IMG/VR virus record: IMGVR_UViG_3300008012_000115
Location: 1 to 29,713 of that record
Strand: one strand, 5' to 3'
DNA length: 29,713 nucleotides
Source of the DNA: a virus
The position numbers and the translations under genes were made by a program. The notes beneath the pieces are model-generated. The model made no database searches, was not told the DNA's origin, and saw only the letters and a program-made list of their open reading frames with translations. This document shows, piece after piece, positions 1-29,713 of the stretch (position 1 is the stretch's first letter; every line of letters begins with the position of its first letter).

Positions 1-231
1 ATGGAGCAGCTCAAGCATCAAGACGAAGAGCCGTCTGATTTTATTTTAAACGTTGCGGGGATGCTCGCAATCGAGTTTGAAGATCTTCACCGCACAGATC
101 TGAACGACAAGCTGGATGCATTGTTCGGTGGGCTCCCTGCCAAAGCCTTTGAGATGGTGCCGCTGTTTCTGCACATTGCCCTCGACATCTTCATGATGCG
201 AGCGATCCCAGCAGATCATCAAGGGAGATGA
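1..231 (+). CDS. small hypothetical protein (5' end may be cut)
   Basis: A 76-residue acidic protein opening MEQLKHQDEEPSDF. I do not recognise the family. It looks helical, with a hydrophobic stretch near residues 52-66 (MVPLFLHIALDIFMM). The window begins exactly at this ATG, so the Met could be internal to a longer protein. It ends in TGA 3 nt before the next GTG start, and its last codons hold the next gene's ribosome binding site (GGGAG). It is probably the upstream member of a small operon leading into the DNA polymerase. No function can be assigned. Confidence 0.6.
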   Translation: MEQLKHQDEEPSDFILNVAGMLAIEFEDLHRTDLNDKLDALFGGLPAKAFEMVPLFLHIALDIFMMRAIPADHQGR

Positions 232-234
232 TCC

Positions 235-468
235 GTGAAATCAGGATTTGTATTCTGCGACTTCGATAATCGAAACGTGCTTTGCTATACCGAAGATCGG
301 TCCACGGTGCAACTGCTGCCCGTAGAGTCGGCCAAGAATCTTAACAAGGCTATCTGTCTCGGTGATCGAACGGAGATGAAAAACATTCAAGAACGCTTAA
401 AGGCTAGTGACATCATCGATGGCCTCTATATCGTGAACATCGGGACCCTTTACAAGCGTTACTTCTGA
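235..468 (+). CDS. small hypothetical protein upstream of DNA polymerase
   Basis: A 77-residue protein starting at GTG, with GGGAG 7 nt upstream as a good ribosome binding site. It begins MKSGFVFCDFDNRNVL and ends YIVNIGTLYKRYF. Alternating hydrophobic strands suggest a small alpha/beta fold, but I do not recognise a family. It lies between the preceding small gene (3-nt gap) and the polymerase (5-nt gap), so all three are likely on one transcript. A role in replication is only guilt by association. Confidence 0.65.
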   Translation: MKSGFVFCDFDNRNVLCYTEDRSTVQLLPVESAKNLNKAICLGDRTEMKNIQERLKASDIIDGLYIVNIGTLYKRYF

Positions 469-473
469 ATCCA

Positions 474-2324
474 ATGCTGAGATATGCATGCGACATTGAG
501 ACTAACGGTCTCTTGCACGAACTCGATCGTGTGCATAGCTTGGTCCTGAGAGATCTTGATACAAATGAAGTTATAAGTTGTTCTAATGAAGGTAACTATC
601 TGCCAATACAATTTGGCTTGGCTTTGTTAGAAAAAGCCGACCTAATTGTTGGCCATAATTTTATTAATTTTGATATGCGAGGGATAGCTAAGGTCTACCC
701 TACATTTAAAATTAAAGAAAATTGTGACATTCACGATACGCTAATTATCAGTCGTGTGTTGTCGCCAGAAATGGAGACTGTTGACGCGCAGAAGTACACT
801 CACATCGAAAGTAAGTACAAGGGGCGGCATTCGTTGGCCGCGTGGGGTGAGCGCCTCGGTGTTGAAAAAATAAAATTCACTGAGACGCAGACAAAAAAGA
901 CCGGGCCAAAGGAGAGCGTGTGGGAAAGGTGGTCGGAAGAGATGCAGGTCTACTGCGAACAAGACACATTGGTTACCAAAGTTCTATATGAGTACTTCCA
1001 GACGCAAGAGCTAGACCCAAGGTGTTTTCAACTGGAGCACGAATTCGCCGCTATCATGACGATGCAGGAGGATTTCGGATTCCCTTTCAATGAAAGAGCT
1101 GCGTTCGCGTTGGTCAATACGCTCAAGGCGAGGCGGTCCGAAATTCATGATCAACTTCAAGAAGTTTTTCCGCCGATTGTCGAAGAGCGCGTCTCAGAAA
1201 AGACGGGCAAGAAACTCAAGGACCGCGTCGTTTTATTTAATCCCGGTTCGCGTCAACAAACGGCACAACGTTTACGAGAGCGTTACCCTGAAATTAGTTT
1301 CTCCCAAACGGAGAAGGGTAATGTCAAGGTGGACGATGAAGTCCTTGAAAAGCTTGGTGAGAAATACCCGGAAGCTAAGCTCCTCGCTGAGTATCAAACG
1401 CTCAACAAAAGGCTTGGCCAGATTGCTGAAGGGAAAGAGGCGTGGCTAAAACATAGTCGTGTTTTTGACGATAGTCGTATCCACGGTACAGTTATAACTA
1501 ACGCATGTATTAGCGGGCGTTGCTCACATCGACGTCCCAACACAGCGCAAATTCCGAGTGTTGGACATCCTTATGGAGCAGAATGTAGAGCTTTATTCGT
1601 TGCTCCTGTGGGGTGGCTTTTGTGCGGTTCTGATGCCAGCGGTCTGGAGCTGCGTGCTCTTGGTGCTTGGTTAGCACACTTCGATGAAGGTGAATATGCA
1701 AAGCTCGTTAGCACTGACGGCTTCGATATTCACACGCACAATGCAAAGTTGTTCGGCATTTTTGATGGGCAAGGTGATATCTCCAAAGCTACAAGAGACC
1801 TAAGCAAGCGTCTAATCTACGCCCTACTTTATGGGGCAGGTTCAAAGAAAGTTGGCAGCGTGATTGACCCGACTTTGAATGAATGGAAGCAGGCTGATTT
1901 GGGAAAGGAAACTATCAACACCTTCTACAAAAACCTGCCGGCTATCAAACAACTGAAAGATAAAATCGATGAGAGAATCTCAGAACGTGGTTATCTGACC
2001 GGCATCGATGGACGACATCTTCAGATCCGTTCGAGGCACTCTGCCCTGAACCAGCTCCTACAGTCGACTGGAGCAATTACTGTCAAGAAAGCAACCACAA
2101 TTCTCTACGATGATCTCAAGGAATTGGGATTGCGTTGGGGGCACGACTATGCATTCGTCGCACACGTTCACGACGAAATCCAATCACTCGTGCGACCAGA
2201 ATTTGTGGAGGCTTACCAGACCCTAGCTATTGCTTCGTTCAGAAAGTCTGGTGAATACTTCAACCTAAGATGCCCCATGACCGGTGAGGCCAGGGTGGGA
2301 CACAATTGGATGGAAACCCACTAA
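474..2324 (+). CDS. T7-type family A DNA polymerase with 3'-5' exonuclease
   Basis: Replicative DNA polymerase I-family enzyme of 616 residues (T7 gp5 has 704). The N-terminal proofreading exonuclease shows DIETN (residues 7-11), a GHNFINFD segment and YCEQDTLVTKVL as Exo III. The polymerase domain shows motif A DASGLELRALGAW, motif B RDLSKRLIYALLYGAG and motif C HVHDE (Asp about 567). These match T7 gp5 closely (DASGLELR, IYGFLYGAG, HDE). The O-helix position equivalent to E. coli Phe762 is Tyr449, as in T7; viral ecology studies link Tyr or Phe here with virulent phages and Leu with temperate ones. The gene ends 2 nt from the convergent tail-fibre gene. An ATG start 5 nt after the previous stop is used, with no strong ribosome binding site. 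Confidence 0.96.
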   Translation: MLRYACDIETNGLLHELDRVHSLVLRDLDTNEVISCSNEGNYLPIQFGLALLEKADLIVGHNFINFDMRGIAKVYPTFKIKENCDIHDTLIISRVLSPEMETVDAQKYTHIESKYKGRHSLAAWGERLGVEKIKFTETQTKKTGPKESVWERWSEEMQVYCEQDTLVTKVLYEYFQTQELDPRCFQLEHEFAAIMTMQEDFGFPFNERAAFALVNTLKARRSEIHDQLQEVFPPIVEERVSEKTGKKLKDRVVLFNPGSRQQTAQRLRERYPEISFSQTEKGNVKVDDEVLEKLGEKYPEAKLLAEYQTLNKRLGQIAEGKEAWLKHSRVFDDSRIHGTVITNACISGRCSHRRPNTAQIPSVGHPYGAECRALFVAPVGWLLCGSDASGLELRALGAWLAHFDEGEYAKLVSTDGFDIHTHNAKLFGIFDGQGDISKATRDLSKRLIYALLYGAGSKKVGSVIDPTLNEWKQADLGKETINTFYKNLPAIKQLKDKIDERISERGYLTGIDGRHLQIRSRHSALNQLLQSTGAITVKKATTILYDDLKELGLRWGHDYAFVAHVHDEIQSLVRPEFVEAYQTLAIASFRKSGEYFNLRCPMTGEARVGHNWMETH

Positions 2325-2326
2325 TT

Positions 2327-3478
2327 TCAGGCAGCCTCCAAAGTGATTACACGCGCCAACAAGTCGGCGTTTTGTGTTTCAAGCGTTTCAACTTTAGTTA
2401 TCAAAGTTTGTACGCATTGAACTAGATCAGGGAAAAATTTTAGGCTTGAGAGAATTTGGTACTCAGGATTGCCTTCATCGTCCACAGCATCTGCTTCCCC
2501 AATCACCGCTTCAGGGAAAATAGGCGCAACCTCATCAGCTACCCAGCTAATAACGTCTGTAGCGCTAGTATTTACTTCATCGTAAATCTTAACAGGTATT
2601 TGCCTAATTCTTTCAAGACCGCCTGTATAGTTTCGGATATTTGTTTTTAAGCGCCGGTCAGAGCTTGCACCAAGACTTGCCGCATCAGTGTCAGAGTTGC
2701 CTGAAAGTATTCTGCCTCTACCTTGACCGCTACATTCAATTTGAATGACTACGTTTCTTGCGCTGTCGCTAAATGAATTTTTGACAAATAATTTACCGTC
2801 TTTGTCTATTCGCATCCGCTCTTGCGGGCTGCTTCCACCGTCTGCAGTGGTAGAGAAAACAAGCCTGCCTGGCATATCGTCAGTGCCTGGAGTTCCATCT
2901 ACGAATGCCCTAATATCTGCTGCAGTTGTAAAGTTGGTGCCGTCGTTACCTTTGAAATCAATTTTTCCGAGCAGATTGCTGTTCGCGACTGACGTATTTG
3001 AGCCAATCGCAGTACCTTCTGTTCTGGCTAAGACTAAGGCTGCGCCTCTTGAGCTACTGCTAGTTGTGCCTGAGTTTGCAACAATGCAAAGAGAATGAGT
3101 GTCGTTATCGCCTGCACCTTCAATAATAATTTTTGGCTCAATACTGGTGTCGTTCCAGTTGGTCCGAGCAGTACTTGACCCAATCAACAACTTTCCCGTT
3201 GACTCTACTGCTATATCTGCATCGTCAGCACCAAAACCACATCGAAGATCTAACCTACCATCGCCAGCAGTAATAAGCTGAAAGTCTGGTCTTCCACTGC
3301 CACCATCGCCAAATCCAATTCCATAATCATCGCCAAGATGCATTCCACCGTCAGAAACCCAAGTCGGAGATGTAATACCTCCTAAGCCAAGATTGCCTGA
3401 GCTATCGATACTGATTGCATCAGCCGATGCAGACGTGTTACTTAAACCTTTGACCAGCTGGGCGCGTGTTTGACTCAT
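2327..3478 (-). CDS. tail fibre/tailspike-like protein with S74 intramolecular chaperone
   Basis: A 383-residue virion protein. Residues 1-270 are Gly/Ser/Asp-rich and beta-repetitive, typical of a trimeric fibre shaft. The C-terminal ~112 residues are a peptidase S74 (endosialidase chaperone) domain starting at SSDRRLK; Ser273 and Lys278 have the +5 spacing of the known Ser-Lys autocleavage dyad. In this family the C-terminal chaperone assembles the trimer and then cleaves itself off. A terminal helix (LITKVETLETQNADLLARV) is the expected coiled coil. The gene converges on the polymerase with a 2-nt gap, and its start faces a divergent rightward gene. It probably binds the host surface. Confidence 0.88.
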   Translation of the reverse strand: MSQTRAQLVKGLSNTSASADAISIDSSGNLGLGGITSPTWVSDGGMHLGDDYGIGFGDGGSGRPDFQLITAGDGRLDLRCGFGADDADIAVESTGKLLIGSSTARTNWNDTSIEPKIIIEGAGDNDTHSLCIVANSGTTSSSSRGAALVLARTEGTAIGSNTSVANSNLLGKIDFKGNDGTNFTTAADIRAFVDGTPGTDDMPGRLVFSTTADGGSSPQERMRIDKDGKLFVKNSFSDSARNVVIQIECSGQGRGRILSGNSDTDAASLGASSDRRLKTNIRNYTGGLERIRQIPVKIYDEVNTSATDVISWVADEVAPIFPEAVIGEADAVDDEGNPEYQILSSLKFFPDLVQCVQTLITKVETLETQNADLLARVITLEAA

Positions 3479-3565
3479 TTCTCTATTGCGGAATGTTTCT
3501 TAACACTTTTATATATGGTAATTCTAGAGGACCCAACTAAAGTTTGATCGCTCCTCAGAAGCACC

Positions 3566-3739
3566 ATGGAATCACCCAAGCCCGCAATCAGCCAAGGGGC
3601 TCTCGAAAAATTCAGCTATCTCGATCTTGTTGAGATGCACGAAGACCTTGAGGAATGGATGGAGGTCTGGCAAAACAGGCTGACCCAAATCCAAGAGGAA
3701 ATCAAAAAGCGTATCGAAGATAACCTTTTGAAGAAATGA
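3566..3739 (+). CDS. small hypothetical helical protein
   Basis: A 57-residue protein, MESPKPAISQGALEKFSYLD at the start and EIKKRIEDNLLKK at the end. It is charged and almost entirely helical, so a short coiled coil is likely. Its TGA overlaps the ATG of the dCMP deaminase gene (ATGA), which indicates translational coupling and supports it being real despite its size. It is the first gene of a rightward operon that starts opposite the tail-fibre gene. No family recognised. Confidence 0.65.
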   Translation: MESPKPAISQGALEKFSYLDLVEMHEDLEEWMEVWQNRLTQIQEEIKKRIEDNLLKK

Positions 3740-4197
3740 ACATTCTTAAGCAAGGGAAGTGGGACGTTCGCTTCCTAAAACTGGCCCACGAAGTTGCCAC
3801 CTGGAGTAAGGATCCCAGCACAAAAGTCGGCTGCGTGCTTGTCAAAGGCAAGAAAGTCATCAGCGTGGGCTACAACGGTCTGCCCATGGGCATCGAGGAC
3901 TCCATCGAACGCCTGACAGACCGTGATCTCAAGTACGAAATGACGGTCCATGCAGAGGTCAATGCTGTTACAACTGCTGCATTGCATGGGGTCAGCACTT
4001 CTGGCTGCACTGCGTACGTCACTTTCCATCCATGCAGTCGCTGCGCTGCTGTACTTATTAATGCTGGTGTCTCTACCGTGGTTGTTTCAGCCCACGACAT
4101 CAACTGCGATAGGTGGCTCGACAGCTTCCGACTTGCCGCGTCACTTCTCAATGAGGCCGGAATCGGTCACGAAATTGTAGATCCCAACGTCAAATGA
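3736..4197 (+). CDS. dCMP (deoxycytidylate) deaminase
   Basis: A 153-residue zinc-dependent cytidine-deaminase-fold enzyme that converts dCMP to dUMP, feeding thymidylate synthesis during phage replication. The zinc site is clear: HAE at residues 72-74 (His72 ligand, Glu74 proton shuttle) and PCSRC at 99-103 (Cys100 and Cys103 ligands). The KDPSTKVGCVLV segment near the N-terminus is the usual substrate-side strand of dCMP deaminases. The gene overlaps both neighbours by 4 nt (ATGA), placing it in a nucleotide-metabolism/SSB operon. Deamination of another cytidine nucleotide is possible but less likely. Confidence 0.92.
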   Translation: MNILKQGKWDVRFLKLAHEVATWSKDPSTKVGCVLVKGKKVISVGYNGLPMGIEDSIERLTDRDLKYEMTVHAEVNAVTTAALHGVSTSGCTAYVTFHPCSRCAAVLINAGVSTVVVSAHDINCDRWLDSFRLAASLLNEAGIGHEIVDPNVK

Positions 4198-4889
4198 ACC
4201 TCCTCCTCGCTTCTGCAAAATTCATCGGATCCGCTCAAACCGAGAGTGGTGTCCGTTGCATGCACGTCGAAATCCAAAACCAAGGGGCCAAGGCACTGCC
4301 TGTCCCGGTGTACCTCATCCCAACAAGGGCTGCTGGTGACACGTTCGTAATCGATGCTTATGAACCAGGCACCCACCTCCTGTTCACTGGCCGGATGTAT
4401 CCGAGCAAGAGCGACTACAAAATGTACATCGCTCCCACAACACCGTTCCAAACTGTCCCGGCCAACACGCTGGTCAATCAAGTAACGGCTGCCGGTGGCG
4501 TCGGCTTCATTGCTGATCAACGTCGGGAAGATCTCTTTGGTTGCGGAATGCTTTGTCAGGCGCCAGCGCAAAAGCTCTTGCACTTCACCTGGGACGACAG
4601 TGTCCCGCTTCGACTGGATGCGTGGGGTGACGATGCGACTCGCTTCCGGAAGTTCATCTACAAAGGAAGGCAGATCGCAATCGGTGGTCGCCTCAAATAT
4701 GAGTCCTGGCCAGGTAAGGACGGAGAGACCCGCACCGCATACAAGGTTCAGGTCCGTGGTGGACAATACACTTTCTTCGGAAAGAACTCACCGGACAAAG
4801 CGGAAGCAAAGGTCGAGGCTCCTGTTCGATCTGCTCAGGAGACTGTGATTCCCCAACCCGTCCCTAAGGGTGACGAAATTCCGTTTTGA
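4194..4889 (+). CDS. single-stranded DNA-binding protein (SSB-like)
   Basis: A 231-residue protein with a C-terminal acidic tip ending DEIPF, the hallmark of bacterial SSBs, whose tip recruits replication and repair partners. The body has strand-rich segments consistent with one or two OB folds: residues about 1-75, and a clearer one around GRQIAIGGRLKYESWPG (about 158-200), followed by a disordered Lys/Glu/Pro linker. It should coat single-stranded DNA at the fork or during recombination. ATGA overlap with dCMP deaminase indicates coupling. A textbook hairpin terminator follows 49 nt downstream. Confidence rests on the tail and the OB-like pattern, not on full family similarity. Confidence 0.8.
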   Translation: MNLLLASAKFIGSAQTESGVRCMHVEIQNQGAKALPVPVYLIPTRAAGDTFVIDAYEPGTHLLFTGRMYPSKSDYKMYIAPTTPFQTVPANTLVNQVTAAGGVGFIADQRREDLFGCGMLCQAPAQKLLHFTWDDSVPLRLDAWGDDATRFRKFIYKGRQIAIGGRLKYESWPGKDGETRTAYKVQVRGGQYTFFGKNSPDKAEAKVEAPVRSAQETVIPQPVPKGDEIPF

Positions 4890-4937
4890 TTTTATGGCGC
4901 CAGATTGACGCCGTCGCTAACTTCATAACACGAGGGG

Positions 4938-4961
4938 AGCTCTGGGAAACCAGGGCTTTTT
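4938..4961 (+). terminator. intrinsic terminator after the SSB gene
   Basis: An 8-bp stem (AGCTCTGG / CCAGGGCT, one G-T pair) closed by a GAAA tetraloop at 4946-4949 and followed by a T run. It lies in the 95 nt between the SSB stop and the ATG at 4985. It argues that the next gene does not start at the overlapping TTG at 4886, because that reading would place the terminator inside a coding region. Confidence 0.82.
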
Positions 4962-4984
4962 CTCTGTCCCAACCGTTGAAACTT

Positions 4985-5923
4985 ATGTCAGTTCTTGACC
5001 GTTACCTGAACACTGAGAAGTATCAGGGTGTGATGCGTGAGCTCGCCATCGCACAAATCCTGAACGAGAAGACCAAGCCCGGTCTTTTCATCAAGCAAAA
5101 CGCCCTTGACCGTTGTGGTTTCACTGGCGATGCTGACGACTTCCCGAATGCGGAAGCCGACTACGAGCATGTCTTCAACACTGGAGACACCGAAAGAGGT
5201 ATGTTCTTCAAGACTCCCCGGATGTTGATCATCCACGGTGGCAATCCGAAAGACACCACCTTCATCGAGAACTCCAAAAACAAGGGCGAGATCGTTGGTA
5301 TCTACCCGCAGGACAACTACCTGTACGACGACTGGGAGGAAAAGAACCCTGGTCAGCCTTGTCCGTACAAGCGTCGTCGCCTGATCCTGATGTATCTCGT
5401 GAACGAGGACGGTGTCGCTGCACACAAGAAACCACTAATCCTTTCACTGCACGGCGGGGCGTCTCGTGAATTCGTCACTGCTTATGGGCGCTTCCTCGAA
5501 CAGCTCGAGGGTGCTTTCAGTGACAAGTACAGCCTGAAGAGCGCCACTGGCTTTGACCCGAAGCAGGCTGCTGCTGCGATCTTCACTCCCACCTTCGGGA
5601 CTGTGATGTACGGCGAGAAGCAGAAGTCTGCAATTGCGGTGCCCAAGACTTGGAAGGAACCAACCGCTAAGAACCTCGAAGACTTCTTTCCAAAGAAAGG
5701 GGACGACATCGATTACATCGAGGAAGTCCACGAGAGCGTGACCATGGAGGTGTACTGCGCCAAGTTCTTTAAGCAGTGCGAGAAGGAGATTGGCATCAAC
5801 GCCATCGCACCCGGTGTTGACCTGACCAACCTCACCCTCCCTGTGCCCGAAGGATCTGGTGGCATCCGCGCCATGCTGGCGGCCAAGGATGAGACCGGAG
5901 CCATCGAGGGTGGGCTCAAGTAA
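4985..5923 (+). CDS. conserved protein of unknown function (possibly DUF5895-like)
   Basis: A 312-residue acidic, soluble protein beginning MSVLDRYLNTEKYQ. An in-frame TTG at 4886 would add 33 residues but would read through the terminator at 4938-4961, so the ATG is chosen. Recognisable stretches include FFKTPRMLIIHGGNP, CPYKRRRLILMYLVNEDG, PLILSLHGGASREF and FFPKKGDDIDYIEEVHE. It resembles, from memory, cyanobacterial and phage proteins labelled DUF5895; I cannot verify this. Its place beside SSB and near the replication genes suggests a DNA-related function, which is inference. Its strong, GC-rich codon usage contrasts with some leftward genes and suggests high expression. Confidence 0.7.
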   Translation: MSVLDRYLNTEKYQGVMRELAIAQILNEKTKPGLFIKQNALDRCGFTGDADDFPNAEADYEHVFNTGDTERGMFFKTPRMLIIHGGNPKDTTFIENSKNKGEIVGIYPQDNYLYDDWEEKNPGQPCPYKRRRLILMYLVNEDGVAAHKKPLILSLHGGASREFVTAYGRFLEQLEGAFSDKYSLKSATGFDPKQAAAAIFTPTFGTVMYGEKQKSAIAVPKTWKEPTAKNLEDFFPKKGDDIDYIEEVHESVTMEVYCAKFFKQCEKEIGINAIAPGVDLTNLTLPVPEGSGGIRAMLAAKDETGAIEGGLK

Positions 5924-5964
5924 AGTTTGTTCGGAATCTTTAACAGATTCTCTTACATACCGTG

Positions 5965-5985
5965 CGGGGACTGGGTAGGTCCCCG
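5965..5985. other. stable hairpin downstream of 4985-5923
   Basis: A perfect 7-bp inverted repeat, CGGGGAC and GTCCCCG, with a 7-nt loop, 41 nt after the stop of the preceding gene. No T run follows, so it is more likely a 3'-end stabilising or processing hairpin than a terminator. The true rightward terminator is probably the one at 6042-6066. Confidence 0.6.
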
Positions 5986-6001
5986 TCTACAAATGTGGTC
6001 C

Positions 6002-6027
6002 AAAACTAAGACGTTCAGGCCGTCTTA
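6002..6027 (-). terminator. terminator for the leftward gene pair 6031-6421
   Basis: On the minus strand, TAAGACG (6027-6021) pairs with CGTCTTA (6013-6007) around a 7-nt loop and is followed by GTTTT. It begins 4 nt after the stop codon of the leftward gene 6031-6180, the right place for an intrinsic terminator. The T run is short, so efficiency may be modest. Confidence 0.6.
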
Positions 6028-6030
6028 AGT

Positions 6031-6180
6031 TCAGTCGTAAGCGGGGGTAAACACCCTCGTTTTTTTCTGCAGTTTTTCAGCCTTGTCCAAAAGCTCAAGC
6101 GCCTCCTCACGGGTGGTGCAGAGCTCCGCCTTTGACTGAATCTTGGCGTACTTTTTTGAGTACTTAGCTGGTTTCATCAT
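6031..6180 (-). CDS. small basic hypothetical protein
   Basis: A 49-residue protein, MMKPAKYSKKYAKIQSKAEL at its start and ending TRVFTPAYD. It is lysine-rich and helical (TREEALELLDKAEKLQKK). Its ATG overlaps the end of the upstream leftward gene by 17 nt and has AAGGA about 8 nt upstream, so it is probably translated by coupling. A rightward intrinsic terminator lies within its 3' coding end. No family recognised. Confidence 0.6.
   Translation of the reverse strand: MMKPAKYSKKYAKIQSKAELCTTREEALELLDKAEKLQKKTRVFTPAYD
6042..6066 (+). terminator. intrinsic terminator for the rightward operon ending at 5923
   Basis: CGGGGGT / ACCCTCG form a 7-bp stem (one G-T) with a 4-nt loop, followed by seven consecutive Ts. 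It is about 120 nt past the last rightward stop and sits inside the C-terminal codons of the leftward gene 6031-6180, so the sequence serves both as a terminator and as coding DNA. Confidence 0.8.
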
Positions 6181-6421
6181 TCAGGAATCCTTGTAGGGCC
6201 ATTGTTTCGTATTGAACAAGACGCTTACAAAGCCCACGAATCGCAGCCTGGCGTGCAATGCACACCTTAAGTAGGTTTTTTGACGCCTCTCTCAATTCTT
6301 CGACACTTGTTGCTGCATCAATCTCAGATGCAATCCGTGTCTCTAAAAACTCGTCTTCTAAAGATTTGGAAATTTCTAAATCCTCGAACGGGATTTCAAT
6401 AATCTCAAACTCTTCTGACAT
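6164..6421 (-). CDS. small acidic protein of a cyanophage-type family
   Basis: An 85-residue protein. The N-terminal half is strongly acidic (MSEEFEIIEIPFEDLEISKS). The C-terminal half is helical with a TSVEELREASKNL segment and ARQAAIRGLCKRL. From memory, similar VEELREA...RQ..IR.LCKRL sequences occur as short unnamed proteins in T4-like cyanophages; no function is known to me. It has a TTAGAATA box 19 nt upstream of its ATG and is first of a two-gene leftward unit closed by the terminator at 6002-6027. Confidence 0.7.
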   Translation of the reverse strand: MSEEFEIIEIPFEDLEISKSLEDEFLETRIASEIDAATSVEELREASKNLLKVCIARQAAIRGLCKRLVQYETMALQGFLNDETS

Positions 6422-6440
6422 CGAGTTATTGCATAATGAT

Positions 6441-6448
6441 TATTCTAA
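6441..6448 (-). promoter_or_regulatory. candidate phage late promoter box (TTAGAATA)
   Basis: TTAGAATA on the minus strand, 19 nt before the ATG of the gene at 6164-6421. No -35 hexamer is visible at normal spacing. The same box recurs before other leftward genes (20217, 21918, 29631). A separate TATAAT lies further upstream on the same strand (near 6459-6464), so this gene may have more than one promoter. Confidence 0.45.
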
Positions 6449-6506
6449 CAACGGAAGTAAAATTATATGTTAGGAAACATACACAATCTTTATACATTTT
6501 TCTGTA

Positions 6507-6534
6507 TTGACATCCCTTTGTTGCTCCCTATCAT
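6507..6534 (+). promoter_or_regulatory. sigma70-type promoter for the 6556-13415 operon
   Basis: A perfect -35 TTGACA (6507-6512), a 16-bp spacer, and TATCAT (6529-6534) as -10. It lies 21 nt before the ATG at 6556 and points into the long rightward replication operon. It fits recognition by the host RNA polymerase early in infection. Confidence 0.75.
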
Positions 6535-6555
6535 CTGACTATCCAATTTGGCACC

Positions 6556-6693
6556 ATGGCTGCACGCAAGACGTTCACGAACACAAAAACCATTGTTGCC
6601 ACGCCAAAAAAGACTTCGATCGGTGACGGTCGCCGCAAGCGGGGCTCCTTCAAAGTCAAAGGGCAGAAGCCTTACAGAGGACAAGGTAAGTGA
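6556..6693 (+). CDS. small basic protein with YRGQGK C-terminus
   Basis: A 45-residue, strongly basic protein (MAARKTFTNTKTIVATPKKT at the start; GRRKRGSF in the middle; C-terminus KPYRGQGK). From memory, tiny basic proteins ending YRGQG(K/R) are common in T4-like cyanophages, with no known function. The charge suggests nucleic acid binding. It is the first gene after a strong sigma70-type promoter, and its TGA overlaps the GTG of the next gene (GTGA), so expression is coupled. Confidence 0.65.
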   Translation: MAARKTFTNTKTIVATPKKTSIGDGRRKRGSFKVKGQKPYRGQGK

Positions 6694-7181
6694 ATCAGGA
6701 AGACTGCTTTACCCCGCTCCGGCACAAAGCAGTAGAGATACCTGATTACATCCAGTGGCTCCTTGATCAGGACATTAAATGGGCAGAGCATTTCGGTTTC
6801 CAAGCCTTTCCGCTTCCTGCTGATTTCATCCAGATAGAACCAGCTCTGCAGGAGCTGGACAAGATTTGGCAGATCAAAAGACTGGGCCTGCTTCGCGTGG
6901 AGCCAATGTCTGTCTACGACTGGCATGTGGACGAATACCGTCTATCCTGCGTAAACATGCTGTACAGCACAAATGACAGCAGCCACGCTCTTTTTGGTGA
7001 GCAGCGCGATGCCTTGAACAAAGACGTGATCGAGCTGAAGTATCAAGCCGACACCTTTTACTTGTTCAACAATCAAATGCCTCACACGGTCATCAATCTC
7101 GGTGGCCCTCGATACCTTTTCTCTCTCTACTTCGAAGAGGAGAAGGATTACTGTTCCTTGCGTGACCTCTACAATGGCTGA
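6690..7181 (+). CDS. 2-oxoglutarate/Fe(II)-dependent oxygenase-like protein
   Basis: A 163-residue double-stranded beta-helix protein. It carries the iron-binding triad of the superfamily: HVD at residues 79-81 (His79, Asp81) and His132 in MPHTVINLGGPR, with Arg141 in the place of the 2OG-carboxylate-binding Arg. Enzymes of this type hydroxylate proteins, small molecules or nucleic acids; the substrate cannot be read here. It starts at a GTG overlapping the previous stop and overlaps the following gene by 8 nt. It differs from the prolyl-hydroxylase-like gene at 22232, so the phage carries two such oxygenases. An Asp/Asn-hydroxylase or cupin-like fold is an alternative reading. Confidence 0.75.
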   Translation: MNQEDCFTPLRHKAVEIPDYIQWLLDQDIKWAEHFGFQAFPLPADFIQIEPALQELDKIWQIKRLGLLRVEPMSVYDWHVDEYRLSCVNMLYSTNDSSHALFGEQRDALNKDVIELKYQADTFYLFNNQMPHTVINLGGPRYLFSLYFEEEKDYCSLRDLYNG

Positions 7182-7776
7182 CCCCAAAAGTTATAGGGAG
7201 ATCCTTGAAGACCAGAAGATGATCGAAGAGCTGATCGATCTTCCCAACACGGATGAAGAGGAGCGGGAGGAGCTTGCAACCCTTTGGCATGATCTCAAAA
7301 GCAGAGAAGCCTACAAATTTGATGCCATCATCTCGGTCATCCGTGAATGTGATAACTGCATTGAACAATTCACAAGCGAATTGGATGAGCTGAAGGAGAG
7401 CGTTTCTTACTGGAAAAACAAGCGGCAAAATGTTATTAACATCATTAAAGCGGCCTATCAAAACCAATTGATAAGCTCAAAACCTACGGGTATAAAGTAT
7501 CAAGCCACGATCAGAAACGTCCTTCCTAAAGTGCAAGAAAATTTTTCTGACTGGAGTGACAATGAAAAGCAAAAATTTGGGATCAAAAAGACTCTTACTG
7601 TCGAGACAATCCGTGACGGTGAAGTCATCAAAAAGCACGAGGATGTCTACGCGGACAAGGAAGAGCTACGCCAAACCCTGATGCAAAACCCAAATCAAGC
7701 ACCTGAAGCAGCCCGGCTTGTCAGGAGAGTCTCACTTTCGTATGGCTTTCGTAAACGTTTAAAACGGGGTGTATGA
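7174..7776 (+). CDS. Gp157-like coiled-coil protein
   Basis: A 200-residue protein starting MADPKSYREILEDQKM. Its architecture resembles the siphovirus Gp157 family: an N-terminal helix with an acidic segment (LPNTDEEEREEL), a central long coiled coil with paired charged residues (DELKESVSYWKNKRQNVINIIK), and a C-terminal strand region (KYQATIRNVLPKV). Gp157-like proteins are usually found beside phage recombination or SSB genes, and some are tied to phage resistance; biochemical function is unclear. The ATG at 7174 is chosen because the in-frame alternative at 7102 lies deep in the oxygenase gene. It overlaps that gene by 8 nt. Confidence 0.6.
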   Translation: MADPKSYREILEDQKMIEELIDLPNTDEEEREELATLWHDLKSREAYKFDAIISVIRECDNCIEQFTSELDELKESVSYWKNKRQNVINIIKAAYQNQLISSKPTGIKYQATIRNVLPKVQENFSDWSDNEKQKFGIKKTLTVETIRDGEVIKKHEDVYADKEELRQTLMQNPNQAPEAARLVRRVSLSYGFRKRLKRGV

Positions 7777-7793
7777 CAGGGGTTGACCCCCTG
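7777..7793. repeat. inverted repeat before the AbrB-like gene
   Basis: CAGGGG (7777-7782) and CCCCTG (7788-7793) form a perfect 6-bp stem with a 5-nt loop, filling the gap between the Gp157-like stop and the GTG at 7796. It could be an operator for the AbrB-like product or an RNA hairpin controlling its translation. No T run follows, so it is not a standard terminator. Confidence 0.5.
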
Positions 7794-7795
7794 CG

Positions 7796-8068
7796 GTGAC
7801 TCGATACCCTTGGTTCGCCGCTCAATTCGTTTTGCCCTACCTGCGCTGCACATCCCTTTCTCAGGACAAGTATGAAGCCGAACTCAAATGCGAGTACGAC
7901 TACGACAAAGTCTTCAAAAAAAGATGGCGAGTCAGTATCAACAGCGACGGACTCATCGAACTCCCCGAAGAACTTCGGGGACGCCTTGGTTGGCGACATA
8001 ATGATGTTCTGGAGTGGTTCGATTTTGGGACTGACGAATTTCTTCTAGTTAAAATTAACAAGCAATGA
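7796..8068 (+). CDS. AbrB/MazE-type DNA-binding protein
   Basis: The C-terminal ~45 residues (about 44-88: WRVSINSDGLIELPEELRGR, then LGWRHNDVLEW, ending FLLVKINKQ) match the swapped-hairpin AbrB/SpoVT pattern of V-I-...-G-x-I-x-LP-x-E-L-R-x-x-L-G-...-G-D-x-L. Such proteins are dimeric DNA-binding transition regulators or antitoxins. The start is uncertain: no ATG exists in frame, so a GTG at 7796 is taken, but internal TTG codons are possible and residues 1-30 look poorly conserved in style. No toxin gene is adjacent. ATGA overlap links it to the next small gene. Confidence 0.65.
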   Translation: MTRYPWFAAQFVLPYLRCTSLSQDKYEAELKCEYDYDKVFKKRWRVSINSDGLIELPEELRGRLGWRHNDVLEWFDFGTDEFLLVKINKQ

Positions 8069-8235
8069 AACAGAACAAGCGCCAGTCCTATCTCGACATG
8101 ATCGAGAACGCTGCGAAGCTCCAGCGTGAAGAACACTCATGGGTAAGCAATCTGTACCAAAAGCGGCTGACGGAACTCGAAAAACAAACGGCAAATTATG
8201 AGCACTGGTTACAATCTCGAAATGAGCACGCTTGA
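8065..8235 (+). CDS. small hypothetical helical protein
   Basis: A 56-residue charged helical protein, MKQNKRQSYLDMIENAAKLQ at the start and ending WLQSRNEHA. It overlaps the AbrB-like gene by 4 nt (ATGA) and the following small gene by 14 nt. The spacing and consistent overlap support translation; no family recognised. Confidence 0.55.
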   Translation: MKQNKRQSYLDMIENAAKLQREEHSWVSNLYQKRLTELEKQTANYEHWLQSRNEHA

Positions 8236-8377
8236 TGACGGATGCGTGCATGTCTGTTTAACAGAAGACGGATTTACCGCATGCGCGATCGTCAGCTCTA
8301 TGCATCTCGCCGCCGATAAAGAAAACCAGTTGCGTGCAGACATCCGTAAGCAATCACTCAACGCAATGTTTGAATGA
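8222..8377 (+). CDS. small hypothetical protein
   Basis: A 51-residue protein (MSTLDDGCVHVCLTEDGFTA at its start, ending KQSLNAMFE). It overlaps the previous gene by 14 nt in another frame. The first half looks like two short beta strands and the second half a helix. No family recognised. It ends 47 nt before the next gene, where a weak promoter could sit. Confidence 0.5.
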   Translation: MSTLDDGCVHVCLTEDGFTACAIVSSMHLAADKENQLRADIRKQSLNAMFE

Positions 8378-8424
8378 TTCAGGATTAGGGTAATTAAGCT
8401 TGTCCCGTTGTTGCATCCTCAATA

Positions 8425-8691
8425 ATGAGGCAAGCTAAGAAATTCAAGTATCGCGGCGAAAAGTCTGAGATTCTCGACTCAATCATGTTCGAGGGATATG
8501 AGATCAAAAGCCTCAAACATGGGAACACGGGTCACATTCTCTACAAATTTCCTAGCAAAGCACATGACTGGGAACCTTGCTGGACAATGGATCTACAGAC
8601 AGCCAAAAACGGCGTGACAAAGTATCTTGCTAAGCAAGAAAATCCCCCAAAAAATGAGGGTAAGAGTCCCGTAGAATCAAAAGTTAGTTAG
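8425..8691 (+). CDS. hypothetical basic protein
   Basis: An 88-residue protein starting MRQAKKFKYRGEKSEILDSI. It includes HDWEPCWTMDLQTAKNGVTK and a polar tail (NPPKNEGKSPVESKVS). It looks like a small alpha/beta domain with a disordered C-terminus. The gene sits between the small AbrB-linked genes and the winged-helix gene in the rightward operon. No family recognised. Confidence 0.6.
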   Translation: MRQAKKFKYRGEKSEILDSIMFEGYEIKSLKHGNTGHILYKFPSKAHDWEPCWTMDLQTAKNGVTKYLAKQENPPKNEGKSPVESKVS

Positions 8692-8706
8692 AGGTAATCG
8701 GTAAAG

Positions 8707-8967
8707 GTGGTGCGTCCCGTAATGACTGACCTCATGGATGATCTCGCAATGGGTATTCACGAGTACCTGTTGGAGATCGCGACTCCGTATGCAGGGTCTT
8801 TTTTCGTATTGATCCCCGTTACTGAAGTCGTGAAAAAGTTCGGTCGTAATCACCGCACCATCCAACGCCGGATTCAAGCTCTAAAAGATGAGGGGATTCT
8901 TGTCCCTGTCATCAAAAGACAAACCATCACCCTTTACGAGGTCAAAGACCTGGAGGATCAGGCATGA
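8707..8967 (+). CDS. winged helix-turn-helix DNA-binding protein
   Basis: An 86-residue protein whose central part (VVKKFGRNHRTIQRRIQALK then DEGILVPV) fits a winged helix-turn-helix: recognition helix HRTIQRRIQAL followed by a beta wing (LVPVIKRQTITLYEV). It likely binds DNA as a regulator or helps replication initiation. The start may be GTG 8707 or ATG 8722 (MTDLMDDLAMG); an AAAGGTG just upstream favours either. Its TGA overlaps the next ATG (ATGA). Confidence 0.65.
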   Translation: MVRPVMTDLMDDLAMGIHEYLLEIATPYAGSFFVLIPVTEVVKKFGRNHRTIQRRIQALKDEGILVPVIKRQTITLYEVKDLEDQA

Positions 8968-9269
8968 GCGAACAGCCGAATAGTGAAAGAAATCTGGAGA
9001 TCATCAACTTTCTGCTGTCATCGTTCACCGATAACGGCAAATCTCTCCGGGCTTTTACAACAAACCCACAAGAACTGGCGATAACCATTCTGACAGCTGG
9101 GTTGTTGGCGAATAACAAACTGATGATTGGCCCTGAGGATGCAGTGAAATCGGCTTTTGACATCCATTCACGCATTCAAAGACACGTCCATCAGTTTCAA
9201 TCGATGCAGTTTCAAGCTAACATCGAAGATTGTTTCCAGGAAAAACCACCAGAAACTGAGCACTACTAA
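8964..9269 (+). CDS. hypothetical protein
   Basis: A 101-residue protein, MSEQPNSERNLEIINFLLSS at the start, with a mid-region NPQELAITILTAGLLANNKL and a polar end EKPPETEHY. It is helical and neutral to acidic. It is translationally coupled to the winged-helix gene by ATGA overlap, so the two may act together. No family recognised. Confidence 0.6.
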   Translation: MSEQPNSERNLEIINFLLSSFTDNGKSLRAFTTNPQELAITILTAGLLANNKLMIGPEDAVKSAFDIHSRIQRHVHQFQSMQFQANIEDCFQEKPPETEHY

Positions 9270-9287
9270 GGCCTAATCGTAGATTTA

Positions 9288-9304
9288 GGGGAGATACTCT
9301 CCTC
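9288..9304 (+). promoter_or_regulatory. hairpin carrying a purine-rich SD-like sequence upstream of the exonuclease gene
   Basis: GGGGAGA (9288-9294) pairs with TCTCCTC (9298-9304; one G-T) around a 3-nt loop, in the 52-nt gap before the TTG start at 9322. The only Shine-Dalgarno-like sequence in the gap is buried in the stem and is too far from the TTG, which suggests translational control or an RNA-processing site. Confidence 0.4.
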
Positions 9305-9321
9305 ACAACTGCAACAGTCGG

Positions 9322-10140
9322 TTGTTCGATTATCGGTCTGAGGGTGATACCCGACTCGTAATTAATGGGTCTCGTCATTACAAGACTCCGTATGGTGCAT
9401 TGCCATCAGTGACAACAATCCTGTCTGCAACTGGTGGAAATAAGGCTGCACTTGAGCGCTGGGCCAAAAAGAATCCCGGTGGCCGTGAAGCCGCAGCAGC
9501 ACGCGGCACGAAAGTCCACTCTCTTATGGAGGAATTTCTCCTTGGGATTGAGCGTGATCCTGTGATCGATGACCCTGAAATCGCATCATTTTGGGAAGGT
9601 CTACCCCAAAATCTTGAGAAGCTGGAGAATGTAATTTGGGCTGAAAACCCTGCTAAGGAGGGCGATTTCGGCTGGACAATGGGTGGCGACGGCATCTCTC
9701 GTGTCTGGCATCCAGGCGTCAATGAAGAGGAGAACTGGGGCTGGGCTGGAGCACCTGACATCGTTGCCGAATACAAAGGCAAGATTGTTTTAGGGGACTT
9801 GAAAACAAGTAATGGCCCTTACTATTCGAAATGGCCCGGTCCTGAGACACCAAAAAATCAATATGGGATGCGTCGTGCTGGATTCATGAAGTACCAAAAG
9901 TGTCAGCTACAGCTGGCTGCTTACGCTTTGGGCCTCGAGCACACGGTCAACATTGTCCCTGAAATCTGCATGACGTTTGTAGCCACCCGCGAAACAGTAC
10001 AGGTGTTTGCAATTCAAGCAGGAACAATTCAGAAGTACAAACAAAAATGGCTTAGCACTGTCGAGAAGTACTATTCCGAGATTTTGCCTGCACAGAAGGC
10101 AGCAGAGCTGGAAATGGAAGCAGTTTCTGAAGACAACTAA
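9322..10140 (+). CDS. RecB/Cas4-like PD-(D/E)XK exonuclease
   Basis: A 272-residue nuclease. The N-terminus contains LPSVTTILSATGG, the family's conserved opening; the catalytic site is GAPDIV (Asp146), GDLKTS (Asp159, Lys161) and QLQLAAYALG (Gln195 and Gln197, motif of the RecB/lambda-exo type). Such phage enzymes degrade host DNA or process DNA ends for recombination beside SSB and primase-helicase. The start is a TTG at 9322 without a good ribosome binding site, chosen because no ATG or GTG lies in frame before the conserved opening; it may be translated from a slightly different codon. It precedes the primase gene by 147 nt. Confidence 0.85.
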   Translation: MFDYRSEGDTRLVINGSRHYKTPYGALPSVTTILSATGGNKAALERWAKKNPGGREAAAARGTKVHSLMEEFLLGIERDPVIDDPEIASFWEGLPQNLEKLENVIWAENPAKEGDFGWTMGGDGISRVWHPGVNEEENWGWAGAPDIVAEYKGKIVLGDLKTSNGPYYSKWPGPETPKNQYGMRRAGFMKYQKCQLQLAAYALGLEHTVNIVPEICMTFVATRETVQVFAIQAGTIQKYKQKWLSTVEKYYSEILPAQKAAELEMEAVSEDN

Positions 10141-10287
10141 CGCGGAAATCCGGCACGTCAAGTGCAAATGCATTCCACGTAAATTAATGTAAACCTACAC
10201 AGAAATTGGAAGACATCCGGATAACCAGTTTCCGTCAAGTCACCAGCTGACTAATCTTTGTCCGGAGCAAACCGCTGAATATACCTA
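10141..10287. other. 147-nt intergenic region between nuclease and primase genes
   Basis: No convincing gene. It holds a repeated CGTCAAGT (starting about 10156 and 10234) and three TCCGG sites, plus an AT-rich tract (GTAAATTAATGTAAAC) near 10180. These might be a regulatory or replication-initiation site close to the primase, but nothing proves it. Confidence 0.3.
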
Positions 10288-12924
10288 GTGACGACACCAG
10301 CTCCTGAACCGAATCGACCGCACCTCCACATCGCCCCCGGCGAGGTCAATTTCGACTTTATTCCGCAAGATTGGGCGCTTACTCCTCTGCGTGGTAAGCG
10401 TGCATATGTACCAGGCTGGTCGTCTACTCCCTTCTCTTTAGAGCAAATCGAAAGAGAATTCGAAGAGGGAAGGGCGACTGGAATCGGCCTGATGTCCGGC
10501 CAATGGTCTAACGAAGGTGGCTTGATTTGGGTTGATATTGATGGTCCTGAAGCCATACCAGTTCTTGAAGCACTTGCTGGTGGGCCGCTCGACGCTATCT
10601 TTCCTTCAACACTAACAATCTCCTCCGGTAGAGAAGGTCGTCAGCGGATGCTTTATAGCGTCCCGTCATCAAAAATCTCTCTTCTCCCTGACAAGTCCAC
10701 GATCAAGATTGGGGTACCTACCTTTGAAATCCTGTTTCGTGGTCGTCAAGGGGCGATCATGGGTTCGCACCCTGATACTGAGGGTTATTTCACCACAACG
10801 CATGGTGGATTTGAGCACGCCAAAAACCCCCCTGAGCTGCCTGAGTGGCTTTACGAAGAGATCCAAAGGGCATTCCCTACTAACAAGTATCGGAAGCCTG
10901 TTACAAACGGTCTGATCACTCAGCACATCAACATTGCTTACGAGGAGGGATCGGTATATCAGCAAGAGGAGACGATCGCTGAAGCGAAGATCTACCTCGA
11001 CCACTTATCTGTCGACCGCTGCGCTGACTACGAAGAGTGGCTGAAGGTTGGCATGTGTCTCCACCAAGTTGACGACACTCTTCTGCCTGACTGGATCGAA
11101 TGGTCTCAAAAAGCTGACAACTTTGAAGAGGGTGCCTGTGAAGCTAAGTGGCGGTCCTTCAAAAGACTTGATGGCGGACCCTCGCCTGAAGGTGCCTGTG
11201 GGTTACATCAACTTAGGTATAAGGCGAAGGAAGATGGATATATCGAACTTGGCAACTATGTCGTTGAGTCCCCTGAGACTCTCGTCAAGAAAGCTCAAGA
11301 ATACTTTGCCGATAGACAAGACACTATGAGTGAGGAGCAGACAGCTGAATCAGTGTTTGAAAGCATCCTGGGACTCCCAGATCAAGGGATTCGTGATGAA
11401 ATCAACGAGCGCAAGAAGCGGGAACGTAGACCCAAAAACCCCCCTAACAATGAACTTGCGGAGTTCGCTACCGAAATGGTCATCCAGTGTGGATGGCGTT
11501 ACGATCCGCGCTTCGAAGTTTTCATGTTTTACCAAAGATCCAAAGGGGTCTGGCGTCGAGAAGAATACAAGCATGAGTACAAGCACTTCATCCAAGATCT
11601 CTTCCTGCGTGAGCGAATCCCTCTTCCTGCAGGCTTCAACAACACCCTGATAAATGATGTGGTGAGCCTGACCCAGGCATACATCACTCACACCTACTGG
11701 GATGACGACGACGATCGACTGGCCTTTACCAACGGTGTACTCGAGCTCTCGACTGGTGAGTTCCTTGAGCACAGCCCCGAGCATTACATCACCTGGGGAC
11801 TTGATTTTGACTACGATCCGCACGCCGATCCCGGCCCAATCATCGAGTGGCTACTCAGGACTCAGTATGGAGACACTGACCGCGTGCAAGTCTTGCGGGC
11901 TTGGCTGAAAGCCTGTCTGGTTGGCCAAGGTCACGAAATCCAGCGTTTTATGGAGGTCATCGGCCCTGGTGGTCGAGGCAAGTCCACCTTCGCAAACCTT
12001 TGCTGTGCCCTGGTTGGTGCTCGAAACTACGCCAGTACCACGCTCAACCAACTGGAGCAATCCCGCTTCGAGGTCGCCTCAATCAAAGGCAAACGTCTAA
12101 CACTGATCAACGACTCCGAGCGTTACGGCGGCTCAGCGCAGATTTTTAAGGCACTGACTGGTGGCGACAACCTTCGCTTCGAGGAGAAAAACAAGAACGT
12201 TGGTGAGCCCTTCGTCTACACCGGCATGGTCATGGTCTGTGCGAACGAACCGATCCAGACTACTGACAACACTTCAGGACTAACTCGCCGTCGTCTGACC
12301 ATCGAATTCAACCGACCTCTGTACAACAAAAACTCAGAGGCGAAAGAGATGATCAAGGTCGACAACGGAGTCATAAAGGGACTATGGAAGCATTGTTTAC
12401 CCGGGTTAGTGAACTGGGTGCTGCAGATGACCGATGCTGAAATGCGTCAGTACCTGCTCGACACCTATGAAATGGTGCCCTCCCTGAAGCGCGTCCGTAA
12501 CGAGATCATGCTCAACAGCAATAACCTTGTTGAGTGGCTCCAGTCGGAAGTCGTGTTCGATGAGAAAGCCGTAACCCCGGTTGGCAAGAAAATTCCAGCT
12601 GCAAAAGATGCACAGGAGCGGTACTGCAACAGTAACTTTCACCTATACGCGAGTTACGCATCCTATTGTGAGGATACGGGGTCGAAACCTGTCGGTCAAA
12701 AGCGTTTCATCGCACTTCTACTTGACTGCACAAAGAATCAGCTCGGTACTGACTCTGTAACTGGTTTCACAAGGCTTGGAAAGCCCTACCTCAAAGGTAT
12801 TGCTTTACGGAACTCTGACCAAAAATTCAAGAGTGTCCCGACCATTCTTCCCGAAAACCGCCATCAGGAGGCAAATGGACAAGTTTCAGAAAGAGAATTG
12901 GGAGAAGATCGCAAGGCATCTTGA
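10288..12924 (+). CDS. primase-polymerase / superfamily 3 (D5-type) helicase fusion
   Basis: An 878-residue replicative protein. The N-terminus is a bifunctional primase-polymerase (AEP) domain with VDID at residues 82-85 as the metal-binding DxD. A PriCT-2-like helical domain follows (about 236-295: DYEEWLKVGMCLHQV, SQKADNFEEG). The C-terminal part is a D5-type SF3 helicase: Walker A GPGGRGKST (559-567), LTLINDSER as the Walker B region, and an Arg-rich LTRRRLTIEF as sensor/finger. It synthesises primers and unwinds DNA, complementing the T7-like polymerase. It begins at GTG 10288; the downstream gene starts inside its 3' end. T7 itself uses a different DnaG/RecA-type primase-helicase, so this is a mixed replication module. 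Confidence 0.93.
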   Translation: MTTPAPEPNRPHLHIAPGEVNFDFIPQDWALTPLRGKRAYVPGWSSTPFSLEQIEREFEEGRATGIGLMSGQWSNEGGLIWVDIDGPEAIPVLEALAGGPLDAIFPSTLTISSGREGRQRMLYSVPSSKISLLPDKSTIKIGVPTFEILFRGRQGAIMGSHPDTEGYFTTTHGGFEHAKNPPELPEWLYEEIQRAFPTNKYRKPVTNGLITQHINIAYEEGSVYQQEETIAEAKIYLDHLSVDRCADYEEWLKVGMCLHQVDDTLLPDWIEWSQKADNFEEGACEAKWRSFKRLDGGPSPEGACGLHQLRYKAKEDGYIELGNYVVESPETLVKKAQEYFADRQDTMSEEQTAESVFESILGLPDQGIRDEINERKKRERRPKNPPNNELAEFATEMVIQCGWRYDPRFEVFMFYQRSKGVWRREEYKHEYKHFIQDLFLRERIPLPAGFNNTLINDVVSLTQAYITHTYWDDDDDRLAFTNGVLELSTGEFLEHSPEHYITWGLDFDYDPHADPGPIIEWLLRTQYGDTDRVQVLRAWLKACLVGQGHEIQRFMEVIGPGGRGKSTFANLCCALVGARNYASTTLNQLEQSRFEVASIKGKRLTLINDSERYGGSAQIFKALTGGDNLRFEEKNKNVGEPFVYTGMVMVCANEPIQTTDNTSGLTRRRLTIEFNRPLYNKNSEAKEMIKVDNGVIKGLWKHCLPGLVNWVLQMTDAEMRQYLLDTYEMVPSLKRVRNEIMLNSNNLVEWLQSEVVFDEKAVTPVGKKIPAAKDAQERYCNSNFHLYASYASYCEDTGSKPVGQKRFIALLLDCTKNQLGTDSVTGFTRLGKPYLKGIALRNSDQKFKSVPTILPENRHQEANGQVSERELGEDRKAS

Positions 12925-13039
12925 GAAAGTAGGCGCTACAGACAACGACTACTACATCAGAGCCAAAGCGATCACTGAGGGCAAAAAAGACCCAATCCAA
13001 TTGCTAGCACCTCTTACTGAGCTTGAGCCGCCTGAGTAA
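12875..13039 (+). CDS. small hypothetical protein overlapping the primase gene
   Basis: A 54-residue protein, MDKFQKENWEKIARHLEKVG then TEGKKDPIQLL. AGGAGG at 12866-12871 lies just upstream of its ATG, a strong ribosome binding site inside the primase coding region, so it overlaps the primase C-terminus by 50 nt in another frame. It is helical and charged. TAATG coupling joins it to the next gene. No family recognised. Confidence 0.65.
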   Translation: MDKFQKENWEKIARHLEKVGATDNDYYIRAKAITEGKKDPIQLLAPLTELEPPE

Positions 13040-13236
13040 TGGGCTTCGAAAAGCACGAGGTCACTATGAAATTCAACGGTCGAGCAGTGAAGCTACTGCT
13101 TGATCTGTTGATTGATGCCCATAAAGAGTGGTCCGGTGGCCACCCAATGGAACAAGAAGATCTTCGCATCCTCAAGAACGGTTTCTTCCGTGCCTACATG
13201 GATTGCATCTTTACCATGGAGAAAGATGATAAATGA
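13039..13236 (+). CDS. small hypothetical protein
   Basis: A 65-residue protein starting MGFEKHEVTMKFNGRAVKLL with DLLIDAHKEWSGGHP in the middle. It overlaps the previous stop by 1 nt (TAATG) and the next start by 4 nt (ATGA). An internal ATG at residue 10 is a possible alternative start. No family recognised. Confidence 0.6.
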   Translation: MGFEKHEVTMKFNGRAVKLLLDLLIDAHKEWSGGHPMEQEDLRILKNGFFRAYMDCIFTMEKDDK

Positions 13237-13415
13237 GCTGGCATCCTCACGACGACGAGAAAGATCCGACAGCCAACGACTGTAACTACAACTTTCCTCA
13301 GGTCCTCTTCGCTTTCATACTCGGTTTCACCTGCATGTTTGTCCTTGCGGTCGACGAGATACAGGATTTTAAGGGATGCCCGCTAAACGAGAAGCCCCTT
13401 AAATGGCGAGACTAA
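13233..13415 (+). CDS. small single-pass membrane protein
   Basis: A 60-residue protein with a polar N-terminus (MSWHPHDDEKDP) and one clear membrane segment, about residues 23-40 (VLFAFILGFTCMFVLAVD), then a short C-terminal tail ending KPLKWRD. It overlaps the previous gene by 4 nt and converges on the leftward gene, sharing its last 4 bases (13412-13415). Function unknown; a lysis or membrane-targeting role is possible but unsupported. Confidence 0.55.
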   Translation: MSWHPHDDEKDPTANDCNYNFPQVLFAFILGFTCMFVLAVDEIQDFKGCPLNEKPLKWRD

Positions 13416-13678
13416 GCTCTAGGAAGAGGGATAAAAGGAATATCTTCTTCAGGACTTTTTTCACCTGGTAAGACCGGTTTACGGTAATAGCTCTTACCAG
13501 CGGGGATCTCAAAGCTCGGCGACCCTGCAATCATCTGCTGCATGAGAGGCCCCCCACGCTCCTGTGCATACTGGTTTTGGAGTCTGAAATCTGGAATACC
13601 AGTTCCAGCTTGTTGGTAGTCCTGCATACCTTTCACATAGGTCTGCAAGAAACCCTTCACCGGGAAATCGTTGTCCAT
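13412..13678 (-). CDS. putative small virion protein with FLQTY motif
   Basis: An 88-residue protein. The ATG at 13678 is preferred to an in-frame TTG at 13684 because AGGA sits 7 nt before it, inside the end of the upstream gene. It begins MDNDFPVKGFLQTYVKG and has a Pro/Gly-rich, low-complexity C-terminus. Residues 10-14 (FLQTY) match a short motif found in several other leftward-encoded proteins. It is the last gene of a three-gene leftward unit. Virion role is inferred from strand, neighbours and composition. Confidence 0.55.
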   Translation of the reverse strand: MDNDFPVKGFLQTYVKGMQDYQQAGTGIPDFRLQNQYAQERGGPLMQQMIAGSPSFEIPAGKSYYRKPVLPGEKSPEEDIPFIPLPRA

Positions 13679-13680
13679 AA

Positions 13681-14082
13681 TCAAAGTCCTAATTGCCTCA
13701 TCATTTCAGCTTCACGCTGCCTGCGGCGCAGAATTGCGTTCCCGACGCCTAGACCAGTGTCAGGCTCTTCCATCAGCTCACCCTCACGAGCTTTTTCACC
13801 TTGCTCTACAGCCTGACCGCCGAAAAACTTGAATGGATTGAAGGCTGTCTCACCCTGCTTCATGCCACCCTTTTGCAAGTAGCTGGCCAAGAAATCCTTG
13901 CCAGGCTCCTGTGATACCGCGTTCATGGGGTTGGTTTTAGCCGCTGCCATCATCATTGCTTCACGGTAGGGTTCGGATACTTTATCGCCCTGATTTTGGG
14001 CACTGCCAGGCATGGCACGCTGGCGAGCTTCGGGATCTAAAAGAAGATCGCTGTCATCAAATCCTGAGGGGTTGTACATCAT
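13681..14082 (-). CDS. putative virion-associated protein with FLASY motif
   Basis: A 133-residue protein starting MMYNPSGFDDSDLLLDPEAR. It is polar, Met/Gln-rich and probably disordered, with GKDFLASYLQKGG (motif FLASY at 64-68) and a C-terminal helix (AILRRRQREAEMMRQLGL). AGGAGG lies 6 nt before its ATG, a strong ribosome binding site. It overlaps the upstream gene by 4 nt. The family is unknown to me; its composition resembles scaffold- or inner-virion-type proteins. Confidence 0.6.
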   Translation of the reverse strand: MMYNPSGFDDSDLLLDPEARQRAMPGSAQNQGDKVSEPYREAMMMAAAKTNPMNAVSQEPGKDFLASYLQKGGMKQGETAFNPFKFFGGQAVEQGEKAREGELMEEPDTGLGVGNAILRRRQREAEMMRQLGL

Positions 14083-14717
14083 TGAAATCCTCCTTGAATA
14101 AATTTGATGCGCTCCATGGGAGACATCTCGACAGTGGCTTCTTCCTCGAGGGGAACCGCTTTGCCTCCGACGGTGGCCATACCTTTGGCTTCACGCTTTT
14201 GAAGCAAGCGAAGAGCCAGGTCAGGATTTGCTTCAGCCCATTTACCCATCGGCGTATCACCGCCAAAGGCTGCAGATAAACCTTCTTTCTCCGCAGCGCC
14301 GACTGCTTTCTGCGCCGAGTAGTAATCCTTCAGAGACTGAGGGGTAGTTCCGGGAGCTTTTTTCTCGAAGGCCAACTCTCTCAATTTATCAGTGACCTCT
14401 AAAGGTTGAGATGTTTCAGGTGCAGGATCAGGTGCAGGATCAGGTGTAAGAGAAGTATCCTCAAAAGCAGTTTTTAAATCTGCACTCGCTCGATCGACAT
14501 AAGTTTGAAAGCCCTCACTCAGTCCAAACTCAGGCAAAAACGGAATTTTGGAGCCACGCTCCATCGCCTTTACTCGTGCATCGACGACATCTTGATTGTA
14601 CGTTACAGGCCCTGCTAAAAAATTCAGAAATGCACTGATTCGATCTTGTACTGGCGACTTCTGATTAGTGCCCCGCAAGCGTTGCTGCCTGCGTCGATTA
14701 TCTGCGTAAGTGCTCAC
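14079..14717 (-). CDS. putative virion/internal protein, Pro-rich linker
   Basis: A 212-residue protein starting at GTG (MSTYADNRRRQQRLRG), with AAAGGA about 14 nt upstream. It carries a basic N-terminus, an AFLNFLAGPV segment, an EGFQTYVDRASA segment and a Pro-Asp repeat (PDPAPDPAPETSQP) near residues 92-105 encoded by a tandem 12-bp repeat. The C-terminal half is helical and Ala/Lys-rich. It is the first gene of a leftward trio. I recognise no domain; a structural or scaffold role is inferred. Confidence 0.6.
   Translation of the reverse strand: MSTYADNRRRQQRLRGTNQKSPVQDRISAFLNFLAGPVTYNQDVVDARVKAMERGSKIPFLPEFGLSEGFQTYVDRASADLKTAFEDTSLTPDPAPDPAPETSQPLEVTDKLRELAFEKKAPGTTPQSLKDYYSAQKAVGAAEKEGLSAAFGGDTPMGKWAEANPDLALRLLQKREAKGMATVGGKAVPLEEEATVEMSPMERIKFIQGGFQ
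14421..14444. repeat. tandem 12-bp repeat in a coding region
   Basis: TGCAGGATCAGG occurs twice in a row (14421-14432 and 14433-14444) and encodes the Pro-Asp-Pro-Ala linker of the leftward gene 14079-14717. It is a likely hotspot for slippage-driven length variation between related phages. Confidence 0.8.
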
Positions 14718-14765
14718 TTATAGAAAATAATCCTTTCTACAATAGTAACACTCACTAGCAGATCG

Positions 14766-14948
14766 ATGGAACACATTAAAACTTTCCCAAAAGGTTCGAC
14801 TGTTGTGTTACTCCACCGTGGCTTCAATCGTAAGGAATATAGAACATGCTCTCCCGGAGGCGGTTTGTGTACTTATAACGCTTGTCTTGAACGAGCAATT
14901 AACTTTGCTCAAGTATATGAGGACTATTACAACCATAAGCCCCTTTAA
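14766..14948 (+). CDS. small hypothetical protein
   Basis: A 60-residue protein (MEHIKTFPKGSTVVLLHRGF at the start) with Cys residues in CSPGGGLCTYNAC and a helical end. A TACAAT -10-like box lies about 23 nt before the ATG. Its stop TAA lies within the palindrome CCTTTAAAGG. It precedes the unexplained structured gap at 14949-15265. No family recognised; the Cys spacing hints at metal binding but is not diagnostic. Confidence 0.55.
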   Translation: MEHIKTFPKGSTVVLLHRGFNRKEYRTCSPGGGLCTYNACLERAINFAQVYEDYYNHKPL

Positions 14949-15007
14949 AGGCCCGATAAAGATGTAATTTTTTAGAGGGGGGACTCCAGCATAGCTGCTT
15001 CTCTGCC

Positions 15008-15047
15008 GGCCAAAACCACTGCGGCGCAATGCTTCTGGTGGTTGGCC
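15008..15047 (+). ncRNA. candidate structured RNA hairpin
   Basis: GGCC (15008-15011) and AACCAC (15014-15019) pair with GTGGTT (15038-15043) and GGCC (15044-15047), a 10-bp stem with a 2-A bulge and an 18-nt loop. An AGCAT upstream could pair with ATGCT in the loop, a possible pseudoknot. It sits in the non-coding gap before the HNH gene. It could equally be a DNA-level palindrome. Confidence 0.3.
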
Positions 15048-15211
15048 TTCCAAAAACAATTTCAAGACCGGCTTTTTACTTAGACGTATAGGACGGGGGT
15101 CTAGGTGATTGTGAGATAAAAAATGAACGCACAATGTCCTAGGCCCCTCTTCTATAGAAAGAAGTAAAAAGGGCATCCTGAAATCATGTTTGGTGGGCCA
15201 AAGAAGAACCG

Positions 15212-15240
15212 TTGACACGGCTGGGTTCTCTCGGTACCGT
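15212..15240 (+). promoter_or_regulatory. sigma70-type promoter of the HNH gene
   Basis: TTGACA (15212-15217), a 17-bp spacer and TACCGT (15235-15240). It places a transcription start near 15247 and the ATG at 15266. The TTG that could be read as an upstream start codon is therefore better explained as the -35 element. Confidence 0.6.
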
Positions 15241-15265
15241 GCGGCTCTATGGCGGAATCCCCCTA

Positions 15266-16408
15266 ATGAAAACCCTGGAATTCTTCCTCGACAAGGGTTT
15301 GATCGCTCCTGACGTGGTGGTGTTCGCCAAGGCCTTTCAGGTTCTTATGAAAATGAAGGGCAAAACCTCTTGCTGGGACCTGAACCAATCGCGGCACAGC
15401 ATCTTCTCGGGGTTCGTCAACAGCAAACGAAACCACCTTTACTACAAAACTCTGGACGCCAGGCCCCTGTTGTTGGCAATGATTGGTCAGTTTCCTGATG
15501 AGAAGAATAATGTGATCGTCAGAAGGCACACTTGTGCTTGCAAGTACTGCCTGAATCCATCGCATTACTACTACGGAACGATGGCCGATGTACGTCTCGA
15601 AACGAATCAAAGGAAGGGCGATGCCTTAACTCCCGAACTTCTTGCTGAGATCAGATCAGTAGATAAACACCTTTCAAATAAAGAAGTTGCCCGCGCTTTT
15701 AATCTTTCATACCAAAGGGTAAGAAAAATCCGTAGGTCTTACACCTTTGACGGGATGCAGGAAGCACAGAACAGCACTAACCTCGGTGAGGGTTGGAGCG
15801 TCTTCAATACCGTTCTCCAAACGGTCGCTTCCAATCACCCTGAAGAGGTTCGCCGCTACGAGCTTGACTTCCACATGGCTAACGAAAAGGAATGCCCCTG
15901 GCATCGAAACGGAACAACTGAGCACAAAGGTCGTTTCGGCCACATGGGAGAGTGTCTGGACTGCCTAGAAGAGCTCAAGCAGGGCAAATGCACCGTAGAC
16001 GTCACCCAGTTCGACTATCGCTGGTACTGGACCGTTAAGCGTTTCTGGGACCAAGTTGACATACGTGGTGAGGACGAGTGTTGGCCGTGGTTAGGAGCCA
16101 CAAAAAAGGGTGGGACAGAGTCAGTCGCTTACTGCCCATCTCCGGTCCACTCTGGAGCTACACAATCTGCAATGCGTGTTGCCTTCTGGTTGAGCCGGGG
16201 ATTTGTAGGTAAGTACAGGATTCACACAAGAAAGACTTGCGAAAAATTTTGCTGTAATCCACTGCATCTAGAAGCTCGTGGACTTGACGATGTTCCTATC
16301 CCTTCTAAAATTGAGGACATTCAGCTGAATTATGTCAACATCTTCGAGCACTTCAAAAAAGCCAACGACCAAGTCGGCGGAGATAGTTCCGAGTCACTAT
16401 CACCTTGA
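15266..16408 (+). CDS. double HNH (HNH_3-like) endonuclease with helix-turn-helix
   Basis: A 380-residue putative free-standing homing endonuclease. Two related Cys/His modules are visible: HTCACKYCLNPSHYYYG (residues 88-104) and RIHTRKTCEKFCCNPLHL (318-335). The CxNPxH pattern is typical of HNH_3 nucleases. Between them is an HTH (SNKEVARAFNLSYQRVRKI, about 137-155) and a Cys/His cluster (C210, H213, H220, C230, C233). ECWPWLGA (271-278) and RVAFWLSRG are also family features. Such enzymes cut DNA to copy themselves into related phages. An upstream TTG start is rejected because it is the -35 element. It overlaps the next gene by 77 nt. Confidence 0.8.
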   Translation: MKTLEFFLDKGLIAPDVVVFAKAFQVLMKMKGKTSCWDLNQSRHSIFSGFVNSKRNHLYYKTLDARPLLLAMIGQFPDEKNNVIVRRHTCACKYCLNPSHYYYGTMADVRLETNQRKGDALTPELLAEIRSVDKHLSNKEVARAFNLSYQRVRKIRRSYTFDGMQEAQNSTNLGEGWSVFNTVLQTVASNHPEEVRRYELDFHMANEKECPWHRNGTTEHKGRFGHMGECLDCLEELKQGKCTVDVTQFDYRWYWTVKRFWDQVDIRGEDECWPWLGATKKGGTESVAYCPSPVHSGATQSAMRVAFWLSRGFVGKYRIHTRKTCEKFCCNPLHLEARGLDDVPIPSKIEDIQLNYVNIFEHFKKANDQVGGDSSESLSP

Positions 16409-16685
16409 TCCTTCAACGCGCAAATGGTGCGCTTGTGTAAAAATTGGGGGCGATGTTTATTGGGGTGTTGAGTGGCAGGAAGATTTCGGGGAAGCTGACT
16501 CTGATCTTCGCTGCATGATCAACAACCTTAATTACGAACTGATCGACACAATGGCTGACGAAGGGTTCTATCCTGAGCGGGCTATAATGAATGAAGAAAA
16601 ATATCAACAATCTGGAAGAACCAACGGTCTCTTCAACGGATTAATGAACGAAAATGTCGAGATTCCTGACGACAATCCCGAGTAA
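16332..16685 (+). CDS. hypothetical protein overlapping the HNH gene
   Basis: A 117-residue protein starting MSTSSSTSKKPTTKSAEIVP, then a beta-like segment (HYHLDPSTRKWCACVKIGGD) and YELIDTMADEGFYPERAIMN. It overlaps the HNH gene by 77 nt, unusually long here, so its first ~25 low-complexity residues may be an artefact, though no later ATG fits well. It overlaps the following gene by 32 nt. No family recognised. Confidence 0.55.
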   Translation: MSTSSSTSKKPTTKSAEIVPSHYHLDPSTRKWCACVKIGGDVYWGVEWQEDFGEADSDLRCMINNLNYELIDTMADEGFYPERAIMNEEKYQQSGRTNGLFNGLMNENVEIPDDNPE

Positions 16686-17319
16686 TTCCGGCTTTGTAAA
16701 TTTTGGAACTGTTCAGTCTTATCCCACTGGAGGTACAGGGCCAACAGCTTACGGCCCTACCTCATACTTTGGTTCTGATCCACGCCCTGCGGAGCCTGGA
16801 GACAGCCTTCATACTGCTATTGATCTGGGCGATTTCTCTTCTCCATTTCGTTCGCTCACATTAAACAATTCTCATGGCGGTCTGTCTCGCAAACAAACCA
16901 CTTTTTATAAAATAAAAATCAATCGGCCTAGATCCATACAGTTTACTCAAGGCTTCAGTCAGTTCAGTTACGAAAATAAAACAAACCGCAATACACTGAT
17001 TGCTTTTTACAAGCTGGAGGATGATGGTAGGCGAACAGAACTACCAATTAATGACGAGGGCTATGCATCGCCCGTCAGTTCGATTGATTATAATGAAGAG
17101 AATCTATCTATCAAAGACTATCCAACAACAGTTTTAGAAAAAGGCGAATACCTGTTTCTAATCACTAATGACATTAGATATCTCGAAACGAATTACTTAA
17201 TAACCGTCAATGTCAATGTTATTGACTGGCGTTTCGTAGACGAAACAGTCTTTGATAGCCTTAATTTTGGGTTAGTAACAGAAGGAACAGCTGATTCCCT
17301 TGATTTCGGATCTGTTTAG
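16654..17319 (+). CDS. beta-rich protein, possibly PPC-like, with NFG repeats
   Basis: A 221-residue protein. Its core (LGDFSSPFRSLTLNNSHGGL, TTFYKIKINRPRSIQF, EKGEYLFLITNDIRYLETN) resembles bacterial pre-peptidase C-terminal (PPC) beta-sandwich domains found on secreted and surface proteins. Short repeats flank it: VNFGTV near the N-terminus, LNFGLV and LDFGSV at the end. It begins at an ATG inside the preceding gene (32-nt overlap) and converges on a leftward virion-like gene with a 4-nt overlap. Structural or adhesive function is inferred; the rightward orientation among replication-side genes is unusual for that. Confidence 0.5.
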   Translation: MSRFLTTIPSNSGFVNFGTVQSYPTGGTGPTAYGPTSYFGSDPRPAEPGDSLHTAIDLGDFSSPFRSLTLNNSHGGLSRKQTTFYKIKINRPRSIQFTQGFSQFSYENKTNRNTLIAFYKLEDDGRRTELPINDEGYASPVSSIDYNEENLSIKDYPTTVLEKGEYLFLITNDIRYLETNYLITVNVNVIDWRFVDETVFDSLNFGLVTEGTADSLDFGSV

Positions 17320-17867
17320 GCCTTCTCTCCTTTGAGCTCACCTAAGTGCTTGAGAGCATAAGTTTCATCCTTAACTTTTGCCCATTCAGGGTCAAACTTT
17401 TCGGGGTCCACAAACGAAGGATCTTGAGTGCCTTTAGCTTTCTGCGCTTTAGCAACATCAAATGCCTTCTGCATCACATCAAATCTCTGTTTTGCTGCAT
17501 CTGCCGCGAAATTTTTCGGTGCAGCCGTTCCAGTACCGGATGGTTTAGTGAAGGTAGGACGTTCCTGCTGGTCCATAAAGACAGGCATGAAACCCCTTTC
17601 CTGACGAGAAGCCGGCTGTACAGATGCCAAATATGCAGCCGACTCCTGCAGATTACGAGCTGCTGAGCGCTCCGCCATAGAAGCAGAATCGAGCCCTTCT
17701 AATTTCCTTGCTTCTTGAAATCCTTTGATCTGCTCATCCAAACGCTTTCCTGCCGCAGCCAAATCCTGGTAAGAACGCTGGGGATTATTCTGTACAAAAA
17801 GATCGTCTGCCGTATTAGCCGGCATCGTGATTACTGGTGCAGGCATTGGCGCGGGCTTACTACCCAT
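17316..17867 (-). CDS. putative virion/internal protein
   Basis: A 183-residue protein opening MGSKPAPMPAPVITMPANTA, then a helical, Ala/Gln/Lys-rich body (LAAAGKRLDEQIKGFQEARK) and FDVMQKAFDVAKAQKAKGTQ near the C-terminus. Pro-rich start and long helices resemble small internal virion or scaffold-associated proteins of cyanophages, but I recognise no domain. It is a single leftward gene flanked by rightward ones, converging with the beta-rich gene and diverging from 17923. A TAGAAT box lies about 29 nt upstream. Confidence 0.55.
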   Translation of the reverse strand: MGSKPAPMPAPVITMPANTADDLFVQNNPQRSYQDLAAAGKRLDEQIKGFQEARKLEGLDSASMAERSAARNLQESAAYLASVQPASRQERGFMPVFMDQQERPTFTKPSGTGTAAPKNFAADAAKQRFDVMQKAFDVAKAQKAKGTQDPSFVDPEKFDPEWAKVKDETYALKHLGELKGEKA

Positions 17868-17922
17868 TGTTTTATTTCAACTTAATTTCTATACTGATTC
17901 TATCTGTCACAAACCCGTACAA

Positions 17923-18324
17923 ATGTTGGGCACCATAGAACCCGACGGGGGCAAGAATCAGGACGAGCAGCAACTCTGCATAGGTGATAGAACGGCGCAT
18001 GGTAAAAAATACCCTTATATTGAAGAGTTTAGCGAACTGATCCAAGATCTGTCCATGCGTGAGCTGGAGGATCTAATGACAAATCAACAGAAAGCACTGG
18101 CCAAAGCAATTTGGGAGGCTGAAAATTACGGTGGCTGCATCGAGAAAGCAAAAAAACGTCTATCAGAAACACATGGACCTCAGTGGTTTAAAACGGTTCG
18201 TTTCAAAGACCATTTTGCTTTGATCAGGGAATACTACGAGTTGGTTTTAATTCTGGATCATCAAAGACAATGGGACGGGTATAAAAAAGTCGCTAAGCTT
18301 AATCAAGAAAATGGCCTCTCATGA
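17923..18324 (+). CDS. hypothetical helical protein
   Basis: A 133-residue protein starting MLGTIEPDGGKNQDEQQL. A longer in-frame reading from 17827 would overlap the divergent gene, so the ATG at 17923 is preferred. It has a helical coiled-coil-like centre (IQDLSMRELEDLMTNQQKAL) and REYYELVLILDHQRQWDG near the end. TGA/ATG overlap (4 nt) couples it to the next gene. No family recognised. Confidence 0.6.
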   Translation: MLGTIEPDGGKNQDEQQLCIGDRTAHGKKYPYIEEFSELIQDLSMRELEDLMTNQQKALAKAIWEAENYGGCIEKAKKRLSETHGPQWFKTVRFKDHFALIREYYELVLILDHQRQWDGYKKVAKLNQENGLS

Positions 18325-18917
18325 ATTCCGTTCCTGATGAGGATTGGCTAGACGTCTTAGATAGAACGGATTTCGAGCCTGATTCCTCCTCGAGTAATTC
18401 ATATCAAAGCTACCGGTTTGTAGATCTCGACATCGCTTCAGTGACGATCGAGAACTATAAAGAGCTTCTGGTGACGTCTCTGGCAGAACAGGTCGAGATG
18501 TTCATACCCCCCTCAGGCAGCTTTGAGACACCCGACTTGCGTCGATACCTGGAGTTGGTCTGTGGCTACGAAACAAGCACGTCAGACCTTGTTCTTGGTC
18601 TATCTCTGGCAGATCAAATTCGCATCACCTTTAGTGATATGAAGATCAGTACGATCTGTGATCGATATCCCGACATCAACCTCGCTGAGAAAAGACGTTA
18701 CCGGTGTGTGGCTGAATATCTGATTAGGCAGGGGGAACTGACCAAGCTACGTGACGAAAACGGTAAACTCATCAAAAAGATCGGCAACATGCAAAAGGCT
18801 GTTGTGTTGTATAAACCGCTCCCTAAGTTACTGGAAACCCTAAAGAAATCAGGATTAAGTCATTTTATAAAACTTACTGAAGAAAAAAAGCAAGAACAAG
18901 TTCCTAAGTCTTGCTAA
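18321..18917 (+). CDS. hypothetical protein
   Basis: A 198-residue protein starting MNSVPDEDWLDVLDRTDF. A Ser-rich linker (SSSSNSYQSYRF) precedes a mostly helical domain; near DMKISTICDRYPDINLAEKR and RCVAEYLIRQGELTKLRDEN it could hold an HTH-like pair of helices. The Lys-rich C-terminus ends VPKSC. It lies in a rightward unit leading to the methyltransferase-like gene. No family recognised. Confidence 0.6.
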   Translation: MNSVPDEDWLDVLDRTDFEPDSSSSNSYQSYRFVDLDIASVTIENYKELLVTSLAEQVEMFIPPSGSFETPDLRRYLELVCGYETSTSDLVLGLSLADQIRITFSDMKISTICDRYPDINLAEKRRYRCVAEYLIRQGELTKLRDENGKLIKKIGNMQKAVVLYKPLPKLLETLKKSGLSHFIKLTEEKKQEQVPKSC

Positions 18918-18939
18918 TATTGAGCATCTGGAGAATCTT

Positions 18940-19338
18940 ATGTCGAGCCGCCGTAACAAACTTCTGAAGCGCCTAATGGCCAACACCACTGGCGAAACAG
19001 AAGAAAAATTGATGAAGCTTACGATCGAGCGAATTTGCGCCGACATGTGCGAGCACTATACAAAATTCTACACATTTGAAGGCCCTGGGGTCATGGTCTT
19101 TAAGCCCGGTGCCGACGAGAAAGATAGTATGTTCTATCTCCCGGTTGATGCTTTGATCACAGCTTTAGAGGACAACAAAGATCAAGAAAGTATTTCGGAG
19201 GTCCTCAGAGGAGCAATCCGTCGTGCTGAGCAGATCGACCCCATGAAAGAGTCACTGTTTCTAATTCAAGATGAGAATGAGCTTGCACTCGTTCATTACA
19301 AGAACGAAGATATCAACAGTGAGTTCCTCATGATGTGA
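18940..19338 (+). CDS. hypothetical protein of cyanophage type
   Basis: A 132-residue protein with a clear GGAG 7 nt before its ATG. Segments MCEHYTKFYTFEGPGVMVFK and MFYLPVDALITALEDN are well ordered; together with the C-terminal LFLIQDENELALVHYKNEDI they suggest a small alpha/beta fold. From memory, similar proteins occur unnamed in marine cyanophages. Its TGA overlaps the GTG of the methyltransferase-like gene (GTGA), implying coupling. Confidence 0.6.
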   Translation: MSSRRNKLLKRLMANTTGETEEKLMKLTIERICADMCEHYTKFYTFEGPGVMVFKPGADEKDSMFYLPVDALITALEDNKDQESISEVLRGAIRRAEQIDPMKESLFLIQDENELALVHYKNEDINSEFLMM

Positions 19339-19958
19339 CGGGCAAGCGTAGCTGGAAACAACTTCGACACCTTGTCGGCAAAATCCACCATGTCAAAGAC
19401 GATTGGTTAACTCCAATGGAGTACTTACCTCTCATTTATGACGTGTTGGGTGAGATTGATCTTGATCCGTGCTCCACACACGACGCGAATCAACAGTTCT
19501 TACAAGCCAAAAAAATATATACGCTCGGCGACGACGGCCTGAACATGGAAGAACCATGGAAGGGTAAGACTTATTTGTTCCCACCTACGTATGGCAGGTG
19601 TTCTTTTAGCAAAAAGCGAGGCACATGGCGGTGGAGTGCTCGAGGTGGTTCTCACGGCAGCACTCCGTCAGTGATATGGTTTCGACGTCTATTACGGGAA
19701 TGGAAACTCAGGAACATACCTGAGGCGATTTTTTATACTGTGTACCCTGAAATGCTTCGGATATGCCCTGAAATGTGGGATTTTCCAGTCTGCTTTCCAA
19801 AAGACAGGGCACGCCTTATACATGGTGGTAAATATTTCACCCAGAAACAACCGATGTACTGGGGATACTTTGTGTATTTACCGAAAATGGAATACGGTTT
19901 TAACCAAACCGATCGCTTTGTCGAGGTGTTTTCAAAGCTAGGGCGAGTTATCACCTAG
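19335..19958 (+). CDS. Dam-family (phage N6-adenine) methyltransferase homologue with altered catalytic motif
   Basis: A 207-residue protein starting at GTG. DDWLTP (22-27) and IDLDPCSTHDANQQF (41-55) match the phage Dam-type family opening, and ARLIHGGKYF plus PMYWGYFVYLP match its C-terminal strands. Active members have [DN]PPY after W-x-G-x-x-(Y/F); here the segment reads W-K-G-K-T-Y-L-F-P-P-T-Y (FPPTY at 82-86), followed by an Arg/Ser/Gly-rich insertion (GRCSFSKKRGTWRWSARGG). It may be catalytically inactive or act on a different substrate. It would bind SAM and DNA if functional. It overlaps the upstream gene by 4 nt and the leftward gene by 8 nt. Confidence 0.65.
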   Translation: MTGKRSWKQLRHLVGKIHHVKDDWLTPMEYLPLIYDVLGEIDLDPCSTHDANQQFLQAKKIYTLGDDGLNMEEPWKGKTYLFPPTYGRCSFSKKRGTWRWSARGGSHGSTPSVIWFRRLLREWKLRNIPEAIFYTVYPEMLRICPEMWDFPVCFPKDRARLIHGGKYFTQKQPMYWGYFVYLPKMEYGFNQTDRFVEVFSKLGRVIT

Positions 19959-20211
19959 CTCGGAAGCTGTTCCTAAACCCAATAGTGGCGCTAGGGAAAG
20001 ACCCACCGACGTTCACAATAAAACGACCCTCTTGAGCGCGTTCTGAGCTTAGGTTGGGTTCCTGTTGCGCCCTCTTTCTAGCCGTAAAACTGGCTAAGAA
20101 ATTCTTTGCTGCCTCATTGTCAGTAGCCGAGATGGGCTGACCTGCTCTTTCGGTGTAAGTTCCTGCACGACGATTATCAATATCGTATGCTTGGCTTAGT
20201 TGGTCGTTCAT
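19951..20211 (-). CDS. small putative virion protein with FLASF motif
   Basis: An 86-residue protein from ATG 20211 (an in-frame TTG at 20214 is less likely), starting MNDQLSQAYDIDNRRAGTYT. It has AAKNFLASFTARK (FLASF about 38-42), like the FLASY of 13681-14082, then a basic, Gly/Ser/Phe-rich end. A TTAGAATA box ends 5 nt before the start, so a transcript from it would be nearly leaderless; alternatively it is read through from the leftward cluster. Only 12 nt separate it from the divergent ATG at 20224. Confidence 0.55.
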   Translation of the reverse strand: MNDQLSQAYDIDNRRAGTYTERAGQPISATDNEAAKNFLASFTARKRAQQEPNLSSERAQEGRFIVNVGGSFPSATIGFRNSFRAR

Positions 20212-20216
20212 CAAAC

Positions 20217-20224
20217 TATTCTAA
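20217..20224 (-). promoter_or_regulatory. candidate late promoter box (TTAGAATA) of 19951-20211
   Basis: TTAGAATA on the minus strand, ending 5 nt before the leftward ATG. The box fills most of the 12-nt divergent gap and touches the rightward start codon. The short distance would give a leaderless or nearly leaderless mRNA, so its use is less certain than for the boxes at 6441, 21918 and 29631. Confidence 0.3.
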
Positions 20225-20511
20225 TGACCCTCACAGATACCCAAGTACAAATCAGCAGCATATGCGACGACATTAAGGAGTTGCTTCTTTACAAAAACAA
20301 GAAGTATGGAAACTCTGCGCTCGAACCGATGCGTGTTTTCAGTAAATCAGATGATGTAGAACAAATTCTTGTTCGTATTGACGACAAACTGAACAGAATC
20401 AAGCACGGTGCAGGCCTTCTCGCAGCTGACGAGGATGTAATTGTGGACTTGATTGGGTATTTGGTGCTGCTTAAAATAGCTTTAAAGCGCAAATCAAATG
20501 ATGGAGTATGA
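20224..20511 (+). CDS. Nmad1/DUF1599-like protein
   Basis: A 95-residue helical protein starting MTLTDTQVQISSICDDIKEL. The pattern KNKKYGNSALEPMRVFSK, then QILVRIDDKLNRIKHG, then DLIGYLVLLKIAL resembles the Nmad1/DUF1599 family (nucleotide modification associated domain), which occurs in phages and is thought to act on modified nucleotides, perhaps as a MazG-like fold. The ATG at 20224 is preferred to an upstream in-frame GTG at 20200. It is close to the methyltransferase-like gene, which fits a nucleotide-related role but does not prove it. It overlaps the next small gene by 14 nt. Confidence 0.65.
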   Translation: MTLTDTQVQISSICDDIKELLLYKNKKYGNSALEPMRVFSKSDDVEQILVRIDDKLNRIKHGAGLLAADEDVIVDLIGYLVLLKIALKRKSNDGV

Positions 20512-20659
20512 AGAATTTATCGAATGTTACGATTACAACCTTCAGCTTTTAGACGCTATTGATCTTCTGAAACACTTCTCTCCTGAGGCTTTGGAGACCC
20601 TAAACCAGTTGGATTTTGGGACCAAAGTCGATAAAAGCGACGAATCACATGACCAGTAG
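20498..20659 (+). CDS. small acidic hypothetical protein
   Basis: A 53-residue protein starting at tandem ATGs (20498 or 20501), MMEYEEFIECYDYNLQLLDA, ending SDESHDQ. It is acidic and helical. It overlaps the Nmad1-like gene by 14 nt and runs 104 nt antisense into the 3' end of the lysozyme-like gene. It has better protein character than most antisense frames here, but the overlap lowers confidence. Confidence 0.45.
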   Translation: MMEYEEFIECYDYNLQLLDAIDLLKHFSPEALETLNQLDFGTKVDKSDESHDQ

Positions 20660-21305
20660 GATCCCATTCACTGAGTTTCTTTTCTAGATATTCGACTGCT
20701 TTTACTTGATTGGGGGCGCCTGTGTAGGTATCTGGAAGGTTGAGAAGACAAACAGGGGTATGACACTTGTGTTTTGTAAAAGTCGGGATCTTCTTGTCAG
20801 CCGACAAAAATAGATTTAACTCGGCACGTCTTCGATCACGCATGCCGTCTCCCCCCGAAAGCCAATATTTGTTGATGTATGGGCTCCACTCTTTGATTAT
20901 TTCTGTCTTAGACGCATGGCTATTGATCAGTTCTAACAGTCGAGAGTTTTTAAAAGCAAGCAAACCGATGCTGTGAGCAAAGCTAAGAACTGCTCCTTTA
21001 CGTGATCTATTAAGAGGTGCATAAACATACTCTGAAACTTGACATGAAAAAATCTTAAGGTCCTCTATAAGCTGTGAGTCAACTTCCTCTTGTGTTGCTT
21101 TGTCATACATACCGATGCGCCTGTTCCAAAGGCTAATACTGCCATAACCGATTCGGTAATCGGATTCACCATAATCTTTATATGAACCAAAAAGCCCCAT
21201 ACCTAAAGAGGTACGAGGCTTTGTATGTAGTTTGATTAGTTGAATTCCTGCTTCCGTAAGAAAAGGAAACTCTTTCCAAGTCCGCTGTTTCTTACGGGAT
21301 CTCAA
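20556..21305 (-). CDS. lysozyme-like endolysin of cyanophage type
   Basis: A 249-residue protein from a TTG start overlapping the upstream gene by 14 nt. The fold resembles phage lysozyme (GH24): LTEAGIQLIKLH, SYKDYG...RIGYGS (41-56), then PLNRSRKGAVLSFAHSIGLL and LLELINSH. Asp44 aligns with T4 lysozyme Asp20, but the catalytic Glu11 and Thr26 positions appear as His/Thr and Arg51. From memory, similar proteins with this C-terminal extension (GAPNQVKAVEYLEKKLSEWD) are conserved in cyanophages as lysozyme. It probably cuts peptidoglycan, but the altered site leaves this open. It lies near the NblA gene in a leftward block. Confidence 0.65.
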   Translation of the reverse strand: MRSRKKQRTWKEFPFLTEAGIQLIKLHTKPRTSLGMGLFGSYKDYGESDYRIGYGSISLWNRRIGMYDKATQEEVDSQLIEDLKIFSCQVSEYVYAPLNRSRKGAVLSFAHSIGLLAFKNSRLLELINSHASKTEIIKEWSPYINKYWLSGGDGMRDRRRAELNLFLSADKKIPTFTKHKCHTPVCLLNLPDTYTGAPNQVKAVEYLEKKLSEWDPTGHVIRRFYRLWSQNPTGLGSPKPQERSVSEDQ

Positions 21306-21675
21306 CTAAGATGTCGTAGCTGATCTCAGAATAGCCATCAAGAGTCAACTGCACAAGATAGTTTTTAGATGCATCGGTTACGTTTACAGCAATGGCACCG
21401 GCTCCTTTGCCAGCCGTCGCAACATTAAAAGATTTTTGATAGCCAGTTGGAGCTGATGCTGCGGTGTAGGAGTCATCCTGGAAAATCTCCATGCTGACAA
21501 TACCCGTAGAACGCAACAGCTTGACGATGTGGTTCCCTGTGCCGGCAGGATTGATCTCAAAACTGCGGATGTTTAGACCACGGTCAATGCCGGCTCCAGG
21601 TCCTTTGTAAGTGATTTCAGAACCTGTATCCACGTTGAAGGTATCAAGCGTACCGTGAATAATGCGATCAGCCAT
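21292..21675 (-). CDS. putative small virion protein
   Basis: A 127-residue beta-rich protein starting MADRIIHGTLDTFNVDTGSE, with Thr/Ser/Gly-rich strands (LRSTGIVSMEIFQDDSYTAA) and a strand-like end YSEISYDILVEIP. The composition is like capsid-decoration or tail-tip proteins. It lies between NblA (5-nt gap) and the lysozyme-like gene (14-nt overlap) in one leftward unit. No Shine-Dalgarno is visible before the ATG. No family recognised. Confidence 0.55.
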   Translation of the reverse strand: MADRIIHGTLDTFNVDTGSEITYKGPGAGIDRGLNIRSFEINPAGTGNHIVKLLRSTGIVSMEIFQDDSYTAASAPTGYQKSFNVATAGKGAGAIAVNVTDASKNYLVQLTLDGYSEISYDILVEIP

Positions 21676-21680
21676 GGTAT

Positions 21681-21896
21681 TTAGGAGATTTGTCCAATAG
21701 TGGAGAAGTTGAATTTGATATCGGCATCAATGCCGTGATCCTTGAGAACGCTTAAGAACATCTGTTTGTCGACAGCTTTTTGGTGGAGCATCTCGATAAA
21801 TGCTTCTTCGAGCTCGTCACGATCCATTCCTTGAATGGCAATTGATGCTGCGTGGATCTGAAATTCCACGTCCACGGGAAGCTCTAATGCATCCAT
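21681..21896 (-). CDS. nblA: NblA-like phycobilisome degradation adaptor
   Basis: A 71-residue protein. It starts LELPVDVEFQIHAASIAIQG and continues MDRDELEEAFIEMLHQKAVD then KQMFLSVLKDHGID, the two-helix pattern of NblA (L-x-x-E-x-x-F/E-F-x-I/L...-Q-x...-L-x-x-L...-x-x-L-L-K). In cyanobacteria NblA links phycobilisome proteins to the ClpC protease so the antenna is degraded. NblA genes are known from freshwater and marine cyanophages. The ATG at 21896 is preferred to an upstream TTG at 21908; a TTAGGATA box lies 21 nt upstream. It is first in a leftward unit with a virion-like protein and the lysozyme-like gene, so it would probably be expressed with late functions. Confidence 0.72.
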   Translation of the reverse strand: MDALELPVDVEFQIHAASIAIQGMDRDELEEAFIEMLHQKAVDKQMFLSVLKDHGIDADIKFNFSTIGQIS

Positions 21897-21917
21897 GGTA
21901 ATTCTCAATCTTAAAGG

Positions 21918-21925
21918 TATCCTAA
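21918..21925 (-). promoter_or_regulatory. candidate late promoter box (TTAGGATA) of nblA
   Basis: TTAGGATA on the minus strand, 21 nt before the nblA ATG, with no visible -35. It matches the boxes at 6441, 20217 and 29631 within TTA[GT][AG]ATA, and the distance matches those of 6441 (19 nt) and 29631 (20 nt). Confidence 0.45.
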
Positions 21926-21947
21926 CAGCGCTTAATTAACTTGGCCA

Positions 21948-22091
21948 TTAAGCATCCTCGTCGCTGTAATTTCCAGCTGGCAGTCGCATGCGGGGTTGAC
22001 CAGTCTCAGGATCGATTATTTTATCGTCCAGGACGTCTTTGTTTTGTTCTACGAATTCGGCGAGAAACTGCGTGGCTGGATCCGTTCTCAT
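21948..22091 (-). CDS. tiny acidic protein with FLAEF motif
   Basis: A 47-residue protein, MRTDPATQFLAEFVEQNKDV then LDDKIIDPETGQPRMRLP, ending NYSDEDA. Residues 9-13 (FLAEF) fit the FLx[STEG][FY] motif of other leftward proteins. It lies upstream of nblA with a 51-nt gap. Too short for family recognition; the shared motif is the main reason to believe it is real. Confidence 0.5.
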   Translation of the reverse strand: MRTDPATQFLAEFVEQNKDVLDDKIIDPETGQPRMRLPAGNYSDEDA

Positions 22092-22120
22092 GACTAAATC
22101 TGTTGTGGCGCAATGTGAAA

Positions 22121-22150
22121 TTGCCTATACCGAACGCCGCTCCATATAGT
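22121..22150 (+). promoter_or_regulatory. possible promoter for the prolyl-hydroxylase-like gene
   Basis: TTGCCT (22121-22126), an 18-bp spacer, and TATAGT (22145-22150), 81 nt before the ATG at 22232. The -35 is weak, so this is only a candidate. Confidence 0.35.
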
Positions 22151-22231
22151 AAAGCAAACGTTAAGGCACAGAGTTCCACGTTACAGCAATGTTCTATTCA
22201 TTTATTGTACGTGCAGTGTTCCGATGTGTAG

Positions 22232-23023
22232 ATGGACGACACTCTTTTAGAGCTTTTTATCAGGGGCGCTGTAGGTGGCGTCAGTAAAACACAGTTGCTT
22301 AGAAGCTTTAGGGAAGACCATGATTGCTCAGAAGAGGATCTTGACTTCTTAGTTAAATCAGCATTTTTCAAAGAGAAGCCGAAAAACATTGATCATAAAA
22401 AAATCTATGAGCGTCCCCTGAAAGACAGAGCAAACCGTATTTGGTTTCCGTTCACTCAACTGTATTTTAAAGATAATTTTTTGTCAGAAGATGAGTGTCA
22501 AGAGCTTATTGATTTTATCGAACAGGGTTTAAGACCGTCAACTGTCGCAAATGAAACTGACGATGGCGAAGTATCCGACTACAGGACTAGCTCGACGACA
22601 GATCTCGACCCCTTTGCAAACGAACTCTCCCTTCGTTTAGATCAAAAAATTACCGCTTTTATGGATCTTGATCCTTTTGTTGGCGAGACGCTTCAAGCAC
22701 AAAAATATTTACCCTCTCAGTACTACAAAGAACATGTCGATTTCTTTTTTCCTTTCACAGAAGAACATAAAGTCTACTGCGAGTGGATGGGGCAGCGTAC
22801 ATGGACAGTGATGATTTATCTAAACGACGTCGAGTCAGGTGGTGAAACCTATTTCAAGTATCTCAACAAATACTTTAAACCAAAACAAGGAACGCTCTTG
22901 TGTTGGAACAATCTATATAAAAACGGAATTCCTAACTATAAAACAATGCATGAAGCACTACCACCTGTCTCAGGAAACAAATATGTGATCACAAAGTGGT
23001 TTAGGAGTTGGCCTTTGATTTAA
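22232..23023 (+). CDS. prolyl 4-hydroxylase-like 2OG-Fe(II) oxygenase
   Basis: A 263-residue protein. Residues ~80-262 form a P4Hc-type fold: FKDNFLSEDECQELIDFIEQ at the start, HVDFF (His168, Asp170), RTWTVMIYLNDVESGGETYF, KPKQGTLLCWNN, His240 in TMHEALPPVSG, and Lys250 as the 2OG-binding residue. The first ~75 residues are a helical extension of unknown role. Such enzymes hydroxylate prolines in proteins; phage P4H-like proteins have been found in cyanophages, with unknown substrates. It stands alone, diverging from the NblA cluster, and converges by 4 nt with a DUF6496-like gene. Confidence 0.88.
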   Translation: MDDTLLELFIRGAVGGVSKTQLLRSFREDHDCSEEDLDFLVKSAFFKEKPKNIDHKKIYERPLKDRANRIWFPFTQLYFKDNFLSEDECQELIDFIEQGLRPSTVANETDDGEVSDYRTSSTTDLDPFANELSLRLDQKITAFMDLDPFVGETLQAQKYLPSQYYKEHVDFFFPFTEEHKVYCEWMGQRTWTVMIYLNDVESGGETYFKYLNKYFKPKQGTLLCWNNLYKNGIPNYKTMHEALPPVSGNKYVITKWFRSWPLI

Positions 23024-23157
23024 TTTCTTTTGCGTTTTTCTTTCATGGCCAACGCGATAGCCAGCGCCTGCTTGCGACTGGTTACTTTCTTGCCGCTACT
23101 CGATTTGAGTTTGCCTGCTTTAAATTCCGACATTACCTTTTCGACTTTATCTTTCAT
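23020..23157 (-). CDS. DUF6496-like small basic protein
   Basis: A 45-residue protein, MKDKVEKVMSEFKAGKLKSS then SGKKVTSRKQALAIALAMKE. The pattern EFK-G-KLKSSSGKKVT-R-QA-AIAL is the hallmark of a widespread small phage and bacterial family (DUF6496) of unknown function, common in virion gene clusters. It is 5 nt downstream of the gene 23163-23450 and converges on the oxygenase gene with a 4-nt overlap. Confidence 0.75.
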   Translation of the reverse strand: MKDKVEKVMSEFKAGKLKSSSGKKVTSRKQALAIALAMKEKRKRN

Positions 23158-23162
23158 TTAAA

Positions 23163-23450
23163 TCACCATTTAACTTTGTGGCTCCAGTAACGAGCCGACA
23201 TTTTATCGGGCTTTGCGTCTTGTGCGTTGTGACGTGCATAATACGAAGCCTTACGTGCCTTTTCTTTTGCGGTTTTAGGGTTTTTGCCAGCACCCTTTAC
23301 GCCTTGTTGGCCGAACCGAATAATCTTTTCTTCACCATCCTTACAGGCTTTGACCACGTGAGACTTTGTCTTATGGTCAGGCGTGCGCTTTGGTTTGTTG
23401 CACTTCATGCGCTCTTTCGCCAAGCGCTTGGCCTTTGCACGGTCAGCCAT
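23163..23450 (-). CDS. small basic phage protein (DUF6321-like)
   Basis: A 95-residue, very basic protein (MADRAKAKRLAKERMKCNKP at the start). The C-terminal half IIRFGQQGVKGAGKNPKTAK, then ARKASYYARHNAQDAKPDKM, SARYWSHKVKW resembles a small phage family with ASF(R/Y)ARHN and ARYW motifs seen in many virion loci; I recall this as DUF6321-like, but the name is uncertain. A Cys at residue 17 and another at 36 do not form a clear zinc site. It is flanked closely by two other small leftward genes. Confidence 0.65.
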   Translation of the reverse strand: MADRAKAKRLAKERMKCNKPKRTPDHKTKSHVVKACKDGEEKIIRFGQQGVKGAGKNPKTAKEKARKASYYARHNAQDAKPDKMSARYWSHKVKW

Positions 23451-23451
23451 C

Positions 23452-23619
23452 TCAGACCTTCAAAACGCCTCGATCGACTTTACCGATGATGTCATTGCGG
23501 ACCTCACCCTTCATGGCAGTATCTCCTGATCCTGGAATACGCTCCTTTTTAAGTCCTTCCAGGAAGCCTGAAAGGAACTCTTCTGAACTAGGCCGCGATC
23601 CAGCTGATGAAGAAGTCAT
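23452..23619 (-). CDS. small hypothetical protein with FLSGF motif
   Basis: A 55-residue protein starting MTSSSAGSRPSSEEFLSGFL. It carries FLSGF at 15-19, fitting the motif of other leftward proteins, then EGLKKERIPGSGDTAMKGEV. It overlaps the HNH gene's 3' end by 32 nt in a different frame and ends 2 nt before the next gene. Too short for a family call. Confidence 0.5.
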   Translation of the reverse strand: MTSSSAGSRPSSEEFLSGFLEGLKKERIPGSGDTAMKGEVRNDIIGKVDRGVLKV

Positions 23620-23998
23620 TGTCTATGTATGGCTGAGCACAATCAGCACTAGGAAGCTTGATAGAATTTGGCTTTTGTTCGAGCCACATGATAATTTTAT
23701 CAAACCTTTCTTTTGTGTAGTGCATATTGGTTTCAGTGTACCAATTTTCTACTAAACTTGAACCTTTCGATCGATTGCAATTACTGCAACAGCAAGCCAT
23801 ATTCGACCTGACGTTATGACCACCTTTGTGTTTTGGGAGAATATGATCGATAGTTGCGGTGTCTGGTGTTAACTTTTTACCGCAGTAAGCGCATTCCCAA
23901 TTCCAAGATTCAAATATATAATTTCTGAATTTTTTTCGAGCGTCCTTAGGACTAAGAACGATGAGGTTGACTAATAAATCTTGCTCGCAATGAAACAC
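23588..23998 (-). CDS. HNH endonuclease
   Basis: A 136-residue nuclease from a GTG start. The HNH core is clear: CAYC (36-39), TIDHILPKHKGGHN (49-62, catalytic His52) and CSNCNRSKG (71-79), two zinc CxxC pairs bracketing the beta-beta-alpha-metal fold. Residues 11-33 (LIVLSPKDARKKFRNYIF) are a typical N-terminal helix of free-standing phage HNH proteins. It sits in a virion/small-gene block next to the tRNA, and probably is a homing endonuclease or host-DNA nuclease. It overlaps a downstream small gene by 32 nt. Confidence 0.88.
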   Translation of the reverse strand: MFHCEQDLLVNLIVLSPKDARKKFRNYIFESWNWECAYCGKKLTPDTATIDHILPKHKGGHNVRSNMACCCSNCNRSKGSSLVENWYTETNMHYTKERFDKIIMWLEQKPNSIKLPSADCAQPYIDNDFFISWIAA

Positions 23999-24066
23999 TT
24001 TTGGTATTCCAGCCTTGTCAAAACTCTAGGCTGCACACACTTGTATTTTTGCTAAGCTCGGCTCGA

Positions 24067-24149
24067 GGGAGCATGGCGGAATAGGTAGACGCACCAGACT
24101 TAAAATCTGTTGGCCATTGGCTGTGAGGGTTCAAGTCCCTCTGCTCCCA
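24067..24149 (+). tRNA. tRNA-Leu (UAA anticodon)
   Basis: An 83-nt class II tRNA. The 7-bp acceptor stem GGGAGCA pairs with TGCTCCC, with discriminator A at 24149. The anticodon stem-loop is CAGA-CTTAAAA-TCTG, anticodon TAA, reading UUA. A long variable arm (TTGGCCATTGGCTGT region) and T arm GAGGG-TTCAAGT-CCCTC fit Leu. The CCA end is not encoded. It lies directly against the leftward gene whose stop begins at 24150. In phages it supplements a rare host leucine codon; it can also be an integration site, though no integrase is seen. Confidence 0.95.
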
Positions 24150-24377
24150 TCAATCTGTCAGACCAATTCTCTCATGGTCTTCAGAGGCAGGATCGAAGTC
24201 AGATTCTTCTAATAATTTAAGAATGTAAAACCGTAGGCGTTCCGAAACCCATTTCAAATCTTCATCCGAGATGTCCTGAATAATCGCATCAAGCCTTAAG
24301 TCTCTGGGAGGTGGATATAGATATTCGGATATCAGGCACAATGCTTTATGTCTGCCTGAATTCAACTCATTCAACAT
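24150..24377 (-). CDS. small acidic hypothetical protein
   Basis: A 75-residue helical protein starting MLNELNSGRHKALCLISEYL, with IIQDISDEDLKWVSERLRFY. Its last codon abuts the 3' end of the opposite-strand tRNA. It starts 1 nt after the upstream gene ends, so it is co-transcribed with it. No family recognised. Confidence 0.6.
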   Translation of the reverse strand: MLNELNSGRHKALCLISEYLYPPPRDLRLDAIIQDISDEDLKWVSERLRFYILKLLEESDFDPASEDHERIGLTD

Positions 24378-24378
24378 G

Positions 24379-24642
24379 TCAAATACCCGCTACATCGACT
24401 GTGTTGTCGCTACTCAGAGCTGCTTGCTCACGTTGTTCAATAATTTCAACGCACTCCAAAGCGCCTGTCACTTTGAGATAGAGTTCCTTGTCCCGCATCA
24501 AAGACTCCTCAGCAGCCCTAATTCTTTCAGTCAACTCTTGCTGCTGAGCACGGAGTTGCTGCTCAGTGTCTGTCAGGATTTCGTTCATTGGCTTTACTGA
24601 TTCGAAATAACTATAGCTTAATTTTCTCTGAAGTTCAGCCAT
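24379..24642 (-). CDS. coiled-coil small protein of cyanophage type
   Basis: An 87-residue protein, or 69 residues from the internal ATG at 24588 (MNEILTDTEQQL), which may be the true start because the outer ATG overlaps the upstream gene by 25 nt. The central region EQQLRAQQQELTERIRAAEE then LYLKVTGALECVEII is a strong coiled coil. From memory, related coiled-coil proteins with a YLKVTGALE segment are common in cyanophages. Function unknown. Confidence 0.6.
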   Translation of the reverse strand: MAELQRKLSYSYFESVKPMNEILTDTEQQLRAQQQELTERIRAAEESLMRDKELYLKVTGALECVEIIEQREQAALSSDNTVDVAGI

Positions 24643-25412
24643 CCAACGCCGCTACTATCACCTCCTCTAAAGAACCTGTCTTGGCTCTCTGCTCTGTCGT
24701 AAAGGACTTCTTTGCCCGCTTCGAGCACTGTTGTGTGCCAAAGCCCATTGACTATGTCCAGCTGCCCGCAGGGGTCATGACACAGCCAATGAGTTGGACT
24801 GTATCCATAAATTGTAATCAAATAGTTAAATCCGAAAGGGTTTCGTTGCGACCCTTTGTAAGGAACTTGAAAAGCTACAGGACAACCATCGTCGATAGAG
24901 TCTTGTATTTCGAAAGGGCCAATACTGCTGCAAAAATACGCAGAAATACCATTTGCCGCAAAAGTTGCACGATGGTGTGCCCTATAGGTACCATCTCCCT
25001 GTTTTAATAACAGCTCTAAATAATCCTCATACGTTTCTATACTCCTAATGCCTAAGGCACTCAAACACATTGCCATCGTGGCTATCTGTGATTTTCTTAC
25101 ATTGTCCTTATCGAATTCAGTGCAAGGAAAGTACGGAACACCAGGGATGTATCTCAGGTCACCTTCTACCACGTAAGCTGTTTCTTTCGGCTCATCTTCA
25201 GGGCAATACCAATCCTCATTTCTTATCCACCAAATTCCAAATCCTGTATCTATTTTCGAAAATCCATCAAGCTCATCTAGCAGCATGCAATTGAGACACC
25301 GCCAAGATTTGCGTATCTGTGCGCGTCCTTCAGCCTCTTGTGGCTTTGCGTATAAATTTGTGGCTTTTAAAGACTGTAGCTCGAGTGAGCGACCTACTTT
25401 CTTAAATTTCAC
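24618..25412 (-). CDS. C39-like (papain-fold) protein, probably catalytically altered
   Basis: A 264-residue protein. A C-terminal region resembles phage C39_2-type peptidases: SQIATMAMCLSALGI (108-122), YEDYLELLLKQGDGTYRAHH, CPVAFQVPYKGSQRNPFGFN, YLITIYGY, and CHDPCGQLDIVNG (211-223). In active relatives the first block holds a catalytic Cys and the GGGHW block a His; here Ser108 and Asn196 are in those places, while Asp213 is kept. N-terminal Cys39, Cys42 could bind metal. It sits just downstream of the holin-like gene (ATGA overlap), so a cell-wall or lysis role is likely, but activity is doubtful. Confidence 0.6.
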   Translation of the reverse strand: MKFKKVGRSLELQSLKATNLYAKPQEAEGRAQIRKSWRCLNCMLLDELDGFSKIDTGFGIWWIRNEDWYCPEDEPKETAYVVEGDLRYIPGVPYFPCTEFDKDNVRKSQIATMAMCLSALGIRSIETYEDYLELLLKQGDGTYRAHHRATFAANGISAYFCSSIGPFEIQDSIDDGCPVAFQVPYKGSQRNPFGFNYLITIYGYSPTHWLCHDPCGQLDIVNGLWHTTVLEAGKEVLYDRAESQDRFFRGGDSSGVGWLNFREN

Positions 25413-25663
25413 TTGAGGCTAGGAGGCTTGTCCTTCGGCTCAACTATAGGTGGTTTTTTCTCAGATTTCTTGCCATCTTCTTTACGACTGATGCCGTACA
25501 CAGCTAAAACTGATGTGACCAAAGACGATATAAATGCAGCGTCTATCTTGATATGTCCCATGTAGCTAGCCGTTAGCATCGCTAATGCCCAAGACAAAAC
25601 ACCCGCTGGGACAAGCGTAGCGAGTAGATCTCTTAAAGAAAATTGTGAGTCTTCGTCTTTCAT
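25409..25663 (-). CDS. holin-like membrane protein
   Basis: An 84-residue protein with two hydrophobic helices (about 12-34, LATLVPAGVLSWALAMLTAS; and about 41-57, AAFISSLVTSVLAVYG) and a Lys/Pro-rich charged tail (EDGKKSEKKPPIVEPKDKPP). Size, two segments and the polar tail fit a holin, which permeabilises the inner membrane to time lysis. It is 4 nt overlapped with the C39-like gene and diverges from the exported-protein gene at 25723. A non-holin small membrane protein remains possible. Confidence 0.65.
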   Translation of the reverse strand: MKDEDSQFSLRDLLATLVPAGVLSWALAMLTASYMGHIKIDAAFISSLVTSVLAVYGISRKEDGKKSEKKPPIVEPKDKPPSLK

Positions 25664-25671
25664 GTGTACAT

Positions 25672-25699
25672 TTTACGCTGAATGTGCTTCTACTAAGAT
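25672..25699 (+). promoter_or_regulatory. promoter of the exported-protein operon
   Basis: TTTACG (25672-25677), a 16-bp spacer and TAAGAT (25694-25699). The ATG at 25723 follows with CGAGGA as ribosome binding site. The -35 is a 4/6 match. Confidence 0.5.
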
Positions 25700-25722
25700 C
25701 GATATACGAACGAGGATTTGTT

Positions 25723-26205
25723 ATGTGGCGGTTGCTTGTCATTATCGCTTTTGCGGGAGCACCTGCTTACGCTGATATCACACACAAATTGCAGAGCTCA
25801 GTGCAGCTGACTGTTGACGCTGCTGCTACAAACGCGACGAGGCTGGGATCCTCTTTCGCTATCAGCGGCAATGGAGTCGATACGACAGATGGCACGACTG
25901 CTAATACAATTTCTGCCGGCACAATCACCTCAGGTGTTTATGCACCTGGCACAATCTCTGCGACACAGGACAATCCTGGGAGTTCTTTTTCTTTCAGTCA
26001 GTCCTACACCGCAGGTGATGCTGTCCCACAGGCAGCACCGACAGTCGGTGCTGTGCCTAACTTCTCAAGTGTGATTAGTACCACCGCAGGAACAGCTGGC
26101 GACCTGGCAGGCACAATTACATCTGCTGGGGCAGTGACGGTGACAGCGGGTGGGGCAGGCACGACAGCCACGGGACAACACGTCAGCGAAATTACAGTCC
26201 GATAG
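25723..26205 (+). CDS. exported Ala/Gly/Thr-rich protein
   Basis: A 160-residue protein from ATG 25723 (CGAGGA upstream); an outer in-frame start at 25645 would overlap the divergent holin-like gene. The N-terminus is a clean signal peptide (MWRLLVIIAFAGAPAYA, cleavage before Asp). The mature part is Thr/Gly/Ala-rich and low in charge (VDTTDGTTANTISAGTITSG; TAGDLAGTITSAGAVTVTAG), like a repetitive beta structure. An exported phage protein is unusual; it could be a virion surface or periplasmic protein. It is adjacent to the next gene (0-nt gap). Confidence 0.6.
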   Translation: MWRLLVIIAFAGAPAYADITHKLQSSVQLTVDAAATNATRLGSSFAISGNGVDTTDGTTANTISAGTITSGVYAPGTISATQDNPGSSFSFSQSYTAGDAVPQAAPTVGAVPNFSSVISTTAGTAGDLAGTITSAGAVTVTAGGAGTTATGQHVSEITVR

Positions 26206-26661
26206 ATGGACCGCTTACATGAAGGCATTGCTCTGGGATTCATCCTGGGAATCCTTCATGGGTTGATGCAACCTGGATATTCAGTTCCGGTAGTCCCGAA
26301 CTTTACTCAGGGAAGTTTGACTCAAAAAACAGAAACGACTTCTGTCGTTACTGAGGTCATAAATTCAATGGATTACAACACAGGCTACCAATATTCCGTT
26401 ACTGGCACTAATATACAGAACACAGGCAACAGTATTGCTCCCTCCACCACTTCAGGCAATAGCAATACTATTAATGGCGTCACCAGCACATGGACCACAC
26501 TCGATGCTGCCAACAAGCCAAGCTGGTCGATCGTCGACAATACCAAAGGATTTCAGTTCACGGAAACTCTGCAAGCTCCGGGGCTGTCAAACCATACGAT
26601 TATAAACAGGACCACCGAGATAAGAAGCGTTACGGAAAGTACCTCCATCTTCTCACAGTAG
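26206..26661 (+). CDS. putative membrane-anchored or exported beta-rich protein
   Basis: A 151-residue protein with an N-terminal hydrophobic segment (EGIALGFILGILHGLM, residues 6-21), then Ser/Thr/Asn-rich sequence (NFTQGSLTQKTETTSVVTEV; SGNSNTINGVTSTWTTLDAA) ending ESTSIFSQ. It starts immediately after the previous stop. Its 3' part overlaps the next gene by 172 nt in the -1 frame. From memory, similar Thr/Asn-rich proteins with VPVVPNFTQG are found in T4-like cyanophages; function unknown. Confidence 0.6.
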   Translation: MDRLHEGIALGFILGILHGLMQPGYSVPVVPNFTQGSLTQKTETTSVVTEVINSMDYNTGYQYSVTGTNIQNTGNSIAPSTTSGNSNTINGVTSTWTTLDAANKPSWSIVDNTKGFQFTETLQAPGLSNHTIINRTTEIRSVTESTSIFSQ

Positions 26662-27491
26662 GTGTACTTTCTTTATTTGCTAATCCTTCGTTGGCTGGTG
26701 ATGTCGGTGGCGTTAGTGCTACTGCTAACCCTATTGCAAATAGCAGTGGGAGTGTAACAAATCAAGCTATACAGGTTTTACAAGGTCCTTATATAACTAA
26801 TACATATGGTGCAGGTATTCAGTGTCAAGGCCCTACGCTCAATGTCACACCATTTATGACAAGAACTGGATCATATCAGCAACCGTTTGAAGATTACTAT
26901 AACGATCCTGTGTATGACACAAGCGACCTAAACAACGATGGAGTTTTAGATAATCCTGGGAAAATTTTATACTACAAACCAATTAGAACTGGTCAAAAAA
27001 ATAACTTTAGTTGGAATGGAGGTTTGTCAGCTACCTTATCAATACCGCTTGACCAAGGACTACAGAGAAGATGTAAGCAAGCAGCCGATGCTCAAATAGC
27101 AATTCAGGAACAACTATTGGCAAACCGGAGGCTTGACTTTGAAATTGCGAGGCTAAAAAATTGTGGGGAATTAGCAAAGGCAGGTATCACTTTTCGCCCA
27201 GGCTCTGATTTCGCACGGATCTGTGCGGACATTGTGGTCAAAATACCTAATGAAAGTGTCGCGCCACACGTGCATCCTATTTCTGTAGGGACCTTCTCAG
27301 CTGGAGAAGCGCCCGGTTCCGATCACGCTGGGCAAGAACACGCTCACGTACCGACTCAACCTTCGTCTTCTTCCCAAATACGCCAAACAGTTTCTTCTGC
27401 GCCTTCTTCACAGCAGGTTTCACCAGCTTTAGAAGCAAGTCGGCAAGCGGCTTTGCTAGGAGGGCCGCTGAGGTCGCAACAACAGCAATAG
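26490..27491 (+). CDS. exported protein with internal signal-like segment; 5' end uncertain
   Basis: A 333-residue reading. The body is well formed: KYLHLLTVGVLSLFANPSLA (50-69) looks like a signal peptide, then GDVGGVSATANPIANSSGSV and VLQGPYITNTYGAGIQCQGP, with helices LQRRCKQAADAQIAIQEQLL and LDFEIARLKNCGELA, and a Ser/Gln-rich tail. The only ATG before the signal is at 26490, which forces 172 nt of out-of-frame overlap with the preceding gene and gives an unlikely Cys/Arg/Gln-rich leader. A -1 frameshift from the upstream gene or a non-standard start near residue 47 is an alternative. The 3' end overlaps a leftward gene by 215 nt. From memory, a family known in cyanophages. Confidence 0.6.
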   Translation: MDHTRCCQQAKLVDRRQYQRISVHGNSASSGAVKPYDYKQDHRDKKRYGKYLHLLTVGVLSLFANPSLAGDVGGVSATANPIANSSGSVTNQAIQVLQGPYITNTYGAGIQCQGPTLNVTPFMTRTGSYQQPFEDYYNDPVYDTSDLNNDGVLDNPGKILYYKPIRTGQKNNFSWNGGLSATLSIPLDQGLQRRCKQAADAQIAIQEQLLANRRLDFEIARLKNCGELAKAGITFRPGSDFARICADIVVKIPNESVAPHVHPISVGTFSAGEAPGSDHAGQEHAHVPTQPSSSSQIRQTVSSAPSSQQVSPALEASRQAALLGGPLRSQQQQ

Positions 27492-27999
27492 AAGCTGTAG
27501 TGGTGACTTGCTGAGGACTCGGCAGAAAGTCTGTCAACGTGGCCTTTGCCTTGACTGGTTGCGTAGGCACGGGTTCAGGTTCGGTCTCCTTAGGTGTGGG
27601 CGGCGTTTCCTCGTTTTGTTCAGCGCTGGGTGGGTTTACTCGAGGCAGATCAGAAGGTATCTCAGGCGTTGCAGGGAGTTCTGGAGCTTCTGATTTATAG
27701 GTGGGAGGTGGTGTTTCAGTCGTATAAACCAAGTCCTCTGGTGTGTAATCAAGTGGTGTGAAGCTAGGTGCATTCGCATCACAATATGTTTTCACGCCTC
27801 TCGGATCATCCTCTGCAATTGTTTTTGATTTATTTGATAGCGGATGACTTGTGACACACCCGGGTAGAAGCACGACAGGCGTACCGATGTTGACAGTTAC
27901 TGGTACATCAATCGCGTTTACAACAGGAGGTTGTATCAGCCAGCTGTGGATTTTTACAGGCTGAATACCACTAATACCTATGTTAGGTATATCAGGCAT
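27277..27999 (-). CDS. Pro-rich putative virion protein
   Basis: A 240-residue protein from ATG 27999 (a GTG at 28002 is an alternative). The N-terminus is Pro/Val/Ile-rich (IPNIGISGIQPVKIHSWLIQ), followed by PPPTYKSEAPELPATPEIPS and further Pro/Glu-rich sequence (about 94-153), a hydrophobic helix (TTTASIAVVATSAALLAKPL) and a basic helical tail (VKKAQKKLFGVFGKKTKVES). It reads 215 nt antisense to the rightward exported-protein gene. TGATG overlap couples it to the upstream membrane gene. Similar proteins occur unnamed in cyanophages, from memory; a structural role is inferred. Confidence 0.6.
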   Translation of the reverse strand: MPDIPNIGISGIQPVKIHSWLIQPPVVNAIDVPVTVNIGTPVVLLPGCVTSHPLSNKSKTIAEDDPRGVKTYCDANAPSFTPLDYTPEDLVYTTETPPPTYKSEAPELPATPEIPSDLPRVNPPSAEQNEETPPTPKETEPEPVPTQPVKAKATLTDFLPSPQQVTTTASIAVVATSAALLAKPLADLLLKLVKPAVKKAQKKLFGVFGKKTKVESVRERVLAQRDRNRALLQLRRSLQK

Positions 28000-28289
28000 C
28001 ACCCCATCGGGATAGCGGGTCCAGTCTGCTTAGGTAATGCATCAAGCTGTCCTTGATGTTGGCGTTGCATTTCAGGCTGAACTTTATCGGTAAACATTGA
28101 ATCCATATTTCCGGTAAGGGCTTCGGTCTGTTTGCCAAGTTGATTTGTCAGCTGACCACTGATGCTTTTGATCAAAGCTTCTTTCTGTTGCTCGATAATC
28201 TTATCCTTGTTCAGGTAAAGATAACCAATCAGTAAGTTTGGCGCCAAAGCAAGAATAGCTGTGACTGTAACTAAAATTTTAAGGATCAT
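27999..28289 (-). CDS. small N-terminally anchored membrane protein
   Basis: A 96-residue protein (97 with a GTG one codon upstream). The N-terminus is one membrane helix (ILKILVTVTAILALAPNLLI), then a Gln/Lys-rich helix (KIIEQQKEALIKSISGQLTN), ending GPAIPMG. It could anchor a fibre-associated or tail complex to the membrane, or be a spanin-like protein, but neither is shown. TGATG overlaps couple it to both neighbours. Confidence 0.6.
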   Translation of the reverse strand: MILKILVTVTAILALAPNLLIGYLYLNKDKIIEQQKEALIKSISGQLTNQLGKQTEALTGNMDSMFTDKVQPEMQRQHQGQLDALPKQTGPAIPMG

Positions 28290-28462
28290 CACTCAACGGG
28301 ATCTGGCGTGTTGCCTTCAGCGACCCACTCAAGATACTCTTGATAAGCCCTAACTGACTCATCCATTCGGATAAACGTATTATCCGCAATTCGGAGAATA
28401 ATTTCCGAAGGCGTGGTAGTTCCGTCAGGATTAACGGTGCCTGGAAGAAGCTTGTAAGTCAT
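28289..28462 (-). CDS. small tail-fibre-associated protein
   Basis: A 57-residue protein, MTYKLLPGTVNPDGTTTPSE at the start and ending NTPDPVE, with AYQEYLEWVAEGN in the middle. The YQEYLEW-x-x-EGNTP-x-P segment is a common ending in small phage proteins encoded beside tail fibres, possibly fibre-tip or assembly factors. It overlaps the fibre gene by 4 nt (ATGA). Confidence 0.7.
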   Translation of the reverse strand: MTYKLLPGTVNPDGTTTPSEIILRIADNTFIRMDESVRAYQEYLEWVAEGNTPDPVE

Positions 28463-29610
28463 AGCTCTGCGTCTACTGTTGCAATGGTTGTCGTTTGACC
28501 CGCCGTACCAGTTACGTAAAAACTTGCAGGGCTGTTAGAGGTTAGGCCAGAGTAACTGGCACCACCTACTCTAAATGATTGAGCAGTAATAACTTCGACA
28601 TTATTATTACCTGTCGATGAAGGATAACTGCCACCGGCTGTTAAAAATGTTAATTGACCAGTGCTTTGTCCAGCTGCAGACAAGGTTACAGTACCTGGAA
28701 TAGCTCGTTTTACAGTCCTATATCGAATCGAAACTGCTGCGGCGCTTGATGAATATGCATATCCCATGAAGGCTTCACTTCTCCCACCTATCACTTCATA
28801 GTATCTCTCACACCTAGCAAGCTCACTGGCGTAGCTTCTGTGCTCAAATGCTGTGGCGACTTCGCCAACTTCTAGCTGGACGCCGGTCATGTACCACTCA
28901 TTACTTGCATTATCAAAGAGATTTACTTGGTTTGTTGACGCATGAATTGTCCCACCACCTGCTGCAGTCCAAGTTGACTTGGGAGTGGTAATATCATCAG
29001 GACCACAAGCCAAATTAAACCTAAGCTCAAAACCAGCGCCATTGTTGTTATCAATAACGTTTAAGTCGTTTCCAATAAACGTAAGTGTTTTCTGCTCCCA
29101 AGTGTTGGAACTTGAAATAGTATATTCGGAGAGAACGTACTTGTCAGCGTCTGACTGAAGAACTTGTACGCTGTAGGCTCCAGTCTTATTAGATTTAACC
29201 CAAAAACTGAGGGTAAAGGATTTTGCTGCTCCAGTCGATCCAAAATTTAACTGTTGTAAATCTTGTGCTTCAATAAGGTACTTAAAGCAAGCATTGTGAC
29301 TGCCAGTTGGTGTGCTTGTGGAGGCAACATCAACTTTAAGGCTATTCGCAAACCCGGCGGGGCTATCACTGCTTTGCGTAATAACAGCGGAGTTCCAATT
29401 AAAAGAACTGCCGTTAGCGGCCTGGAACCTATCAAGGGTGTACTGGGAGGTGGTGCCGTGGGTAAAACTTGTTGCACGTTGAGACACTTGCATCGCACCA
29501 TTGATAATCAGGTTGCGATTGCTCAGCTGACCACCGTTAATATCCGTAATCTTGGCATTTACACCGCCGCCACTCGGTGATTCGATATTCGTTACCTTGA
29601 GCGTCGACAT
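28459..29610 (-). CDS. tail fibre / receptor-binding-type virion protein
   Basis: A 383-residue protein starting MSTLKVTNIESPSGGG, an N-terminus common to phage fibre and baseplate-associated proteins, then SNRNLIINGAMQVSQRATSF and a jelly-roll carbohydrate-binding-like core (FTLSFWVKSNKTGAYSVQVL). The segment YMTGVQLEVGEVATAFEHRS, then ELARCERYYEV, is typical of cyanophage fibre proteins. The C-terminal ~100 residues are Ser/Thr/Gly-rich beta sequence. It probably binds host surface glycans. A GAGAGG ribosome binding site and a TTATAATA box lie just upstream; it is the first of a four-gene leftward unit. Confidence 0.85.
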   Translation of the reverse strand: MSTLKVTNIESPSGGGVNAKITDINGGQLSNRNLIINGAMQVSQRATSFTHGTTSQYTLDRFQAANGSSFNWNSAVITQSSDSPAGFANSLKVDVASTSTPTGSHNACFKYLIEAQDLQQLNFGSTGAAKSFTLSFWVKSNKTGAYSVQVLQSDADKYVLSEYTISSSNTWEQKTLTFIGNDLNVIDNNNGAGFELRFNLACGPDDITTPKSTWTAAGGGTIHASTNQVNLFDNASNEWYMTGVQLEVGEVATAFEHRSYASELARCERYYEVIGGRSEAFMGYAYSSSAAAVSIRYRTVKRAIPGTVTLSAAGQSTGQLTFLTAGGSYPSSTGNNNVEVITAQSFRVGGASYSGLTSNSPASFYVTGTAGQTTTIATVDAEL

Positions 29611-29630
29611 CAGTTACCTCTCGTTAGTTT

Positions 29631-29638
29631 TATTATAA
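29631..29638 (-). promoter_or_regulatory. candidate late promoter box (TTATAATA) of the tail-fibre gene
   Basis: TTATAATA on the minus strand, 20 nt before the tail-fibre ATG; it includes a perfect TATAAT. No good -35 hexamer is found at normal spacing. GAGAGG (6 nt before the ATG) is the ribosome binding site. The remaining window to 29713 shows no further gene. Confidence 0.5.
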
Positions 29639-29713
29639 GTTGTTTTATTTAGCAAGCCATCAGAACACACGGCACGCAATAGCTGCCGTCACTGTAAGTC
29701 GTTGAGACAGTGG

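Follow-up and report, generated by a model that had tools for sequence, protein, structure and literature searches.

NblA targets the light-harvesting antenna of the host for breakdown. Binding to ClpC takes place close to its N terminus and binding to phycobiliproteins close to its C terminus (PMC4103541); in Synechocystis an NblA1/NblA2 heterodimer is required (Baier 2014, as cited in PMC7966870). For phage NblA of the Ma-LMM01 and PaV-LD type, breakdown of the host's phycobilisomes has been reported (PMC5780444, PMC4103541), and expressed phage NblAs of both freshwater and marine origin cause phycobilin loss (PMC9602691). Viral NblA is established in freshwater and marine cyanophages by the work of Nadel 2019 (as cited in PMC9602691) and Nadel 2025 (as cited in PMC12892361), which bears out the statement, in a preliminary description of the DNA studied here, that cyanophage nblA genes had already been reported.

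Here we analyse a stretch of 29,713 nucleotides from an IMG/VR virus record (IMGVR_UViG_3300008012_000115), referred to as the window, in which a 71-aa gene probably encodes a divergent cyanophage NblA that feeds the host phycobilisome to the Clp protease. This protein would share its family and proposed function with the freshwater phage NblAs of Ma-LMM01 and PaV-LD. Those two clear the Pfam NblA model PF04485 at 52 and 45 bits, whereas the 71-aa protein has no match to it; and Ma-LMM01 nblA sits in the replication region, whereas the 71-aa gene sits beside a lysozyme gene (Table 1).

Table 1. Positions of the NblA-like genes, their surroundings and the S-EIV1 counterparts; positions refer to the window unless a record is named.
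Feature	Position	Strand	Remarks
NblA-like adaptor gene, 71 aa	21681..21896	-	ATG at 21896, stop at 21681
127-aa protein, second cassette gene	21292..21675	-	always between NblA-like gene and lysozyme
Lysozyme/endolysin, third cassette gene	20556..21305	-	PF00959 E 1.2e-13; phrog_7 endolysin; synteny
2OG-Fe(II) oxygenase gene	22232..23023	+	PF13640 E 4.4e-13
Intergenic region, NblA-like gene / oxygenase gene	21897..22231	.	holds leader element
Leader element TTAAGCGCTGTTAGGATA	about 21918-21936	-	precedes NblA-like ATG; conserved in many contigs, including diverged ones
Second NblA-like gene, 85 aa	6164..6421	-	S-SCSM1/S-TIM5/picocyanobacterial NblA type; in replication block
AHV82245.1, hypothetical, NblA-like	S-EIV1 KJ410740 73902-74222		L089
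AHV82171, hypothetical, NblA-like	S-EIV1 KJ410740 27768-27986		L088

The 71-residue protein of the preliminary description is encoded exactly as claimed, with every quoted peptide present. A program-made list of open reading frames begins this frame at a TTG at 21908; the conserved start is the ATG at 21896, which is common to all contigs compared and which in many of them is preceded, 2–3 codons upstream, by an in-frame stop. Relatives are encoded by at least 220 viral contigs in IMG/VR, and the first 80 fetched all align over residues 1–71. Members of the family alignment (A1) are 76–94% identical to the window protein, with 37 invariant columns, and dN/dS is low (pooled 0.07, median 0.06; 54 distinct alleles). 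The number of contigs, the full-span alignment and the low dN/dS set the reading frame far from chance; the gene is real and evolves under purifying selection. A tblastn search of phage records with the 71-aa protein gave only chance-level matches (E about 5–10), so no isolate in the searched phage collection carries a close relative.

The assignment to NblA made in the preliminary description holds at the profile level only. A search with PF04485, which had been proposed there as a check, matches neither the protein nor anything in the whole window, and the best relatives of the protein reach E 0.054 at most. The NCBIfam NblA model NF045916 does match the window protein, over residues 6–52 at E 1.1e-4, with the next family at 0.12; the score of 22.3 bits is far below the equivalog cut-off of that model. 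Neither curated cut-off (25 bits for PF04485, 100 bits for NF045916) is reached, and judged from its sequence the window protein is a divergent NblA homologue, not a curated family member.

Several searches run in different directions converge on this family. First, phmmer against the PDB ranks two NblA structures at the top (3cs5, E 0.018; 1ojh, E 0.066), the A1 profile finds 3cs5 at E 9e-4, and a joint profile of the 71-aa family and S-EIV1-type homologues, run against 177,635 PDB sequences with E up to 10, returns two matches, both of them NblA (3cs5, 1.5e-5; 1ojh, 3.8e-5). Second, a scan of 244 cyanobacterial genomes with A1 gives three matches at E up to 0.01 per genome, a count that itself means little when about 2.4 are expected by chance at that limit; the weight of the scan rests on the identity of the matches, two being genes over the PF04485 cut-off (G042, G124) and the third an NblA-like protein. 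Third, the reciprocal search, with an NblA profile built from sequences identified independently (cyanobacterial sequences and two freshwater phage proteins, with divergent sequences chosen only with our own profiles excluded), ranks the window ORF first of 381 at E 9.8e-9, and hhalign of the same NblAs against the 71-aa family gives E 7.4e-8 over 59 columns. With a wider NblA set the hhalign score is 44, compared with at most 15 for 60 column-shuffled controls. Homology to NblA is supported by these PDB profile searches, the NCBIfam match, the genome scan and the reciprocal window search, together with the synteny with S-EIV1 described below. Weak Pfam matches to FF, Arg_repressor and DUF3231 were set aside as scattered noise.

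The predicted structure is consistent with the same assignment. AlphaFold2 with a joint alignment (A4) yields a short helix at residues 8–21 and a long helix at 26–53, the short-then-long helix-turn-helix of the NblA monomer (~60 aa), with a mean pLDDT of 76, values of 83–87 over residues 11–50 and per-block means of 78–87 over residues 11–60; with the shallower alignment A1, the second helix is interrupted at residues 41–43. The preliminary description would have been abandoned had there been both no significant NblA HMM match and a different fold; we find an NblA HMM match and an NblA-like predicted fold. A Foldseek search with the two-helix model of the 71-aa protein retrieved nothing from the PDB and only noise from BFVD, a result that we treat as uninformative for a model of 71 aa and two helices. 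The lack of a PF04485 or Foldseek match would also be expected of a generic small helical phage protein that resembles NblA by chance, but the PDB and NCBIfam searches and the unbiased genome scan all put NblA first, and the shuffled controls score far lower, which makes such a coincidence very improbable.

Like cyanobacterial NblA (PF04485; 1ojh, 3cs5, 2q8v), the 71-aa protein has a two-helix layout and a gap-free core, the alignment running without gaps from L6 to K52. Positions L6, F12, L51 and K52 are kept and D9 replaces E10, whereas R16, Y38, R44 and E45 (Nostoc numbering) are changed. The protein is also set apart from cyanobacterial NblA by its high overall divergence, its scores under the curated cut-offs and an extra C-terminal tail (about residues 57–71) without a clear counterpart there. 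We take K53 and L51 of Nostoc NblA to matter for phycobiliprotein binding; K53 corresponds to the invariant K52 here, which we treat as a lead only.

The replacement of NblA-conserved positions raises the question of whether the protein might instead be an anti-adaptor, an NblA homologue that postpones loss of the antenna by pairing with host or phage NblA or by sitting on phycobilisomes but not bringing in ClpC. A possible partner is at hand in the second NblA-like protein of the genome (below), and many marine cyanophages prolong host photosynthesis. We nevertheless consider an anti-adaptor quite unlikely, given that the protein retains both its N-terminal L..(D/E)..F signature and K52 at the C-terminal end and that the phage NblAs tested, freshwater as well as marine, cause phycobilin loss (PMC9602691).

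The preliminary description had placed the gene in a leftward unit with lysozyme-like and virion-like genes; the lysozyme is confirmed by PF00959 and by synteny, and the virion-like label finds no support, the 127-aa gene having no match in Pfam, PHROG or phage records. The latter gene lies 4–5 bp downstream of the NblA-like gene in all contigs compared (82/82; 5 bp in the window), and the lysozyme gene is the next after it in 75 of 75 testable contigs. On the other side, 66 of 85 contigs have a 2OG-Fe(II) oxygenase gene upstream, in divergent orientation. By median identity the NblA-like gene (83%) ranks with the most conserved genes of the block; the lysozyme stands at 64% and the 127-aa protein at 59%.

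This invariable link to the lysozyme, a conservation stronger than that of most neighbours and the several residues that differ from cyanobacterial NblA could point to an adaptor of the NblA fold that now acts on some other host protein in place of the phycobiliproteins and is tied to lysis or virion release, all the more as a probable NblA of a known type is available elsewhere in the genome for the antenna. Retention of the hydrophobic core and of the C-terminal lysine speaks against retargeting, and we know of no target of the NblA fold other than phycobiliproteins; we regard this explanation as unlikely. For the favoured reading, a divergent NblA directed at the phycobilisome, the lysozyme link makes late expression plausible, and only plausible because nblA of Ma-LMM01 is expressed early (PMC4103541). 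The leader element TTAAGCGCTGTTAGGATA is a possible promoter, a candidate without a clear sigma-70 consensus; a sigma-70 scan found sites about as frequent as chance. No copies of the element beyond chance were found elsewhere in the window, so no regulon can be derived from it.

Sequence comparison identifies the virus as a distant relative of Synechococcus phage S-EIV1 (KJ410740), with identities of 41% for polymerase A, 33% for the primase, 42% for an exonuclease-like gene, 51% for g18321 and 52% for g23163. In S-EIV1, AHV82245 directly follows the lysozyme, between the counterparts of g23163 and of g19335–g18321, the same interval as in the window, and we assign it as the S-EIV1 counterpart of the 71-aa protein. 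Its family (A3, 31 loci) matches the A1 profile at E 8e-7. AHV82245 and its IMG/VR relatives have in common with the 71-aa gene the lysozyme-adjacent neighbourhood, the NblA core and a C-terminal tail motif, I-x-[FW]-[DN]-x-x-T, present in both A1 and A3; they differ from it in their length (104–106 aa), an acidic tail, the lack of a lysine matching K52 and an identity of only ~25%. They are also nearer to Pfam NblA than the 71-aa protein is, syntenic A3 members passing the PF04485 cut-off of 25 with up to 27.4 bits. Both AHV82245 and AHV82171, annotated as hypothetical in S-EIV1, look like NblA homologues. One 88-kb contig (IMGVR_UViG_3300011113_000581; L210/L211) carries both S-EIV1-type and window-type NblA-like genes, or has a chimeric end. 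Since the 71-aa family is missed by the standard Pfam model, is common in IMG/VR and has an unannotated counterpart in S-EIV1, annotation-based surveys may overlook it.

An NblA-like gene in the replication block, at 6164–6421, had escaped the preliminary description. Its family profile, A2, has NblA 2q8v as its top match in the PDB (E 0.011; next 0.97) and finds the published S-SCSM1 NblA QFG06501.1 at 1.5e-4, S-TIM5 AEZ65625 at 0.002 and S-EIV1 AHV82171, with which the gene is syntenic, at 2e-11; it also matches, at 8e-4 to 0.009, proteins in cyanobacterial genomes of 2.3–2.7 Mb, the picocyanobacterial range. The gene lies between g4886 and the 2OG-like g6690/g7102, antisense to these neighbours, an arrangement conserved in related contigs. 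Against the independent NblA profile without A2-chosen sequences its match is weak (0.29; hhalign 3e-4), and for this reason we call it a probable, not certain, second NblA. It is this gene, not the 71-aa gene, that belongs with S-SCSM1, S-TIM5 and picocyanobacterial NblA, whose proposed role is the same as that of the 71-aa protein but whose sequence type is different; a comparison of A1 with A2 gave no significant match. A third PF04485 match, in contig G255, was considered as a separate family and rejected, as it is of the second NblA type. The cyanopodoviruses Syn5, P60 and S-CBP2 have no relative by any of the profiles used.

Both NblA types occur in each of the eight window-type contigs tested, and in S-EIV1 each type has its counterpart. 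G002, one of these eight contigs, has the S-EIV1-type gene as well and may be a chimera of the assembly. It is conceivable, although on balance doubtful, that the S-EIV1-like lineage has a conserved two-NblA system, with a picocyanobacterial-type protein among the replication genes and a lineage-specific one at the lysozyme cassette, the two being divided by infection stage or antenna target or forming an obligate heterodimer. Novelty is most probably to be sought in the conserved pairing of two unlike NblAs, viral NblA itself being already known, and if such a pair does exist in one phage, adaptor specialisation would become directly testable.

Cyanophage identity is supported by the tRNA-Leu of the window, which is closest to cyanophage tRNAs, by the presence of g26490 in cyanophage records (chiefly of Synechococcus, a few being labelled only marine or uncultured) and by the kinship with S-EIV1, the host of which is Synechococcus. 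In 9 of 16 related records there are weak matches to Chloroa_b-bind, a model that includes hli-type proteins. A phycobilisome-bearing host of the Synechococcus type is the natural inference, not proof.

In such a host, the small two-helix protein would, by analogy with its family, act as a dimer that binds the phycobiliproteins of the antenna and ClpC, so that the host Clp protease receives the phycobilisome; for the virus the gain would be amino acids and a reduced light load on the infected cell. What the analysis establishes for the 71-aa protein is the ORF with its conservation, the homology to NblA, a predicted helix layout, the synteny and the co-occurrence with the second type; dimerisation, phycobiliprotein and ClpC binding, timing and benefit are what we infer. 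The gene stands first in a lysis-linked operon, and the lineage may use two adaptors, perhaps one early and one late, or a heterodimer like that of Synechocystis. Both NblA-like genes lie divergently beside 2OG-Fe(II) oxygenase-like genes, that next to the second NblA-like gene being at 6690–7181 on the plus strand (PF13640, E 0.033) and that next to the 71-aa gene being the oxygenase gene of Table 1.
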